Shown here piece by piece: positions 1 through 64,000 of a stretch of DNA of 64,000 nucleotides (the stretch's first letter is position 1; every line of letters starts with the position of its first letter). Both the position numbers and the translations under genes were made by a program. The DNA is from Ramlibacter rhizophilus (GTDB taxonomy: Bacteria; Pseudomonadota; Gammaproteobacteria; Burkholderiales; Burkholderiaceae_C): positions 186,001-250,000 of the forward strand of contig NZ_SMLL01000007.1 of the NCBI RefSeq assembly GCF_004681965.1. Reading direction: 5' to 3'. Below the pieces are notes generated by a model that ran no database searches, was not told the origin of the DNA, and saw only the letters and a program-made list of their open reading frames with translations.

Positions 1-57
1 TCCCGACGCCAGCCGAGTCACTCGACCAGGCGTTGCGGCGCCTTCCCCACACTCCCC

Positions 58-1422
58 ATGGCCTCGGCACTCAGCGACAAACTCTCCCGCCTCGTCAAGG
101 AAATGCGCGGCCAGGCCCGCATCACCGAGGCCAATGTCCAGGACATGCTGCGCGAGGTGCGCATGGCCCTGCTCGAGGCCGACGTGGCGCTGCCGGTCGT
201 GCGCGACTTCGTGGCCCGCGTCAAGGAAAAGGCGCTGGGCCAGGAGGTGGTGGGCTCGCTCAATCCGGGCCAGGCCCTGGTGGGCATCGTCAACCGCGAG
301 CTGGTCGCCACCATGGGCGAGGGCGTGAGCGACCTCAACCTGGCTGCGCAGCCGCCCGTGGTCATCCTCATGGCCGGCCTGCAGGGTTCGGGCAAGACCA
401 CCACCACGGCCAAGCTGGCGCGCCACCTGGGCGAAAAGCGCAAGAAGAAGGTACTGACGGTCTCGGGCGACGTCTATCGCCCCGCCGCCATCGAGCAGCT
501 CAAGACCGTCACGGCGCAGGCCGGCGCCGAGTGGTTCCCGAGCACCCCGGACCAGAAGCCGCTGGACATCGCCCGCGCCGCGCTGGACCATGCGCGGCGC
601 CAGTATGTCGACGTGCTGATCGTGGACACCGCCGGCCGGCTGGCGGTGGACGAGGCCATGATGCGCGAGATCCGCGAGCTGCACGCCGCGCTCAAGCCCA
701 CCGAGACGCTGTTCGTGGTCGATGCCATGCAGGGCCAGGACGCGGTGAACACGGCCAAGGCCTTCAAGGAGGCGCTGCCGCTCACCGGCATCGTGCTGAC
801 CAAGATGGACGGCGACTCGCGCGGCGGCGCGGCGCTGTCGGTGCGGCAGGTCACGGGCGCGCCGATCAAGTTCGCGGGCGTGTCCGAGAAGATCGACGGC
901 CTGGAGGTCTTCGACGCCGAACGCCACGCCGGGCGCATCCTGGGCATGGGCGACATCGTCGCCCTGGTCGAGCAGGTGCAGGCCGGCGTGGACATGCAGG
1001 CCGCGCAGAAGCTCGCGGCCAAGGTCAAGAGCGGCGAGGGCTTCGATCTGAACGACTTCCTCATGCAGATCCAGCAGATGAAGAAGATGGGCGGCCTCTC
1101 GGAGCTCATGGACAAGCTGCCGGCGCAGATGCAGGCCAAGGCCGGCCAGGTGGACATGGACAAGGCCGAGCGCGACATCCGCCGCAAGGAAGGGATCATC
1201 TGCAGCATGACCCCCCTGGAGCGCCGCAAGCCCGACCTGATCAAGGCCACGCGCAAGCGCCGCATCGCCGCCGGCGCGGGGGTCCACGTCCAGGAGGTCA
1301 ACCGCCTGCTCAACGAGTTCGAGCAGATGCAGGGGATGATGAAGAAGATGAAGGGCGGCGGCCTCATGAAGATGATGAAGCGCATGGGGAGCATGAAGGG
1401 CATGCCTAAACCTCCCTTCTGA
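58..1422 (+). CDS. ffh: Signal recognition particle protein Ffh
   Basis: Ffh is the GTPase subunit of the signal recognition particle. It binds 4.5S RNA and hydrophobic signal sequences emerging from the ribosome and hands the complex to FtsY at the membrane. The 454-residue product has the usual family length. An N-terminal helical bundle is followed by the G domain, with the P-loop GLQGSGKT at residues 107-114, DTAGRL at 190-195 and TKMDGDSRGG at 248-257. The C-terminal third is the methionine-rich M domain, ending in a cluster of Met-Met-Lys-Lys repeats. The gene converges with opgH, and a palindromic terminator lies between them. Only 57 bp of upstream sequence are visible, so its promoter cannot be judged. 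Confidence 0.97.
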   Translation: MASALSDKLSRLVKEMRGQARITEANVQDMLREVRMALLEADVALPVVRDFVARVKEKALGQEVVGSLNPGQALVGIVNRELVATMGEGVSDLNLAAQPPVVILMAGLQGSGKTTTTAKLARHLGEKRKKKVLTVSGDVYRPAAIEQLKTVTAQAGAEWFPSTPDQKPLDIARAALDHARRQYVDVLIVDTAGRLAVDEAMMREIRELHAALKPTETLFVVDAMQGQDAVNTAKAFKEALPLTGIVLTKMDGDSRGGAALSVRQVTGAPIKFAGVSEKIDGLEVFDAERHAGRILGMGDIVALVEQVQAGVDMQAAQKLAAKVKSGEGFDLNDFLMQIQQMKKMGGLSELMDKLPAQMQAKAGQVDMDKAERDIRRKEGIICSMTPLERRKPDLIKATRKRRIAAGAGVHVQEVNRLLNEFEQMQGMMKKMKGGGLMKMMKRMGSMKGMPKPPF

Positions 1423-1445
1423 GTCCCGCGCCAGCGACCACAAGA

Positions 1446-1471
1446 AAAAGGCCTCCCGCGGGAGGCCTTTT
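1446..1471. terminator. Bidirectional rho-independent terminator between ffh and opgH
   Basis: This is a perfect 26-bp palindrome: four A, then GGCCTCCCG, its complement CGGGAGGCC, then four T. It therefore gives a GC-rich hairpin followed by a T run on either strand. It lies 23 bp after the ffh stop and 18 bp after the opgH stop, between convergent genes, which is where a shared terminator is expected. Confidence 0.88.
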
Positions 1472-1489
1472 CACAGGGCAGTCGGCCGC

Positions 1490-3526
1490 TCAGGCGGGCC
1501 GCAGCGCCCGCGCCGCGCGCACGGCGTGGTGCCGGGCCCGGCGCAGCACGAAGGGCGAGCGCGATTCCTCCGGGATCAGCAGCCAGCCGGCGCCGCGCAT
1601 GCGTTCGCCGACCGTGACATGGCTGGTGAGCACGGCCAGCGGCAGCGCCATCAGCAGCGGCAGGCCCACGGGCACCAGGGAGACCAGCGCGGCCGGCTCG
1701 ATCCAGGCGACCACGGCCGCGAGGGCGAGCACGACGCTGGTGAAGGGCGCCAGGCGCGAGGCGGCATCCTGCCAGCCGAGGCCCGACGCTTCCCGGGGCG
1801 GCGACTTCCATTCCAACTTGAGTCCGGTCAGGGCCACGGCCACGAAGAGCGAATGCGCCAGCATGCGGATGGGCGCCTGCAGCAGGGCCATGCCGGTCTC
1901 CAGCGCGGCGCTGCGCAGCAGGGCAGCGCCGCCGCCGAAGGCCTGCTGCTCGCGGCGCATGAACACGGCCGCCAGCCCCAGCACGCGCGGCAGCATCAGC
2001 ATGCACAGCGTCCAGGCCCACAGCACGAGCAGCTCGCGCGGCGCGGCCTCGCCTTCGGGCACGATGCGCGCGCCGGCCAGCCACAGGGCGGTGCCCAGGG
2101 TCATGAAGGCCAGCCACAGCGGCGCCGACAGGTAGGACATGGCGCCCACGCCGAACATGGCGCGGTGCACGCGGTCGATGCCGGGCTCGGCGATCAGGCG
2201 CGAGTTCTGCAGGTTGCCCTGGCACCAGCGGCGGTCACGCTGCAGCTCGGACAGCAGGTCCGGCGGCTGCTGCTCGTAGCTGCCGGCCAGGTCCGAGACC
2301 AGCCACACATGCCAGCCGGCGCGGCGCATCAGCGCGGCCTCGACGAAGTCGTGCGACATGATGGGACCGGCCAGGCCGCCTTCGCCGCGGATCGGTGCCA
2401 GGCCGCAGTGGGCCATGAAGGGGGCCACGCGGATGATGGCGTTGTGGCCCCAGTAGTGCGAGGCGCCCAGCTGCCAGAACTGCATGCCCAGGGTGAAGAG
2501 GCGGCCGGTCACGCGCGAGGCGAACTGCTGCGCGCGGGCGTGCAGGGTGGCGTGGCCCACGGCCTGGGTGGCGGTCTGGATGATGCCGGCCTGCGGGTGC
2601 GCCTCCATGAGCTTGGCCAATGTGACGATGCACTCGCCGCTCATCACGCTGTCCGCGTCCAGCACCACCATGTAGTGGTAGTCCTTGCCCCAGCGGCGGC
2701 AGAAGTCCGCCACGTTGCCGGCCTTGCGGTGGGTGCGGCGCTGGCGGCGGCGGTAGTACACCTCCACCTGCGGCTGGTCCGGGTGCTCGGCCAGCCCTTC
2801 GCGCAGTTGCGCCCAGGCGGCGCGCTCCTGCGCGGCCAGGCCGGCATCGGCCGTGTCGGAGAGCACGAAGACGTCGAACTGGCGGGCGTGACCGGTCGCG
2901 GCCACCGATTCGCAGGTGGCGCGCAGGCCGGCGAAGACCGTGGCCACGTCCTCGTTGCAGATCGGCATGATCACCGCCGTCCGCGCATCGGGCGCGAGCG
3001 CGTGGCCCTGCACCGCCTTGGCCGAGATGGAGTGCGCGTCGCCGCGCAGCATCACCCAGAACCCCATGAGGGCGGTGACGAAGCCGGTGACCACCCAGGT
3101 CGAGAGCACGGCGAAGAGGGCGATCTGCCCGTAGCGCCACCAGTTGCTCGCGTAGTCGGGCTGGGCATTGGCGAACAGCAGCGTCGCCACCGTGGCGCTG
3201 ACCACCGTGATGAGCGCGAACACGCTGCGCCGGCGGGAGGCTGCGTCCTCCCAGCTCGCGCGGCGGCGCGAGGGCGCGGGCCGGGCCGGCGAGATCAGCC
3301 GGTCGAGCGCTGCCAGGCCCGCCGTGCCCAGGCTGTTCCAGAAGCCGCGCCAGGGCTGCGTGGGCATGGAGCCCCGGTGCACCGGCGGCGCGGTCACGCT
3401 GTTGGGGTGGCGATCCTCACGCAGCGCGGGGCGGCGCGAAACCACGGCCGGCGCGCTGCTGCCGCCGGTATCGCCTTCGGACCACTGCTTCAGTGGACGG
3501 CGTCGGGAAGGATGATGTTGGTCCAT
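1490..3526 (-). CDS. opgH: Glucans biosynthesis glucosyltransferase OpgH (MdoH)
   Basis: OpgH is an inner-membrane GT2-family glucosyltransferase that polymerises the beta-glucan backbone of osmoregulated periplasmic glucans from UDP-glucose. The 678-residue protein is shorter than the roughly 850-residue E. coli enzyme, mainly through shorter terminal extensions. The catalytic DAD signature is at residues 290-292 and the QRDRRW motif (QxxRW class) at 429-434. Hydrophobic segments flank the catalytic domain, at about residues 110-160 and in several stretches after residue 455. The ATG at 3526 lies 37 bp inside the end of opgG, so the two genes are translationally coupled and surely cotranscribed. 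Identity is firm; the exact start is less so because of the overlap. Confidence 0.93.
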   Translation of the reverse strand: MDQHHPSRRRPLKQWSEGDTGGSSAPAVVSRRPALREDRHPNSVTAPPVHRGSMPTQPWRGFWNSLGTAGLAALDRLISPARPAPSRRRASWEDAASRRRSVFALITVVSATVATLLFANAQPDYASNWWRYGQIALFAVLSTWVVTGFVTALMGFWVMLRGDAHSISAKAVQGHALAPDARTAVIMPICNEDVATVFAGLRATCESVAATGHARQFDVFVLSDTADAGLAAQERAAWAQLREGLAEHPDQPQVEVYYRRRQRRTHRKAGNVADFCRRWGKDYHYMVVLDADSVMSGECIVTLAKLMEAHPQAGIIQTATQAVGHATLHARAQQFASRVTGRLFTLGMQFWQLGASHYWGHNAIIRVAPFMAHCGLAPIRGEGGLAGPIMSHDFVEAALMRRAGWHVWLVSDLAGSYEQQPPDLLSELQRDRRWCQGNLQNSRLIAEPGIDRVHRAMFGVGAMSYLSAPLWLAFMTLGTALWLAGARIVPEGEAAPRELLVLWAWTLCMLMLPRVLGLAAVFMRREQQAFGGGAALLRSAALETGMALLQAPIRMLAHSLFVAVALTGLKLEWKSPPREASGLGWQDAASRLAPFTSVVLALAAVVAWIEPAALVSLVPVGLPLLMALPLAVLTSHVTVGERMRGAGWLLIPEESRSPFVLRRARHHAVRAARALRPA

Positions 3527-5031
3527 GTTTCGGTCAGGCTGTCGTTGCCGTGTTGAAGAAAGGCGCGCAGCTCCACGGGCTGCGCGGGATCGATGGGGCG
3601 CACCCGCAGCTGCATGCGCCAGCTGCGCGTGGCGGGGTTGAAATAGGCGTTCTGTTCCTCGATGCGGCCGTTGGCATCGGCGGTGGCGACGGGCCGCACC
3701 GCGGCGTCCGCCGGCAGCGCGGCCAGGGCCGGGCCGGCGAAGTCCACCAGGTACTGCACCTCGCCGGCCACGCTCGTGCCTTCGCGCACATAGCCGAAGC
3801 CGCGCCGGCTCTGCACCGCCCAGCCGCCGGGCGGGCGCTGCTGCTCGTCGCCCTGCCAGCTCAGCTCGTAGGCGAACTCCAGCGGATGGCCCGGCGCGGG
3901 CAGGCGCTCGGGCACCCAGTAGGCGACCACGTTGTCGTGGGTCTCGTCGGGGATCGGCAGCTGCACCAGCTCGACGCGGCCCGGGCCCCAGTCGCCCAGC
4001 GGGCGGACCCAGGCCGAGGGACGGCGCTCGTAGCGGGCCTCGACGTCCTCGTAGTTCACGAAGCTGCGGTCACGCTGCATCAGGCCGAAGCCGGCCAGGC
4101 CCGGCACCTGGAAGCCGTTGACCAGCACGCGGCGCGGGTGCACCAGCGGCCGCCACAGCCATTCGCCGCCGGTGGTGGCGACCATGAGGCCGTCGGAGTC
4201 GTGCACCTCGGGGCGGAAGTCGCCGGCGCGCGGCTGGTTCTCGCCGAACAGGAACATGCTGGTCAGCGGCGCGATGCCCAGGGTGGCGATCGGCTGGTCG
4301 CCCGGGCGCAGGAAGACGCGGGCGCGCACCTCCATCGCGGTGGACGTGCCCGGCCGGACGACGAAGCGGTAGGCGCCGGTGGCGCGCGGCGATTCGAGCA
4401 GCGCGTGGATCACCAGCTCGCGCGCACCGGGTGCCGGACGTTCGAGCCAGAACTCCGAAAAGCGCGGGAATTCCTCGCCGCTGCCGCCCACCGTGTCCAG
4501 GGCCAGGCCGCGCGCCGACAGGCCGTACTGCGTGCCGGCGCCGAGCGCGCGGAAGTAGCTGGCGCCGAGGAAGACGACGAGCTCGTCCTTGTAGGCCTCG
4601 GTGTTGAGGGGGTAGTGGACACGGAAGCCCGCGAAGCCGAGGTCGCCCCAGGCGTCGGGGTTGACGGCGTTGCGGCCGTAGTCGAAGTCGGCGCGCTGGT
4701 AGGCGAGCGGACGCACGGAGCCGTCCGGCGCCACCTCATTGACGCGCACCGGCTCGGGCGCGTACTTGCCGCGGTGGAAGAACATGGCCTCGAAGGGCAG
4801 GCTGCCGTCGCGCCACAGGGCGCGGTCGGTACGGAACCGGATGTCGCGCAGGCCGTCGTAGTCGAGGGCGGCCAGCTCGGCGGGCAGGCGGCTGGCCGGG
4901 GCGGCATGCGGCTTGAGCGACGCGACGCGGGCGCGCTCGGTCAGCGTGTCGAAGTTGAAGGCCTGGGCCAGCACGCCGGGCGCGACGGCGGCCAGGCACA
5001 GGAGCAGGAAGGGAACGCGCAGGAATCGCAT
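3490..5031 (-). CDS. opgG: Periplasmic glucans biosynthesis protein OpgG (MdoG)
   Basis: OpgG is a periplasmic protein required with OpgH to make osmoregulated periplasmic glucans. It is thought to act on or branch the nascent glucan. The 513-residue product starts with a clear Sec signal peptide: MRFLR, a hydrophobic core to about residue 20, and a likely cleavage after VLA at residue 22. The rest matches the OpgD/OpgG fold by the FNFDTLTERA start and the conserved aromatic-rich strands. The ATG at 5031 is the only start that preserves the signal peptide. It lies 12 nt from the -24/-12 element just upstream, so a sigma-54 transcript would begin almost at the start codon. The gene overlaps opgH by 37 bp. 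Confidence 0.94.
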   Translation of the reverse strand: MRFLRVPFLLLCLAAVAPGVLAQAFNFDTLTERARVASLKPHAAPASRLPAELAALDYDGLRDIRFRTDRALWRDGSLPFEAMFFHRGKYAPEPVRVNEVAPDGSVRPLAYQRADFDYGRNAVNPDAWGDLGFAGFRVHYPLNTEAYKDELVVFLGASYFRALGAGTQYGLSARGLALDTVGGSGEEFPRFSEFWLERPAPGARELVIHALLESPRATGAYRFVVRPGTSTAMEVRARVFLRPGDQPIATLGIAPLTSMFLFGENQPRAGDFRPEVHDSDGLMVATTGGEWLWRPLVHPRRVLVNGFQVPGLAGFGLMQRDRSFVNYEDVEARYERRPSAWVRPLGDWGPGRVELVQLPIPDETHDNVVAYWVPERLPAPGHPLEFAYELSWQGDEQQRPPGGWAVQSRRGFGYVREGTSVAGEVQYLVDFAGPALAALPADAAVRPVATADANGRIEEQNAYFNPATRSWRMQLRVRPIDPAQPVELRAFLQHGNDSLTETWTNIILPDAVH

Positions 5032-5042
5032 GCCCTGGCTAG

Positions 5043-5058
5043 TGCAAACCCTATGCCA
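5043..5058 (-). promoter_or_regulatory. Predicted sigma-54 (-24/-12) promoter of opgGH
   Basis: On the minus strand the sequence reads TGGCATAGGGTTTGCA. It fits the sigma-54 consensus TGGCACG-N4-TTGCA with exact spacing (GG and GC separated by 10 bp) and two mismatches in the less critical positions. Position -12 falls at 5044, so the predicted transcript starts near 5032, one base before the opgG ATG. It faces opgG and sits beside a gene for a sigma-54 activator (glrR). The assignment is from the motif only. Confidence 0.7.
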
Positions 5059-5075
5059 GGTATTTTTCCTATTTA

Positions 5076-5088
5076 AATCAATGGGTTG
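5076..5088 (+). promoter_or_regulatory. Predicted IHF binding site
   Basis: AATCAATGGGTTG matches the IHF core consensus WATCAANNNNTTR at every defined position and has an A/T-rich flank at 5060-5075. It lies between the -24/-12 element and the two candidate enhancer boxes. That is the place where IHF bends DNA so that an enhancer-bound activator can contact sigma-54 polymerase. A single short consensus can occur by chance; its position is what makes it credible. Confidence 0.6.
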
Positions 5089-5149
5089 CGACGGTTTTGA
5101 AAGGCCGCGCGGCGATCCGGCGGTCGCGACCGCTGGAAACGGCTTATTC

Positions 5150-5167
5150 CGTCGCCGACCAGCGACA
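5150..5167. promoter_or_regulatory. Promoter-proximal GlrR-like enhancer box
   Basis: CGTC-N10-GACA matches seven of eight positions of the TGTC-N10-GACA box reported for enterobacterial GlrR. It is centred about 110 bp upstream of the -24/-12 element of opgG, a normal distance for a sigma-54 enhancer. Confidence 0.5.
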
Positions 5168-5268
5168 GTCGAACGCGGCCAAGCTGCTCATCCGCCGCTA
5201 AAGCCCGTCGGAGCGTGCCCGCACATCGGACATGGACGCCCTCGGAGGGGTGAATTGGCGCATCGGGC

Positions 5269-5286
5269 TGTCGGCCGCCTCCGACA
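5269..5286. promoter_or_regulatory. Distal GlrR-like enhancer box (perfect match)
   Basis: TGTC-GGCCGCCTCC-GACA is a perfect TGTC-N10-GACA box, about 225 bp upstream of the -24/-12 element of opgG. It lies in the non-coding gap between opgG and glrR. The rest of this gap (5059-5482) shows no convincing ORF. There are further GTCG-rich inverted repeats around 5281-5320, but none fits the full box. Confidence 0.6.
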
Positions 5287-5482
5287 GGCGTGTCGGACCG
5301 AGGCGCGAGCCGCTGTCGGCGAATCGGTAGCGCGACCGTGCCGTGATGCCCTGTGATGTGCGGTATTCCGCCGTCGACGGGGAAAGGTGCGTACGCATCA
5401 GGCGCCGTAGCGCGGCAGGCGCTGCAAAGCCTTGGGAAAGCACGCCCGCGCGCCGTGAATTCGCTCACGGCGCGGGCGTGCC

Positions 5483-6895
<1,413 letters not shown>

Positions 6896-6905
6896 GGTCG
6901 TTGCC

Positions 6906-7577
6906 TCACCGGGGCGGCCGGCTGGGCATGCTGCGCTCGATGGCGCGCAGGGCCTCCAGCCGCTCGCTGAGCTGGTCCAGCCGCCGCTGCTGCTCGCGGA
7001 TCACCTGGCCCTGCTTGTCGAGCTGTTCCTCGTGCCGACGCTGCTGCGCATGGTGGGCGATCAGCAGCCGCGCCAGCGGATGCAGGCTGCGCGCTTCCTC
7101 GCTGTCGCTGGACAGCACCGACTGCAGCAGGCCCTGGGCCCGTCCCGCGTCGGCGGGCACCTGGGTCTGCAGCAGGGCGAGCGCCAGCTGCATCTGCCGC
7201 AGCGGCGCTGCGCCGGGCGCCGAGAGGCGGCCGATCTCGGCGCCGAGATCGGCGCTCTGCAGACCCCGCAGGCGGTCGGCATGCGCCAGGGCGGCCGCGA
7301 GCGGCGAGGCGTTGGTAGGCGCCGGGGGCGGCGTGGGGGCCGGTGCGGGCGCCGGGGGCGGGGGCGCGGGAATGGGGGCAGGCGCCGGCGCCGGCGCTGG
7401 TGCGGGCACGGCCACGACGGGCGGCGGCGCGGGCGGCGCGAGCGGCGGCGGCGCGCTGGCACAGCCTGCCACGAGCGCCATCAGAGGCGCGAGCACGCAG
7501 GCCACGGCCGTCGCAGGCCGTCGCCGGGGAGCGCAGCGGGTCGGCCGCGCGCGCGGGCCGACGGTCTCAATTCGCAT
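6906..7577 (-). CDS. QseG-like outer-membrane lipoprotein between glrK and glrR
   Basis: This 223-residue predicted lipoprotein starts at the ATG at 7577, inside the last codons of glrK. That start gives a basic N-terminus, a hydrophobic stretch and the lipobox LVAGC ending at about residue 39. A Pro/Ala-rich linker follows, built of PAP and PPAP units over about 50 residues. The C-terminal half is helical and leucine- and glutamine-rich, with a probable coiled coil around the LDKQGQVIREQQRRLDQL region. In enterobacteria the gene in this position (qseG/yfhG) encodes a lipoprotein that modulates the GlrK/QseE sensor. The same role is inferred here from synteny, because sequence similarity cannot be checked. 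Confidence 0.72.
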   Translation of the reverse strand: MRIETVGPRARPTRCAPRRRPATAVACVLAPLMALVAGCASAPPPLAPPAPPPVVAVPAPAPAPAPAPIPAPPPPAPAPAPTPPPAPTNASPLAAALAHADRLRGLQSADLGAEIGRLSAPGAAPLRQMQLALALLQTQVPADAGRAQGLLQSVLSSDSEEARSLHPLARLLIAHHAQQRRHEEQLDKQGQVIREQQRRLDQLSERLEALRAIERSMPSRPPR

Positions 7578-9030
7578 GGGGTAGTTCGATCCGAAAGTGG
7601 GCGCCGGGTCCGTCCTCGTCCAGCAGACTGACCTGGCCGCCGTGGGCAGCAATGTACTCCTGCACGATCGACAGGCCGATGCCCGTGCCGCGCACCGCGT
7701 CCTGCGGCTGGCGCTCGCCCCGGTAGAAGGGCTCGAAGACACGGTCGCGGTCCTCCGGCGCGATGCCGGGGCCCTGGTCGCGGATGTCGATGCGGGCGCG
7801 GCCGTCCTGCGTGGACAGGGCGATCTCGATGCGGCTTCCCGGCGGCGCGAAGCGGATGGCGTTGGACAGCAGGTTGGCCACCGCCGTGCCGAGCTTGTCC
7901 GCGTCCACCCGCGCCCAGACCGAGGGACCGGTCACCTGAACCTGCAACTCGCCCGCCTGCCATTGCAGGCGCTGCGCCTCCACCTGCTCGTGCAGCAGGG
8001 TGAGCAGGTCCGTGCGCTCCCGCCGCAGCTGGCGCGCCTCGAAGGCCGCGGCGTTGAAATTCAGCAGGGCCTCGATCTGCCGCTGCAGCAAGGCGGTGTT
8101 GTGGCGCAGGATGCGCGCGACCTCCTGCTGGTCGGGCGTGAGCTCGCCCGCCACGCCTTCTTCCAGCAGCGACACGCCTTCGCGCAGCGCCGCCAGCGGT
8201 GTCTTCAGCTCGTGCGACACGTGCCGCAGGAAGCGGGCCTTGTCCGCGTCCAGCTCCATGAGGCGAAGCCGCAGCCATTCGAGCTGCTGCCCCAGGCGCC
8301 GCACGTCGGCCGGGCCGCGGATGTCGATGGGGTCCTCCAGCCGGTTCTCGCCCAGGTTCACCACCGCACGTTCCATGCGCTTGAAGGGCCGGGCCAGCCA
8401 CAGGCCCAGCGTGATCGCCAGCACCGCGGCCAGGAAGATGGCCAGCGCCACCTGGCGGATCAGGCGGCTGCGGCTGACGGCCAGGCTCTCGCGCAGTGAC
8501 CGGTCACGCTGCTCGATGTCGTCCTGCACCGCGCGGGCGATGCGGCTGTTGACGAAGTCCAGTTCGCGGAACTCCAGCGCCACCTGCCGCTCGCGGTCCA
8601 GCGCCGTTGCCTGGGGGCCGGGCAGCAGTGCGGTCACGCTGTCCAGCTGGGTGAGCCAGCGCAGCGCCAGCGGCTCGGCCAGGCCGTTGCGGCGCATGCG
8701 CTGGAGTGAGTTGCGCGCCTGCTGCAGCTCTTCGCGAAAGCGCCCCATGAGAACCGGGTCGTTGAAGACGAGCGCCTGGCGCGCCGCGCGCTCCATGGCC
8801 ACGGAGCGCGCGGTGAGGGCCTGGGCGCTGGCCGTGAGTTCGAGCGCGCGCGTGGCCTCGGCGCTGCTTTGCGCCATGAGCTGCTCCAGGATCATCAGCG
8901 AGCGCACCGCCGCGGCCCCCAGCAGCAGGCCGATGGCGAGAAACGCAACCAGCAGCAGCTGCCGGAACGAGACCAGGCTCACCCAGGGCAGGCGCAGGCG
9001 CCGGCGCCAGGTGGGAGAAGCCGGCGCCAC
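7567..9030 (-). CDS. glrK: Sensor histidine kinase, GlrK/QseE type
   Basis: This is a membrane histidine kinase of 487 residues. A first transmembrane helix spans about residues 21-45, a periplasmic helical region follows, and a second helix lies near 190-212, leading into a HAMP-like segment. The dimerisation domain carries the phosphoacceptor in HVSHELKTPL (His273). The ATPase domain shows the N box NLLSNAIRF, DQGPGIAP and GTGIGLSIV. The GTG at 9030 directly follows the miaB stop; a second in-frame GTG near 8982 is possible, and neither has a strong ribosome-binding site. It overlaps the lipoprotein gene by 11 bp and forms an operon with it and glrR. It is the presumed partner of GlrR. Confidence 0.88.
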   Translation of the reverse strand: MAPASPTWRRRLRLPWVSLVSFRQLLLVAFLAIGLLLGAAAVRSLMILEQLMAQSSAEATRALELTASAQALTARSVAMERAARQALVFNDPVLMGRFREELQQARNSLQRMRRNGLAEPLALRWLTQLDSVTALLPGPQATALDRERQVALEFRELDFVNSRIARAVQDDIEQRDRSLRESLAVSRSRLIRQVALAIFLAAVLAITLGLWLARPFKRMERAVVNLGENRLEDPIDIRGPADVRRLGQQLEWLRLRLMELDADKARFLRHVSHELKTPLAALREGVSLLEEGVAGELTPDQQEVARILRHNTALLQRQIEALLNFNAAAFEARQLRRERTDLLTLLHEQVEAQRLQWQAGELQVQVTGPSVWARVDADKLGTAVANLLSNAIRFAPPGSRIEIALSTQDGRARIDIRDQGPGIAPEDRDRVFEPFYRGERQPQDAVRGTGIGLSIVQEYIAAHGGQVSLLDEDGPGAHFRIELPHAN

Positions 9031-10395
9031 TCAGGCGGCCGAGCCGGCGAGCTCCGCCGTCTCGCGCAGCAGCACCTGCCCGCGCAGCGAGTGCGGCAGG
9101 GCCTCGGTGATGGTCACCTCCACCATCTGGCCGACCAGCCGGGCGGGCGCCTTGAAGTTCACCACCCGGTTGCACTCGGTGCGGCCGGACAGCTCGGTCG
9201 GGTCCTTGCGCGAAGGCCCTTCGACCAGCACGCGCTGCACCGTGCCCACGCGGCTTGCACTGATGCGCTGCACATTGGCTTCGATGGTGGCCTGCAGGTG
9301 GTGCAGGCGCGCAAGCTTCACCGCCTGCGGCGTGTCGTCGTGCAGGTTGGCCGCCGGCGTGCCGGGGCGCGGGCTGAACACGAAGCTGAAGCTGGTGTCG
9401 TAGCCCAGGTCCTCGATCAGCTTCATGGTCTTGCCGTGGTCCTCCTCGGTCTCGCCCGGGAAGCCCACGATGAAATCGCTGGACAGCGACAGCTGCGGCC
9501 GGATGGCGCGCAGCTTGCGCACGGTGCTCTTGTATTCCATGGCGGTGTAGCCGCGCTTCATGGCCATGAGGATGCGGTCGCTGCCATGCTGCACCGGCAG
9601 GTGCAGGTGGCTCACGAGTTGCGGCACGCGGGCATAGGCCTCGATCAGGCGCGGCGTGAACTCGTTGGGGTGGCTGGTGGTGAAGCGGATGCGCTCGATC
9701 CCGGGGATCTCGGCCACGTACTCGATCAGCAGCGCGAAGTCGGCGATCTCGCCGGTCTCGCCCATGGGGCCGCGGTAGGCATTCACGTTCTGCCCGAGCA
9801 GGGTCACTTCCTTCACGCCCTGCTCGGCCAGCCCGGCCACTTCCACCAGCACGTCCTCGAAGGGGCGCGAGACTTCCTCGCCACGCGTGTAGGGCACCAC
9901 GCAGTAGCTGCAGTACTTGCTGCAGCCTTCCATGATGCTCACGAAGGCGCTGGCGCCATCGACGCGCGCGGGCGGCAGGTGGTCGAACTTCTCGATCTCG
10001 GGGAAGCTGATGTCCACCTGCGGCCGCTGCTCGCGGCCGCGGCGTGCCAGCAGCTCGGGCAGGCGGTGCAGGGTCTGCGGGCCGAACACCAGGTCGACAT
10101 ACGGCGCGCGCTCGATGATGGCCGCGCCCTCCTGGCTGGCCACGCAGCCGCCCACGCCGATCATCACGCCCTTGGCCTTCAGGTGCTTCACGCGGCCCAG
10201 GTCGGAGAACACCTTCTCCTGCGCCTTCTCGCGCACCGAGCAGGTGTTGAAGAGGATGAGGTCCGCTTCCTCCACGTTCTGCGTGGGCTCGTAGCCTTCC
10301 GCGGCCTTCATCACGTCGGCCATCTTGTCCGAGTCGTACTCGTTCATCTGGCAGCCGAAGGTCTTGATGAAGACCTTCTTGGAGGCGGTGGTCAT
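9031..10395 (-). CDS. miaB: tRNA-2-methylthio-N6-dimethylallyladenosine synthase MiaB
   Basis: MiaB is a radical-SAM methylthiotransferase that adds the 2-methylthio group to i6A37 in tRNAs reading UNN codons. The 454-residue length is typical. Cys15, Cys52 and Cys84 in the N-terminal domain bind one iron-sulfur cluster. The radical-SAM triad CxxxCxxC is at residues 158, 162 and 165, and a TRAM domain ends the protein. The ATG at 10395 was chosen over more upstream starts because it has an excellent ribosome-binding site (AAGGAGG, six bases upstream) and begins the conserved domain. The stop abuts glrK, so some read-through from miaB into the two-component operon is likely. Confidence 0.96.
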
Positions 10396-10406
10396 GACGG
10401 CCTCCT

Positions 10407-10805
10407 TCAGCGGCGCGCGCCGAAGATCAGCGCCAGCGCCTGCTGGAACTGCTGCACCGCCTCGGCGTTGCCGGCCGTGGGCGTCTTGCCGCCCAGGCGG
10501 GTGTACTCGGCCTCGGTGAGCAGCCACACCTCGTGCACCAGGCCCAGACCGTCGCGCCGGTACACCACCGGCGTTTCCTTGCCGGCGAGCTGGCCGGAGA
10601 GCACCAGCATGTTGCGTGTGTCGCGGATGCGCGCGCCCGGCGACAGGCGCGCGGGCTGGCCGTCCAGCGTGCCCTCGGGTGGCTGGGTGATGACGAGGCG
10701 CCCGGGCACCACGTCGCGCGGGGCTTCGCGGGTGAGGGTCTGGGCGGAGGCCGCGGCGGCGGCGAGGGCGAGGGTGGCGAGGGCGGTCTTGATCCAGCGG
10801 TTCAT
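10407..10805 (-). CDS. Small exported protein of unknown function upstream of miaB
   Basis: This 132-residue protein starts MNRWIK, followed by an Ala/Leu-rich hydrophobic stretch ending ASAQT, a good Sec signal peptide with likely cleavage near residue 21. The mature part is small, with beta-rich phrases such as [10 protein letters not shown] and TPVVYRRD, and a helical tail. I recognise no catalytic motif. It ends 11 bp before the miaB start and is probably cotranscribed with it. A periplasmic location is inferred; no function is proposed. Confidence 0.75.
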
Positions 10806-10835
10806 GGTGTTGATCCAGAGGCTGAAGGGAAACGG

Positions 10836-10863
10836 AAAAAGGGCCCTGCGGAGGCAGAGCCCT
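10836..10863 (-). terminator. Rho-independent terminator of the RTX/VCBS gene
   Basis: Read on the minus strand, AGGGCTCTGC, a CTCC loop and GCAGGGCCCT form a strong hairpin with one mismatch, followed by a run of five T. It lies 26 bp past the stop of the giant secreted-protein gene and just before the small exported protein gene. This separates the two transcription units. Confidence 0.82.
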
Positions 10864-10888
10864 GGGGGGCCTGAGGCGCGGCGGGAGT

Positions 10889-13800
10889 TTAACCGGCGCC
10901 GCCCGACATCACCCGGATGTTGTCGACGCCCAGCTCCCCGTTCAGGGCGCCGAAATCCGCAAGCAGGGTTGAGGTGCTGGTGCCGGCATCGAAGAAGTAC
11001 AGCTGGGACAGATACGAGCTTCCCTCCTGCACGAACAGGAACTGGTCGCTGGCCGCGCTGAAGGTGGACAAGTCCTCGGCGGTGTCCAGCGATGTCAACA
11101 GGTAGTCGAGCGGATCCAGGCCACTGAACAGCGGTGTCTTCGTTTTCACGAAGATCAAGTCCTGTTGCGCATCGAAGTTCAGCAGCAGGCTGCTCGAGGT
11201 ACCCGGCGCGTCCAGGCCGATCATTTCGGCGGCTGCGCCGAGCGCGAGGGTGTTGCTGCCTCCCTCGATCCGGATACTGACGTCCTCGCCCGCCGGCGCC
11301 TGCGAGGTGTCGATCCAGTTGTTGCCGCCCGACTCGCGGATGACGGCGAACGTGCTCGCGATCAGGATGTCGTCGCCCGCGCCGCCGTCCAGGTAGGACG
11401 CGATCCGACCGTCGGCGCCCATCGTCTGCACCAGGATGTCGTTGCCGGCCCCGCCCAAAAGCTCGATCGCCGGGGCGGCGAGGTAGTCGTCGCCGTCGCC
11501 GCCGTCCTGCGTGCTGGCGGACGGGTCCCCGACCAGCAAGACGTCGTTGCCGTCGGTGCCCAGCACCGTGGAATCGACCGGCTGCGGCACCAGCACGCCG
11601 CTGCCGTCGTCATCGATCCTGATGCGGACTTCGTGCGCGTCACCGTTCTGCGTGTGCACGGTGAAGCTGCGCGTCACGTCCGATTCGGACGGCACGGCCC
11701 AGGCCTCGAGCGAATAGGTCCACTGTCCCAGCTCGTCGATGCTGAACGACTCGCCCGCCTGCCCGGCGGTCTGCGCCTGGAAGCGCAGCAGTGTGTCCTG
11801 CAAGGGCGCGAAGGCAACGAGATGCCCGGACGTCCGCATCACGGGCGCGCTGCCGTCCTCCGGAATGGGCATGTCGGCCCGCGTGAGATAGCGATCGTCC
11901 AGGCCGCCGATCAGGGTGGGATCGGCGCTGCCGCCGATCTCCACCACGATCGCCTGCGAGGCGCTGCCGTCCAGCGAGTGCACGACCAGTTGGTCCTGCA
12001 CGTACTCGCCCTCGGCGAGGGCCTGCACCAGTGCCGAACCATTGGCCAGCTGATACTGCCAGGCACCGGTGGCGCGGTCGAAGCTGAAGCGGCCGTAGGT
12101 GCCTTGCAGCTCGCTGCTCGACGGGTCCTGGAAGCTGTCGTCGCCGCCGTCCAGGTCGGCGATGGTCAGGTCGCCCGTGGCGCTCGTCGTGCCGTCTTCC
12201 ATTACCCAACCGCGGCGATCGCCGCCGATCACCGCGGGCTCGTCCGCGCCGGAGATGGTGACGCGGAGGGTCTGCGCCGTGCCGTCGAGCGCATGCACCA
12301 CCAGCGTGTCCACGACCTGCTCGCCCGTGCGCAGGGCGTCCGTTGCGCTGGCTGCGTTGTCCAGCGCGTACATCCAGCCGCCGGTCGCCCGGTCGAAAGT
12401 GAACGCGCCGTAGGCCGTGACGAGATCTTCTGCCGCGGGCGCGGCGAAGGCTGGCGCGCCGCTGGTCGGCAAGGCGAGTCGGCCGATGGCGAAGGCGTTG
12501 CCACCTTCCTCCACGTTGGCGACGGACTCGCGTGTGAGCACGATGTGCCCGGCCGTGGGCGCGTGCTCGACGGCGTCGAAGACCGCCAGTTCAAGGGGCT
12601 TCGCCTCGCCGGGCGCCACGTACCCCAGGAGCACGCGGCCGTCGTCCATCGTGGCCAGGACCAGCCTTGCTTCGGTGCTGGGGACCAGCCCACTGAGGAC
12701 CTCCGCGACCGTGCCGGAGAGCACGCTGTCCGCCGGCAGCCTGCCGTCCGCGGTCGGCGCGGCCAGGCCACGGAAGAGCGTGGTGTCGATCATCACCACG
12801 TCCTGGGAGGGATCGAAGCCGGAGACCAGGTTCAGGGCGTCCGCCGAGGCGAACAGCACCGTGTCCGAACCCGTGCCCAGGTTCATGGTGTTCACACCAC
12901 GGCCGCCATCCAGCAAGGCGTAGCCGGCGACCGGAGCGCCCATCATGCTAGCCAGCTGCGGACGGAAGTGATCGTCGCCGTCGCCGCCGCGCAGCACGTC
13001 GGTTCCGCTGCCCTTCTCGAGCGCGTCGTCGCCGTCGCCGCCCTCCAGCCAGTCGTTGCCTTCCTCGCCGCGCAACACGTCGTTGCCGGCGCCCCCGTAC
13101 AGCCGGTCGTCGCCTTCGCCCCCGAGGAGGCGGTCGTTGCCGTCGCCGCCGGATAGCAGGTCCTTGCCGGCGCCGCCATTCAGCTCGTCGTGCCCGAAGC
13201 CGCCGAACAGCGAGTCGTCGCCTTCCTCGCCGAACAGCAGGTCGTTGCCGCCGCCCCCGAACAGCCGGTCGTTGCCGAGGCCGCCGGCGAGGTAGTCGTC
13301 ACGCCCCGTCCCCGTGTACTCGACGCTGCCGGTGTCGCTGTCATCCGAGTCCAGCGTGCCGCCGTCGCCGAACAGCACGTCGTCGCCTTCCCCGCCGTTG
13401 AGCGAGTCGGCACCGTCGCCCCCGATCAACCGGTCGTGGCCCTCGCCACCGAGGACCTGGTCATTGCCGCTGCGGGCGTCCACGTGGTCGTCGCCTGCGA
13501 AGGTCTCGATGAAGTCGTCCCCCGCGGTGCCGTACAGGTCCGGCGAAGCGAGCGCCGGGATCGTCACGACCAGCGTGACCGGCTGACCATCCGCGGTGAA
13601 CACGACCAGGCGATCCTGCAGGGGCGTCGTTCGGTCCAGCGCGTCCAGCGTCGCGGCATCGGCTTCGTAGGTCCAGCTGCCCGTGGAGCTCACCTGGAAC
13701 CGCCCCCAACCCCGGTCGCCGAACACGCCGGTCTCGCCCGGTGCAGGCTGCGGAACCAGGATGGCGACCGGCCCGCCGTCGAGGTCCAGCAACTCCAGTT

Positions 13801-16800
13801 GTCCGCCCACGCGCAGCAGCCCGGGCACGCCGTCCACCGCGTCCAGCAGCGTGAGCCGGGTTTCGAGCTGCCCGTCGATCACCGCGTTGGCGTCGCGCCC
13901 GTGGATCATCACGGTGATGTCCGTGAAGGTGACGCCGTCGTAGGCGTAAACGCGCAGCGTTTCCTGGTGGATATCGCCGGTGTTCAGCGACTGCACCAGC
14001 GCCTTCAGCTCGGGGGCGTCGTTGAGGTCGAACCGCCAGCTGCCGTCTCCGAAGAAGCGCCAGCCGGGTGGAAGACCGAATCCTTCGACGTAGAACGCGT
14101 CTACGCCATCCGGCGGCACAAGGCCGGTGAGCCCCAGCTGCCCGGCGGCAGCGCTCTCGCGGCCGTCCTCGAACAGGATCGCGCCCGTGGTGCCGGTGAT
14201 GCGGGGAGCGGGGCTTTCGATGGTGACGGTGAGGGTCGCGCTCGCCGTGCCATCGAGCGACACCACCTCCAGCGTATCGACCAGCGGTGCGCCGGGCGGG
14301 GGCGCGACGCCGCCCATCCAGTCGGGGCGCAGGGTGTAGGTCCAGTCGTTCCCGTCGAGCGTGAACTCGCCATAGGCGCCGATGAGGGAGGCACCGTCGG
14401 CGAGGCGCACGAAGGCCTCGCCGGTGTCCACGTCGGTGACAAGGAGGTGTCCGCCGGTGGCGAGGATGTCGTCGCCGTCGATCAATCTGCCGGTGCGCCC
14501 CTCGGAGTCGATGCTGGCTGCGTCATTCTGGCCGTGGATGATGGCGGTGAGCACCTGGCTGGTCTGCCCATCGCGGGAGGTGATGGCGCCCGTGTCCTCC
14601 AGAGTCTTTCCGGCGCCGAGTGCCTGGACCGCCGCCTGGGCGGCAGGATCCGCAGACGGCACGTAGGTCCAGGAGAAGTATCCGTCCTCGAGCGGAGCCA
14701 GTTCGAAGGAGCCGTACGCCGCGTTGATGAACAGGGCGGCGGAGATGCCGCTTTCTTCCGCGTCGGGGTCGTCGAACGAGGAAACCCCGGCGGGCAAGTC
14801 GCTGTCGTCCTCCCAGAGATCCACGATCGACGGTCCGCTGAACACCGCCAGGTCGTTCCCGCCCTCGATATCCACGGCGAGCGCGACCGTTCGCGATCCA
14901 TCGAAGGACGTCACGTCCAGCGAGTCGCGCACCTGATCCCCGCCGCGCAGGGCCTGGGCCCGCTCGTCCAGCACGTAGGTCCAGTTGCCATCGGCGTCGA
15001 AGGTGAAGCTGCCCCAGTCACCCTGGAGTCCCAACGGGACCTGGAAGCTCGATTCGCCCACGTCCAGGTCGATGATCGACAGCTGGCCGCTCAAGGCCTG
15101 TGGGTCGTCTTCGGCGAGGACCAGCCCCGTCGGCACCACGATGACCGGAACGTCGTTCTCGCCGTGAATCGTGATCTCCACGATGGCGGAGACGCCGCGT
15201 GTGTCGGACTCCACCTCGAAGGAGTCGGACCGCGTCTCGCCCGCACCCAGCGCGTCCAGGGTCTCGCCCGGCGTGAGGGTGTAGGTCCAGGCGCCCGAGT
15301 CGGCGTCGAAGGTGAACGTGCCCCAGGTACCCGGCAGTGTGCCGTCCGTGACGAAGCGCGCGGTCCCTCCGGCATCGGGGTCGGTGATCGTCAGCTGGCC
15401 GGAAGCGGAGGGCGAGGTGTCCTCGTACACCTCGGCGCCGGGCCGGCTCGGCGTGATGACCGGCCGGCTGTCGGCGCCATCGATGGTGATCACGATGTCC
15501 TGGGCGCTGCCGTCCATGGACAGGAGCGTGAACGTGTCGGTGGCCACGGCGCCCGCGGGCAGGCTGCGCACGAGGTCGGGATCCATGAAGTAGGTCCAGC
15601 CGCCCTTGATGTTCAGGTGCAGGCTGCCGTAGGTGCCCTGCAGGTCCGTTTCGAGCGTGGCACCGTCCGAGAAGAGCAGCAATCGGGCCTGCCCCGAGTC
15701 CGGATCGATCACCTTGATGTTCCCCGAGGCGCGGGACTCCTCGCCCCCTTCGGCGAGGCGCGCCTCGAACACGCCGCTGAAGCTGGCCGGATCGTCGCTG
15801 CCGCGGATGGTGATCGTGACCGCGCGGCCGCCCACCTCGAAGACGTCGCTCAATGCCGCGGCGGCCGCGGTCAAGCCGTCCACGTCGGGATGCGTGTTGT
15901 TCAGCGTGTAGGTCCATTGCAGCGCCGAGGTGCCCGTCGCGCTCGCCCACGCGAAGCTCACGCTGCCGTAGGCCGTGGCGATCGGGTCGGGCGGGCTGGC
16001 CAGCCCGGCCACGAGCACCACGCCGGTGGCGACCTGGCTGGTGCCGTCCTCCTCCCGGCCGTCCTCGGTCACCACGCCCGCGGTGATTTCCGTGACCGGG
16101 CTGCCGGCGCCGTGGACCATGACGGAGAGCACCTGTGTCGCGCTGCCGTCGTAGGAGGTGATGGCGAGGGTGTCGACATCCGCGTCGCCGTCGAACAGCG
16201 CCAGCAGGTCGGCGGCGCCCGGGTCGAGGGTGTAGGTCCAGGTGCCCGCTTCGCGATTCAGGTCGAAGGTGCCGTAGCGGCCTGGAATGCTTCCGGTTTG
16301 CGCAATGATGCTGTGGCCGAAGTCCGGGTCAGCGACGAGCAGGGTGCCGCCGGTCGTGTGCCGCGCGGGGTCGCCCTCGTGGACCTCGCCCGCGTAGATC
16401 CCGGCCGGGTCGAAGTGCGCGGCGTCGTCGGCGCCGGTGATGTTGACGGTGAAGTCCTCGAACGCGGTGCCGTCCAGGGATTGCATGCGCGCGATGTCGG
16501 TGACCCTGTCCGTGGATGTCAAGCCGAGCCAGTTGTCGCTGAGTGTGTATGACCAGCTGCCGCCAGGGTTCTTGCCGTCACCGTTGTTGAAGGTGAAGCT
16601 GCCCCAGCGCCCGAGGACGGTGATGGGCTGCGTGGGATCGACTGCCGGCGGCGGCGGGGGGTCGCGGGGCGGTGGAAGGCTGCCGTCGTCGTCGGCGAGG
16701 GGCTCGACGGCGGATTCGAACGTTGTTCCACCGCCCGGATCCCTTCCGCCGCCTCCGTCGGGCGGCAAGGCGTGTACCAGGTAGCTCTCGCCCTTGTCCA

Positions 16801-18292
16801 CGTCGTGGACGGTAAAGCCGCCTGACACCGTGAGCGCATCGGGGCCGGCCTGTCTCGAGGTGTCGGCGTCGATCGTGGCGATGTCGTTCACGCCGGTGAC
16901 GGTCACCGACACGAGCGCTGACGCCGTGCCGTCGTGCGAGCTCAGCTCGAGCCTCTCCACCACCGTGGCGCCCCGGCCCAGAACCTGGGCACGGGCGTTG
17001 TCCAGCTCGTACCGCCAGCTCCCCGAGCCGGCATCGAAGGAGAAGCTGCCGAACTGCGTGGCGGCCGTCCACGATGCGATGCGGTTCTCACCCTCGTCCG
17101 GGTCTGTGACCGTGAGCACGCCCTCGGCTGCCTGCATGCCGTCCTCCGCCACGCTGCCTTCGGAAAGGCCCTCGATGGTCGCATCGTCATTGGCGCCGGT
17201 GACCGTCACCACGACCTGGGCCTCACCGCCACCGAGATCGGTGCGCACGGTCATCGTGTCCGAGACCGTCTGGTCCGCGCGCAAGCTGTCCGCGCGCGTG
17301 TTGTCCACCTGGTAGGTCCAGGTGCCGGTGAGGACATCGAAGGTGAACGAGCCCCAGTCCTGGGTCATCTCGGTCGGCTGGATGAACTGCACCGCACCGT
17401 CCGCCCAGGAGGCGGCCACGTTGCCCGAGGCCATGCTGGCGGCCGCATCGTCTTCCCTCACCTTCCCGAGCAGCGTGCCGCTGATCACCACCGGTTCGTC
17501 CTGGCCCTGGATCTCGATGCGCAGCGTGAACGACGTGCCATCGACGGAAAGCACCGTGATGTCGTCATGCACCGTCTGCCCGGTGCGCAGCGCCTGCACG
17601 TAGGGGTTGCCCTCGCTGCGCAGCACGTAAGTCCAGGCGCCTCCCGGGCTCAAGCTGAAAGTGCCGTAGTCGGTCTTGAACTCGGAGACGGGAACGAAGT
17701 TCTCCTCGTGGGGGCCGTCTTCGTCGTGGATCGTGAGCTGGCCTTCGAGGATGGATGTCTCGCCGTCTTCGGTCAGCGGCGCGGGAAGCGCTTCCTGCCC
17801 GATGATGGCCGAGCGGTTGATCCTGAGGGTCTCGCCGGTCAGCGTGAAGGTGACGGTGGTCCAGGCGAGGGGCTTGTCGGATGTGTTCAGCGAGACCGCG
17901 TACGCGAACGAGACGGAGATCTCCTCGCCGTCCTCGAGTTCGCTGATGTTGCTGGCCCCGAGGCGTGCCAGGGAGTACGAGATGTCCAGTTCGATGCGGG
18001 CAACGCCATCCGCGCCGGTGACGATCCGCATGCGGTCGCCGGAGGTGAGCGTTTCCCAGTTGCTGGTGATCGCCGTGCCCTTCAGGTCATCGGTGCGCAA
18101 CTGCCCGGCCGTGCTGGGGTCGTCGCCGCTGGCGTCGTCGATGGAGTAGAGGGTTACCAGTTCGCCGTCGTTCGCCAGGACGTCCAGCGTGATGATGTTG
18201 GTGCTGGTGAGTTCGAGCAGCTCCGATTCGGTGAACTCGAACACGTCGGCCGAGGTGTAGGTGTCGAGACCGGACTTGGGTTTGAAAAGCAT
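10889..18292 (-). CDS. Giant type I-secreted VCBS/RTX repeat protein (adhesin-like)
   Basis: This acidic, cysteine-poor secreted protein has 2467 residues. Residues 1-150 are cadherin-like ([10 protein letters not shown]). About 16 VCBS-like modules of 95-110 residues follow; most carry a WG/YGxFxFD...WxYxLD core and a closing VxVxGxxDxAxI strand. Thirteen modules precede and three follow a block of GGxGxDxLxGG calcium-binding nonapeptides at about residues 1585-1777. A second, degenerate RTX stretch lies near residues 2245-2320. The tail ends [14 protein letters not shown], resembling an uncleaved C-terminal type I secretion signal. Module 4 has a Gly- then Pro-rich insertion of about 45 residues. 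There is no N-terminal signal peptide. The exporter and adaptor genes lie upstream on the same strand. A role in adhesion or as a surface layer is inferred from architecture only; no enzymatic domain was found. Confidence 0.9.
12960..13540 (-). repeat. RTX nonapeptide repeat block inside the giant gene
   Basis: The coding strand repeats 27-bp units encoding GGxGxDxLx-type nonapeptides, about 18 in a row. One interruption near 13300-13360 encodes a Ser/Asp-rich loop ([16 protein letters not shown]). Such blocks fold as calcium-bound beta rolls after export. The DNA repeats are diverged, so recent expansion is unlikely. Confidence 0.85.
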
Positions 18293-18458
18293 GGCGTCCT
18301 CCAGGGCACGGCCCCGTTGCGTGAGGTACTGCGTGTTGTGCTTTCACTCCCCTGCGCTTTCGGCGCCGGACCGGGCTGATCCGCCGCCATCCGCCGGACC
18401 CGGGCTCACTGGCACGAAATCGGCCGGAAAGCTGTTGATGAGCTGACGAAGTAACGCT

Positions 18459-18487
18459 GTTGTAGAGCAAAAAATGCTCATCCGCAA
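18459..18487 (-). promoter_or_regulatory. Candidate promoter with inverted repeat in the spacer, upstream of the giant gene
   Basis: On the minus strand TTGCGG and TACAAC are 17 bp apart, a modest sigma-70 match. The spacer contains a perfect inverted repeat GAGCA-AAAAA-TGCTC (18465-18479). The element lies about 165 bp upstream of the giant gene start. The flanking gap 18293-18657 between that gene and the hlyD-type gene holds no convincing ORF; its AT-rich patch is confined to this site. The inverted repeat could be an operator. Confidence 0.42.
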
Positions 18488-18657
18488 CATTTTGTTTTCA
18501 TCGCAGGGCCGGCCTTCGATTGCTGGCGACGATGCTGTGCGTGGCGGCTGGCGAAGAGGCGGTGACGGCTCAGGCGCTCGGCACGGCCGACCCCGGGCGA
18601 GCGTTCAGGCGAGCAGCATTCCCCTCGCGGATCGCGCGGGCGAGCTGGGTGATGAGC

Positions 18658-20001
18658 TCAGCGCTCCCGCCCCGCCCGGTTCAACAACAGCGTGACCGGC
18701 TCCACCAGGTACTGCAGCGGCGTGCGCTCCTCACCCTGGATGAAGACCTCCGCCGGCATGCCCGCCTGCAGCGTGAGTTGCCCCGCCTGACGCAGCGATG
18801 CCGCATCGGCCTCGACCAGCACCACGTAATAGGGCTGCTGCGTCTCCCGCTGCACCAGCCGGTCGGCCGAGACGTAGAACACCTGACCTTCCACCATGGG
18901 CGTGGTGAGGCTGTTGAAGGCGCTGAAGCGGATGTGCGCGCCCTGGCCCTGGCGCACGCGGCTGATGTCCTCGGGCCGGATCTGCGCCTCCACCACCAGG
19001 CGCGGGTCGGCCGGCACGATGTCGGCCACCGGCTCGCGCGGCGACACCACGGTACCCGGGCTGGTGAACCGCAGGTTCATGACCTCGCCGGCCGCGGGCG
19101 CGACGATCACCTGGCGGCGCGAGGCGTCGGCCGATTTGCGTAGCTCCTGCTGGATCTCCTGCAGGCGCACCAGGGCCACCTTGAGCTGGTCGCTGGACTG
19201 CTGGCGGTATTCGCTCTCCAGGCTTTTGATGCGCAGTTCGGTGTCCACCACCCGCTGCTCGGCGCGGGCCAGCTCGGAGCGGCGTTCTTCCAGCTTGACG
19301 CCGTAGTCGGCGACGCCGGATTCGAGCTGCGCGATGCGGGTGTCGGCGATGAAGCCTTCCTTGAGCAGCTGGCGGTTGCGATCGAGCTCGAAGGCCTGGT
19401 GCCCGAGCGCCTTGCCGGCTTGCGCGATCTGCGCCTTGAGGGACACGATCTCCTGCGTGATCTTCTCGCGCTGCGCCCGCAACAGCGTGATCTGCCCTTG
19501 CACGCTGTCGCGCCGGGCCACGAAGAGGCCGCGCTCCTTGGCCAGCTGCTCGGCCAGCCGCGCGTCCGCCTGCGCCGCCTGCAGGAGCCCGGCGGGGAAC
19601 ACCAGCGTGGGTGCGAAGGCCTGCTCGGCCTCGAAGCGCACGATGCCCGCCTGTTCGGCGAGCAGGCGGTAGGACAGGCGCGTGGCGTCGGCATCCACGG
19701 CCACGTCGCCCAGCACGATCAGCGGCTCACCCTGCGCCACGCGCTGGCCGTCACGCACCTTCACCTCGCGCACGATGCCGCCTTCGGCGTGCTGCACGGG
19801 GCGCCGGTCCAGGTCCACCTTCACGTGCGCCTGGGCCACGACCGCCGAAGCCAGTGGCGCCAGCGCCAGCCACGCGGCCACGGGCAGGAGTCCCAGCGCC
19901 AGCACCAGGAGGCCCGCCCGGGCGAGGCGGCGCGCATCGTCCAGATGTGCCTGGGCGTCGGGGGCCGGAGCCAACGCGGCGGAGAGCGGCATGCTGCTCA
20001 T
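18658..20001 (-). CDS. HlyD-family type I secretion periplasmic adaptor
   Basis: This membrane-fusion subunit links an inner-membrane ABC exporter to a TolC-type outer-membrane channel. The 447-residue protein has a short cytoplasmic N-terminus and one transmembrane helix at about residues 30-53. It then has a split lipoyl/barrel-sandwich domain (HVKVDLDRRPVQH and GGIVREVKV), long coiled-coil helices at about 130-290 rich in Glu, Arg and Gln, and a C-terminal beta domain. The ATG overlaps the stop of the ABC gene in an ATGA, so the two are translationally coupled. The cargo gene follows 365 bp downstream on the same strand. No TolC-type gene is next to it. Confidence 0.92.
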   Translation of the reverse strand: MSSMPLSAALAPAPDAQAHLDDARRLARAGLLVLALGLLPVAAWLALAPLASAVVAQAHVKVDLDRRPVQHAEGGIVREVKVRDGQRVAQGEPLIVLGDVAVDADATRLSYRLLAEQAGIVRFEAEQAFAPTLVFPAGLLQAAQADARLAEQLAKERGLFVARRDSVQGQITLLRAQREKITQEIVSLKAQIAQAGKALGHQAFELDRNRQLLKEGFIADTRIAQLESGVADYGVKLEERRSELARAEQRVVDTELRIKSLESEYRQQSSDQLKVALVRLQEIQQELRKSADASRRQVIVAPAAGEVMNLRFTSPGTVVSPREPVADIVPADPRLVVEAQIRPEDISRVRQGQGAHIRFSAFNSLTTPMVEGQVFYVSADRLVQRETQQPYYVVLVEADAASLRQAGQLTLQAGMPAEVFIQGEERTPLQYLVEPVTLLLNRAGRER

Positions 20002-21713
20002 GATGCTTTCTCCATCACCGCCACGGGCATGGCCACCACATTCGCACCGGGCGCCGCGCCGGCCGCCTTGGCCTGCATGGCCTTCATCACCTCGGCCACG
20101 CTGCCGTACTGCACCGGCTTGCCGGCCTCGATCACCAGCATCTTGTCCACGTGCTGCACGAGCGTCGTCCGGTGCGTGACCACCACCACCGTGACCTCAC
20201 CGCGCAGCGCCTTCAGGGCCTCGGCCAGGGCGGCTTCGCCCCCGCCGTCGAGGTTGGAATTGGGCTCGTCCAATATCAGCAGGCGCGGATCGCCGTACAG
20301 CGCCCGGGCCAGCGCGATGCGTTGCCGCTGCCCCGGCGAGAGCAGGGCGCTCTGCGGGTCTACCGGCGTGTCGTAGCCCTGGGGCAGGGACTGGATCATC
20401 TCGTGCACGCGCGCGCGCTGCGCCGCCTGCACCACCCGCGCCGGGTCGGCCGCGCCCAGCCGGGCGATGTTCTCGGCCACGGTGCCGGCGAAGAGCTCCA
20501 CATCCTGCGGCACGTAGCCGATCCACGGTCCCAATTGCTCGCGCGGCCACTCGGCAACGTCGAAGCCATCGAGCCGCACCACGCCGGCCGTGGGGGGCCA
20601 GATGCCGGTGAGCAGGCGCAGCAGCGTGGACTTGCCGGCACCGCTCGGCCCGACGACGGCCAGCGACTCGCCCTTGGCAAGCTGCAGCGACACACCCGCC
20701 AGCAGCAGCCGCTCGCCCCCCGGTGCGCGGTACACCAGTTGATGCGCCAGCAGCTCGCCCGTGGGCGCCGGCAGCTCCATGCGCGGCGCCTGCGCGGAGG
20801 CCGTCCCCAGCAGATCGGCCAGGCGCCGGAACGCGGCGCGCGCCTCGGCCAGGATCTTCCAGCTGCCCACCACCTGTTCCACCGGGGCCAGCGCGCGTCC
20901 AAGCAGGATGGTGCAGGCCACCGTGATGCCGGGCGAGGCCCGGTTCGTCACGACCAGCCAGGCGCCCACCGACAGCATCACGATCTGCACCGCCTGCCGC
21001 ACGGTGCGCGTGATGGCGGCCATGCCCACGGTCTTGCGCGCGGTGGGGCCCTGCAACGCGGTGACTTCGGCGCTCTTCTGGCGCCAGCGCTCGATGAGGG
21101 CGTCGGTCATGCCCAGGGTCTGCGCGATCTCGGCGTTGGCCAGCGAGCTCTCCAGGTAGCGCGTGGCGCCCGCGGCGGTCTTCTGCAGCGCCTCGATGTC
21201 GCGGCGAGTCAGCAGGTCGTTCACCAGCGCCAGCACCAGCATCAGCACCGCGGCGGCCAGGGCCGTCATGCCCAGGTAGGGATGCGCGAGCCAGATGATC
21301 GCCACGTAGATCAGCAGCCACGGCGCATCGAACACCGCCAGCAGGCCCTGCGCCGAGAACGCCGAGCGCAGGGCACCGATGTCGCGCAGCGCCTCGGGCG
21401 AAGCCCGCCCGTTGCGCCGCGCCGCCTGCGCCACGGTCAGCTTGGTGACCACAGGCGAGAGGCTGTCGGCCACGATGTTGCCGGCGACGCCCTGCAGGCG
21501 TGCGCGCACATAGTCCAGGGCCAGTAGCAGAACGAGGCCGATGACCGCACCCACGGCCAGCACCACCAGGGTGTCGAGGCTGCGGCTCACCAGCACCCGG
21601 TCGAACACCTGCAGCATGAAGATCGCGGGGACCAGCATCAGCAGGTTGATGAACAGGGAGAAGCCCGCCACGTGGCGCAGGGCCGGTGCCAGCAACTGGA
21701 TGAGGGAACGCAT
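19998..21713 (-). CDS. Type I secretion ABC exporter, PrtD type
   Basis: This ABC transporter half-molecule has 571 residues. A six-helix membrane domain occupies about 1-300, and the nucleotide-binding domain has Walker A GPSGAGKS at 355-362, the signature LSPGQRQR and Walker B LLILDEPN. It has no N-terminal C39 peptidase or peptidase-like domain, so it belongs to the PrtD/LapB-like exporters of non-cleaved C-terminal-signal substrates rather than to bacteriocin exporters. The start at 21713 is supported by GGAGAAG a few bases upstream; longer in-frame extensions to 21848 look non-coding. It is first in the exporter-adaptor-cargo series and is inferred to export the giant VCBS/RTX protein. 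Confidence 0.92.
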   Translation of the reverse strand: MRSLIQLLAPALRHVAGFSLFINLLMLVPAIFMLQVFDRVLVSRSLDTLVVLAVGAVIGLVLLLALDYVRARLQGVAGNIVADSLSPVVTKLTVAQAARRNGRASPEALRDIGALRSAFSAQGLLAVFDAPWLLIYVAIIWLAHPYLGMTALAAAVLMLVLALVNDLLTRRDIEALQKTAAGATRYLESSLANAEIAQTLGMTDALIERWRQKSAEVTALQGPTARKTVGMAAITRTVRQAVQIVMLSVGAWLVVTNRASPGITVACTILLGRALAPVEQVVGSWKILAEARAAFRRLADLLGTASAQAPRMELPAPTGELLAHQLVYRAPGGERLLLAGVSLQLAKGESLAVVGPSGAGKSTLLRLLTGIWPPTAGVVRLDGFDVAEWPREQLGPWIGYVPQDVELFAGTVAENIARLGAADPARVVQAAQRARVHEMIQSLPQGYDTPVDPQSALLSPGQRQRIALARALYGDPRLLILDEPNSNLDGGGEAALAEALKALRGEVTVVVVTHRTTLVQHVDKMLVIEAGKPVQYGSVAEVMKAMQAKAAGAAPGANVVAMPVAVMEKAS

Positions 21714-21907
21714 CGGCAACTTCTCCGTCAGGGGACCGCGGGGCCACCAAACCTTCGGCCTCGACATGGATGAGTAGTGCGTCCTTTTAGGCGACATTGC
21801 CGCCGTCCGCAATCCAAAGTTGTCCTGAATGGCTGCGGCGTAGCCCAAGTGCTACAGGCCGGCGGCCTGCGCTACGCTGGCGTTCCCTGACCTACCCTTG
21901 CTCGCCC

Positions 21908-22903
21908 ATGCACGCCGCCTTCTACGAACGCACCGGCCCCGCGGCCGAGGTCCTGCAGCTCGCCGAGGTCCCCACGCCCACGCCCGGTGCCGGACAGGTC
22001 CGCGTCCACCTGCGCTGGTCCGGTGTGAACCCCTCCGACGTGAAGTCCCGCGCCGGCCTGCGCAGCCAGGCCATGCCCTTCCCGCAGGTGATCCCCCACA
22101 GCGACGGCATGGGCGTGATCGACGCCGTCGGCCCGGGCGTGACCGAAGCGCGCATCGGCGAGCGGGTGTGGGTGTGGAACGCGGCCTGGGGCCGGCCCTT
22201 CGGCACCGCGGCCGACTATGTGGTGCTGCCGCAGCGGCAGGCGGTGGCGCTGCCCGAGGCGACGCCCGACGAGGCCGGCGCCTGCCTGGGCATCCCCGCG
22301 CTCACCGCGCTGCATACCATGCGCATGGCTGGCGGCGTGGAGGGCAAGCGCGTGCTGGTGGCCGGCGGTGCCGGGGCCGTGGGCCACTATGCGATCCAGT
22401 TCGCGCGCCTGTTGGGGGCGCGGCAGGTGATCGCCACGGTGAGCAGCGCGCAGAAGGCGCAGATCGCGCGTGAGGCGGGGGCCGGCGTCGTCATCGACTA
22501 CCGCCACGAGGACGTGGCCGCCCGGGTGCGCGAGGCGACCGAAGGGCGCGGCGTGGACCGCATCGTCGAAGTGGACATCGCCGCCAATGCGCGGCTGGAC
22601 CTGTCCGTGCTGCGCCCGGGCGGCGAGTGCGTGGTCTATGGCAGCGGGCAGGGCGAATTCACGCTGCCCTTCTTCCCGCTGATCGCGAACAACGTGTCCC
22701 TGCACTTCTTCATCGTCTACCACCTGGCCGACGAGGACCGGCGTGCCGCCGAGGCCATCCTGCACGAGGCGCTGGCCGCCGGCCGCCTGGTGCACCGCAT
22801 CGACGAGCGCCTGCCGCTCGCGCAGATCGCCCAGGCGCACGAGAAGGTCGAGCGCGGCGAGGCGGTGGGCAATGTGGTGCTGCGGGTGGGGAACGAGCAC
22901 TGA
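21908..22903 (+). CDS. Zinc-independent quinone oxidoreductase-like MDR protein
   Basis: This 331-residue medium-chain reductase of the quinone oxidoreductase (QOR) subfamily probably reduces quinones or other electrophilic carbonyls with NADPH. The N-terminal GroES-like domain starts MHAAFYERTG and contains GVNPSDVKSR. The Rossmann fold carries AGGAGAVGHYAIQFA, the AxxGxxG nucleotide motif, around residue 155. The structural zinc cysteines of alcohol dehydrogenases are absent. The gene stands alone, divergent from the secretion genes and convergent with the GST-like gene, from which a foldback repeat separates it. The substrate is unknown. Confidence 0.88.
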   Translation: MHAAFYERTGPAAEVLQLAEVPTPTPGAGQVRVHLRWSGVNPSDVKSRAGLRSQAMPFPQVIPHSDGMGVIDAVGPGVTEARIGERVWVWNAAWGRPFGTAADYVVLPQRQAVALPEATPDEAGACLGIPALTALHTMRMAGGVEGKRVLVAGGAGAVGHYAIQFARLLGARQVIATVSSAQKAQIAREAGAGVVIDYRHEDVAARVREATEGRGVDRIVEVDIAANARLDLSVLRPGGECVVYGSGQGEFTLPFFPLIANNVSLHFFIVYHLADEDRRAAEAILHEALAAGRLVHRIDERLPLAQIAQAHEKVERGEAVGNVVLRVGNEH

Positions 22904-22904
22904 C

Positions 22905-23025
22905 GAAGGTGTGAATGAATCTACTGCGCAGCCCGATCTGACGCCTGCGCTTCTCGCCGTACCCATGTACGGCTGCGATGCTCGGCGCCACCTCGGGCCG
23001 CCCGCTACGATTCCTTCACACCTTC
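22905..23025. repeat. Foldback repeat copy 1
   Basis: This 121-bp imperfect palindrome starts GAAGGTGTGAATGAAT and ends ATTCCTTCACACCTTC (15 of 16 positions complementary). A central stem GCCGTAC-CCAT-GTACGGC lies at 22956-22973. The arms between pair in part (for instance GCCCGA with TCGGGC). It fills the gap between two convergent genes, one base after the oxidoreductase stop and 12 bases before the GST-like stop. A terminator role is possible, but there is no T run. It differs from copy 2 at about nine positions. Confidence 0.85.
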
Positions 23026-23037
23026 TTTCGCCCGGTT

Positions 23038-23736
23038 TCACCCCTTCTTCAGCCGCTCGTTCTGCGGGAACATGAAGCGCTTGGCGTCTTCGTCCATCTC
23101 GGCCTTGAACGCATGCCGCGTGCGCAGGGCCTCGGCGCGCTGGGCGGCGGGGCGGGCGCTCACGGTGTCCAGCAGGCGCTTGACGTTCGGGTAGCGCTCC
23201 CAGGTGGCGTCGCCCGTGCCCAGCACGTAAGGCAGCAGCCGCGCCCAGCCCCAGAAGGCCATGTCCACGATGCCGTAGTCGGCGCCCAGCATGAAGTCAC
23301 GGCCGGCCAGGTGCTTCTCGATCACCGTCCAGTGGCGATGCGCCTCGTAGTCGTAGCGATTGAGGGCGTACTCCTGCGGCTGCGGCGCCGCATGGCGGAA
23401 ATGCACCGATTGGCCCGAGAACGGCCCGATGCCGCTGGCGATGAACATCAGCCAGGCGAGCGCCTGCGCCCGCTCGGCGCTGCCCGCCTCCAGGGGCACG
23501 AAGCGGCGCTCGCGCTCGGCCAGCCAGAGCAGGATGGCGTTGCTGTCGAACAAGGTGGTCTCGCCGTCCTGCAGCGCGGGCACCTTGGCATTGGGGTTGA
23601 CGGCCAGGAAGCGCTCGGCGAACTGCTCGCCGCGCCGGGTGTCCACCGGGACGGCCTCGTAGGGCAGGCCCAGTTCCTCCAGCAGCAGGGCGACCTTCAT
23701 GGGATTGGGCGCGGCGTTGTAGAAAAACTTCATCAT
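23038..23736 (-). CDS. Glutathione S-transferase family protein
   Basis: This 232-residue soluble protein has GST architecture. The N-terminal thioredoxin-like domain has FYNAAPNPMKVALLLEEL and the cis-proline region KVPALQDGE, followed by DSNAILLWLAE, which contacts glutathione. The helical C-terminal domain (about 90-210) contains a conserved Asp in the YGIVDMAFWGW segment. It most resembles the YfcG/Ure2-like group that often acts on disulfides, but that is a family-level inference. The start is the first of two adjacent ATG codons (23736 or 23733). It is divergent from the zinc-ribbon gene and convergent with the oxidoreductase gene. Confidence 0.87.
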   Translation of the reverse strand: MMKFFYNAAPNPMKVALLLEELGLPYEAVPVDTRRGEQFAERFLAVNPNAKVPALQDGETTLFDSNAILLWLAERERRFVPLEAGSAERAQALAWLMFIASGIGPFSGQSVHFRHAAPQPQEYALNRYDYEAHRHWTVIEKHLAGRDFMLGADYGIVDMAFWGWARLLPYVLGTGDATWERYPNVKRLLDTVSARPAAQRAEALRTRHAFKAEMDEDAKRFMFPQNERLKKG

Positions 23737-23880
23737 GTGAGGGGGCTCCGTGGAAAAGCTGCCGATTCTGGTGCACCCCGGTGACGTCGCCCCGCGGCAG
23801 GGGCATTCGGCGGCGAGCCGTGCCACAATCGCGCGGGCCGTTTCCAGCCCCCTCCGTCCCGCGACGCACGAGAGCCGCCA

Positions 23881-24351
23881 ATGTCTTGCCCTAACTGCCA
23901 TTGCCCGGACTGGACGCCCGTCCCGTCCGCCCAGCCCGCCCCTTCCGCGGGTTTCGCTGCCCGCCTTGCGAACACCGTGCGCGCCCTGTTCGGGCGCGGC
24001 GCATCGGGGGATGAGCGCCAGTGCCTGCGCTGCGGCCTGGTGTACAGCGCCCGGGCTGGCCGCAGTGAAGACGAGGAAGAGGACCTGATCGCCGAGCGCA
24101 TGTCGCGCATCGAGTCGCAGATGTCCGGCTTCAACAGCAGCCTGGCGCCGCTCGATCCTCTGCCTGAGGCGGACGGCCTGCACCTGCGTCCCAAGTACGA
24201 GATGAAGTGTGCCCGCTGCGGCCACTTCGACTTCATCGAGCCCACGCCCGACGCCGCCTGCCCGAAGTGTGGCCGCGTCTACGACAAGGTGGCTGACGCC
24301 GTGCGGCAGGAAGAGGCCAACACGCCCAAGCCCAGGAGCGTGAGCCTCTGA
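23881..24351 (+). CDS. Zinc-ribbon protein of unknown function
   Basis: This 156-residue hydrophilic protein has three zinc-ribbon-like cysteine groups: CPNCHC at the N-terminus, CLRC at about residue 43, and the pair CARC and CPKC near residues 111-130. Between them is an acidic helix (SEDEEEDLIAERM). No membrane segment or signal peptide is seen. The pattern suggests a small metal-binding structural or regulatory protein. It is divergent from the GST-like gene and convergent with the livF gene; a GC hairpin without a T run lies in the 34-bp gap after it. No function is proposed. Confidence 0.8.
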   Translation: MSCPNCHCPDWTPVPSAQPAPSAGFAARLANTVRALFGRGASGDERQCLRCGLVYSARAGRSEDEEEDLIAERMSRIESQMSGFNSSLAPLDPLPEADGLHLRPKYEMKCARCGHFDFIEPTPDAACPKCGRVYDKVADAVRQEEANTPKPRSVSL

Positions 24352-24385
24352 CCGGCGGGCGCAGCGCCCCGCGGTCCGGCGCGGC

Positions 24386-25132
24386 TTACTTCTGCTGCGC
24401 CCCCAGGTAGGTGTCGATCACCCGCGAGTCCCCCGCCAGCTGCGCGGCGGGTCCCTCCAGCACCAGTTCCCCCGTCTCCAGCACGTAGCCGTGGTCGGCC
24501 ACCTGCAGGGCCGCGCGCGCGTTCTGCTCGACCAGCAGGATGGTCACGCCGCTCGCACGCAGCCGCTCGATGGTGTTGAAGATGTCCCGCACGATGAGGG
24601 GCGCCAGGCCCAGGCTCGGCTCGTCCAGCATCAGCAGGGTGGGGCGGGACATGAGCGCGCGGCCCACGGCCAGCATCTGCCGTTCGCCGCCCGAGAGCGT
24701 GCCGGCGGCCTGCGTGCGGCGCTCGCGCAGGCGCGGAAAGAGCTCGAACACCGACTCCAGCTGGCCGCGCCAGTCGCGATTGCGCAGGCGCAGCTGCCGG
24801 TAGGCCCCGAGCAGCAGGTTGTCCTCCACGCTCATGGAGCCGAAGAGTTCGCGCCGCTCCGGCACCAGGGCGATGCCCAGCATCACCCGCTCCTCCAGCG
24901 TCAGCGGGCCGATGTCCTGTCCCTGGTACTCGATGCGCCCGCGCGCAGGCAGCACGCCCATGAGGGCATTCAGCAGCGTGGACTTGCCGGCGCCGTTGGG
25001 CCCGATGACGGTGATGACCTGCCCCGGCGCGGCGGCCAGGCCGATGCCGTGCAGCACCTCGGCGCGGCCATAGCCCGCGTGCAGGTCCTGCACGCGCAGC
25101 AGGGGCGCGGCGGAAGAAGAAGGCGTGTCCAT
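24386..25132 (-). CDS. livF: Branched-chain-type ABC importer ATPase LivF (aromatic-acid locus)
   Basis: This 248-residue ATPase of the HAAT importer family has Walker [10 protein letters not shown], the signature LSGGERQM and Walker [11 protein letters not shown]. It is the last gene of a leftward operon: feruloyl-CoA synthetase, binding protein, livH, fused livM-livG, livF. The ATG at 25132 lies five bases after the stop of the fused gene. Given the CoA ligase at the head of the operon, the transported solute is more likely a hydroxycinnamate or other aromatic acid than an amino acid. That is inference from context. Confidence 0.9.
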
Positions 25133-25137
25133 GGCGT

Positions 25138-26907
<1,770 letters not shown>

Positions 26908-26909
26908 GC

Positions 26910-27947
26910 TCAATGCTCCTCGTCGGAGTGGCCACCGGCGATGGAGCGCCACAAGAGAATCGGGATGATCAGCGTGAAGACGATCACCTCCTTGAAGGCG
27001 CTGGCCCAGAAGGAGGCGAAGGCCTCGACGATGCCCACGAAGAGCGCCCCCACGGCGGCGGCGGGGTAGCTGGCCAGCCCGCCGATCACGGCGGCGACGA
27101 AGCCCTTCAAGCCGATCAGGAAGCCCGAGTCGTAGAAGACCGTGGTGGTCGGGCCGATCAGCAGGCCCGAGAGCGCCCCGATCAGGGCCGCCATGGCCAG
27201 CGTGAGGCGGCCGGCCGAATGCGAGGAAATGCCCATGAGGCGCGCCCCCAGCCGGTTGATGGCCGTGGCCCGCAGGGCCTTGCCATAGACGCTTCGCTCG
27301 AAGAACAGCCACAGCAGCACCATCAGCGCGATGGTGCTGCCGGCGATGATGATGGCCTGTCCGCTCACGGTCAGCGTGCCGGCCGACAGGCGCTCGTCCC
27401 AGAACGGCGGGTTGCGGAAACCTTCGGCGCCGAAGAAGAGCAGGGCCAGACCCATCATCGCGAAGTGCACGCCCACCGAGACGATCAGCAGCACCAGCGT
27501 GCTCGCGTCCTCCAGCGACTGGTAGGCCACGCGATAGACCAGCGGCCCGAAGGAGGCCACGAGGCCCAGGGTCAGGAGGGCCTGCACGATCATCGGAAAG
27601 CGCTGCGGCGCAGCCCAGGCGGTGAGCAGCGCCAGGGCCACGGGCAGGGCCACCAGGCGCAGCGTGGCCTTGACCGCCGCGCCAGCGCCGCGCTGCCGCC
27701 CGACGCTGAAGGCCTCCATGGCGGCGGCCAGCGCCGCCAGGCACAGCAGCAGCCATACGGTGCCGGGCACCCGGCCGGTCTGCAGCAGCGCGAGGGTCAG
27801 GGCGCCGTAGGCGACGAACTCGCCCTGCGGCACGAAGATGATGCGGGTGACCGCGAAGACCAGCACCGTGGCCAGTCCGAGCAGGGCATAGATGGCGCCA
27901 TTGGTGATGCCGTCGATGACGAGGATGCCCGCGATGGTGAGGTCCAT
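26910..27947 (-). CDS. livH: Branched-chain-type ABC importer permease LivH
   Basis: This 345-residue integral membrane permease of the HAAT family starts [20 protein letters not shown], with the conserved [10 protein letters not shown] region in its first helix. It has about eight hydrophobic segments and the late loop [14 protein letters not shown] typical of LivH. It ends two bases before the fused livM-livG gene. A 355-bp gap separates it from the binding-protein gene upstream. The gap holds foldback repeat copy 2 and several GAACGG-type inverted repeats, which may lower permease expression relative to the binding protein. Confidence 0.9.
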
Positions 27948-28072
27948 GTTGTTCTTGGGGCCGAGGGCCCGTGGGTCGAGGGCTGGAGCTTAGTCGGTGC
28001 GCAGGGCTGGCGCTGCACGGGCTCCCGCGACGGCAGCGCTTCTTGTTGGGAGAGAGGGCTTCGAGAGGCTCA

Positions 28073-28193
28073 GAAGGTGTGAATGAATCTACTGCGCGTC
28101 CCGATCTGGCGCCTGCGCTTCTCGCCGTACGCTTGTACGGCTGCGACGCTCCGCACCACCTCGGGCCGCTCGCTACGATTCCTTCACACCTTC
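28073..28193. repeat. Foldback repeat copy 2
   Basis: This 121-bp element has the same length and ends as copy 1. The central stem GCCGTAC and GTACGGC (28124-28141) is identical, but the tetraloop is GCTT instead of CCAT. It lies in the non-coding gap between the binding-protein and livH genes of one operon, where the foldback could act as an attenuator or mRNA-stabilising structure. Confidence 0.85.
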
Positions 28194-28199
28194 TCCGCC

Positions 28200-28277
28200 C
28201 GAACGGCGGGATATGCCGTTCGCCCAAAGCGCGAACGGCGAGCACAAACACCCGTTCGCCCTGAGCCTGTCGAAGGG
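28200..28277. repeat. Cluster of short GAACGG inverted repeats with REP-like unit
   Basis: CGAACGGC (28200-28207) and GCCGTTCG (28215-28222) form an 8-bp stem. A further GCGAACGGCG follows at 28231. At 28252-28277 is a copy of the common REP-like unit containing GCCCTGAGCCTGTCGAAGG, which recurs three times at 52.2-52.35 kb. All lie in the gap after the binding-protein gene. No ORF was seen in this gap (27948-28302). Confidence 0.7.
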
Positions 28278-28302
28278 CGGTCGCACAGGTGCCGCTCTCT
28301 CC

Positions 28303-29442
28303 TTACTTCTCCACCTTCCAGTCCCCATTGACCACCTTCACCACCACGGCGCTGTTGTCGCCATAGCCCCAGTGGTCGTCTTTGGTCCAGTTCATCACGC
28401 CGTGCGAGAAGGTGGTCTTGCCCATGCCTTCGATGGCATCGCGCAGGGCGGTGCGGAACTCGGGCGTTCCGGGCTTGCCCTTCTTCATGGCGATGGGAAC
28501 CGCCTTTTCCAGCACGATCAGCGCGTCGTAGCCGTGGCCGGCGAACTGGTTGCGGCTGCCGGCGCCGTAGGCCTGCTCGTACTTCTGCACGAAGTCGGTC
28601 GCGAGCTTCTTCGACGGATGGTCGTCCGGGAGCTGCTCGGGTGCGATCACGGGGCCGGAGACGACGAAGGCGCCCTCGACGTCCTTGCCGCCCACGCGCA
28701 TCAGGTCACGGGTGGCGGCGGCGTGCGTCTGGTAGATCTTGCCCTTGAAGCCGCGCTCGACGACGGCCTTGTGCGGCATGGCCGCGCCGCTGCCCGAAGC
28801 GACGATGAGCATCGCGTCGGGGTTGGCGGAGACCAGCTTCAGGGCCTGGCCGGTGACGCTGGTGTCGGTGCGGGCGAAGCGCTCGGCGGCCACCACCTTG
28901 ATGCCGGCGGGCTCGGCGAGCTTCTTGAAGTCGTTGAGCCAGCCTTCGCCGTAGGCGTCGGTGTAGCCCAGGAAGCCCACGGTCTTGACGCCCTGCTTCT
29001 TCATGTGGTCCACCATGGCCTTGGCCATGACGGCGTTGGACTGCGGCAGGCGGAAGCTCCAGGTGTCCTTGCCGGGCGGCAGCTGCGCGGGCGAGGCCAT
29101 GAGCTGCGTGGTCTTGTTCTCGGCCGCGACGTCGGCCATGGCGATGGCCACGGGCGTGGCGGCCGAGCCGATGATGAGATCCACCTTCTCGTCGGTCGCG
29201 AAGCGGCGCGCATTGCGCACGCCGGCCGTCGGGTCGGTGGCGTCGTCCAGCACGATCAGGCGCACCGGCTCGCCGGCGATGGTCTTTGGCCACAGCTTGA
29301 ACTGGTTGGCCATGGGGATGCCCAGGCCCGAGGCCGGCCCGGTCAGGGGCAGGCTCACGCCCACGGTGATCTCGGCCAGCGCGGCGGCCGACATCGACAA
29401 GGCCGCCGCGGCGACCAGGACTTTCTTCAGGAACGGCTTCAT
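28303..29442 (-). CDS. Periplasmic substrate-binding protein of HAAT importer (aromatic-acid locus)
   Basis: This 379-residue type I periplasmic binding protein has a signal peptide (MKPFLKKVLVAAAALSMSAA, cleavage near ALA-E at residue 23). The mature start ITVGVSLPLTGPASGLGIP is typical of the LivJ/LivK family. The ATG at 29442 has AAGGAGA seven bases upstream. It is cotranscribed with the CoA synthetase gene, 34 bp upstream, and precedes the permease and ATPase genes. The ligand is probably an aromatic acid such as a hydroxycinnamate, inferred from the neighbouring enzyme. Confidence 0.88.
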   Translation of the reverse strand: MKPFLKKVLVAAAALSMSAAALAEITVGVSLPLTGPASGLGIPMANQFKLWPKTIAGEPVRLIVLDDATDPTAGVRNARRFATDEKVDLIIGSAATPVAIAMADVAAENKTTQLMASPAQLPPGKDTWSFRLPQSNAVMAKAMVDHMKKQGVKTVGFLGYTDAYGEGWLNDFKKLAEPAGIKVVAAERFARTDTSVTGQALKLVSANPDAMLIVASGSGAAMPHKAVVERGFKGKIYQTHAAATRDLMRVGGKDVEGAFVVSGPVIAPEQLPDDHPSKKLATDFVQKYEQAYGAGSRNQFAGHGYDALIVLEKAVPIAMKKGKPGTPEFRTALRDAIEGMGKTTFSHGVMNWTKDDHWGYGDNSAVVVKVVNGDWKVEK

Positions 29443-29476
29443 GCGTGTCTCCTTGGGGTTGGCATGCGAAACTGGT

Positions 29477-31273
29477 TCAGGCGGGAACGATGACACCGTC
29501 GCCGCCGGCGTACAAGGCCTCGACGGCGTCGGCGCGGCGGGCGAGCACGGCGCGCTGGTTGATGTAGCCCTTGTCGGTGATCTCGCCCGCGTCGGCGCTG
29601 GGTGGCTCGGACAGGATCAGGGCCCGGGCCGGGCATTGGGAGGAGCCGCCGCCTTCGGCGCGCAATCGCCCGAGGCCCTCGGCCACGCGCCGAGCGAGTT
29701 CGCTGCGGTCCAGGTTCGCGGCGGCGGCGCTGGGGAAGACCAGCACGCCGACCTCGCTGCGGTCGTGCCCGGTGACCACCACGTCCTGCGCGAGCGGCGC
29801 CAGGGCCGACACCACCTTGATGCGCAGCGTGCCGGCCGACACCCAGGTGCCGGTGCCCAGCTTGAAGTCCTCGGCCACGCGGCCGTCGAACACCACGCCG
29901 CGCTCCGGATGCGCAGGATCGGCCAGGTAGCCGGCGTCGCCGATGCGGTAGAAGCCTTCCTCGTCGAAGGCCTGGGCGTTCAGCTCGGGCGCATTGCGGT
30001 AGCCGGGGAACACGCTCACGCCGCGCACCCGCATCTCCAGCTTCTCGCCGTTGGGCACCAGCTTCAGCTCCATGCCGGGCAGCACGTTGCCGATCACGCC
30101 GGGGCCGTCCAGGGCCCAGTGGGCGCTGGTCACGGCCGGCGCGGTCTCCGTCGCGCCCCAGGACGTGGTGAGCCAGACCTCCTCGCCGCGCACGCGGCGC
30201 GCCACCGCCGACAGCCGCGCCCAGGTGGAGGGGGCGAGCGCCGCACCGGCATAGAAGATCACGCGCAGCCGCGCGAACACCGCGCGCGCGAGTTCCTCGT
30301 CGGACTCCAGCAGCGGCAGCGCGAGCTCGAAGCCGCGCGGCACGTTGAACCACAGCGTGGGCTGCTTCTCGGCCAGGTTGCGCAGGGTCTTCTCCACCAG
30401 TCCCGGCGCCGGCCGGCCTTCATCGATCACCAGCGTGCCGCCGCCCCGCAACACCATGTTCAGGTTGTGGTTGGTGCCGAAGGTATGGCTCCAGGGCAAC
30501 CAGTCCACCAGCACGGGCTTCTCGTGCTCCAGGAATCGCCAGACCTGCGCCATCATCTGCTGGTTTGCGCACAGCATGCGGTGCGTGTTCACCACCACCT
30601 TGGGGTGGCCGGTGGAGCCCGAGGTGAGCAGGTACTTGGCGTGGCTGTCCGGGGTGATGGCCTCGTAGGCGGCGCGCACCGCGGGACCTTCCCGCGCGTC
30701 CAGCAGGCGGGCGAAGGGGATGGCGCCTTCGACCTCCTGCGCGCCTTCGCTGAACACCGTGGGCACGCGCAGGCCGCTGGCCGCGATGGCCGGGCCATAG
30801 GTCGCCGCATCGGCCGCGTAGATGAGTCCGGGCTGCAGTGCCTGCAGGATCGCGCGGATCTTGGCGTAGTCGCGCGTCAGGCGGCAGTAGGCACTGGAGA
30901 CGGTGCAGTGGGGAATGCCCACGTGCATCGCGGCCAGCATGAGCAGCAGGTGGTCCAGCGAGTTGTCCGAGAGCACCACCAGCGGCGCACCGGGCGCGAG
31001 GCGCCGGTCCAGCAGCCACTGCCCGATCCGGCCGATGCGCTCGCGCGTCTCCTTCCAGGACAGGCTTTGCCACTGCCCCGCCGCATCGCGCTGCGAAAAG
31101 GCTTCGGACCCGGGCGTCGCGGCCGCCCAGTGTTCGATCCATTCGCCGACGCAGCGCGCGTAGGGCTGCAGGGGCTCGGGCGAGCGCAGCACCTGCGAGC
31201 CGTCCGCGCGCGCCTCGATCAGCGTGCGCGGCGGCGCCAGCTGCTGCGCATCCGCCATCCATTGCAGTGCCAT
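29477..31273 (-). CDS. fcs: Feruloyl-CoA synthetase (hydroxycinnamate-CoA ligase)
   Basis: This adenylate-forming enzyme activates ferulate, p-coumarate or caffeate to the CoA thioester. The 598-residue protein has the P-loop-like TSGSTGHPK at 217-225, the A5-type motif SWGATETAP, and a late GDAGYL/FDGRVAEDFKL region characteristic of feruloyl-CoA synthetases. It lacks the usual catalytic-lysine motif of acetyl-CoA synthetases at the C-terminus. The ATG at 31273 has GGAG seven bases upstream; an ATG at 31288 is an alternative. It heads the operon with the importer genes. Hydratase/aldolase and vanillin dehydrogenase genes are not adjacent, so the rest of the pathway must be elsewhere. Confidence 0.87.
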   Translation of the reverse strand: MALQWMADAQQLAPPRTLIEARADGSQVLRSPEPLQPYARCVGEWIEHWAAATPGSEAFSQRDAAGQWQSLSWKETRERIGRIGQWLLDRRLAPGAPLVVLSDNSLDHLLLMLAAMHVGIPHCTVSSAYCRLTRDYAKIRAILQALQPGLIYAADAATYGPAIAASGLRVPTVFSEGAQEVEGAIPFARLLDAREGPAVRAAYEAITPDSHAKYLLTSGSTGHPKVVVNTHRMLCANQQMMAQVWRFLEHEKPVLVDWLPWSHTFGTNHNLNMVLRGGGTLVIDEGRPAPGLVEKTLRNLAEKQPTLWFNVPRGFELALPLLESDEELARAVFARLRVIFYAGAALAPSTWARLSAVARRVRGEEVWLTTSWGATETAPAVTSAHWALDGPGVIGNVLPGMELKLVPNGEKLEMRVRGVSVFPGYRNAPELNAQAFDEEGFYRIGDAGYLADPAHPERGVVFDGRVAEDFKLGTGTWVSAGTLRIKVVSALAPLAQDVVVTGHDRSEVGVLVFPSAAAANLDRSELARRVAEGLGRLRAEGGGSSQCPARALILSEPPSADAGEITDKGYINQRAVLARRADAVEALYAGGDGVIVPA

Positions 31274-31281
31274 GTCGTCTC

Positions 31282-31297
31282 CATACATGGGTGTATG
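31282..31297. promoter_or_regulatory. Candidate TetR operator at the fcs start
   Basis: CATACA-TGGG-TGTATG is a perfect inverted repeat with a 4-bp centre, located 9 bp upstream of the chosen fcs start. It lies in the 132-bp divergent gap to the TetR gene. Its minus-strand form ATACACCCATGTAT resembles the second site at 31360-31373 in ten of 14 positions. Confidence 0.6.
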
Positions 31298-31359
31298 TTT
31301 CGAGCGAACGACTGTAGAACCATCCCGCAAGCTCCGGGTTCAGGGTAAACGCTGAGTCC

Positions 31360-31373
31360 GTACACCGGTGCAT
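31360..31373. promoter_or_regulatory. Second candidate TetR operator, near the tetR start
   Basis: GTACACCGGTGCAT is an imperfect palindrome around CACCGGTG. It lies 32 bp upstream of the tetR ATG and resembles the operator at 31282-31297. A TAGAAT -10-like hexamer at 31391 is nearby. Confidence 0.4.
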
Positions 31374-31405
31374 GGAGCGCGGTCCGTCCCTAGAATCCGC
31401 CCGTC

Positions 31406-32023
31406 ATGCCCGCCGTGCGTCCGCTGCCCCCGTCCAAGCCCAAGCCACGGGCCGAGGTGGCGCGTCCGCAGCTCACGCCCGACCGCTGGGTTGATGCCGC
31501 CACCGAGGTGCTGGTGGACCAGGGCATCGACCATGTGCGCGTGGACACGCTTGCGGCCGAGCTGGGGGTCACGCGCGGCAGCTTCTACTGGCACTTCCGC
31601 GACCGCGAGGAGCTGCTGCGCCGCGTGCTGGACGCCTGGCGCACCACGGCCACCGAGCACCTCACCGCCCGGCTGGAAGGCGCGCACCGCGACCCGCGCG
31701 AGCAGATCCGCGACGTGCTGAGCCTGCCCTTCCGCGGCCGGGCCGCGAGCCGGGCGGCCCGCATCGAGCTGGCGATCCGCGCCTGGGCGCGGCGCGACGA
31801 CATGGCCCGCTTCGCGGTGGACGAGGCCGACGCCGCGCGGCTGGCCTACATCGGACAGCTGTTCTCCTCGCTCGGCTTCGGACTGGCCGAAGCGCGCTCG
31901 CGCGCGGCGCTGCTGTACGGCTTCGTCGTGGCGGAGTCGCTGTCGGCCTCGCTGCGGCCCACGCCGAGCCAGCGCGAGGCGCGCAACGAACTGGTGGCGC
32001 AGCTGCTCACGCGGGCGAGCTGA
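31406..32023 (+). CDS. TetR/AcrR-family regulator of the fcs operon
   Basis: This 205-residue regulator has an N-terminal helix-turn-helix (LAAELGVTRGSFYWHFRDREEL, about residues 50-72). The helical C-terminal ligand domain is longer than in generic TetR proteins and contains FRGRAASRAARIELAIRAWARRD. It is transcribed divergently from fcs across 132 bp that hold two related palindromes. It is therefore the likely repressor of fcs-importer expression and of itself. Feruloyl-CoA-responsive regulators described so far are mainly MarR proteins, so a TetR type here is a little unusual. The inducer is unknown. Confidence 0.87.
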   Translation: MPAVRPLPPSKPKPRAEVARPQLTPDRWVDAATEVLVDQGIDHVRVDTLAAELGVTRGSFYWHFRDREELLRRVLDAWRTTATEHLTARLEGAHRDPREQIRDVLSLPFRGRAASRAARIELAIRAWARRDDMARFAVDEADAARLAYIGQLFSSLGFGLAEARSRAALLYGFVVAESLSASLRPTPSQREARNELVAQLLTRAS

Positions 32024-32096
32024 ACCTCCGGGTTTGCCGGGTGGTTATGTCATTCCATGAGGGGTTATGCTGGCGGGCTTCCCTCCTGCGTGCCCC

Positions 32097-32489
32097 ATGA
32101 CTTCATTGCAGAACCCCGCCGGTGCCGAGCCGGGCGTGACGAATCCGCCCGTGCGGCGCTTCAAGGACCCGGCCGTGCAGCCGGTCGCCGCCACGCTGGG
32201 CGAACTGCGCGAGCGCATCGATACGCTGGACGCGCAGATCGTGCAGCTGCTCGCGCAGCGCGCCCTGTGTGTGCGTGACGCCACGCGCTTCAAGCGCGAC
32301 GCCTTCCAGGTGCGCGCCCCCGAGCGCCAGGCCGAGGTCTTCCGGCGCGTGCGGCAACTGGCCGAGCAGCACGCCGACGCCTTCCCCGGGCTGCCCGACA
32401 TCGTCGAGGCCAGCTACCGCACCCTGGTGGCCGGCTTCGTCGCCGCCGAGGGGCAACTCTTCGAACAGACAGAAAGCATAGAGACATGA
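32097..32489 (+). CDS. AroQ-class chorismate mutase-like protein
   Basis: This 130-residue all-helical protein has the AroQ pattern LGELRERIDTLDAQIVQLLAQR, followed by VRDATRFK and APERQAEVFRRVRQLAEQ. Those segments supply the Arg, Lys and Gln residues that hold chorismate or isochorismate. It could be a chorismate mutase or an isochorismate-pyruvate lyase of the PchB kind. The Pro-rich first 30 residues are extra. Starts at 32097 or 32067 are both possible. Its stop overlaps the start of the Bug receptor (ATGA), and a chorismate-binding protein follows, so a chorismate-linked function is plausible. No signal peptide is seen. Confidence 0.78.
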   Translation: MTSLQNPAGAEPGVTNPPVRRFKDPAVQPVAATLGELRERIDTLDAQIVQLLAQRALCVRDATRFKRDAFQVRAPERQAEVFRRVRQLAEQHADAFPGLPDIVEASYRTLVAGFVAAEGQLFEQTESIET

Positions 32490-33475
32490 CTCTCCGCACT
32501 AGCCGCCGCCTCTTCGCGGCCCTGGCCGCCTGCGGCATCGCCGCCGCCGTCCTGCCCGTCGCCGCGCAAACCGGCGACTGGCCCAGCAAGCCGATCCGCC
32601 TGGTCGTGCCCTACGGCGCGGGTTCCTCGCCCGATGTCATCGCCCGGATCATTGCCGAGCGGCTGTCGCCGCGCCTCGGGCAGCCCGTCATCGTGGAGAA
32701 CCGCGCCGGCGCTGGCGGCAACAACGGCACCGCCGCCGTGGCCAAGGCCGAAGGCGACGGCTACCAGTACGTCATCAGCACCAACGGCCCGCTGGTCTAC
32801 AACACGGTGCTCTACAGCAAGCTGCCCTACGACCCCTTCAAGGAGCTGCGTCCCGTGGTGCTGGCGGGCGGCCAGGCCAATGTCTGCGTCGTGCCCAGCG
32901 ACTCGGGCATCGAGAACCTGCGCGGGCTGGTGACGGCCATGAAGCGCAACCCCGGCAAGTTCAACTTCTCCTCCACCGGCGTCGGCAGCCTGTCGCAGCT
33001 CGGGGTGGAGCTGCTCAAGGTCAAGACCGACACCTACGCCGTCCACATCCCCTATGCGTCCTCGCCACTGGCGGTCATGGCGCTGCTGCAGGGCGACGTG
33101 CAGTTCGCCTGCGTGCCCGCGGTGGCGGTGATGCCGCACGTCAAGTCGGGCAAGCTGCGTCCGCTGGCGGTGTCCACGGCCAAGCGCAGCGAGCTCACGC
33201 CCGACATCCCCACCATGAAGGAAGCCGGCCTGCCCGAGATCGAGAACCTGGCCTGGATGGCGATCATGGCGCCGGCCTCCACGCCGGACGCGATTGTCGA
33301 GCGCATGAACCGCGAGATCAACGCGGTGCTGGACATGCCGGAGGTGCGCTCGCGGCTGCATGCGCAGTACATGGAGCCGATCGGCGGCACCCCGCAGGCG
33401 CTGCAGCGCTTCATGCAGCAGGAACTGCGCGTCATGACGCCCATCATCAAGCGCACCGGCGTGACGATCGATTAG
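32486..33475 (+). CDS. Bug/TctC-family periplasmic solute receptor
   Basis: This 329-residue extracytoplasmic receptor has a signal peptide (MTLRTSRRLFAALAACG, cleavage near AAQ at about residue 28). The family motifs PSKPIRLVVPYGAGSSPD, VENRAGAGGNNG and TGVGSLSQLG are present. Bug proteins bind carboxylates or aromatic acids and often work without a linked TctAB permease; none is here. The start overlaps the stop of the mutase-like gene by four bases, and the pabB-like gene follows after 11 bp. The three may be one operon. The ligand is unknown. Confidence 0.88.
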   Translation: MTLRTSRRLFAALAACGIAAAVLPVAAQTGDWPSKPIRLVVPYGAGSSPDVIARIIAERLSPRLGQPVIVENRAGAGGNNGTAAVAKAEGDGYQYVISTNGPLVYNTVLYSKLPYDPFKELRPVVLAGGQANVCVVPSDSGIENLRGLVTAMKRNPGKFNFSSTGVGSLSQLGVELLKVKTDTYAVHIPYASSPLAVMALLQGDVQFACVPAVAVMPHVKSGKLRPLAVSTAKRSELTPDIPTMKEAGLPEIENLAWMAIMAPASTPDAIVERMNREINAVLDMPEVRSRLHAQYMEPIGGTPQALQRFMQQELRVMTPIIKRTGVTID

Positions 33476-33486
33476 GGTCCCCGGGC

Positions 33487-35415
33487 ATGCTGCGCCTGCA
33501 GATCGAGCGCCACGCGGCCACGCCCGAGCAGGCGCAGGCGGCGCTCGCCTCGCTGGACGAGGGCGAGGGCGCCTACTTCGGCGTTGAGGCCGGCATCGCG
33601 GGCCTGCATCCGCTGCAGGCGACCCTGCTCACCGCGCCGGCCCTGCGGCTTCGGCTCTGGGGCGATGGCGTCGAGGCCGAGGCGCTCAGTAATTTCGGCC
33701 GTGCGCTGCTCGCGCACGAGGCGCTGGCCTCCTGGCGGCGCGAGGCGGGTCGCCGGCCGGGCGGCAATCCGCTGGACCAGGCGCGACGTCTGCTCGCGTG
33801 CTTCGCGCCGTCGCCCGACGTGCTCCTGCTGGGCGCCTTGCCCTTCGAGGCGCATCGGCTGCAGTCGGCGCGCGCGTCGGTGTGCGATCCGCAGCGGCCC
33901 CTGGGCGTCCTCTACTTCCCCGGGCGCTTGCTGCGCCGTGATGCCGAGGGCACGTGGACCGGCGTGGACCTGCGCCTGCCCCAGGCGGACCTCCCAGACC
34001 TGCCGCACACCGCGACCGGTCATCCGCCCGAGCCGCGGGGGCGTGACACCGTGGTGCCGCACGACGACCTGCCGCCGGGCGACTATGCCCGCATGGTCGA
34101 GCGCGCCCTCGCGACCTTGCGCACGCGCCCGCTGGTCTCGCTCACCCTGAGCCAGAGCTACCGCCGCCGCGTCGAGGGCTCGTGCGTGGGTGCCTTCGCC
34201 CGCCTGCGCGCGGCCAATCCGGCGCCGGCCAGTTTTTTCCTCAACGACGGCAGCGGCATGCGCCTGTTCGGCGCCTCGCCCGACCTGCAGCTCGTGGTGC
34301 GCGACGGCGCGGTGCAGGCCCTGCCCGTGTGCGGCACCGTGGCCCGGCGCCCCGGCGCGCAGGGCGAGGCCGAGTCGCTGCGCGAGCTGTTCAACGAGGA
34401 GGTCGATGCCGCCGCGCTGGCCGTGTGCAGCGACGCCCTGCGCAACGACCTCGCGCCCTGGTGCCTGCCCGGCAGCCTGCGACTGCTGGACCGGCGCCGC
34501 CCGCTGTCGCTGGCCACGGTGGTCCATGCGGTGGACCGGCTCGGTGGCACCCTGCGGCCGGGGGCAGACGCCTGGGACCTGATCGCCGCCACGGCCGCGC
34601 CCGTGATGCTCACCGGCACGCCCCGCCAGGAGGCACTGCGGGCCATCGGCGAACTCGAGCCGAGCCCGCGCGGCTGGTACGGCGGCATGGTGGTCCAGGT
34701 GGCGAGCGACGGCGATGCGCTGGTGGGCACGATCCTGCGCGCGGCCTGCGTCCGCCAGGGCGTCGCCGAAGTCCGCGCGGGCGGCGACCTGCTGGCCGAT
34801 TCCTCGCCCGCACGCGAGGAGGCCGAATCGCGCCTGAAGACCCGGTCCCTGTGGCGGGCCTTCGGCCTGGAGGCAGGCGCGTCCACGGCGGCCGCGCCGT
34901 GGCGGCCCTATTCGCCGCTGCCCGCCTACGTCCAGCTCGTCGCGCCCCAGGACCCGTTCCAGGCCGCGCTATGCGACTGCCTGGCCGGCCTGGGCGTGAC
35001 CGTGTCGGACCAGGCGCAGGACGTGGCGGTGCTGGCCGGCGAGGCCGCGCAGGCACCCGCGGCGGGCGGCTGGGTGGCGATCGGCGATGCGGCCTGCCGG
35101 CGGCTCGCGGCCGAGGGCCAGGCGGTGCAGGCCGTCGAGGCCGAGTACGGTCGCGCCCTGCGCTGCGAGACCACGTCGCAGGCCCCGCTGGGCGCGGGCC
35201 TGGGCTTCAGTGCCGGCCGCTATGCGCGCCTGGCGCTGCAGGAGCCGTCCTTGGTGGAGGGGTGGCAGGTCTGGGCGACGGATTCGCGCGGGCACCCGGT
35301 CGCGCTGGTGCGCGGGCGCGAGGCCTGCCTTCTTTTCCGTCCGGACTCCCTGCTGGGCGACGACGTGGCGCTCGCCGTGTTCGCCGCCGCGCTCGCGCAG
35401 GTGGCGCGGCCCTGA
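33487..35415 (+). CDS. PhzE/TrpEG-like chorismate-binding protein with inactive amidotransferase domain
   Basis: This 642-residue two-domain protein is laid out like PhzE or a TrpE-TrpG fusion. The chorismate-binding domain (about 60-460) keeps VCGT (281-284), RNDL (319-322), a VHAVD segment, IGELEPSPRGWYGG and an ADSSPAREEAESRLK ending. However, the Glu-His before the RND motif is replaced by Ala/Leu, and the usual GAPK lysine is Arg380 (GTPR). The C-terminal part (about 475-642) resembles a class I glutamine amidotransferase, but the His-Pro-Glu motif is FRPDS (Arg618, Asp620) and no GxCxG nucleophile is seen. It may use free ammonia, or act as a mutase or lyase rather than an anthranilate synthase. 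The Asp-Cys-Ser changes make the product uncertain. Confidence 0.75.
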   Translation: MLRLQIERHAATPEQAQAALASLDEGEGAYFGVEAGIAGLHPLQATLLTAPALRLRLWGDGVEAEALSNFGRALLAHEALASWRREAGRRPGGNPLDQARRLLACFAPSPDVLLLGALPFEAHRLQSARASVCDPQRPLGVLYFPGRLLRRDAEGTWTGVDLRLPQADLPDLPHTATGHPPEPRGRDTVVPHDDLPPGDYARMVERALATLRTRPLVSLTLSQSYRRRVEGSCVGAFARLRAANPAPASFFLNDGSGMRLFGASPDLQLVVRDGAVQALPVCGTVARRPGAQGEAESLRELFNEEVDAAALAVCSDALRNDLAPWCLPGSLRLLDRRRPLSLATVVHAVDRLGGTLRPGADAWDLIAATAAPVMLTGTPRQEALRAIGELEPSPRGWYGGMVVQVASDGDALVGTILRAACVRQGVAEVRAGGDLLADSSPAREEAESRLKTRSLWRAFGLEAGASTAAAPWRPYSPLPAYVQLVAPQDPFQAALCDCLAGLGVTVSDQAQDVAVLAGEAAQAPAAGGWVAIGDAACRRLAAEGQAVQAVEAEYGRALRCETTSQAPLGAGLGFSAGRYARLALQEPSLVEGWQVWATDSRGHPVALVRGREACLLFRPDSLLGDDVALAVFAAALAQVARP

Positions 35416-35421
35416 GCTCCT

Positions 35422-35700
35422 TCAGGCGGCCTGCCCGTCCTGCGGGTTGCGCTGCATGTACTCGGCGATGAAGGGGCAGGCGGGCACCACCTGCAGGCCG
35501 CGCCGACGGGCATCGCCCAGCGCATGGCGGGCGAGCTCGGAGCCCAGCCCCCGGCCTTCATGGGCCGCATCGACCTGCGTGTGCGTGAACTGCATGCGTT
35601 GGCCGTCGAGCGCGTACTGCGCGAAGGCCAGCACCTGCGGGCCTTCGCGCAGCTCATAGCGGCTGGCCTGGGCGTTGTCCGCGAACTCGTGGCTGCTCAT
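35422..35700 (-). CDS. Small GNAT-fold N-acetyltransferase (YjdJ-like)
   Basis: This 92-residue single-domain protein has the short GNAT fold of the YjdJ/Gtn family. It carries the acetyl-CoA motif VDAAHEGRGLGSELARHAL followed by VVPACPFIAEYMQRNP, a typical C-terminal signature of this small group. The ATG at 35700 overlaps the stop of the upstream small gene by four bases. It converges with the pabB-like gene, leaving six bases between them. The substrate is unknown. Confidence 0.85.
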   Translation of the reverse strand: MSSHEFADNAQASRYELREGPQVLAFAQYALDGQRMQFTHTQVDAAHEGRGLGSELARHALGDARRRGLQVVPACPFIAEYMQRNPQDGQAA

Positions 35701-35912
35701 GGCGTGTCCGGCGGTAATTCTTCCGGCTTGGCGTCGGCCACGCGGCCGGCGCGGCCGGCTTGTTCGTCCCATTCGCGCAGCAGTTGCAGGCGCTGCATGG
35801 CCGAATGCGAGCCCTCGCCCGAACCCGCGGGCAATTCGGGCCGTGGGCCGGGACCGTGCGCGGGCGCAGCGGCGAATTCACCGGCCGGTTCCGGCGGTGT
35901 TTCGGATGTCAT
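35697..35912 (-). CDS. Small Pro/Ala-rich protein of unknown function
   Basis: This 71-residue reading frame begins MTSETPPEPAG and carries a short helical segment MQRLQLLREWDEQAGR. The rest is low complexity, rich in Pro, Ala and Gly. A GGAGGG lies about 10 bp before its ATG, and its stop overlaps the acetyltransferase start, which supports translation as a coupled pair. No family is recognised. The 151 bp upstream of it (35913-36063) show no feature. Confidence 0.55.
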   Translation of the reverse strand: MTSETPPEPAGEFAAAPAHGPGPRPELPAGSGEGSHSAMQRLQLLREWDEQAGRAGRVADAKPEELPPDTP

Positions 35913-36063
35913 GTGTGGATTCCCTCCAAGGCCGCCGCATTCTGCGCAAATTCACCCGCGCAGGCGAGGCCGTGTAGCAACTGCTTGCGACGTGATGGCC
36001 GGTGGTTACGCGGGGCCGGCCCTCGGGCCGCCCACGCGTGATGAAAGACAGGGGGAACCGCTG

Positions 36064-36276
36064 CTACTTCTTGGGTGTGAGGACGCCCATCATCAGGTCC
36101 GTGTTGAGCTTGGCCAGGCGCTGCATCAAGGCCCATTGCTTGCCCATCAGCTCGGTGAACTGCTGACTTCCGGGCATGGCCCCGCCGGACATGGCCAGCT
36201 GGGTGGTGGCTTGGGCGATCGCCTGCTGGTCGGCCATGATCTGCTTCACGGCGTCGTTGTACTCGTCCAGGGTCAT
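36064..36276 (-). CDS. Small helical protein of unknown function
   Basis: This 70-residue protein reads MTLDEYNDAVKQIMADQQAI... and is helical and Gln/Met-rich, with no signal peptide or cysteine. AAGGAG lies seven bases upstream of the ATG at 36276, which favours a real gene over chance. It is monocistronic and divergent from the cupin gene. No function is proposed. Confidence 0.65.
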   Translation of the reverse strand: MTLDEYNDAVKQIMADQQAIAQATTQLAMSGGAMPGSQQFTELMGKQWALMQRLAKLNTDLMMGVLTPKK

Positions 36277-36402
36277 GGGTTGCTCCTTGCTTCGGCTCGG
36301 GCTTGGGCCTCGCGCATGGTAGCCCCCAGCCCGCCCGCGCAGTCCGGATGAGCAATGAAAAAGTGTGGGCACCTTCGCGGCCACGCGCTAGGCTTGGCGG
36401 TC

Positions 36403-36912
36403 ATGAGCCCGCACGAGCCCCACGAACCCCACGAGCCGCAGGCCGCGGACGCACCCCGGTGGAAGCACGAGGGTGTGCGCGTCATCCCCGGCAAGCAGCT
36501 GGACCCCAACACCGCGCAGACGCCGGGCATGGATCGGCGCGCCGCCATCAACTTCGCGCGCGTCGGCGCGCAGAAGCTCTGGGCCGGCACCGTCACCATC
36601 CACCCCGATGCCAAGACCGGCGCGCACCACCACGGCCACCTTGAAAGCGTGATCTACGTGGTGCGCGGCCGTGCGCGCATGCGCTGGGGCGAGCAGCTGG
36701 AGTTCACCGCCGAGGCCGGCCCGGGCGACTTCATCTACGTGCCGCCCTACGTGCCGCACCAGGAGATCAATGCCAGCGCCACCGAGACGCTGGAGTGCGT
36801 GCTGTGCCGCAGCGACGGCGAGGCGGTCGCGATCAACCTGGACATCGAACCCGTGGAGAAACCCCAGGAGGTGCTGTGGGTGGATCCCACGCATCCGCAC
36901 GGGGGCGTGTAG
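36403..36912 (+). CDS. Cupin-domain protein
   Basis: This 169-residue single-cupin protein has motif 1 with the metal ligands in GAHHHGHLESVIYVVRG and motif 2 in GDFIYVPPYVPHQEIN. It has an unusual N-terminal HEP triplet repeat (about residues 4-13). The ATG at 36403 is preferred; 36355 would add 16 residues that look non-coding. Such proteins bind a divalent metal and may be dioxygenases, isomerases or sensors, so nothing more specific can be said. It stands alone between a small helical protein gene and a LuxR-type regulator gene. Confidence 0.83.
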   Translation: MSPHEPHEPHEPQAADAPRWKHEGVRVIPGKQLDPNTAQTPGMDRRAAINFARVGAQKLWAGTVTIHPDAKTGAHHHGHLESVIYVVRGRARMRWGEQLEFTAEAGPGDFIYVPPYVPHQEINASATETLECVLCRSDGEAVAINLDIEPVEKPQEVLWVDPTHPHGGV

Positions 36913-36953
36913 GCATCCTGCACCCGCCCGGCGGCGGGTAGGTGCCTCGCCCT

Positions 36954-37745
36954 TCAGTGCGCGGCGACCCGGGGTGCCACGGCGGCGGGCAGCTGGTGGC
37001 GCGAGCGGATGCCCAGCTTGCGGAAGGCGCGGTCGCGGTAGGTCTTGACCGTGGCGGGCGTGAGCCCGAGATCGACCGCCACACCCTCCTGCGTCCAGCC
37101 CTTGAGCAGGCGCTCGCAGACCTGCCGCTCGCGCGTGGTCAGCGTGTCCAACGCACTGCCCGCGGCGGCCGTCTCGCGCGCGCGCAGCGCGATGTGCTTG
37201 CGCACGCAGGCCAGGAGCGGCTGGGCCATGCGGCCGACGGCCTCGATGGCGTCGGCTTCCAGGGCGGCCTGCCGCTGGTGCCGATACAGGTTGATGGCGA
37301 GCAGGCCCTGGCCGGGCATGGCCGCGGCGATGGACAGGCGCTCGCGCAGGCCGTGCGCGCTGTAGATGGCGGCGCGGTGGTCCGATGGAATTTCGCTCGC
37401 GCGCCAGTGCAGCATTGCGGTCGAGCCTTCGGCGGCGAGGGGGCGCGCGGCCGCGAAGGTCGCGTCGCGCCGGTACAGCGAGCCGCGGTAGGCCCGCCAC
37501 GCGGCGCCGGTGCCGTCGGGTGCGTCGCCCACCCGCGCATGCGCGTGCAGGTCGGGCGGCGCGCCGTCATGGAGCGTGTAGATGGACCACCAGCACAGGG
37601 GAAGCCACCGGTTCAGTTCGGCCAGGCCCGCCTCGGCGAATCCGGGGTCGCCGATCGCGCCGATGACGCCGCTCAGCGCCGATTGCGCGCAGCGGTCGCC
37701 GGGCCCGGAAGGGCGCGGGTCTCGGGCAAGGTGGATGAGTTGCAT
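36954..37745 (-). CDS. LuxR-type regulator divergent from the acyl-CoA ligase cluster
   Basis: This 263-residue regulator has a C-terminal LuxR/FixJ helix-turn-helix (LTTRERQVCERLLKG...LTPATVKTYRDRAFRKLGI, about residues 195-245). The N-terminal 180 residues look like a GAF/autoinducer-type sensory domain, but with no phosphoacceptor pattern and no obvious homoserine-lactone signature. It is divergent from the ligase gene across 94 bp containing CCCTGT and ACAGGG half-sites 18 bp apart. It is likely to control the ligase-hydratase-SDR genes and itself. The signal is unknown. Confidence 0.83.
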   Translation of the reverse strand: MQLIHLARDPRPSGPGDRCAQSALSGVIGAIGDPGFAEAGLAELNRWLPLCWWSIYTLHDGAPPDLHAHARVGDAPDGTGAAWRAYRGSLYRRDATFAAARPLAAEGSTAMLHWRASEIPSDHRAAIYSAHGLRERLSIAAAMPGQGLLAINLYRHQRQAALEADAIEAVGRMAQPLLACVRKHIALRARETAAAGSALDTLTTRERQVCERLLKGWTQEGVAVDLGLTPATVKTYRDRAFRKLGIRSRHQLPAAVAPRVAAH

Positions 37746-37839
37746 GGACGGCGGGCTCGGTGATTACCCTGTCCCCATCGCGGCGGACAGACAGGGCGGG
37801 CAGGAAATTCTAGTCTCGGGGTCCCGAAGAGGACCGACC

Positions 37840-39696
37840 ATGACGCTGCGCCCCGAAGCCATCCGCCATCCCGCCGACATCGCCCGCCTGGAGTCGCAAC
37901 CCTACGAGCAGTACCTGCCGCCGGCCACCGTGTGGCAGGCGCTGGATCAGGCTGCCCGCGACCATGCCGAGCGGCCCGCCATCACCTACATCGAGAGCCC
38001 CGACCCCGCGCAGCCGGCCACCACCTGGACCTACGTGCAGCTGGTGCAGCGCGTGCGCCAGGCCGCCAACCTGTTCCGGCAACTGGCCGGCGACCAGCCC
38101 CCCCGCGTGGCCATGCTGCTGCCCAACATCCCGCAGGCCTGGCTCACGCTGCTGGGGGCCGAGACCGCGGGCGTGCTGTGCCCCATCAATTACCTGCTCG
38201 GGCCCGAGCACGTGGCCGAGCTCGTCGCGGCCACCGAGGCCAACATCCTGGTGGCGCTGGGGCCGAACGCGGAGCTGGACATCTGGTCGCGCGTGCAGGC
38301 GGTGCGCCGCCATTGCCCGGCAGTGCGGCACCTGCTGGTGGTGCGGGCCGGCGCCGCGGCGGACGACGGCGTGGACTTCGACGAAGCGCTCGCGGCCCAG
38401 CCCGGTGAGCGCCTCCTGTTCGACGGTCCCGCCGGGCGCGACACCCTCGCGGCCCTGTTCCACACCGGCGGCACCACCGGCCGGCCCAAGCTCGCGCAGC
38501 ATGCCCACGGCAACCAGCTGCATGCGGCCTGGGGCGCGGCGCAGATGTTCGGCATCCGTCCCGAGGACGTGATGGTCAACGGCTTTCCGCTCTTCCACGT
38601 GGCGGGTTCCTTCGTCTATGGGCTTTCGACGCTGATGTCGGGCGCCGAGCTGGTGCTGCCCACCCTGGTGGGCATGCGCAACAAGGCGTTCGTGGACCGC
38701 TACTGGACCTTCGTGGCCAAGCACCGCATCTCGCTGCTGGCGGGCGTGCCCACCATCATGCAGACGCTCATGACCAGCACGCCCGCGCCCGAGCAGACCC
38801 GCGTCGCGCGCGCCATGCTCACCGGCGGCTCGCCGCTGCCCGACGAGCTGGCGGTGGATTTCGAGCGCCAGTTCGGCATTCCCGTGCGCAACATCCTGGG
38901 CATGACCGAGTGCGCGGGCGTCATCTCCATCGAGCCGCTGGAAGGCGAGCGCGTGCGCGGCTCCTGCGGCCTGCCGCTGCCCTACACGCGCGTGACCACC
39001 ATCGATGCCGAAGGCCGCGAGCTGGCCCCCGGGCAGACCGGCGTGCTGCGCGTGCGCGGCCCCAATGTCGGCCCCGGCTACACCGAGGCCGCGCGCAACG
39101 CCGGCACCTTCGAGGACGGCTGGCTGGTCACCGGCGACCTCGGCCACGTGGACGAGACCGGCCGCGTCTTCATCACCGGCCGGGCCAAGGACGTGATCGT
39201 GCGCAGCGGCCACAACATCGACCCGCGCCTGATCGAGGACGCGCTCATGCGCCATCCCGCCGTGCTCATGGCCGCCGCGGTGGGCGAGCCGGACGAGTAC
39301 GCGGGCGAGCTGCCGGTGGCCTACGCCGTGCTCAAGCCGGGCGAGCGCGCGGACGCCGCCGAACTCGCGGCCTGGGCGCAGCCCTACATCCCCGAACGGC
39401 CGGCGTTTCCCAAGCGCGTCGAGTTCATCGATTCGCTGCCGCTCACCGCCGTGGGCAAGGTCTTCAAGCCGGCGCTGCGCATGCGGGCCATCCAGCGGGC
39501 GCTGGACGAGCGACTCGAACGCGCGGGCCTGGCCGGCCAGGCCTCGGTGGATGTGCGCGAGGAGGGCGCGGTGACCACCGTGGTCTTCGGCGCCGCCCCG
39601 GGCGTGGCGCCGGCGCAGCTGGAGGCGCCGCTGCGCAAGCTCATGACCCCCTTCGCCCTGCGCTGGCGCGTCGAGCCCGGCGCGGGCGACCTCTGA
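37840..39696 (+). CDS. Acyl-CoA synthetase (AMP-forming)
   Basis: This 618-residue adenylate-forming enzyme activates a carboxylic acid to its CoA ester. Motifs are HTGGTTGRPK at 208-217, the A5-type LGMTECAG, TGDLGHVDETG, and ITGRAKDVIVRSGHNIDP. The usual C-terminal lysine region reads LPLTAVGKVFKPALR. The start at 37840 has AGAGG eight bases upstream. It is the first of three codirectional genes (ligase, enoyl-CoA hydratase, SDR) that together would activate, hydrate and oxidise an acyl chain or aromatic side chain. Copy 3 of the foldback repeat separates it from the hydratase gene. Confidence 0.9.
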   Translation: MTLRPEAIRHPADIARLESQPYEQYLPPATVWQALDQAARDHAERPAITYIESPDPAQPATTWTYVQLVQRVRQAANLFRQLAGDQPPRVAMLLPNIPQAWLTLLGAETAGVLCPINYLLGPEHVAELVAATEANILVALGPNAELDIWSRVQAVRRHCPAVRHLLVVRAGAAADDGVDFDEALAAQPGERLLFDGPAGRDTLAALFHTGGTTGRPKLAQHAHGNQLHAAWGAAQMFGIRPEDVMVNGFPLFHVAGSFVYGLSTLMSGAELVLPTLVGMRNKAFVDRYWTFVAKHRISLLAGVPTIMQTLMTSTPAPEQTRVARAMLTGGSPLPDELAVDFERQFGIPVRNILGMTECAGVISIEPLEGERVRGSCGLPLPYTRVTTIDAEGRELAPGQTGVLRVRGPNVGPGYTEAARNAGTFEDGWLVTGDLGHVDETGRVFITGRAKDVIVRSGHNIDPRLIEDALMRHPAVLMAAAVGEPDEYAGELPVAYAVLKPGERADAAELAAWAQPYIPERPAFPKRVEFIDSLPLTAVGKVFKPALRMRAIQRALDERLERAGLAGQASVDVREEGAVTTVVFGAAPGVAPAQLEAPLRKLMTPFALRWRVEPGAGDL

Positions 39697-39704
39697 CGGG
39701 CTGA

Positions 39705-39863
39705 GAAGCTGTGAACGAATCCGCCACGCCCGCCTCGGCCGCCAGCACGCGGCCCCTCCGCGTTGCAAATGCTCGCCATAGCCCGAGCTATGGCTGCGCT
39801 TTGCGCCTTGATGGACCACCTTCTGGCGACCGCTTCGGACGCGCCGGATTCATTCACAGCTTC
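39705..39863. repeat. Foldback repeat copy 3 (diverged)
   Basis: This 159-bp element starts GAAGCTGTGAACGAATCC and ends GGATTCATTCACAGCTTC (17 of 18 complementary). The central stem GCCATAGC-CCGA-GCTATGGC is at 39775-39794. Compared with copies 1 and 2, the outer stem has G changed to C with the matching C to G on the other arm. The central stem has GTAC pairs changed to ATAG and CTAT. It fills the gap between the ligase and hydratase genes, and it is 38 bp longer than the other copies. Confidence 0.75.
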
Positions 39864-39870
39864 TGACGCC

Positions 39871-40680
39871 ATGAGCCTGCCACTGCACTATTCCAAGGAC
39901 GGCGCCATCGCCCAGGTGGTGCTCGATCGTCCGGCGGCGCGCAACGCGCTGTCGCCCGAAATGCTGTGCCGCCTGGCCGATGCCGTGGTGGACTTCGCCG
40001 CTGACGAGTCGCTGCGCGTCATGGTGCTCACCGCCGCCGGCGAGCAGGCCTTCTGCGCCGGCGGCGACCTGGCGCGCACCATCCCGCTGCTGTCCGGCGA
40101 GCGTGCCCCCGAGGACGCCTGGGACGAGCGCGTGCTGAACGACCCCGTGGTCATGCCGGCATCGTCCCTGCGCGACTACCCGCTGCACAAGCCGGTGATC
40201 GCCGCCATCAACGGCGCCTGCTTCGCCGCCGGCTTCGAGATCATGCTGGGCACCGACATCCGCATCGCGGCCGCGCATGCGAGCTTCTGCCTGCCCGAGG
40301 TCAAGCGCGCGGTCATCCCCTTTGCCGGATCCATGGCGCGGCTGCCGAGGCAGGTGCCCTACGCGCTGGCCATGGAGCTGATGCTCACGGGCGACCCCAT
40401 CACCGCCGCGCGAGCGCAATCGATGGGGCTGGTCAACGAGGTGCTCCCCGGCCCCGAGGTGCTGCCGCGGGCCCTGGACATCGCGCGGCGCATCGCACGC
40501 AATGGGCCGCTGGCCGTGCAGCAGCTCAAGCGCACGGTGGCCGAATGCAGCGGTCGCCCGCTGGAGGAGGCCTTCCGCATCGAGGACGAGACGCGGCGCG
40601 TGGTGCTCGCGAGCGAGGACGCCCGCGAAGGCCCGCGGGCCTTCATGGAAAAACGAGAGCCGAACTACCAGGGGCGCTGA
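39871..40680 (+). CDS. Enoyl-CoA hydratase/isomerase family protein
   Basis: This 269-residue crotonase-fold protein has the oxyanion-hole segments AFCAGGDLART and INGACFAAGFEIMLGTD. LPEVKRAVIPFAG follows where the second catalytic Glu normally lies. It can hydrate or isomerise enoyl-CoA esters; the exact reaction cannot be read from the sequence. It is second in the ligase-hydratase-SDR set and starts eight bases after foldback repeat copy 3, without a strong ribosome-binding site. Confidence 0.88.
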   Translation: MSLPLHYSKDGAIAQVVLDRPAARNALSPEMLCRLADAVVDFAADESLRVMVLTAAGEQAFCAGGDLARTIPLLSGERAPEDAWDERVLNDPVVMPASSLRDYPLHKPVIAAINGACFAAGFEIMLGTDIRIAAAHASFCLPEVKRAVIPFAGSMARLPRQVPYALAMELMLTGDPITAARAQSMGLVNEVLPGPEVLPRALDIARRIARNGPLAVQQLKRTVAECSGRPLEEAFRIEDETRRVVLASEDAREGPRAFMEKREPNYQGR

Positions 40681-40689
40681 GCCATCGAC

Positions 40690-41592
40690 ATGAAAGCGAT
40701 CGATCTGAACGGCCAGGTGGCCGTCGTCACCGGCAGCGGCCGCGGCCTGGGACTGGCCTTCGCCCATGCGCTGGCCCGCGCGGGCGCGCGGGTGGTCGTC
40801 AACGACATCGACGCCGACACCGCGCAGGCGGCGGCGCAGGCCATCGTCGCCGAAGGCGGCGAGGCGGTCTGCGAAGTCGCCGCCGTCGGCAGCACCGACG
40901 CCGCCGAGCGCCTGGTCGCCCGCGCGGTGGACACCTGGGGCCGCCTGGACGTGATGTGCGCCAACGCCGGCATCCTGCGCGACAAGGTGCTGTGGAACAT
41001 GAGCGACGAGGACTTCGACGCCGTGATCCACACCCACCTGCGCGGCACCTTCACCTGCGCCCGCGCCGCGGTGCGGCAGATGCGCGCGCAGGGGCAGGGC
41101 GGCCGGCTGGTGCTGGTGGCCTCGCCGGCGGGCCAGCGCGGCAACTTCGGCCAGGGCAACTACGCGGCGGCCAAGGCGGGCATCGCGGCCATGGCGCGGA
41201 CCTGGGCGATGGAGTGCGCGAAAAGCGCCATCACCGTCAACGCGATGGTCCCGGTCGCCTGGACGCAGATGGTCGCCAGCATCCCGGCGCTGGCGCCGGT
41301 GGCCGAGGCCCTCGCGCGCGGCGAGCCCTTGCCGGCGGACGTGCGCCAGCGCCTGGGCATGGGAACGCCCGAGGACGTCGCACCCTTGCTGGTGTTCCTG
41401 GCCTCGCGGCAGGCGGTCGACGTCACCGGCCAGTGCATCGGCATCGGCGGCGACAAGCTGGCGCTGTGGTCGCATCCGCAGGAGGCGGCCGTGGCGTACC
41501 GCGAGGGCGGCTGGACGGCCGAGGCCATCGCCGCCCACTGGCGCGGCGCCGTGGGCCTGCATCCGCAGAGCATCGGCATGCCGCCGTTCTGA
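40690..41592 (+). CDS. Short-chain dehydrogenase/reductase
   Basis: This 300-residue classical SDR, probably NAD-dependent, has the cofactor motif TGSGRGLGLAFA near residue 17. DIDAD (about residues 38-42) suits NAD, and the catalytic set is Ser145, Tyr158 and Lys162 (NYAAAK). The C-terminal 45 residues are longer than usual, with EAAVAYREGGWTAEAIAAHW, as in the SDRs that resemble the dehydrogenase part of multifunctional beta-oxidation proteins. It starts nine bases after the hydratase stop and probably oxidises the 3-hydroxyacyl-CoA made by the hydratase. Confidence 0.88.
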   Translation: MKAIDLNGQVAVVTGSGRGLGLAFAHALARAGARVVVNDIDADTAQAAAQAIVAEGGEAVCEVAAVGSTDAAERLVARAVDTWGRLDVMCANAGILRDKVLWNMSDEDFDAVIHTHLRGTFTCARAAVRQMRAQGQGGRLVLVASPAGQRGNFGQGNYAAAKAGIAAMARTWAMECAKSAITVNAMVPVAWTQMVASIPALAPVAEALARGEPLPADVRQRLGMGTPEDVAPLLVFLASRQAVDVTGQCIGIGGDKLALWSHPQEAAVAYREGGWTAEAIAAHWRGAVGLHPQSIGMPPF

Positions 41593-41671
41593 AGCCGTGT
41601 AGGCGTCGGCTGACGCGCCGGTAGGCTGATGTCCGATAGTCGCGTCGGAGACAGTCGCTATCGTCTCATCC

Positions 41672-41899
41672 ATGAACAAGGAATCCGTCCCCCTGGCCCA
41701 GATGATCGGCGAAAGCTTTGTGGACCGCGCCGGCCAGCGCTGGTGGATCAAGGGCCGCCGTCCGCAGTCCAGCGACCAGTTCGTGGTCGAGGCGGAGGTC
41801 AAGGGCAGCTACCCCCGGGTGGACCTGTACGTGATGACGGAGCGCGAGTTCCAGGCCCGCGCGCGCAGCGAGAACCTGCGGCCCGATCGGCCGAGGTAA
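41672..41899 (+). CDS. Small conserved-looking protein of unknown function
   Basis: This 75-residue basic protein has a Trp-rich beta segment (GQRWWIKGRRP) and ends in an Arg-rich tail. There is no signal peptide or cysteine. Upstream, CGATAG (41634-41639) and CTATCG (41658-41663) form a spaced inverted repeat that may be an operator. It follows the SDR gene by 79 bp and precedes the Comamonadaceae-type repeats. No function is proposed. Confidence 0.55.
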   Translation: MNKESVPLAQMIGESFVDRAGQRWWIKGRRPQSSDQFVVEAEVKGSYPRVDLYVMTEREFQARARSENLRPDRPR

Positions 41900-41947
41900 A
41901 GGCTCCCCCCGAAGCGGCCTGCGGCCGCTCCCCCCTCAAGGGGGCGC

Positions 41948-42057
41948 CACCAGCGGCCCGGCAAAGCCGGTTCCGCGGTGGCCGCTGAAACAAGCCCGGT
42001 CTCCGGCCGCATGGGGGGCGGCACCAGCGGCCCGGCGAAGCCGGTTCCGCGGTGGCC
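41948..42057. repeat. Comamonadaceae-type GC-rich intergenic repeat, two direct copies
   Basis: Two 36-bp direct repeats (41948-41983 and 42022-42057) start CACCAGCGGCCCGGC and end CCGCGGTGGCC, with one mismatch between them. Each can fold, as CACC.. pairs with ..GGTG. They lie in the 188-bp gap between the small protein gene and a Bug receptor gene. A GC-rich hairpin at 41909-41945 (GAAGCGGCCTGCGGCCGCTC and a CCCCCCTC...GGGGGC pair) precedes them. I recognise this as a common intergenic motif in this family of bacteria. Confidence 0.75.
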
Positions 42058-42087
42058 CTGGACTAAGCACTTCGCTCGCGGGTGTCC

Positions 42088-43068
42088 TCAGTTCGCTGCC
42101 TGAAATCCCGTTTGCTTCACCAGGCGGGCCCAGCGGGCTGTTTCCTTGTTGATCGTCTCGGCGAAGGCCTGGCCGGATTCCTGGGGGACGTCGAAGCCCT
42201 GGGCCTGGAGTTTCTTCTGCAGTTCCGGGGCGGCCTGGGCCTTGAGGGTGGCCTGGGTGATGGCGTCCAGCACCGGCTTGGGCGTGGCGGCGGGGGCGGC
42301 CAGGCCGAACCAGACGGTGCTGCTCAGGTCCGCGTGGCCCAGCTCGGCGAGCGTGGGGACGTTCGGGAGGAAGGGGGAGCGCTGCGGCCCGGTCACCGCC
42401 AGGGCCTTGAGCTTGCCGGACTCCACGTGCTGCAGTGCGGCCTGCTGCTGCGTGAAGCCCAGTGGCACCTGGCCGCCGAGCAGGTCGGTGATCTGCGGTG
42501 CGGATCCCTTGTAGGGCACGTGCACCATGTCCAGCTTGAAGCGTTCGTTGAACTGGAAGCCCAGGAAGTGCGAGGGCGTGCCGGGGCTGAAGGAGGCGTA
42601 CGAGACGCTGCCCGGCTTGCCCTGCACCCACTTGACCAGCTCGGGCACGGTGTTCGCCGGCACGGACGGGTGGGCCACCAGCACCAGGGGGCTTTCGATG
42701 CCCTTGGCGATGGGAACGAAGTCGCTCTGCTTCCAGCGCAGGGCGGGGTAGGCCGAGGGGTTGATGGTGAACATGGCCTGCGTGGTGATCCACAGGGTGT
42801 GGCCATCCGGCGCGGACTTGAGCACGTGTTCGGCGCTGATGTTGCCGTTGGCGCCGGCCTTGTTGTCCACCAGGAAGGTGCCGCCGGTCTGCTTGGCGAG
42901 CTGGTCGGCCAGCGCGCGGGCGTAGGCATCGACCGAGCCACCGGGGGGCGTTCCGACCACCAGCGTCACCGGCTTGGCCGGCCAGGTCTGTGCAAAGGCG
43001 GGGGCGAAGGCGGCGACCGCCGCGAGAGCGGTCAGGCCGGCGGCGAACTGGCGGCGATGGACGGGCAT
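42088..43068 (-). CDS. Bug/TctC-family periplasmic solute receptor
   Basis: This 326-residue Bug receptor has a signal peptide (MPVHRRQFAAGLTALAAVAAFA, cleavage near AFA-Q at residue 26). WPAKPVTLVVGTPPGGSVD and NKAGANGNISAEHV replace the usual family motifs in a recognisable form. AGGAGA lies six bases upstream of its ATG. A MarR-family gene on the same strand lies 82 bp upstream and is a candidate regulator. The ligand is unknown, and no permease genes accompany it. Confidence 0.88.
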   Translation of the reverse strand: MPVHRRQFAAGLTALAAVAAFAPAFAQTWPAKPVTLVVGTPPGGSVDAYARALADQLAKQTGGTFLVDNKAGANGNISAEHVLKSAPDGHTLWITTQAMFTINPSAYPALRWKQSDFVPIAKGIESPLVLVAHPSVPANTVPELVKWVQGKPGSVSYASFSPGTPSHFLGFQFNERFKLDMVHVPYKGSAPQITDLLGGQVPLGFTQQQAALQHVESGKLKALAVTGPQRSPFLPNVPTLAELGHADLSSTVWFGLAAPAATPKPVLDAITQATLKAQAAPELQKKLQAQGFDVPQESGQAFAETINKETARWARLVKQTGFQAAN

Positions 43069-43150
43069 GCTTGTCTCCTGGGCGCCCGGCGGGCGCATGG
43101 CATGCCGGTCACTGTAGGCAGCCCGGATTGCTTCACCAAAACAAGTTTTC

Positions 43151-43648
43151 TCAGGGATTTCCCCGCCTCGGGGCGCCACCGGCGGCCGCGCGGCTGCGGT
43201 TGGCCTTGGGCAGCGCGAGGTCGGCGCGCCAGGAGCCCAGGTGGGCCTCCAGCTGGTCGAACAGCGCTTGGAAGTCCTGGCGCTGCTGCGGCGAGAACAC
43301 GCCCAGCAGGCGCTCGTCCAGCGCGAGCACGGTGGGGTGGAGCTCGTCGAAGATCGCGCGTCCGCGCTCGGTCAGGCGGATCTCCACGCGCCGGCGGTCG
43401 TTCGGACGCGGTGCGCGAACGACCAGCCCCTTTTCCGCCAGCACGGTGACCGCGCGCGAGGTGCGCGCCGGCTCGATGCGTGCGCGTTCGGCGAGCTGGG
43501 TGGACAGCATGGGCCCGCCGAGCCCCAGGGTGAGGATCAGGCGCCACTCGCGGCGGGTGATCCCGTGGCGGCCTTCGCACAGGCGCACCAGGGGTTGTCC
43601 GGCCAAGGCGGCCATGCGGTGCAGCCTGAAGAGGAAGAGGTCGTTCAT
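43151..43648 (-). CDS. MarR-family regulator
   Basis: This 165-residue winged-helix repressor has RREWRLILTLGLGGPMLSTQLAERARIEPARTSRAVTVLAEKGLV as its helix-turn-helix (about residues 33-77), followed by PNDRRRVEIRLTERG, the wing of MarR proteins. The Arg/Ala-rich tail is probably disordered. The start at 43648 is chosen because the conserved fold begins there. It is divergent from the EamA transporter gene across 78 bp and codirectional with the Bug gene, and it may control either. Confidence 0.86.
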   Translation of the reverse strand: MNDLFLFRLHRMAALAGQPLVRLCEGRHGITRREWRLILTLGLGGPMLSTQLAERARIEPARTSRAVTVLAEKGLVVRAPRPNDRRRVEIRLTERGRAIFDELHPTVLALDERLLGVFSPQQRQDFQALFDQLEAHLGSWRADLALPKANRSRAAAGGAPRRGNP

Positions 43649-43726
43649 GGAAGGGCCGGTCGGTTGGGAAATTCTAGTGAGCGCACCCGTGCGGGCCTCG
43701 TCGCATCCGGGCGGCAGAATCGGCCC

Positions 43727-44671
43727 ATGACCTCTTCCGAGCCACTGCGGCCCATCGACCTGCTGGCCATCGCCGCCGTGGTGCTGATCTGGGGCTTGAA
43801 CTTCGTGGTCATGAAGTTCGGCCTGCAGTACTTCACGCCCTTCCAGCTCGGCGCCGGGCGCTTCGCCTTCGCCTGCCTGCCGCTGCTGCTGTTCATCCGG
43901 CCGCCGGCGGTGCGCGCGCGCTGGCTGATCGCCTTCGGGCTGACGCAGGGCGTGGGCCAGTTCGGCGCCCTGTTCCTGGCCCTGCAGGTGGGCATGACGG
44001 CCGCGCTCGCCTCGGTGCTGATGCAGACCCAGGTCTTCTTCACGGCCCTGTTCGGCGTGCTGCTGCTGCGCGAGCGCATCGGCGGGCCGCTGAAGGCGGG
44101 AATGGCCTTCGCTGCGGTGGGCCTGTCCTGCTTCGCCGCCCAGATCCTGATGGCGCAGGGCGCGGGCGCGGTGACGGCCTGGGGCCTGGCGCTGAACCTG
44201 CTGGCGGCGGCCTTGTGGGCCGCTTCGAACATCCTGGTGCGCCAGGCCCAGCGCGAGGCCGTTCACTTCGATCCCCTGGCTTTCGTGGTCTGGGGCAGCG
44301 CCGTCGCGCCGCTGCCCTTCCTGGCCTTGAGCCTGCTGGTCGATCCGCCGGGCGCCCGGGCGAACTGGGTCGCCGCACCGTGGGCGGCGTGGGCCGCACT
44401 GGCGGTGCTCGGCTGGCTGGCCACCACCCTGGCCTATGGCGCCTGGGCGGCGCTGCTGCGGCGCTACCCGGCCAGCCGCGTGGCGCCCTTCAGCCTGGCC
44501 GTGCCGCTGGTGGGCCTGTCGGCCGGGGTCCTGCTCCTGGGGGAGCAGGTCACGGCCCTGCAGTGGATCGGGGCGGCTTTCGTCCTGGGGGCCTTGCTCT
44601 CGGTGCTCTTCGGCGCCAGGCTGGGCGCCCTGGTCGCGGACCCGGCGCGGGCCCGCCGGTGGGGCGAGTGA
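43727..44671 (+). CDS. EamA/RhaT-family drug/metabolite exporter
   Basis: This 314-residue inner-membrane protein has ten predicted transmembrane helices in two EamA repeats. The first runs from IDLLAIAAVVLIWGLNFVVMK and the second from GLALNLLAAALWAASNILV. This group includes amino-acid metabolite and O-acetylserine/cysteine exporters (EamA); the exported solute here is unknown. The divergent MarR gene may regulate it. It converges with the cytochrome b561 gene, with seven bases between the stops. Confidence 0.87.
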   Translation: MTSSEPLRPIDLLAIAAVVLIWGLNFVVMKFGLQYFTPFQLGAGRFAFACLPLLLFIRPPAVRARWLIAFGLTQGVGQFGALFLALQVGMTAALASVLMQTQVFFTALFGVLLLRERIGGPLKAGMAFAAVGLSCFAAQILMAQGAGAVTAWGLALNLLAAALWAASNILVRQAQREAVHFDPLAFVVWGSAVAPLPFLALSLLVDPPGARANWVAAPWAAWAALAVLGWLATTLAYGAWAALLRRYPASRVAPFSLAVPLVGLSAGVLLLGEQVTALQWIGAAFVLGALLSVLFGARLGALVADPARARRWGE

Positions 44672-44678
44672 TGCGCGC

Positions 44679-45344
44679 TCAGTGCCCCAGGCTCACGAGC
44701 CACGCCACCGCGCCGCCACAGGCGCCCAGCAGCAGCGCGGCCAGCGTGCGCGTGGCCGCGTCGTCGCGGGAGGCCGGCACGGGCGTGGCGACCGGCTTGT
44801 CGCCGGTGAGCATGGGCCGCACCAGCGTCTGCTTCCTGCCCAGCGTGTAGAAGAGGATGGCCGCCAGGTGCAGCGCCACCAGGCCCACCACCAGCCACTG
44901 CCCCACGTTCTTGTGCCAGGAGGTCGCGGCCAGGCCCTGGGCCGACGCCACGAAGCGGTTCAGGGGACCGGTGAAGGCGATCTCGTCGTCACCGACGAGG
45001 CCCGTCGCCACCTGCGCCAGCAGCGCGATCACCATGGCCAGGATGGCGAGGGCGCCCAGCGGGTTGTGGCCGACCAGGTGGTCGGGGTGCCGCTGGCCGC
45101 GCAGGTAGGCCAGCACGGTGCGCGGCGAGCGCACGAAAGCGGAAAAGCGCGACCAGCGCCCGCCGACGAAGCCCCACAGCAGGCGGAACAGCAGCAGCGA
45201 GAGCACGGCATAGCCGAAGCGCGCATGCCACAGCATGGCCGCGCCGCCCTGGTAGCCGGTGATGAAGAGGCCCGCCAGGCACGCCACCAGGGCCCAATGG
45301 AACACGCGCGTGGGCAGGTCCCAGACGCGAACGAGCTGGCTCAT
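44679..45344 (-). CDS. Cytochrome b561-family membrane protein
   Basis: This 221-residue integral membrane b-type cytochrome starts RVWDLPTRVFHWALV, the first helix with a haem-ligating His. Further conserved His residues are in WHARFGYAVLSLLLFRLLWG, in SWHKNVGQWLVVG and in ALHLAAILFY. About five helices are predicted. It transfers electrons between the quinone pool and a periplasmic partner. The cytochrome c'-type gene 64 bp upstream on the same strand is the likely partner, a pairing common in this order. Confidence 0.88.
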   Translation of the reverse strand: MSQLVRVWDLPTRVFHWALVACLAGLFITGYQGGAAMLWHARFGYAVLSLLLFRLLWGFVGGRWSRFSAFVRSPRTVLAYLRGQRHPDHLVGHNPLGALAILAMVIALLAQVATGLVGDDEIAFTGPLNRFVASAQGLAATSWHKNVGQWLVVGLVALHLAAILFYTLGRKQTLVRPMLTGDKPVATPVPASRDDAATRTLAALLLGACGGAVAWLVSLGH

Positions 45345-45408
45345 GGCAGGTGCGGGGGCTTGGGAAGGAGGACGCCCGCCGGCCCGTGCGGGCCGGCGGC
45401 GCGGTGCA

Positions 45409-45864
45409 TCAGTCGCGACGGAAGTTGTCGTGGCAGGCCTTGCAGGTGCCGGCCGTGGCCGTGAACGCGGCCTTGAGGTTGTCCAGGTTGTTGGTCTTGG
45501 CGGCGGCCAGCAGCTTCTGGGTTTCGCCGACCAGCTTTTCGTTGTGCTCGCGGAACTTGGCCTGCTCGGTCCAGATTTCCGGCTTGGCGCGGGTGGGGGA
45601 CACCTTGTCGTAGCCGGGACCGAAGCCCACCCAGGGCAGGCGGGCCATCTCGGCCACCACCTCGGCGTTCTCCACCGCCACCTTGGCGTCGTAGGGCACG
45701 CGGCCATTGGCCATGGCGCCGATGCGACCGAAGTGCTGGCCCATGATGAAGAGGGCGCTCTGGCGGTACTTGAGCGCGTCTTCGGGCTTGGCGAACTGGG
45801 CGGCAGCGGGGCTGCAAAGGGCGATGGCCGAGGCGGCCAGGGTGAGGGAGGCGGCGAGCTTCAT
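45409..45864 (-). CDS. Periplasmic cytochrome c' family protein
   Basis: This 151-residue exported cytochrome has a signal peptide (MKLAASLTLAASAIALCSPA, cleavage near AAA-Q at residue 23). A four-helix-bundle pattern follows, with RQSALFIMGQHFGRIGAMANG in helix 1. A single haem-binding CKACH lies six residues from the C-terminus (Cys141, Cys144, His145). Class II cytochromes c bind NO or shuttle electrons. It lies 64 bp upstream of the b561 gene and is probably its redox partner. Confidence 0.92.
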   Translation of the reverse strand: MKLAASLTLAASAIALCSPAAAQFAKPEDALKYRQSALFIMGQHFGRIGAMANGRVPYDAKVAVENAEVVAEMARLPWVGFGPGYDKVSPTRAKPEIWTEQAKFREHNEKLVGETQKLLAAAKTNNLDNLKAAFTATAGTCKACHDNFRRD

Positions 45865-45996
45865 GAACACGGTGCTCCAGGGATGGTTGCGTTCCGGCCC
45901 GGGATCCGGGCCGGCGACGATTCTGTCAGAGCCGGGAATTTTTCGCCCAGGCCCCGGCATGCCGGCGTGGCGCCGGGGCGGCAGAATGCGGCGGCC

Positions 45997-46434
45997 ATGG
46001 CCAAGAGCGTTTCCTGCGGTGTTCTCCTGCTGAACGAGCACGGCCAGGTACTGCTCGCCCATGCGAGCGGCCTGCGGCACTGGGACATTCCCAAGGGGCT
46101 GCCGGACCCCGGCGAATCGCCGCGGGAGGCGGCCCTGCGCGAGCTGCGCGAGGAGACCGGCGTCGCGCTGCACCCCGAGGCGCTGCGCGAGCTGGGCCTG
46201 TTCGCCTACCGGCCGGTGAAGGACCTGCATCTCTTCACGGCGCAGGTCGATGCGTCCTCCGCGGCCGCCGAGCACTGCCGCTGCACCAGCTTCTTCACCG
46301 ACCGCTTCGGCCGCCAGCGGCCCGAGGTGGACGCCTTCCGCTGGGCCGCGCCCGAAGCGCTGCCGTCGCTGTGCACGCCCCGCATGGCTGGCGTGCTGGC
46401 GCAGGCACTTGCGCGACTGGATGCGAGGCCTTAG
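45997..46434 (+). CDS. NUDIX hydrolase
   Basis: This 145-residue protein has a complete Nudix box at 34-56 (GLPDPGESPREAALRELREETGV, following GX5EX7REUXEEXGU). It hydrolyses a nucleoside diphosphate linked to another group. The short phrase HWDIPKG before the box is like that of the diadenosine polyphosphate/RppH-like hydrolases, but the substrate cannot be assigned. It is divergent from the cytochrome c' gene. Its stop overlaps the stop of the convergent siderophore-interacting protein gene by three to four bases. Confidence 0.9.
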   Translation: MAKSVSCGVLLLNEHGQVLLAHASGLRHWDIPKGLPDPGESPREAALRELREETGVALHPEALRELGLFAYRPVKDLHLFTAQVDASSAAAEHCRCTSFFTDRFGRQRPEVDAFRWAAPEALPSLCTPRMAGVLAQALARLDARP

Positions 46435-47171
46435 TCCGCCAGTTCCTCGTGGAACTCGGCCGCGCCGCGCTTCCAGTAGGCGGCGATGCGCGAGGCGGTG
46501 CGGGGATGCCCCTTGTCCACCAGCAGGAGCTTGCGCAGCGCGGCCATGTCGGCGGCCTCGCCTGCGCACCAGATGAAGCCGTCGCCGGGCGGCAGCACCA
46601 CGGCCTCCAAGGCCGCGTACTGCGCCGCCGCGTCATCCGTCCATTCCAGGCAGAGCGAGGCCGCGCTGGCCAGCGGCCGGCGATCCGCCGCATCCACCTG
46701 AAGCAGCACCATGGCCCGCGAGCCGGCGGGCAGCTCCTCCAGGCGGCGGTGGATGGCCGGCAGCGCGCTGGCGTCGCCGGCGAGCAGGTGCCAGTCGTAG
46801 TCCAGCGGCACCAGCATGGAGCCGCGCGGGCCGGCGACGGTCACGCGCTGGCCGGGGGCGGCCTGCCGGGCCCAGTCGCTGGCGGGGCCCTGTTCGTGCA
46901 GCGCGAACTCGATCACGAGCTCGCGCCGCCCGGGGTCGAAGCGGCGCGGCGTGAAGTCGCGGCGCACCGGGTCGGCGCCGCCCGGCGGCGTGAACATGAA
47001 CTTGAGGTGGTCGTCGAAGCCGGGGGAATGGAAGCCGTCCAGCGCCTCGCCCCCGAGGGTGATGGCGGCGAAGCCGGGGCTGGGCTGCTCGGCGCGGACG
47101 ACCTCGAGCTCCCGGCGGCGAAGTTCGTGGCGCACACGCTGGATGCGACGGGCGGGCAAAGTGTCTTGCAT
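46431..47171 (-). CDS. Siderophore-interacting (ferric-chelate reductase) protein
   Basis: This protein of about 246 residues belongs to the SIP/ViuB flavoprotein family, which reduces ferric siderophores in the cytoplasm. The FAD-binding barrel has SPGFDDHLKFMFTPPGG and RRFDPGRRELVIEFALHEQGPASDWA, and the typical GPRGSMLVPLDYDWHLLAGDASALPAI follows. The C-terminus ends in AYWKRGAAEFHEELAD. The ATG at 47171 is chosen; an ATG at 47204 would overlap the start of the divergent MarR gene. It is likely controlled by that regulator. Confidence 0.9.
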   Translation of the reverse strand: MQDTLPARRIQRVRHELRRRELEVVRAEQPSPGFAAITLGGEALDGFHSPGFDDHLKFMFTPPGGADPVRRDFTPRRFDPGRRELVIEFALHEQGPASDWARQAAPGQRVTVAGPRGSMLVPLDYDWHLLAGDASALPAIHRRLEELPAGSRAMVLLQVDAADRRPLASAASLCLEWTDDAAAQYAALEAVVLPPGDGFIWCAGEAADMAALRKLLLVDKGHPRTASRIAAYWKRGAAEFHEELAD

Positions 47172-47183
47172 GGCGGGCAATTG

Positions 47184-47227
47184 GTTGATACTGTCATCGA
47201 TCATGCGCAAATCAGTTGATACGGTCA
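47184..47227. promoter_or_regulatory. Candidate MarR operator: two 13-bp direct repeats
   Basis: GTTGATACTGTCA (47184-47196) and GTTGATACGGTCA (47215-47227) differ at one position and are 31 bp apart, about three helical turns. Each contains a TTGA...TCA inverted core. They sit at the junction between the SIP gene and the divergent MarR gene. The second copy overlaps the first codons of the MarR reading frame. Confidence 0.6.
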
Positions 47228-47661
47228 ACCACATCGGGGTCAAGACCCCCGGCGACGTGCTGGAATCCGTGCACCAGCTCATGCACCTGGTGCGTGCGCA
47301 CCGGCAACGCGAGGCGGGCGGCCTCGGGCACATGGAAGGCAAGGTGCTCGCCTACTTCGCGCGGCACCCCGGCAGCACGCAACGCGACCTGGCCGCCCAG
47401 ATGCAGCGCGACAAGGGGCAGCTCGCCCGGCTGGTGGCGGGCCTGCGCGAGCGCGGCCTGCTGGAGGCCTCGCCCGACCCCGGGGACCGGCGCAGCGTGC
47501 TGCTCGCGCCCAGCGACGAGGGCAGGCGCCTGCTGCAGTCCCTGCGCCGCCACGCCGGGCGGCTCTCGGCCGCGGCGGTCCGAGGCCTCGGCGCCGACGA
47601 GCAGGAAACCCTGCTGGCGCTGCTCGCGCGGGTGCGCGCCAACCTCGAAGCGGCGGACTGA
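47203..47661 (+). CDS. MarR-family regulator divergent from the SIP gene
   Basis: This 152-residue winged-helix regulator has STQRDLAAQMQRDKGQLARLVAGLRERGLLEASPDPGDRRSVLLAPSDEG as its DNA-binding helix-turn-helix and wing (about residues 60-110). The ATG at 47203 overlaps a possible divergent start codon of the SIP gene. Direct repeats at 47184-47227 are the likely operator, so autoregulation and control of the siderophore-interacting protein are inferred. A PadR-family regulator is the more common neighbour of this SIP type. Confidence 0.82.
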   Translation: MRKSVDTVNHIGVKTPGDVLESVHQLMHLVRAHRQREAGGLGHMEGKVLAYFARHPGSTQRDLAAQMQRDKGQLARLVAGLRERGLLEASPDPGDRRSVLLAPSDEGRRLLQSLRRHAGRLSAAAVRGLGADEQETLLALLARVRANLEAAD

Positions 47662-47710
47662 TCAGGCATCCGCTGCCGGGAAGGGTATTCCCGACAAACC
47701 AGCCGACGGA

Positions 47711-47740
47711 TTGCGGAACATTCGATTCGCGACGTAATAT
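47711..47740 (+). promoter_or_regulatory. Candidate promoter of the Bug-amidohydrolase pair
   Basis: TTGCGG (47711-47716) and TAATAT (47735-47740) are 18 bp apart in an AT-richer patch 42 bp upstream of the Bug gene start. It is the only plausible promoter-like stretch in this 120-bp gap. Confidence 0.4.
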
Positions 47741-47781
47741 CGATTTTCCAGCCTGCAGACCCCTTTCGTAAGGACCCCGTC

Positions 47782-48753
47782 ATGCCAGACCTGCACCGCT
47801 CCCGCCGGGCGCTCGTGCGCCTTGCCGCCGCCCTGCCCATCGCCCTGTGCGCCTGGGGCGCCGCCGCGCAGTCCTCGTTCCCCAGCCAGCCGATCCGTTT
47901 CATCGTCCCCTATGCGGCCGGCGGCCCCGCCGATGCCATTGCCCGCTCGCTGCAGCCCAAGCTGCAGGAGAACCTGGGCCAGCCGGTCATCATCGAGAAC
48001 AAGCCGGGCGGCTACAGCAACATCGGGCACGAGATGGTGTCCAAGGCCACGCCCGACGGCCACACCATCGTCTACGTGGTGCCCAACGTGGTCACCAACC
48101 CGCTCCTGTACAACAACATGGTCGACCCGGTGAAGGACCTCGCCCCGGTGTCGCAGCTCACCTCGCAGGCCTACCTCATGGTCGCCCGGCCGGACTTCCC
48201 GGCCAAGACCCTGCCGCAGATCATCGAGCGGGCGAAGAAGCAGGGCGTGAACTGCGCCTCCGGCGGCGGCCTGCCAGCCTTCGGCTGCATGTGGCTGAAG
48301 TCGCATACCAAGGCGGACTTCACGCACATCCAGTTCAAGGGCAACGCCCCGGCCATGAACAACCTGCTGGGCGGCCAGGTGGACCTGCTCATCGACCTGT
48401 ACAACACGGCCCTGCCGCAGGTGAAGGCGGGCAAGGTGCAGCCCATCGCGATCACCGCCAGCAAGCGCGGCATGCCGCTGCCGGACCTGCCCGTCATCAA
48501 CGAGACCATTCCGGGCTTCGTGCTCGAAGGCTGGCACGGCGTGATGGCCCCGCCCGGAACGCCGGCCCCGGTGCTCGACCGCCTGAGCCAGGCCTTCCGC
48601 GCCGCGCTCAAGGACCCGGCCGTGGCCGAGCGCCTGAACGCCAGCTTCATCGAGCCTTCGCCCAGCACGCCGGCCGAGTTCGGCAAGGTCATCAAGGACG
48701 ACTGGGCCAAGTACTCGCGCATCACCCGCGAGGCCGGGATCAAGCCCGAGTGA
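47782..48753 (+). CDS. Bug/TctC-family periplasmic solute receptor linked to an amidohydrolase
   Basis: This 323-residue Bug receptor has a signal peptide (MPDLHRSRRALVRLAAALPI, cleavage near AAA-Q at about residue 30). The motifs PIRFIVPYAAGGPADAIA, ENKPGGYSNIGHEMV and QFKGNAPAMNNLLGGQVD are present. Its stop overlaps the GTG start of a YtcJ-like amidohydrolase by four bases, so receptor and enzyme are produced together and probably act on the same compound. An AAGGA lies 12 bases before the ATG. Confidence 0.9.
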   Translation: MPDLHRSRRALVRLAAALPIALCAWGAAAQSSFPSQPIRFIVPYAAGGPADAIARSLQPKLQENLGQPVIIENKPGGYSNIGHEMVSKATPDGHTIVYVVPNVVTNPLLYNNMVDPVKDLAPVSQLTSQAYLMVARPDFPAKTLPQIIERAKKQGVNCASGGGLPAFGCMWLKSHTKADFTHIQFKGNAPAMNNLLGGQVDLLIDLYNTALPQVKAGKVQPIAITASKRGMPLPDLPVINETIPGFVLEGWHGVMAPPGTPAPVLDRLSQAFRAALKDPAVAERLNASFIEPSPSTPAEFGKVIKDDWAKYSRITREAGIKPE

Positions 48754-50441
48754 GCGGCGTGCTTCGGGCCGACCGCGTGCTGCGCGGCGGCCGCGTGATC
48801 ACCCTCGCGGGGGGACGCATCGCGCAGGCGCTCGCCCTGCGCGGCGACACGATTCTTGCCGTGGGCGACGACCGCGAGGTCTCCTCGCTCTGCGGTCCGG
48901 ACACCGCGATCGTCGAACTGCAGGGCCGCAGCGTCATGCCCGGCCTGATCGACGGCCATGCGCACGTCGATCGCGAAGGCCTCAAGGGCCTCCTGCCCTC
49001 GCTGTCGGGCTGCCGCTCGGTGGCCGAGGTCGTGGAGCGCGTGCGCGCGCTCGCGCAGGACACGCCGCCGGGCCGCTGGATCGTCACCCTGCCGTTGGGC
49101 GAGGCGCCCGAGTTCGCGGTGTCACCCGCGCTCTTTGCGGAAGGGCGCCTGCCCGACCGGCACGACCTGGATGCCGCGACCGGTGCGCACCCGGTCCTGA
49201 TCCGCTGCGCCTGGGGCTACTGGCCGCCGAGCCTGCCCACGGTCTCCATCGCCAACACCGCCGCGCTGCGGCTGGCGGGCATCGACCGCGACACGCGCTC
49301 ACCCTCGCCCAAGCTGCAGATCGAGACCGACGCACAGGGCGAGCCCACCGGGCGCTTCTTCGAACAGGCCTTCCAGTCGCTGGCCGAGTTCACGCTGTTC
49401 CGCCAAGCACCCAACTTCACCGCCGATGACCGCCTGCGCACGCTGGAGGCTTCCATGCGCGCCTACAACGCCGTCGGCACCACGGGCGTGTTCGAGGGCC
49501 ACGGGGTGGCAGGCGAGGTGATCGACGCCTGGCGTGCGAGCCGCGCCGCCGGCCGCAGCACGCTGCGCGCGCAGCTCCTGGTCAGCCCGTCCTTCGCGGG
49601 CGCGAGCCTGGCCGACGCGGTGCAGTGGGTGCAGCGCGAAGCGCGCCGCCTGCGCGCCGACGCGCAGGGCGACGACTGGCTGCGCCTCCAAGGCCTCTTC
49701 GCTGAACCACTGGCCGAACCCACCGAATCGCGCCTGCGCGCGAGTGCCGCGCCCTGCACCGGCTGGGCCGGTTTCAACTTCGACGCCGGCCTGCCGCCCG
49801 AGGCCCTGCGTGCCCTGTTGCACGCCGCCGCCTGCGAGGGCCTGCGCGTGGCCGCCATCCAGTCCGCCATGGCCGACGTCTTCCTGGAGGTGGCGCGCGA
49901 GACGCCCATCGACGGCCTGCGCTGGGTCATCGCGCACCCGGCCACGCTGGACGCGCGCCAGGTGCGCGGCATCGCGGACCACGGGATCGTGGTCACCACG
50001 CACACCAACAACTACCACTGGCGCAGCGCCTCGGCGCTGCTGGCGCGTGTCGGCGCCGCTCGCGAGAACGAGATCAGCCCGATCCGCTCCCTGCTCGATG
50101 CCGGCGCCGTGGTGTCCCTGGCCACCGACAACGTGCCGGTGAGCCTGTGGCCCTGCATCTGGCAGGCCTGCGAACGGATCGACCGGAGCACGGGACAAGT
50201 CATCGCGCCCGGGCAGCGCATCACGCGCGAGGAGGCGCTGCGCTGTGCCACCACGCACGGCGCCTGGCTGTGCGGCGACGAGGACCGCCGCGGCACGCTG
50301 GAGGCGGGGAAGCTGGCGGACCTGATCGTGCTTGTCGACGATCCCCTCTCGGTGTCTTCGGAGCGCCTGCCGGCGCTGGCGCCGCAGCTCACGGTCGTGG
50401 GAGGTCGGACCGTGTGGGACGCCGGCGCCTCGGGCCGCTGA
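48750..50441 (+). CDS. YtcJ-like metal-dependent amidohydrolase
   Basis: This 563-residue amidohydrolase superfamily member of the YtcJ/N-substituted-formamide-deformylase-like group has the HxH metal motif in GLIDGHAHVD (His70, His72). Later metal-site regions are WVIAHPATLD and SLATDNVPV, near the catalytic Asp. It starts at a GTG overlapping the Bug receptor stop. The substrate is not readable; known members cleave amide or formamide bonds. It converges with a second, related amidohydrolase gene; the two stops are one base apart. Confidence 0.86.
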   Translation: MSGVLRADRVLRGGRVITLAGGRIAQALALRGDTILAVGDDREVSSLCGPDTAIVELQGRSVMPGLIDGHAHVDREGLKGLLPSLSGCRSVAEVVERVRALAQDTPPGRWIVTLPLGEAPEFAVSPALFAEGRLPDRHDLDAATGAHPVLIRCAWGYWPPSLPTVSIANTAALRLAGIDRDTRSPSPKLQIETDAQGEPTGRFFEQAFQSLAEFTLFRQAPNFTADDRLRTLEASMRAYNAVGTTGVFEGHGVAGEVIDAWRASRAAGRSTLRAQLLVSPSFAGASLADAVQWVQREARRLRADAQGDDWLRLQGLFAEPLAEPTESRLRASAAPCTGWAGFNFDAGLPPEALRALLHAAACEGLRVAAIQSAMADVFLEVARETPIDGLRWVIAHPATLDARQVRGIADHGIVVTTHTNNYHWRSASALLARVGAARENEISPIRSLLDAGAVVSLATDNVPVSLWPCIWQACERIDRSTGQVIAPGQRITREEALRCATTHGAWLCGDEDRRGTLEAGKLADLIVLVDDPLSVSSERLPALAPQLTVVGGRTVWDAGASGR

Positions 50442-50442
50442 C

Positions 50443-52182
50443 TCAGTCGAACAGGCCGCTGTCGTGCACCGGCCGGGCGCCCAGCAGTGTCGCCAGCACC
50501 TTCGTCTTCGGAATGTCATCCAGGGGCACCTGCATGATGTCCTGCGACAGCACCACCAGGTCCGCGTACTTGCCCGGTTCCAGCGAGCCGGTCACCTCGT
50601 CCCAGAAGGCCGTTCGGGCCCCGTTGAGCGTGTAGGCCCGCAGCGCCTGCGCGCGGGTGAGCCGCTGCGCGGGGTCGCCCAGGGGCTGGCCTGAGACGGC
50701 GTCCTGGCGGGCCAGCAACTGCCAGAAAGCGAACATGGGCTCGAAGGGATTGCCGTCGGTCGATTGAGCCACCGGCACGCCGGCCTCCAGCCAGCTCTTG
50801 AAGGGAATGGCCTGCTCGGCGAGCTCCTCGCCGAAGGCCTTGCGGTACACGGAGCCGTACATCCAGAGGAAGTTCGTGGTGGTGGTGGGCAGCACGCCCA
50901 GGCGCCGGCAGGCGGCCATGTTCTCTGCGGTGGGGAACTGGCAATGCTGGATGGTCCAGCGCTTGCCCTCGATGGGGATGTCGCGGTCCACCTCCTCGTA
51001 GGTGCGCAGCACCTTGTCGATGGCGGCGCCCCCGGAGCACTGCACCTGCACGCGCAGCCCCGCCTCGGCGCAGCGCCGGACGATGTCGCGGAAGGTCTCG
51101 TCGTCGGCCAGCTGCACGCCGTGCCAGGGGGTGCCGGCGGCGCCCACGTAGGGCTGGCGCATCAGGCAGGCGCCCATGGCGGCGGCGCTGTCGAAGGAAA
51201 AGCCCAGCCCGCCGAACTTGAGCAGGTCATCGCCGAAGCCGTTGCCGCCGGCGTAGCGCGCGGTCTGCTCGATCAGCCGCTGGCCCTCGTCGCGGTTCCG
51301 GTACAGCGGGATGGGATAGGAGACCACGAAGTAGGTTCGCACGGTGAGCTGCTTGCGCGCCCACAGGTCCATGTAGGCGCGCTGCGGCCCGGTGGGGATG
51401 CCGTGGCCTTCGTAGATGGTGGTGATCCCTGCCTGGTTGAAGGCGCGCACGCCCGCCGCGACCGCCGCGAGCGTCTCGGCCTCGCTCAGCTCGGGCATGG
51501 CGGGGAACAGCGATTCGCGCGCGCGGAAGGCGCCGTCGCGCACCGGCAGCCACTTGGGGAAGTTGATGTCGCGGAAGACGCCCGTGGGCTCGCCCTGCGC
51601 ATCGACCTCGATGGTCACGCCCGGTGCCACCGCGCTCTGGCCCGTGATGCCGCACAGGCGGATCGCCGCGCTGTTGGCGAAGGCCATGCCGGGTGCCACG
51701 AGCGAGGGCGGCTCGATGTAGACGGGGTTGTCGGGGGAGACCGTGTCCAGGTCGTGGCGGCTGGGCCAGCGGCCTTCGGCCAGGGCGGCCGGGTAGCCGA
51801 ACACGTCCGGTTCGTGCGCGAGCGGATTGCACACGATCCACTCGCCCGGCTTGCGCCGCGCCACTTCGGCGCGGATGACGTCCAGCACCTCGCCGATGCG
51901 CCGGGGGCGGCCGAAGGACGGCTTGGTCAGGCGCAGTCCCACCGTGTCCAGGTGCGGGTGCGCGTCCACGAAGCCGGGCACCACCGCGCGGCCCTGCAGG
52001 TCGATGCGGCGGGTGTGCGGCCCGCAATGGCGCTCGGCGTGTTCCAGCGTGCCGACGGCGAGGATCCTGCCGTTCGCAATGGCCACCGCCTGGGCCACCG
52101 AATCGCTGGCATCGACGGTGTAGATGCTGGCGTTGTGGATCAACAGGTCGGCGAGTGGGCCGGGGGCGGTGTCACTGGGCAT
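50443..52182 (-). CDS. YtcJ-like metal-dependent amidohydrolase (second)
   Basis: This 579-residue YtcJ-like amidohydrolase is related to its convergent neighbour. It has the HxH motif in GFVDAHPHLDTVG (His75, His77), a later WTIQHCQFPT segment that would supply a metal-binding His, and AQSTDGNPFEP near the catalytic Asp. GAGGAGA precedes its ATG. It lies downstream of the binding-protein gene of the meta-cleavage operon, across a 175-bp gap filled with REP-like repeats, and may be the last gene of that operon or be expressed separately. The substrate is unknown; an N-acyl or cyclic-amide aromatic would fit the context. Confidence 0.86.
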   Translation of the reverse strand: MPSDTAPGPLADLLIHNASIYTVDASDSVAQAVAIANGRILAVGTLEHAERHCGPHTRRIDLQGRAVVPGFVDAHPHLDTVGLRLTKPSFGRPRRIGEVLDVIRAEVARRKPGEWIVCNPLAHEPDVFGYPAALAEGRWPSRHDLDTVSPDNPVYIEPPSLVAPGMAFANSAAIRLCGITGQSAVAPGVTIEVDAQGEPTGVFRDINFPKWLPVRDGAFRARESLFPAMPELSEAETLAAVAAGVRAFNQAGITTIYEGHGIPTGPQRAYMDLWARKQLTVRTYFVVSYPIPLYRNRDEGQRLIEQTARYAGGNGFGDDLLKFGGLGFSFDSAAAMGACLMRQPYVGAAGTPWHGVQLADDETFRDIVRRCAEAGLRVQVQCSGGAAIDKVLRTYEEVDRDIPIEGKRWTIQHCQFPTAENMAACRRLGVLPTTTTNFLWMYGSVYRKAFGEELAEQAIPFKSWLEAGVPVAQSTDGNPFEPMFAFWQLLARQDAVSGQPLGDPAQRLTRAQALRAYTLNGARTAFWDEVTGSLEPGKYADLVVLSQDIMQVPLDDIPKTKVLATLLGARPVHDSGLFD

Positions 52183-52222
52183 GCGTGTGTCTCCTCGCGT
52201 TTTCGGTCAGGGCTGCACCCAT

Positions 52223-52346
52223 CCGTTCGCCCTGAGCTTGTCGAAGGGCTTGCGTGATCGCCTCGCTAGGGGCTTCGACAGGCTCAGCCCGAACGGTGGT
52301 AGGGGGCGATCCGGACACATCCGTTCGCCCTGAGCCTGTCGAGGGG
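52223..52346. repeat. Three REP-like units in the gap before the amidohydrolase gene
   Basis: The unit CCGTTCGCCCTGAGC-TTGTCGAAGGG occurs at 52223-52248 and with small changes at 52321-52346. An inverted copy containing GCTTCGACAGGCTCAGCC lies at 52272-52296. The inverted pairs can form long hairpins. A fourth copy is near 28252-28277. This is a widespread interspersed repeat of beta- and gammaproteobacteria and nothing in it looks coding. Confidence 0.85.
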
Positions 52347-52357
52347 CCTGCGCCGGC

Positions 52358-53536
52358 CTACCTCAAGCTGCTCCACTTCTGCCCTTTGGCCTGAAGCACG
52401 GTGGGGACCAGCACGGCGTCACCCTGCTCGTTGAAGCGGATCGGCCCGGTGATGCCGTCGTGCGCCGGCATCTTCTCCAGGCAGCCGCGGATCTTCTCGC
52501 GGTCGGCGGCCAGATCGGATTCCTTGTTGGTCACGCCGGTGGACTCGATGCACTTCTTGAGGATGAAGACCGTGTCGTACATCAGCGAGTCGGTGTTGTT
52601 CGGCGTGGTGCCGGCGCGCGCGCGGTAGTCCTTGACCCAGCTGGCGATGCGCGCCTCCGGGTTCTCGGGCCAGAAGGGCATCACCACCATGGTGCCTTCG
52701 GAGGCCGGTCCGGCGATCTCCAGGAACTTGGGCTCTGACATGCCCAGTGCGCCCACCACGGGCTGCTTGAGGCCCTGCTTGCGGATCTCCCGCACCACGT
52801 TCCCGCCTTCGTTGTACAGGCCCGCGACGACGATTCCATCCGGGTTCAGCTGCTTGGCCTTGGTGACCTGCGCGGCGTAGTCGATGTCGGCGGTCTGGAA
52901 GGAGATGTTGTCCAGCACCTTGATCCCGCGTTCCTTCAGGATGGCCGGGAACACCGCGGTGCCGTCGATCTTGGTGAAGGCGTCCTTCACGTCCGTGAGG
53001 ATCACCACCGACTTCACCTCCGGATGCTGCTTGAGCCAGGCGTCGATCAGCTTGCCGTTCATCTGGTCGGAGGCCAGCGCGTTGCGGAAGGCCCAGGGCC
53101 GGTTCTTCGCCGCGATGCCGGGCTTGGCGGCCGATGCCGTGATGATCGGCGTCTTGCCCTGCACGGCGATCGGGAAGGCCACCTCGGTCTCGGCGCTGAA
53201 GAAGGGGCCGATGACGGCCAGCACCTTGTCACTGTGGATGAGTTTGCGCGTCAGGCTGATGGCCTCGGCGTTCTCCCCCCGCGTGTCGTAGGTGATGAAC
53301 TGCACTTTCTCGCCCTTGATCCCGCCGGACTTCTCCAGCTGCTCCTGGGCCATCTTCAGGGCCACCTCCTGGTGCTGCCCGTAGGAAGCGCCCTTGCCGC
53401 TCAGCGGCATGAGCACGCCGATCTTCACGTCGGCCCAGGCGCTGCCCGCAAGCAGCGCGGATGCCGCGGCGACGATGCCGCAGGCGACGTTCAGGCGCCG
53501 CATGCGGCGCGTCGTGGCAATCGAAGGGAATGGCAT
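52358..53536 (-). CDS. Periplasmic substrate-binding protein of HAAT importer (meta-cleavage operon)
   Basis: This 392-residue type I periplasmic binding protein has a signal peptide (RRMRRLNVACGIVAAASALLAG, cleavage near AWA-D at residue 35). ADVKIGVLMPLSGKGASYG starts the mature fold. AGGAGG precedes its ATG. It follows the metallo-beta-lactamase-fold gene by 47 bp and completes a full importer with livF, livG, livM and livH. The ligand is probably the aromatic substrate of the meta-cleavage genes upstream; its identity is unknown. Confidence 0.9.
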   Translation of the reverse strand: MPFPSIATTRRMRRLNVACGIVAAASALLAGSAWADVKIGVLMPLSGKGASYGQHQEVALKMAQEQLEKSGGIKGEKVQFITYDTRGENAEAISLTRKLIHSDKVLAVIGPFFSAETEVAFPIAVQGKTPIITASAAKPGIAAKNRPWAFRNALASDQMNGKLIDAWLKQHPEVKSVVILTDVKDAFTKIDGTAVFPAILKERGIKVLDNISFQTADIDYAAQVTKAKQLNPDGIVVAGLYNEGGNVVREIRKQGLKQPVVGALGMSEPKFLEIAGPASEGTMVVMPFWPENPEARIASWVKDYRARAGTTPNNTDSLMYDTVFILKKCIESTGVTNKESDLAADREKIRGCLEKMPAHDGITGPIRFNEQGDAVLVPTVLQAKGQKWSSLR

Positions 53537-53583
53537 GGAAGCACCTCCTGGAGTTGCGGTGGTTGGAAAACGGGGAAGGCGGT

Positions 53584-54429
53584 TCAGGCCAGCAGCGAGG
53601 CGTGGCCCTCGGCCAGCGTCACCTCGATGAAGGCGGTTCCCTCGCGCCGGCCGCTCGGGTGGCGCGTGAACAGTTCGATGTCGTGGCCCGGCACCAGGCG
53701 CTTGAGGTCCTCGCCGGCAACGGCCTTCATCTTCTGGAACTCGCGGATCATGTTCCAGCTGTTGCCCTGCGTGTACCCGGGCGGCCACATGCGCTCCAGG
53801 TTGAAGTAGGTGTAGCAGCAGTCGCCGGCGATCGCGTAGGCGCCGCGGGGCGTGCGCACCTCCAGCCACTGGCTGCCGAAGGTGTGGGTGTCGCGCGCGA
53901 GCCGGCACCACAGGCCGGGCGCGACTTCGGCGTCACCGTCCAGGAACTCGACGCGGCCTTGCGCCATCGCGCGCTCCAGCGCATCGAAGTCCGGCACGTT
54001 CAGCGAGGAGAAGGCCCAGTGGTCCTTGGACTGCGGCTGGCCGCCGAATTCGGCGATCACCTCTTTCCAGGCCTCGTACTCGTAGCGCTGCAGGTAGATG
54101 CGGGCGTTCGGGAACGCGTCCAGGTTCCCCGCATGGTCAAAGTGCATGTGCGTGAGCACCAGGGTGCGGATGTCGGCCGGGTCGGTGCCGAAGCGGCGCA
54201 GCAGTTCGTCGCTGCGCACGAAGTCGTCGAAGCGGCGGCCGGTCATGGACTCGCCGGCGGCGAAACCGGTGTCCACCAGCACCTGCTCGCCGTCGGAGGA
54301 CTTCAGCAGGCTCACGATCATCGGCACCGGCACCGTCCCCTTGTTGCTGCTCACGGGCGAGCCGCTCAGGAAGTCGTAGGGCAGCCGGCCGGTGGCGTAG
54401 CAGAAACTCCAGATGCTCCAGTCGTTCAT
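53584..54429 (-). CDS. Metallo-beta-lactamase-fold hydrolase, AHL-lactonase-like
   Basis: This 281-residue MBL-fold enzyme has the dinuclear-metal motif THMHFDHAG (His94, His96, Asp98, His99). Further ligands are at DTHTFGSQ and in the C-terminal region PGHD. It matches the N-acyl-homoserine-lactonase-like family of MBL proteins, so a lactone or related ester hydrolysis is likely, but the natural substrate may be a pathway lactone rather than a quorum signal. It sits between livF and the binding-protein gene of the meta-cleavage operon, which favours a catabolic role. Confidence 0.85.
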   Translation of the reverse strand: MNDWSIWSFCYATGRLPYDFLSGSPVSSNKGTVPVPMIVSLLKSSDGEQVLVDTGFAAGESMTGRRFDDFVRSDELLRRFGTDPADIRTLVLTHMHFDHAGNLDAFPNARIYLQRYEYEAWKEVIAEFGGQPQSKDHWAFSSLNVPDFDALERAMAQGRVEFLDGDAEVAPGLWCRLARDTHTFGSQWLEVRTPRGAYAIAGDCCYTYFNLERMWPPGYTQGNSWNMIREFQKMKAVAGEDLKRLVPGHDIELFTRHPSGRREGTAFIEVTLAEGHASLLA

Positions 54430-54441
54430 GTCCTGATTCCT

Positions 54442-55139
<698 letters not shown>

Positions 55140-55140
<1 letters not shown>

Positions 55141-55952
55141 CACTGCAGCACCTCCTCGCGCGACGATTCGTCCTCGTCATCCTCGCGGCCGAGGTAGGCC
55201 TCCAGCACCAGCGGATCCTCGCGCACTTCGCGCGGGCTGCCTTCCGCAATGCGGCGGCCGTGGTTCAGGACGGTGATGCGGTCGGAAATGGCCATCACCA
55301 GACTCATGTGGTGTTCCGTGAGCAGGACCGTGATGCCGCTGTCGCGGATGCGGCCGATCAGCTGCGCGGCCTCGTTCACTTCCACGGGGTTCATGCCCGC
55401 CACGGGCTCGTCCAGCAGCAGCAGGCGCGGCTCGGTGGCGAGCGCCCGGGCGATCTCCAGCCGGCGCTGGTCGGCCAGCGCCAGGTCGCTGGCGCGCGCG
55501 GCGTGCTGGCCGGCCAGGCCCACCATGTCGAGCAGCTCCATGGCCCGCCGGCGCGTGGCACCCTCCTGGCGCGACTCGCGGAAGGGCAATCGCAGGAACA
55601 TGGCAGCCAGGTCGCTGCGCGTGCGGATGAAGCGACCCGTCTGCACGTTCTCCAGCACGCTCATGGCGCCGAAGAGCCGCACGCCCTGGAAGGTGCGCAC
55701 CAGCCCCAGGCGGGCGATGCGGTCCGGCCGCAGCCCGGTGAGTTCGCGGCCCTGCAGCCGCACGCGGCCGGCGCTGGGCGGCAGCACACCGCTGACGATG
55801 TTGAACAGGGTCGTCTTGCCGGCGCCGTTGGGGCCGATGACGGCATGGATGGTGCCTGGCTGCACCTGCAGGCTCACCTCGCTCACGGCCTGGTAGCCGC
55901 CGAAGCTCCTGGAGAGGTCCTGCACTTCCAGCAGGGCAGGCGCGTGCGTCAT
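55140..55952 (-). CDS. livG: HAAT importer ATPase LivG (meta-cleavage operon)
   Basis: This 270-residue ATPase has Walker A GPNGAGKTTLF, signature LALADQRRLEIARAL and Walker B LLLLDEPVAG. The signature LALADQR departs from the usual LPYGxQR. The C-terminus is extended and acidic (REDDEDESSREE). The ATG at 55952 overlaps the livM stop (ATGA). It is translationally coupled on both sides. Confidence 0.9.
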
Positions 55953-56767
55953 CGGCGCGCCCCCACCAGGCCCCATGGCCGCACGATCATCATGACGACC
56001 AGCAGGCTGCCGAAGAAGACCATGCGCCAGTCCTCCAGGCCCCGCAGCAGCTCGGGCAGCAGCGTGACGGTCACGGCCCCCACCGTGGCGCCGATGAAGT
56101 TCCCCATGCCGCCCAGCAGCACCATGATGAAGATCTCCGCGGAGCGGTGGAATCCGAACTGCGCCGGATCGATGAAGGAGGCGAAGTGCGCGTACAGCCC
56201 GCCACCCAGCCCGGCGATGGCGCCGCCGATGGCGAACAAGGCCACCTTCACGCGCGTGAGGTTCACGCCGATGATCTCGGCCGCAAGCTCGTCTTCGCGC
56301 ACGGCGGCGATGGCGCGCCCGATGCGCGAGCGGCGCAGCTGCCAGAACCCCAGAAGCAGGAGGGCGACCACCGCGGCCAGCAGCGGCAGGGTGGTGTGCA
56401 TGGGGATGCCGCCCAGCCCCGAGGCGGCTCCGGTCGGCTCGAAGTTCAGGAAGAACACCCGCACGATCTCCCCGAAGCCCATGGTCAGGATGATCAGGTA
56501 CACGCCCCGGATGCGAAGCGCGGGAAAGCCCACGAGGGCCCCCACCACCGCGGCGGCCGCGCTACCCGCCGCCAGCGCGGGAAGAAAAGGCCAGGCCGCC
56601 TCGACCGTGAGCCAGGCCGAGGTGTAGGCCCCGATGGCCATGAAGCCGCCCTGGCCCAGCGACAGCAGCCCCGCAGAGACCGGCAGGTACAGGCTCAGGG
56701 CCAGGATGATGTTGATGCCCATGAACACCAGCACCGATTGCGCGTACGGGTCCAGCAGCATGTCCAT
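55949..56767 (-). CDS. livM: HAAT importer permease LivM (meta-cleavage operon)
   Basis: This 272-residue membrane permease has about eight helices and includes SAGLLSLGQGGFMAIGAYTSAWL, the LivM signature. It is at the short end for the family and is not fused to livG, unlike the other importer in this window. Its start directly follows the livH stop and its end overlaps livG. Confidence 0.9.
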   Translation of the reverse strand: MDMLLDPYAQSVLVFMGINIILALSLYLPVSAGLLSLGQGGFMAIGAYTSAWLTVEAAWPFLPALAAGSAAAAVVGALVGFPALRIRGVYLIILTMGFGEIVRVFFLNFEPTGAASGLGGIPMHTTLPLLAAVVALLLLGFWQLRRSRIGRAIAAVREDELAAEIIGVNLTRVKVALFAIGGAIAGLGGGLYAHFASFIDPAQFGFHRSAEIFIMVLLGGMGNFIGATVGAVTVTLLPELLRGLEDWRMVFFGSLLVVMMIVRPWGLVGARR

Positions 56768-57646
56768 TCAGCCCTCCACGTGGTGCGTGGAGCCGAAGAT
56801 GCCGCGCGGTCGCAGCAGCAGCACGGCGATCATGATCAAGAAGGCGAAGGCGTCGCGATAGGAGGATGCGAGGTAGGCCACGCTCAGCACTTCGGCCAGG
56901 CCGATGATGAGTCCACCCAGCATCGCGCCGTAGATGTTGCCGAGGCCGCCCAGCAGCATGGCGGCCAGGCCCTTGATGCCCATGTCGATGCCCATGAAGG
57001 GCGAGATCGCGTTGAAGGACAGGCCCACCAGCACGCCGGCCGCACCGCCCAGCGCCGAAGCGACGACGAAGGTGAGGAGCACGATGCGCTCGGAGCGGAT
57101 GCCCAGCGTGTGCGCGATGCTGGCGTTCTCCGCCGTCGCGCGCATGGCCATGCCGGCGCGCGTGCGGGTGACGAACAGGTGCAGCGCCACCATCAGCACC
57201 ACGGACACGCCCAGGATCACGAGCTGCACGGCCGTCACCGTGACGCTGCCGATCTGCCAGGAGGTGGCGCTCATGCCGTGCGGGAAGCCGACCTGCTCGG
57301 CGCCGAAGGCATGCGCCACCAGTTCCTGCAGCACGATGCCGGCGCCGATGGTGCTGATCATGGGGGCGAGCTCGTGGCCCTTGCGCTGGCGGATCGGCCG
57401 CACGGCCAGCAGATGCACCAGTGCACCCACCAGCGCCGCCGCCAGCATGCCGAAGAAGATCGCGAGGAACATGTTGCCACCGGCCAGGCCCACGGCCGCC
57501 AGGCCGGCGAAGGCGCCCACCATGAACACCTCGCCATGGGCCAGGTGAACGAGGTGGAGCACGCCGAAGACCAGGGTGTAGCCGATCGCGATGAGCGCGT
57601 AGGTGCTCCCCAGCATCAACCCGTTCAGGAGCTGCTGTTCCAGCAT
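56768..57646 (-). CDS. livH: HAAT importer permease LivH (meta-cleavage operon)
   Basis: This 292-residue permease starts MLEQQLLNGLMLGSTYALIAIGYT, the LivH N-terminal signature, and has about eight transmembrane helices. LGGAAGVLVGLSFN and GLAAMLLGGLGNIYGA, typical of the family's late loops, are present. It follows the aldolase gene by six bases, so the importer is cotranscribed with the catabolic enzymes. Confidence 0.9.
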   Translation of the reverse strand: MLEQQLLNGLMLGSTYALIAIGYTLVFGVLHLVHLAHGEVFMVGAFAGLAAVGLAGGNMFLAIFFGMLAAALVGALVHLLAVRPIRQRKGHELAPMISTIGAGIVLQELVAHAFGAEQVGFPHGMSATSWQIGSVTVTAVQLVILGVSVVLMVALHLFVTRTRAGMAMRATAENASIAHTLGIRSERIVLLTFVVASALGGAAGVLVGLSFNAISPFMGIDMGIKGLAAMLLGGLGNIYGAMLGGLIIGLAEVLSVAYLASSYRDAFAFLIMIAVLLLRPRGIFGSTHHVEG

Positions 57647-57652
57647 GGGCGC

Positions 57653-58687
57653 TCAGGCCTGCTTCTGCGCGTCGCGCGCCTTCAGCAGGTCCAGCGCGAC
57701 GTCCACGATCATGTCCTCCTGTCCGCCCACCATCTTGCGGCGGCCCAGCTCCACCAGGATGTCCACGGTCTTGAGGTCGTAGCGCTTGGCCGCGGCCTCG
57801 GCGTGGCGCAGGAAGCTGGAGTACACGCCGGCGTAACCCAGCGCCAGCGTCTCGCGGTCCACGCGCACGGGGCGGTCCTGCAGCGGGCGCACGATGTCGT
57901 CGGCCGCGTCCATCAGCTTGTACAGGTCGGTGCCGTGCTTCCAGCCCAGGCGGTCGATGGCGGCGATGAACACCTCCAGCGGTGCGTTGCCCGCGCCCGC
58001 GCCCATGCCGGCCAGGCTGGCATCGACGCGATCGCAGCCTTCTTCCACCGCGATGATGCTGTTGGCCACGCCCAGGCTCAGGTTGTGGTGCGCGTGGATG
58101 CCGGTCTCGGTCTCGGGCTTGAGCACCTCCTTGAAGGCGCGGAAGCGCTCGCGCACGTCGCGCATGCCCAGGGCGCCGCCGGAGTCGACCACGTAGATGC
58201 AGGTCGCGCCGTAGCTTTCCATCAGCCTGGCCTGCTGCGCCAGCGCGTGCGGCGGCGTCATGTGGCTCATCATGAGGAAGCCCACGGTGTCCATGCCCAG
58301 CTCGCGCGCGTACTCGATGTGCTGCCGGGACACGTCGGCCTCGGTGCAGTGCGTGGCCACGCGCACGATGCGCGCCCCCGCGTCGTAGGCGTTGCGCAGG
58401 TCGTGGATGGTGCCGATGCCCGGCAGCAGCAGCGTGGCCACCTTGGCCGTCTTCACCGTCTCGGCCACCGCGCCGATCCACTCCAGGTCGGTGTGGGCGC
58501 CGAAGCCGTAGTTGAAGCTGGAGCCCTCCAGGCCATCGCCGTGGGCGACCTCGATGCTGTCCACCCCGGCCGCGTCGAGCGCGGCGGCGATGGCGCGCAC
58601 CTGCGGCACGCTGTACTGGTGGCGGATGGCGTGGCTGCCGTCGCGCAGCGTCACGTCGGAGATGTAGATTTTCTGGTCCTTCATCAT
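57653..58687 (-). CDS. dmpG: 4-hydroxy-2-oxovalerate aldolase (DmpG/BphI type)
   Basis: This 344-residue class II aldolase splits 4-hydroxy-2-oxovalerate into pyruvate and acetaldehyde. It has the DRE-TIM start [13 protein letters not shown] (metal ligand Asp16) and the metal ligands His198 and His200 in HAHHN. The DmpG C-terminal communication domain, used to channel acetaldehyde to DmpF, is present. The start overlaps the dmpF stop (ATGATG), as is normal for this enzyme pair. Confidence 0.93.
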
Positions 58688-59655
58688 GCTGCGCTCCTGT
58701 CGGCCCGCGTGGCCTTCTGTTCGATGCGGCGGCGCGCGATCCGTTCGCCGCAGGCGAGGGCCGCCGAGGTCATGATGTCCAGGTTGCCGGCGTAGGACGG
58801 CAGGTAGTGCGCCGCGCCCTCCACCTCCAGGAAGATGGAGGTCTTCAGGCCGCTGCGCGGGCCCACCTTGGGAACGTTCAGCGGCGCGCTCTCGGGGATC
58901 ACCTCGAACTGCACCTTCTGCTTGAGGCGGTAGCCCGGCACGTAGCCCTGCACGGCCTTGACCATGCGCTCGATGCTCGCCTCGACGGCGGCCTGGTCGG
59001 CCGCCTCGGACAGCACGAACACGGTGTCGCGCATGATGAGCGGCGGCTCGGCCGGGTTCAGGATGATCACGGCCTTGCCGCGCTCGGCCCCGCCCAGCTT
59101 CTCGATGGCCAGGCGGGTCGTCTCGGTGAACTCGTCGATGTTGGCGCGGGTGCCCGGGCCGGCCGATTTGCTGGCGATGGAGGCGACGATCTCGCCGTAG
59201 TGCACCTTGGCCACCTGCGACACGGCCGCCACCATGGGAATGGTGGCCTGGCCGCCGCAGGTGACCATGTTGATGTTGGGTGCGTCCACCTCGTCCAGGT
59301 TGATGGACGGGATGACGTAGGGTCCGATGGCCGCGGGCGTGAGGTCGATCACCTGCACGCCGTGCGGTCGCAGCACCTCCTCGTGCTTGTGGTGCGCGGC
59401 CGCCGAGGTGGCGTCGAAGACCACGTCGATCTCCTTGAACACCGGCAGCTTCAGGAGCCCGCCGATGCCTTCGGCGGTGGTGGCCACGCCCAGGCGCGCG
59501 GCCCGGGCCAGGCCGTCGGAGGCGGGATCGACCCCGACCATGGCACCCATCTCCAGGTGTTTCGCGTTGCGCATCACCTTGATCATCAGGTCGGTGCCGA
59601 TGTTGCCCGAGCCGATGATGGCGACCTTGAGCTTGCGTTGCGCGTTCATGCTCAT
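58684..59655 (-). CDS. dmpF: Acetaldehyde dehydrogenase, acylating (DmpF/BphJ type)
   Basis: This 323-residue enzyme oxidises acetaldehyde from DmpG to acetyl-CoA with NAD and CoA. GSGNIG (15-20) is the nucleotide motif and Cys133 in [12 protein letters not shown] is the catalytic cysteine. The ATG at 59655 overlaps the dmpH stop; MSMNAQ is the chosen start (59649 is possible). It forms a channelling complex with DmpG. Confidence 0.93.
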
Positions 59656-60419
59656 TCCCCCATGTGGAAGCCGCAGCCGCCCAGGCCTTCCATCTCCAGC
59701 GAGACGTACTGCCCGGGCTTGATCCATTCGGCGGCGGTGGCGCCGCCGGCCATGACCACCCAGCCGGCCTGCAGCGGCTCGCCCGCGGCGGCCGACAGGC
59801 GCGCGGCGGCGACCAGCGAGCGCAGCGGGTGGGCCAGGATGGCCGCGGTGGAGCCCACCTGGACCACGCGCCCGTCGATGGACAGGGTCAGGCCCAGGTT
59901 GGCGAAGTCCTGGTGCGGGTCGCACCAGGGGCCGATCACGAAGCCGCTGGACGAGGCGTTGTCGGCGATGACGTCCGGCAGCGTGAACTTGAAGTCCTTG
60001 TAGCGCGAGTCGATGATCTCGATGGCCGGCGCAACGGCTTCGACGGCGGCCAGTGCCTCGACGGCCGTCACCGCGCCGTCCAGCGGCTTCTTCAGCACGA
60101 AGGCGATCTCCGGCTCGGCGCGCGGATGCACGTAGCGCGAGAACGAGGTCTTGCCGCCTTCCTCCACGCGCATGCCGTCGGTCAGGCGCCCCCAGATCAC
60201 GTCGGACAGGCCCATCTGGACCATCTTGGCGCGGCTGGTGAAACCCATCTTCACGCCCACGCGCTTCTCGCCGCGTTCCAGGCGTCGCGCGATGGAGGCC
60301 TGCTGCACGCGGTAGGCGTCCTCGAGCGACATCTCGCTCTTGGGGTCGATCTGGTCCACCTCAGTGGCGGTGCGCGCCGCCTCGTCGAGCAGGCGGGCGA
60401 ATTCGGTGATGTTGCTCAT
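59652..60419 (-). CDS. dmpH: 4-oxalocrotonate decarboxylase (DmpH type)
   Basis: This 255-residue enzyme of the FAH/hydratase-decarboxylase fold starts [27 protein letters not shown] and [16 protein letters not shown] carry the metal-binding acidic residues, and [23 protein letters not shown] is near the end. It decarboxylates 2-oxo-3-hexenedioate to 2-oxopent-4-enoate. It is closely related in fold to DmpE, next to it; the pair normally act as a complex. The start overlaps the dmpE stop (ATGA). Confidence 0.9.
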
Positions 60420-61210
60420 GCCTTGGCTCCCTCGAACACGGCCTTGACGGTGCCCAGCCCGTTGATGCGGGTCTCGAAGATGTCGCCGGGCTTGACCGGC
60501 GCCATCGGCCCCAGCGCGCCGGAGAGCACGAGGTCGCCCGCCTTGAGGGGCGAGCCCAGGCGCGCCATGGTGCGCGCCAGCCAGAGCACGGCGTTGAGCG
60601 GGTTGCCCAGGCAGGCCGCGCCCGCGCCGGTGGAGACCGGCTCTCCCCGCTGCAGCATGGCCATGCCGCACAGGCGCACATCGAACTGCGACAGCTTGCG
60701 CGGCGAGCTGCCCAGCACGTACGCGGCCGAGGAGGCGTTGTCCGCCACCGTGTCCACGAACTTGATGTTCCAGCCGGCGATGCGGCTGCCCACGATCTCC
60801 ATGGCCGGAAGCGCGTAGTCGATGGCGCGCAGCACGTCCACGCCCGTGGGCTCGGCGGCTTCGATGTCGCGGCCCAGCACGAAGGCGATCTCGGCCTCGA
60901 TCTTGGGCTGCTGCAGCATGGACAGCGGCACCGGCTCGCCGTCGCCGAAGCCCATGTCGTCGAACAGGCTGCCGAAGTCGGGCTGGTCCACGCCCAGCTG
61001 CGCCTGCACGGCGCGGGCCGTGAGTCCGATCTTGCGGCCCACGATGCGCCGGCCCTCGGCCACGCGCTGCTCGGTGTTGATCTTCTGGATGGCGTAGGCC
61101 CCTGCGTTGTCGAGTCCGGGGTAGGTCTCGCGCAGCGGTGGGATCCATTGGCCAGTCTTCGCGGCCTCGCGCAGGGCGCGAGCCGCTTCCTGGAGTTGCT
61201 GGTGGTTCAT
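60416..61210 (-). CDS. dmpE: 2-oxopent-4-enoate hydratase (DmpE type)
   Basis: This 264-residue hydratase of the same fold as DmpH starts MNHQQLQEAARALREAAKTGQW. VGRKIGLTARAVQAQLGVDQPD and EAEIAFVLGRDIEA hold the metal ligands, and GALGPMAPVKPGDIFETRINGLG is near the end. It adds water to 2-oxopent-4-enoate to give 4-hydroxy-2-oxovalerate. It overlaps dmpH, and the creatininase gene ends 43 bp upstream. Confidence 0.9.
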   Translation of the reverse strand: MNHQQLQEAARALREAAKTGQWIPPLRETYPGLDNAGAYAIQKINTEQRVAEGRRIVGRKIGLTARAVQAQLGVDQPDFGSLFDDMGFGDGEPVPLSMLQQPKIEAEIAFVLGRDIEAAEPTGVDVLRAIDYALPAMEIVGSRIAGWNIKFVDTVADNASSAAYVLGSSPRKLSQFDVRLCGMAMLQRGEPVSTGAGAACLGNPLNAVLWLARTMARLGSPLKAGDLVLSGALGPMAPVKPGDIFETRINGLGTVKAVFEGAKA

Positions 61211-61253
61211 GGGGTGCGTGTCTCTCTCTTTGTTGAACAGCGAAGCGCGCAGC

Positions 61254-62156
61254 TTAGCGGGCGAGGCGCGCCGCGATCGCGTCGGCGGCGATGGCCGCGG
61301 CCGACTTCAGTGTGCGCCGGCCCTCGTCCGCGCTCGCGGCGGCCGGGTCGCCGAAGTAACCCAGCGGCGTGGTGCGGCGCGCATCCTCGAAGCCCTTGCG
61401 CCAGACGGCGAGGTCCTCCGGGCCCAGGTCGGTGGACCGGAGCGTGCGGCGCACCTCGTCGCGCACCAGGCCGGCGCAGCTCGCCAGCATCATGGAGGAC
61501 TCCCAGCGTCCGGCGTGCACGTCGATGTAGCGCGGCGGTGCTTCGCCCGCCTCGGGTGCCGAGGGCGAGGACGAGTTCACCTGGAAGAAGCGGATGCCCC
61601 CGGCCGGCTTCTCCTCCCCGGGCGGCAGCGTCAGGTGCGGGTCGTCCAGCGGGATGGACAGGCGCGTGGCGAGCGCGGCGTCGATGACGAAGCTCAGGTC
61701 CAGCTTCGTGCGGCTCGCCCCCAGGCGGATGCCCTCGTGGATGGTGCGGTTGTGGAGCGCATCGCCGTGGCCGGAGAAGCAGAACACGCGTTGGAAGCCG
61801 TCGCCCTCCAGGCTCTGGAACACGTCGGCCATCAGCTCGCGGATGATCTCGGGCCGCACGCGGTACGAGGCGGGAAAGGCCCCCGAGACCACGTTCACGC
61901 CCCAGTAGTAGGGCGGCACGATGAGCGCGGGGATGCCGCGCTCCTTCAGTTCGCGCTTGACCTCGCGCAGGCGCGCCTGCGGGATGTACACGTCGGTGCC
62001 GGTGGGCAGGTGCGGCCCGTGCTGCTCGATCACCCCGAAGGCCCACAGCAGCACGGCGCCGTCACGCGCGGCCTGCTCGACCTCGTACCAGGTCATCTCG
62101 GCGAGCGTCTCGGAGAAGATGTCGGTGCTCATGGCGACCCTGTCCAATTCGTTCAC
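61254..62156 (-). CDS. Creatininase-family amidohydrolase embedded in the meta-cleavage operon
   Basis: This 300-residue protein of the creatininase/MftE-like family has the metal-binding EQHGPHLPTGTD (Glu44, His46, His49, Asp55) and a SGHGD segment in place of the usual GNHG. Family members hydrolyse cyclic amides and formamides (creatinine, deformylases in riboflavin/F420 routes) or an inosose lactone. The GTG at 62156 has AGGA six bases upstream; the ATG at 62132 is the alternative. It is inserted between dmpC and dmpE, six bases after the dmpC stop. That suggests a ring-opening or deacylation step special to this pathway. Confidence 0.85.
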   Translation of the reverse strand: MNELDRVAMSTDIFSETLAEMTWYEVEQAARDGAVLLWAFGVIEQHGPHLPTGTDVYIPQARLREVKRELKERGIPALIVPPYYWGVNVVSGAFPASYRVRPEIIRELMADVFQSLEGDGFQRVFCFSGHGDALHNRTIHEGIRLGASRTKLDLSFVIDAALATRLSIPLDDPHLTLPPGEEKPAGGIRFFQVNSSSPSAPEAGEAPPRYIDVHAGRWESSMMLASCAGLVRDEVRRTLRSTDLGPEDLAVWRKGFEDARRTTPLGYFGDPAAASADEGRRTLKSAAAIAADAIAARLAR

Positions 62157-62162
62157 GGTTTC

Positions 62163-63626
62163 CTAGAGCTTGATGCAGACGTTGCGCAGCTCGGTGTAGA
62201 ACTCCAGCGAGTGCACGCCGCCCTCGCGGCCGATGCCCGACTGCTTGCTGCCGCCGAAGGGCGTGCGCAGGTCGCGCAGGAACCAGGCGTTGATCCAGCA
62301 GATGCCCACCTCCAGCTGCGCGCCGACGCGGTGCGCCCGCGCGAGGTTGGTGGTGTGCAGCGCGGCGGCCAGGCCGTAGGGCGTGTCATTGGCCAGGCGA
62401 ATGGCCTCTTCCTCGGTGTCGAAGGGCCGCACGTGGCAGCAGGGGCCGAAGATTTCCTCCCGCACCACCGCGCTGGTCTCGGGCAGGCCGGTCCACACGG
62501 TGGGCTCGATCCATGCGCCCTCGGCCAGTTCGCCCGGCATCTGCGGCACGCTGCCGCCGGCAACGAGGGTCGCGCCCTCGGCCTTGGCCTTCTCGTAGTA
62601 GGAGAGCACCTTGCGCCGGTGCTCGTGCGAGATCAGCGGCCCGATCTTCGTGGCCGGGTCGTCGGGGCGGCCGGGCTTCATGGACCGGGCCGCCTCGCCC
62701 AGGCGGCGCACGAACTCGTCGAAGATCGGCCGCTCCACGTAGATGCGCTCGGTGCCAAGGCAGACCTGGCCGCAGTTGGCGAAGGCCGAGCGGGTGGTGG
62801 TCTCTATGGCCTGGTCCATGTCGCAGTCGGCGAAGACCAGCGCGGCGTTCTTGCCGCCCAGCTCCATGGAGGTGGACTTGATGCCGTCGGCCGCCGCCTT
62901 CAGGATGGCCGCGCCGGTGCGCGTCTCGCCGGTGAAGGTGATGGCGTTCACGTCCGGGTGGGTGGTGAGGAACTCGCCGGCCGAGTCCGGCCCGAAGCCG
63001 TGCACCACGTTGTAGACGCCGGGCGGGATGCCCACGGCGTTCATCACCTCGCCCAGCAGCGTGGCGGTGGAGGGCGTCTCTTCCGAGGGCTTGACCACCA
63101 CCGTGTTGCCGCAGGCGAGCGCCGGCGCGACCTTCCAGGTCATGAGCAGCAGCGGCAGGTTCCAGGGGCAGATGGCGGCGACCACGCCCTTGGGCACGCG
63201 CAGCGCATAGTTGATGGCGCCCTTGCCGTCCGGCGTGGGCGTCTCGAAGAATTCCGTGGCCACGCCCTTGATCGTGTCCGCGAAGATCTTGAAGTTCGCC
63301 GCGCCGCGCGGGATGTCGATATGGGAGGCGAGCGACACGGGCTTGCCGGTGTCGGCGATCTCGGCCTGCAGGAACTCGTCGAAGCGGCGGTTGATCTCGT
63401 CGGCCACCGCGTGCAGCAGCTGCGCGCGCTCGTCCGCGGTCATGCGGCCCCAGGGACCGGTGAGGGCGGCGCGCGCGGCGCGCACGGCCGCATCGACCTC
63501 GGCGCGGCCGGCCTCGTGCACGCGCGAGACCAGGCGGTTGTCCAGCGGGCTGCGGTTGTCGAACAGGCGGCCGCTCTGGCCACCGACGAACTGGCCGTTG
63601 ATGAAGTGCAGGGTTTCCCGGGTCAT
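62163..63626 (-). CDS. dmpC: 2-hydroxymuconic semialdehyde dehydrogenase (DmpC type)
   Basis: This 487-residue aldehyde dehydrogenase oxidises 2-hydroxymuconic semialdehyde (or a 2-amino analogue) to the muconate. The catalytic cysteine is Cys289 in FANCGQVCLGTER and the general-base Glu lies in MELGGKNA. TFTGETRTG and the C-terminal GGSKQSGIGREGG are the usual family motifs. The start overlaps the upstream CMD-like gene (ATGA). Whether the substrate is the hydroxy or amino semialdehyde cannot be told here. Confidence 0.92.
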   Translation of the reverse strand: MTRETLHFINGQFVGGQSGRLFDNRSPLDNRLVSRVHEAGRAEVDAAVRAARAALTGPWGRMTADERAQLLHAVADEINRRFDEFLQAEIADTGKPVSLASHIDIPRGAANFKIFADTIKGVATEFFETPTPDGKGAINYALRVPKGVVAAICPWNLPLLLMTWKVAPALACGNTVVVKPSEETPSTATLLGEVMNAVGIPPGVYNVVHGFGPDSAGEFLTTHPDVNAITFTGETRTGAAILKAAADGIKSTSMELGGKNAALVFADCDMDQAIETTTRSAFANCGQVCLGTERIYVERPIFDEFVRRLGEAARSMKPGRPDDPATKIGPLISHEHRRKVLSYYEKAKAEGATLVAGGSVPQMPGELAEGAWIEPTVWTGLPETSAVVREEIFGPCCHVRPFDTEEEAIRLANDTPYGLAAALHTTNLARAHRVGAQLEVGICWINAWFLRDLRTPFGGSKQSGIGREGGVHSLEFYTELRNVCIKL

Positions 63627-64000
63627 GGCGCGGCTCCCGTGGTGCCCGCTTCCTCTTCCTCGCGCGCGGCGATGTTCGCCAGCAGCTCGGCGCCGCGGTT
63701 GGCGGCCGAGAGGCCGCGGAACAGGAAGCAGAGGTTGACCGTGTCCTGCATCTCCAGCCAGCTCGCGCCGGCGCGGCGGGCCGCGATGCCGTGCAGGACG
63801 GCGGCGTCGCTGCCGTCCATCAGCAGCATGCCGAACAGCATGAGCTGTGCGGTCTTGACGTCGAAGCTGCGCGGGTACATGGCGTGCTCGCGCATCTGCT
63901 CCTGCAGGTCCACCATCTTGGGGTCGAGGGCGCCGGTGACGTTCAGGCGGGCTTCGATGCGCGGCGGCACGAAGCCGATCAATTCTTCATAGATCTTGCC
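63623..64000 (-). CDS. Carboxymuconolactone decarboxylase-like (AhpD-fold) protein, partial
   Basis: This 3' part of a gene runs off the right edge; the visible 125 residues start ...GKIYEELIGFVPPRIEARLN. It is an all-helical AhpD/CMD-family protein. CMD proteins usually have a CxxC or conserved His/Glu; here a single Cys lies in TVNLCFLFRGLSAANRG, so a peroxidase CxxC is absent. Only a few codons are missing at the N-terminus. It is the visible head of the leftward operon and overlaps dmpC by four bases. Its role in the pathway is unknown. Confidence 0.78.
   Translation of the reverse strand, partial: GKIYEELIGFVPPRIEARLNVTGALDPKMVDLQEQMREHAMYPRSFDVKTAQLMLFGMLLMDGSDAAVLHGIAARRAGASWLEMQDTVNLCFLFRGLSAANRGAELLANIAAREEEEAGTTGAAP

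Follow-up and report, generated by a model that had tools for sequence, protein, structure and literature searches.

Background

In Enterobacteriaceae, the response regulator QseF/GlrR acts together with IHF at the sigma-54 promoter of glmY, its box being TGTCN10GACA, also given as TGTN12ACA (available parts of PMC8745638 and PMC6075780). The initial annotation of the locus described here had stated that enterobacterial relatives of its regulator use this box and IHF at small RNA promoters, and for glmY these sources bear it out. A regulatory table for E. coli names GlrR and RpoN among the regulators of rpoE, and RpoE for opgG (excerpt of PMC10100675). In Dickeya, control of genes for osmoregulated periplasmic glucans (OPG) by Rcs and EnvZ/OmpR is described in a paper whose title concerns opgC (excerpt of PMC4726272). 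Leaderless mRNAs, in which the RNA starts at the start codon, were recorded by RNA-seq in Sinorhizobium and Bradyrhizobium; the excerpts of these two papers do not describe a conserved sigma-54 leaderless promoter (PMC3616915, PMC4842269).

Among the matches listed in open-licence PMC text, and as far as their excerpts go, we found no report of direct control of opgGH by GlrR or sigma-54 (RpoN). The parts of PMC6584795 that mention opgGH and RpoN do so in unrelated places, and a text search of PMC3162934 and PMC5979394 found no direct GlrR or sigma-54 control of opgGH. Likewise, no transcriptional regulator of betaproteobacterial periplasmic glucan synthesis appeared among the matches listed, within the excerpts of that open-licence text.

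The locus and its regulator

The window, i.e. the whole stretch of 64,000 nucleotides of Ramlibacter rhizophilus DNA that was analysed (host genome 4.59 Mb), carries on its minus strand, in this order, a sensor kinase, a putative lipoprotein, a GlrR-type regulator, a 451-bp gap, opgG and opgH (Table 1). The order kinase, lipoprotein-like gene, regulator is thus present; the kinase is 30.5% identical to E. coli GlrK (E 5e-59), and the middle gene had no significant BLAST match to E. coli QseG and no family match. The regulator has the Pfam domains Response_reg and Sigma54_activat and is 57.8% identical to E. coli GlrR. Its best family is NCBIfam PRK15115 (GlrR), with 622.3 bits, below the 763-bit equivalog cut-off, and we call it GlrR-type rather than GlrR. 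It shares the recognition-helix core RNRTEFY with E. coli GlrR; this core is found in 122, E. coli among them, of the 131 GlrR-like rows that span it. The gene upstream of the gap is thus a sigma-54 activator of the GlrR type, as the initial annotation had it. The nine rows without RNRTEFY (L044-L052) form a second GlrR-like group with the helix RNRTDFY, which shows 57-61% identity and occurs in some genomes of the genus, away from opgG.

The sigma-54 DNA-binding domain gave two matches in the genome of the window, so rpoN is present; the two rpoN-type genes lie at C9:392009-392476 and C6:343132-343599. Elsewhere in the window (10889-18292, minus strand), a 2467-residue ORF shows repeated blocks as well as glycine-rich repeats of the GGxGxD kind and, by eye, resembles a large secreted repeat protein.

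Table 1. Genes and predicted control elements of the glrR-opgGH locus (window positions)
Feature	Position	Strand	Remarks
opgH (MdoH glucosyltransferase)	1490..3526	-	5' end overlaps opgG 3' end
opgG (MdoG, PF04349)	3490..5031	-	family match
predicted transcription start, A of opgG ATG	5031	-	13 nt from -12 C at 5044; inferred from E. coli GlmY offset and position statistics
-24/-12 (sigma-54) element TGGCATAGGGTTTGCA	5043..5058 (reads 5058-5043)	-	GG-N10-GC spacing correct
IHF site, perfect, CAACCCATTGATT (AATCAATGGGTTG on + strand)	5076..5088	-	consensus match
proximal GlrR-type box TGTCGCTGGTCGGCGACG	5150..5167	-	one mismatch; at -109 from TGG, family position
distal GlrR-type box TGTCGGAGGCGGCCGACA	5269..5286	-	perfect; starts -228 from TGG, unusual distance
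strong hairpin, possible terminator with weak T run	5441..5480	-	-32.6 kcal/mol, z -3.0; directly behind glrR
glrR-type sigma-54 response regulator	5483..6895	-	family matches, BLAST, helix core
putative lipoprotein, qseG position	6906..7577	-	ORF call; start codon uncertain
glrK-type sensor kinase	7567..9030	-	family matches; BLAST against E. coli GlrK

Predicted control elements in front of opgG

All elements named in Table 1 lie on the minus strand and read into opgG. The correctly spaced -24/-12 element, the perfect IHF consensus and the two TGTC-N10-GACA-type boxes, one perfect and one with a single mismatch, are all present as first annotated, and by these motifs the promoter is of the GlrR type. 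The target in the window is not of the glmY type: it is opgG that begins at the predicted start site. As for the order and spacing said to be those expected, the proximal box indeed stands where it does in the family, whereas the distal one starts at -228 instead of the usual -181 to -177.

When 4000 first-order Markov sequences were generated from this 451-bp gap, a sigma-54 score of at least 16 arose in 0.075%, a perfect box in 0.15% and a perfect IHF site in 0.2%, and all elements jointly in none, with thresholds set post hoc at about the observed values. The scoring used sigma-54 weights and an IHF consensus which we take to be the accepted ones. Conservation among relatives, presented below, is stronger evidence for the elements than these statistics.

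Conservation upstream of opgG

Of the 59 genomes examined in the genus, not all of them complete, 22 contain opgG, and a -24/-12 element precedes it at 20 of these 22 loci. A GlrR of at least 79% identity occurs in 18 of the 59 genomes, in every case beside opgG by coordinates; one further case is G017, where the contig ends inside a glrR-like frame adjoining opgG. The 37 genomes lacking an opgG match all lack GlrR at this level; in six, there is a GlrR-like protein with 57-61% identity. The three genomes with opgG and no neighbouring glrR (G007, G011 and G032) contain no perfect box there; two of them also lack a scored sigma-54 element, and G007 has a strong one. This element (locus L020) is the highest-scoring of any seen upstream of opgG and lies 126 nt before the start of the opgG match; G007 has no GlrR match and no box, and its opgG start codon is off the leaderless position discussed below.

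The comparison was extended to the family with 91 opgG loci, namely the 22 of the genus and 69 of 87 further opgG rows; the remaining 18 rows represent partial copies or distant ones and, by their coordinates, never adjoin glrR, and the G049 fragments L021 and L025 are represented by L024. At 45 loci, a glrR of at least 70% identity lies just upstream of opgG. A sigma-54 element was detected at 44 of these, a perfect box at 39 and a box with at most one mismatch at 44, as against five, two and five, respectively, of the 46 other loci. The initial annotation had staked its reading on conservation of the elements upstream of opgG in relatives. They are kept beside glrR and nearly always absent elsewhere (sigma-54 element with perfect box at 39 of 45 versus 2 of 46 loci), with the proviso that locus counts are not independent, since the genomes are related. 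As for the two exceptions, in G163 glrR lies about 50 kb away with no such promoter behind it, while opgG retains the promoter and boxes, and in G138 glrR and opgG are about 1.7 kb apart.

Promoters leading into opgH and other genes

In 54 family genomes, GlrR was found at 69% identity or above. It was not beside opgG in 26, of which 20 were fetched. A strong sigma-54 element within 600 bp behind glrR was present at 19 of these 20 loci; 17 of the 19 elements lie 153-217 bp behind glrR, and one or more perfect boxes accompany each. At 17 of the 20 loci, opgH follows this promoter; the exceptions are G163, G116, where a 67-residue ORF takes that place and the retrieved sequence shows no opgH, and G198, where a BON protein is encoded. 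The opgG copies elsewhere in these genomes, as examined, have no perfect box, G163 excepted. Genome comparison shows the predicted motifs at a conserved spacing and in company with glrR, and places them before opgH at loci where opgG does not follow.

A scan of 84,980 species, blind to gene content, searched for two perfect boxes 44-54 apart, followed after 80-100 bp by TGGY-N7-TTGC, a pattern that fixes the Comamonad spacing. It yielded at least 118 stretches and at least 80 readable loci. Among the 80 readable matches listed, the downstream gene is opgG in 29, opgH in 14, a BON-domain gene in 19 and GlmY in four; two are cut off, and 12 have no assigned gene, two of them with a co-directional glrR upstream. 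GlmY was assigned by Rfam in L193, L217, L225 and L239, the four enterobacterial loci among the 18 scan loci searched, and the recovery of this known GlrR target is a positive control for the scan. The scan and the family test are not independent, because their genomes overlap (e.g. L199 is G022). At the level of the order, 16 of 20 fetched glrR loci have a box and sigma-54 promoter behind glrR. One leads into opgG (L290, Pfam-confirmed), three into opgH-like ORFs (L291, Pfam-confirmed, L292 and L309), two into BON proteins (L296 and L306) and one into a glycine-zipper protein (L302).

In a tree of 91 GlrR proteins, obtained by a quick search and of moderate support, the opg-linked GlrR proteins fall into one clade (SH-aLRT 85, one small-ORF row inside), one long-branch row excepted. 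With opgG and opgH merged, five target changes are needed; opgG and opgH themselves interchange several times. We lean towards the view that a portable enhancer-promoter cassette sits at the 3' end of glrR and that its target gene has changed in evolution. It would serve opgG or opgH in Comamonadaceae and some further lineages, BON genes in lineages such as Oxalobacteraceae, and a glycine-zipper gene elsewhere; in enterobacteria, GlmY lies at the other end of the locus. In the opg lineage, the cassette would have been joined directly to the start codon, and the resulting sigma-54-dependent leaderless mRNAs would form a conserved class.

BON-domain genes behind GlrR-type promoters, many of them in Oxalobacteraceae, are apparently a second lineage-specific target; besides the 19 among the scan matches listed, examples are L186:1938-2270 (-), L296:5291-5635 (+), L130:2556-2909 (-) and L306:5240-5731 (+). 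The glycine-zipper 2TM protein is encoded at L302:4899-5543 (+), and a bactofilin at L245:3043-3651 (-), a locus counted above among the 12 with no assigned gene, also follows such a promoter, with a glrR-like gene nearby in the opposite direction. A conserved ORF of 66-70 residues, starting at the leaderless position, was seen between the GlrR-type promoter and opgH (L117:4655-4858 (+), L118-L120, L123, L172, L175, L179, L189, L210, L221, L234, L241). It has the motifs LRPQRD..LR.K and VFKRLP.IG.TP, occurs in five of 200 family genomes, is absent from the genome of the window and matches no Pfam family at cut-off; G116 keeps it even though the sequence retrieved there shows no opgH behind it.

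We considered and rejected the idea that GlrR governs a wide regulon in this genus. A looser pattern of box and sigma-54 element gave 32 matches in the 59 genomes versus 12 for the reversed control; 13 were opgG promoters, and 19 lay elsewhere with no obvious common place. The window itself is missed by this pattern, because its proximal box has a mismatch.

Promoter anatomy and position of the start codon

We compiled 101 distinct promoters of the opg set (among them L123 and L130, where opgH is not the downstream gene) and 37 other promoters (including L180 and L190, both cut off, the latter with an opgG-like start). In 89 of the 101, an IHF site with one mismatch or none is found no more than 60 bp from TGG, and 60 of these sites are perfect; in shuffled sequences, the respective frequencies are 5.0% and 0.2%. 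Of the 89 sites, 85 are on one strand, centred at -26 to -24. Boxes with at most one mismatch start at -114 to -109 in 82 promoters, at -181 to -177 in 77 and at both positions in 75. There is also a minor class of six boxes near -80, about 31 bp (three helical turns) closer.

In E. coli K-12, the annotated 5' end of GlmY is 13 nt after the C of the -12 element. At exactly this offset (C+13), an ATG is found in 62 of the 101 opg promoters; 78 have it at 12-14, and 86 have ATG or GTG at C+11 to C+15, leaving 15 without either there. The 37 other promoters have ATG at 12-14 in only four, one being the cut-off, opgG-like L190. The order-level opgH loci L291, L292 and L309 have it at C+13 or C+14, and the Oxalobacteraceae BON genes examined have a leader of about 45-50 nt in which a purine-rich stretch of the AAAGGA type precedes the ATG. 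Thus, in most though not all of the opg set, the promoter appears to be fused to the start codon, and because the ATG sits at the offset of the E. coli GlmY 5' end, leaderless mRNAs are predicted. For opgG and opgH, this prediction is new in this analysis; the initial annotation had overlooked that the predicted start coincides with the opgG ATG.

Alternative explanations

That the motifs came together by chance is a negligible prospect. A single 8-base box is weak evidence, as illustrated by the looser pattern above (32 matches in 59 genomes, 19 of them not opgG, versus 12 for the reversed control). The elements and their spacing are, however, conserved in dozens of genomes, and a chance cluster is rejected on this ground. 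The sigma-54 promoter could instead be activated by another enhancer-binding protein, with glrR a mere neighbour. Other activators are at hand, as the GlrR query gives many first-look candidates per genome (129 in that of the window), some genomes of the genus carry the second GlrR-like regulator of 57-61% identity, and in G007 a sigma-54 element precedes opgG without glrR. Yet the box is the published QseF/GlrR consensus (available parts of PMC8745638) and co-occurs with glrR, and the helix core equals that of E. coli GlrR while that of the second group differs, so that we hold activation by another protein to be very improbable. It also seems improbable, if a little less so, that most opgGH transcripts come from an unseen promoter or from glrR read-through, with the sigma-54 promoter of importance in special conditions only. 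The genes do lie on the same strand and in line with glrR, the consensus terminator scan of the gap called nothing, the hairpin of Table 1 included, and the sigma-70 site scan is blind to other promoter types. This is countered by the strength of that hairpin behind glrR, the 451-bp gap, the lack of any sigma-70-like site called in 4950-5560, and the strong selection on the sigma-54 motif set.

A different objection accepts the promoter as described and disputes its leaderless product: RNA might start a few nucleotides upstream, or translation might begin elsewhere. With sigma-54, the start site varies by one or two nucleotides, the Rfam GlmY model starts at C+12 in L193 and at C+13 in L217, and in about ten of the 101 promoters the start codon is further down. 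The concentration of ATG codons at C+13 speaks against such an offset, and at several loci, by eye, the ORF reads straight into a signal-peptide-like N-terminus; we therefore find this objection unlikely, though far from fanciful.

Proposed model of opgGH control

In our judgement, the region is very likely an enhancer-dependent GlrR/IHF/sigma-54 promoter for opgGH, with a leaderless mRNA start in most relatives. We infer the steps that follow, from GlrR binding and activation through the start site and leaderless translation to the signal. Phosphorylated GlrR, encoded just upstream, would bind the TGTC-N10-GACA boxes, and IHF would bend the DNA between boxes and promoter, allowing GlrR to drive sigma-54 RNA polymerase to open at the -24/-12 element. 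In the window, as in most relatives, the first transcribed nucleotide would be the A of the start codon or one beside it, so that the mRNA of opgG (or opgH) would be leaderless. Sensor kinase and lipoprotein presumably link the system to a periplasmic signal. The control of opgGH by glrK-glrR proposed in the initial annotation thus draws its support from comparison, i.e. from conservation with glrR, the opgH-linked promoters and the gene-blind scan.

The lineage-specific targets (opgG/opgH, BON-domain, glycine-zipper and bactofilin genes) look like envelope or periplasmic factors, and hint at what the signal of the kinase may be. They also make this a clear case of regulatory rewiring, in which regulator and operator are conserved and genes are exchanged. 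We know of no described transcriptional regulator of periplasmic glucan synthesis in this wide betaproteobacterial group, for which the present analysis supplies a candidate regulator, its sites and a sharp start-site prediction. If RNA ends map to the AUG, this would be a promoter class coupling sigma-54 control with leaderless translation.

Comparison with known systems

Taken together, the comparisons support the reading that an already known regulatory system here has a direct target that is new, behind a promoter apparently fused to the start codon. The initial annotation knew of no link between GlrR and periplasmic glucans in the literature. Because the indirect GlrR-RpoE-opgG route is on record for E. 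coli (excerpt of PMC10100675), only the direct link is new, and the route makes the GlrR-opgGH link less unexpected: it, too, ties GlrR to opgG, but through another sigma factor, whereas here a GlrR-type promoter lies on opgGH itself. As in Dickeya, envelope or osmotic signalling would be tied to OPG genes, with regulators and promoter type that differ from those in the available text on that organism. Compared with the Bradyrhizobium leaderless mRNAs, whose upstream motif is of the extended -10 type in the parts of that work available, the opg promoters are of the sigma-54 type.

The closest described system is enterobacterial GlrK/GlrR (QseE/QseF)-glmY, which, in its available descriptions, likewise has kinase, middle gene and regulator in one run, together with the box, IHF and a sigma-54 promoter; the regulator of the window even has the recognition-helix core of E. 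coli GlrR. Unlike in the glmY system, the target here is opgGH instead of a small RNA and lies behind glrR instead of in front of glrK, the main IHF site of the opg set lies between the proximal box and the promoter, and the opg transcript is predicted to start at the start codon.
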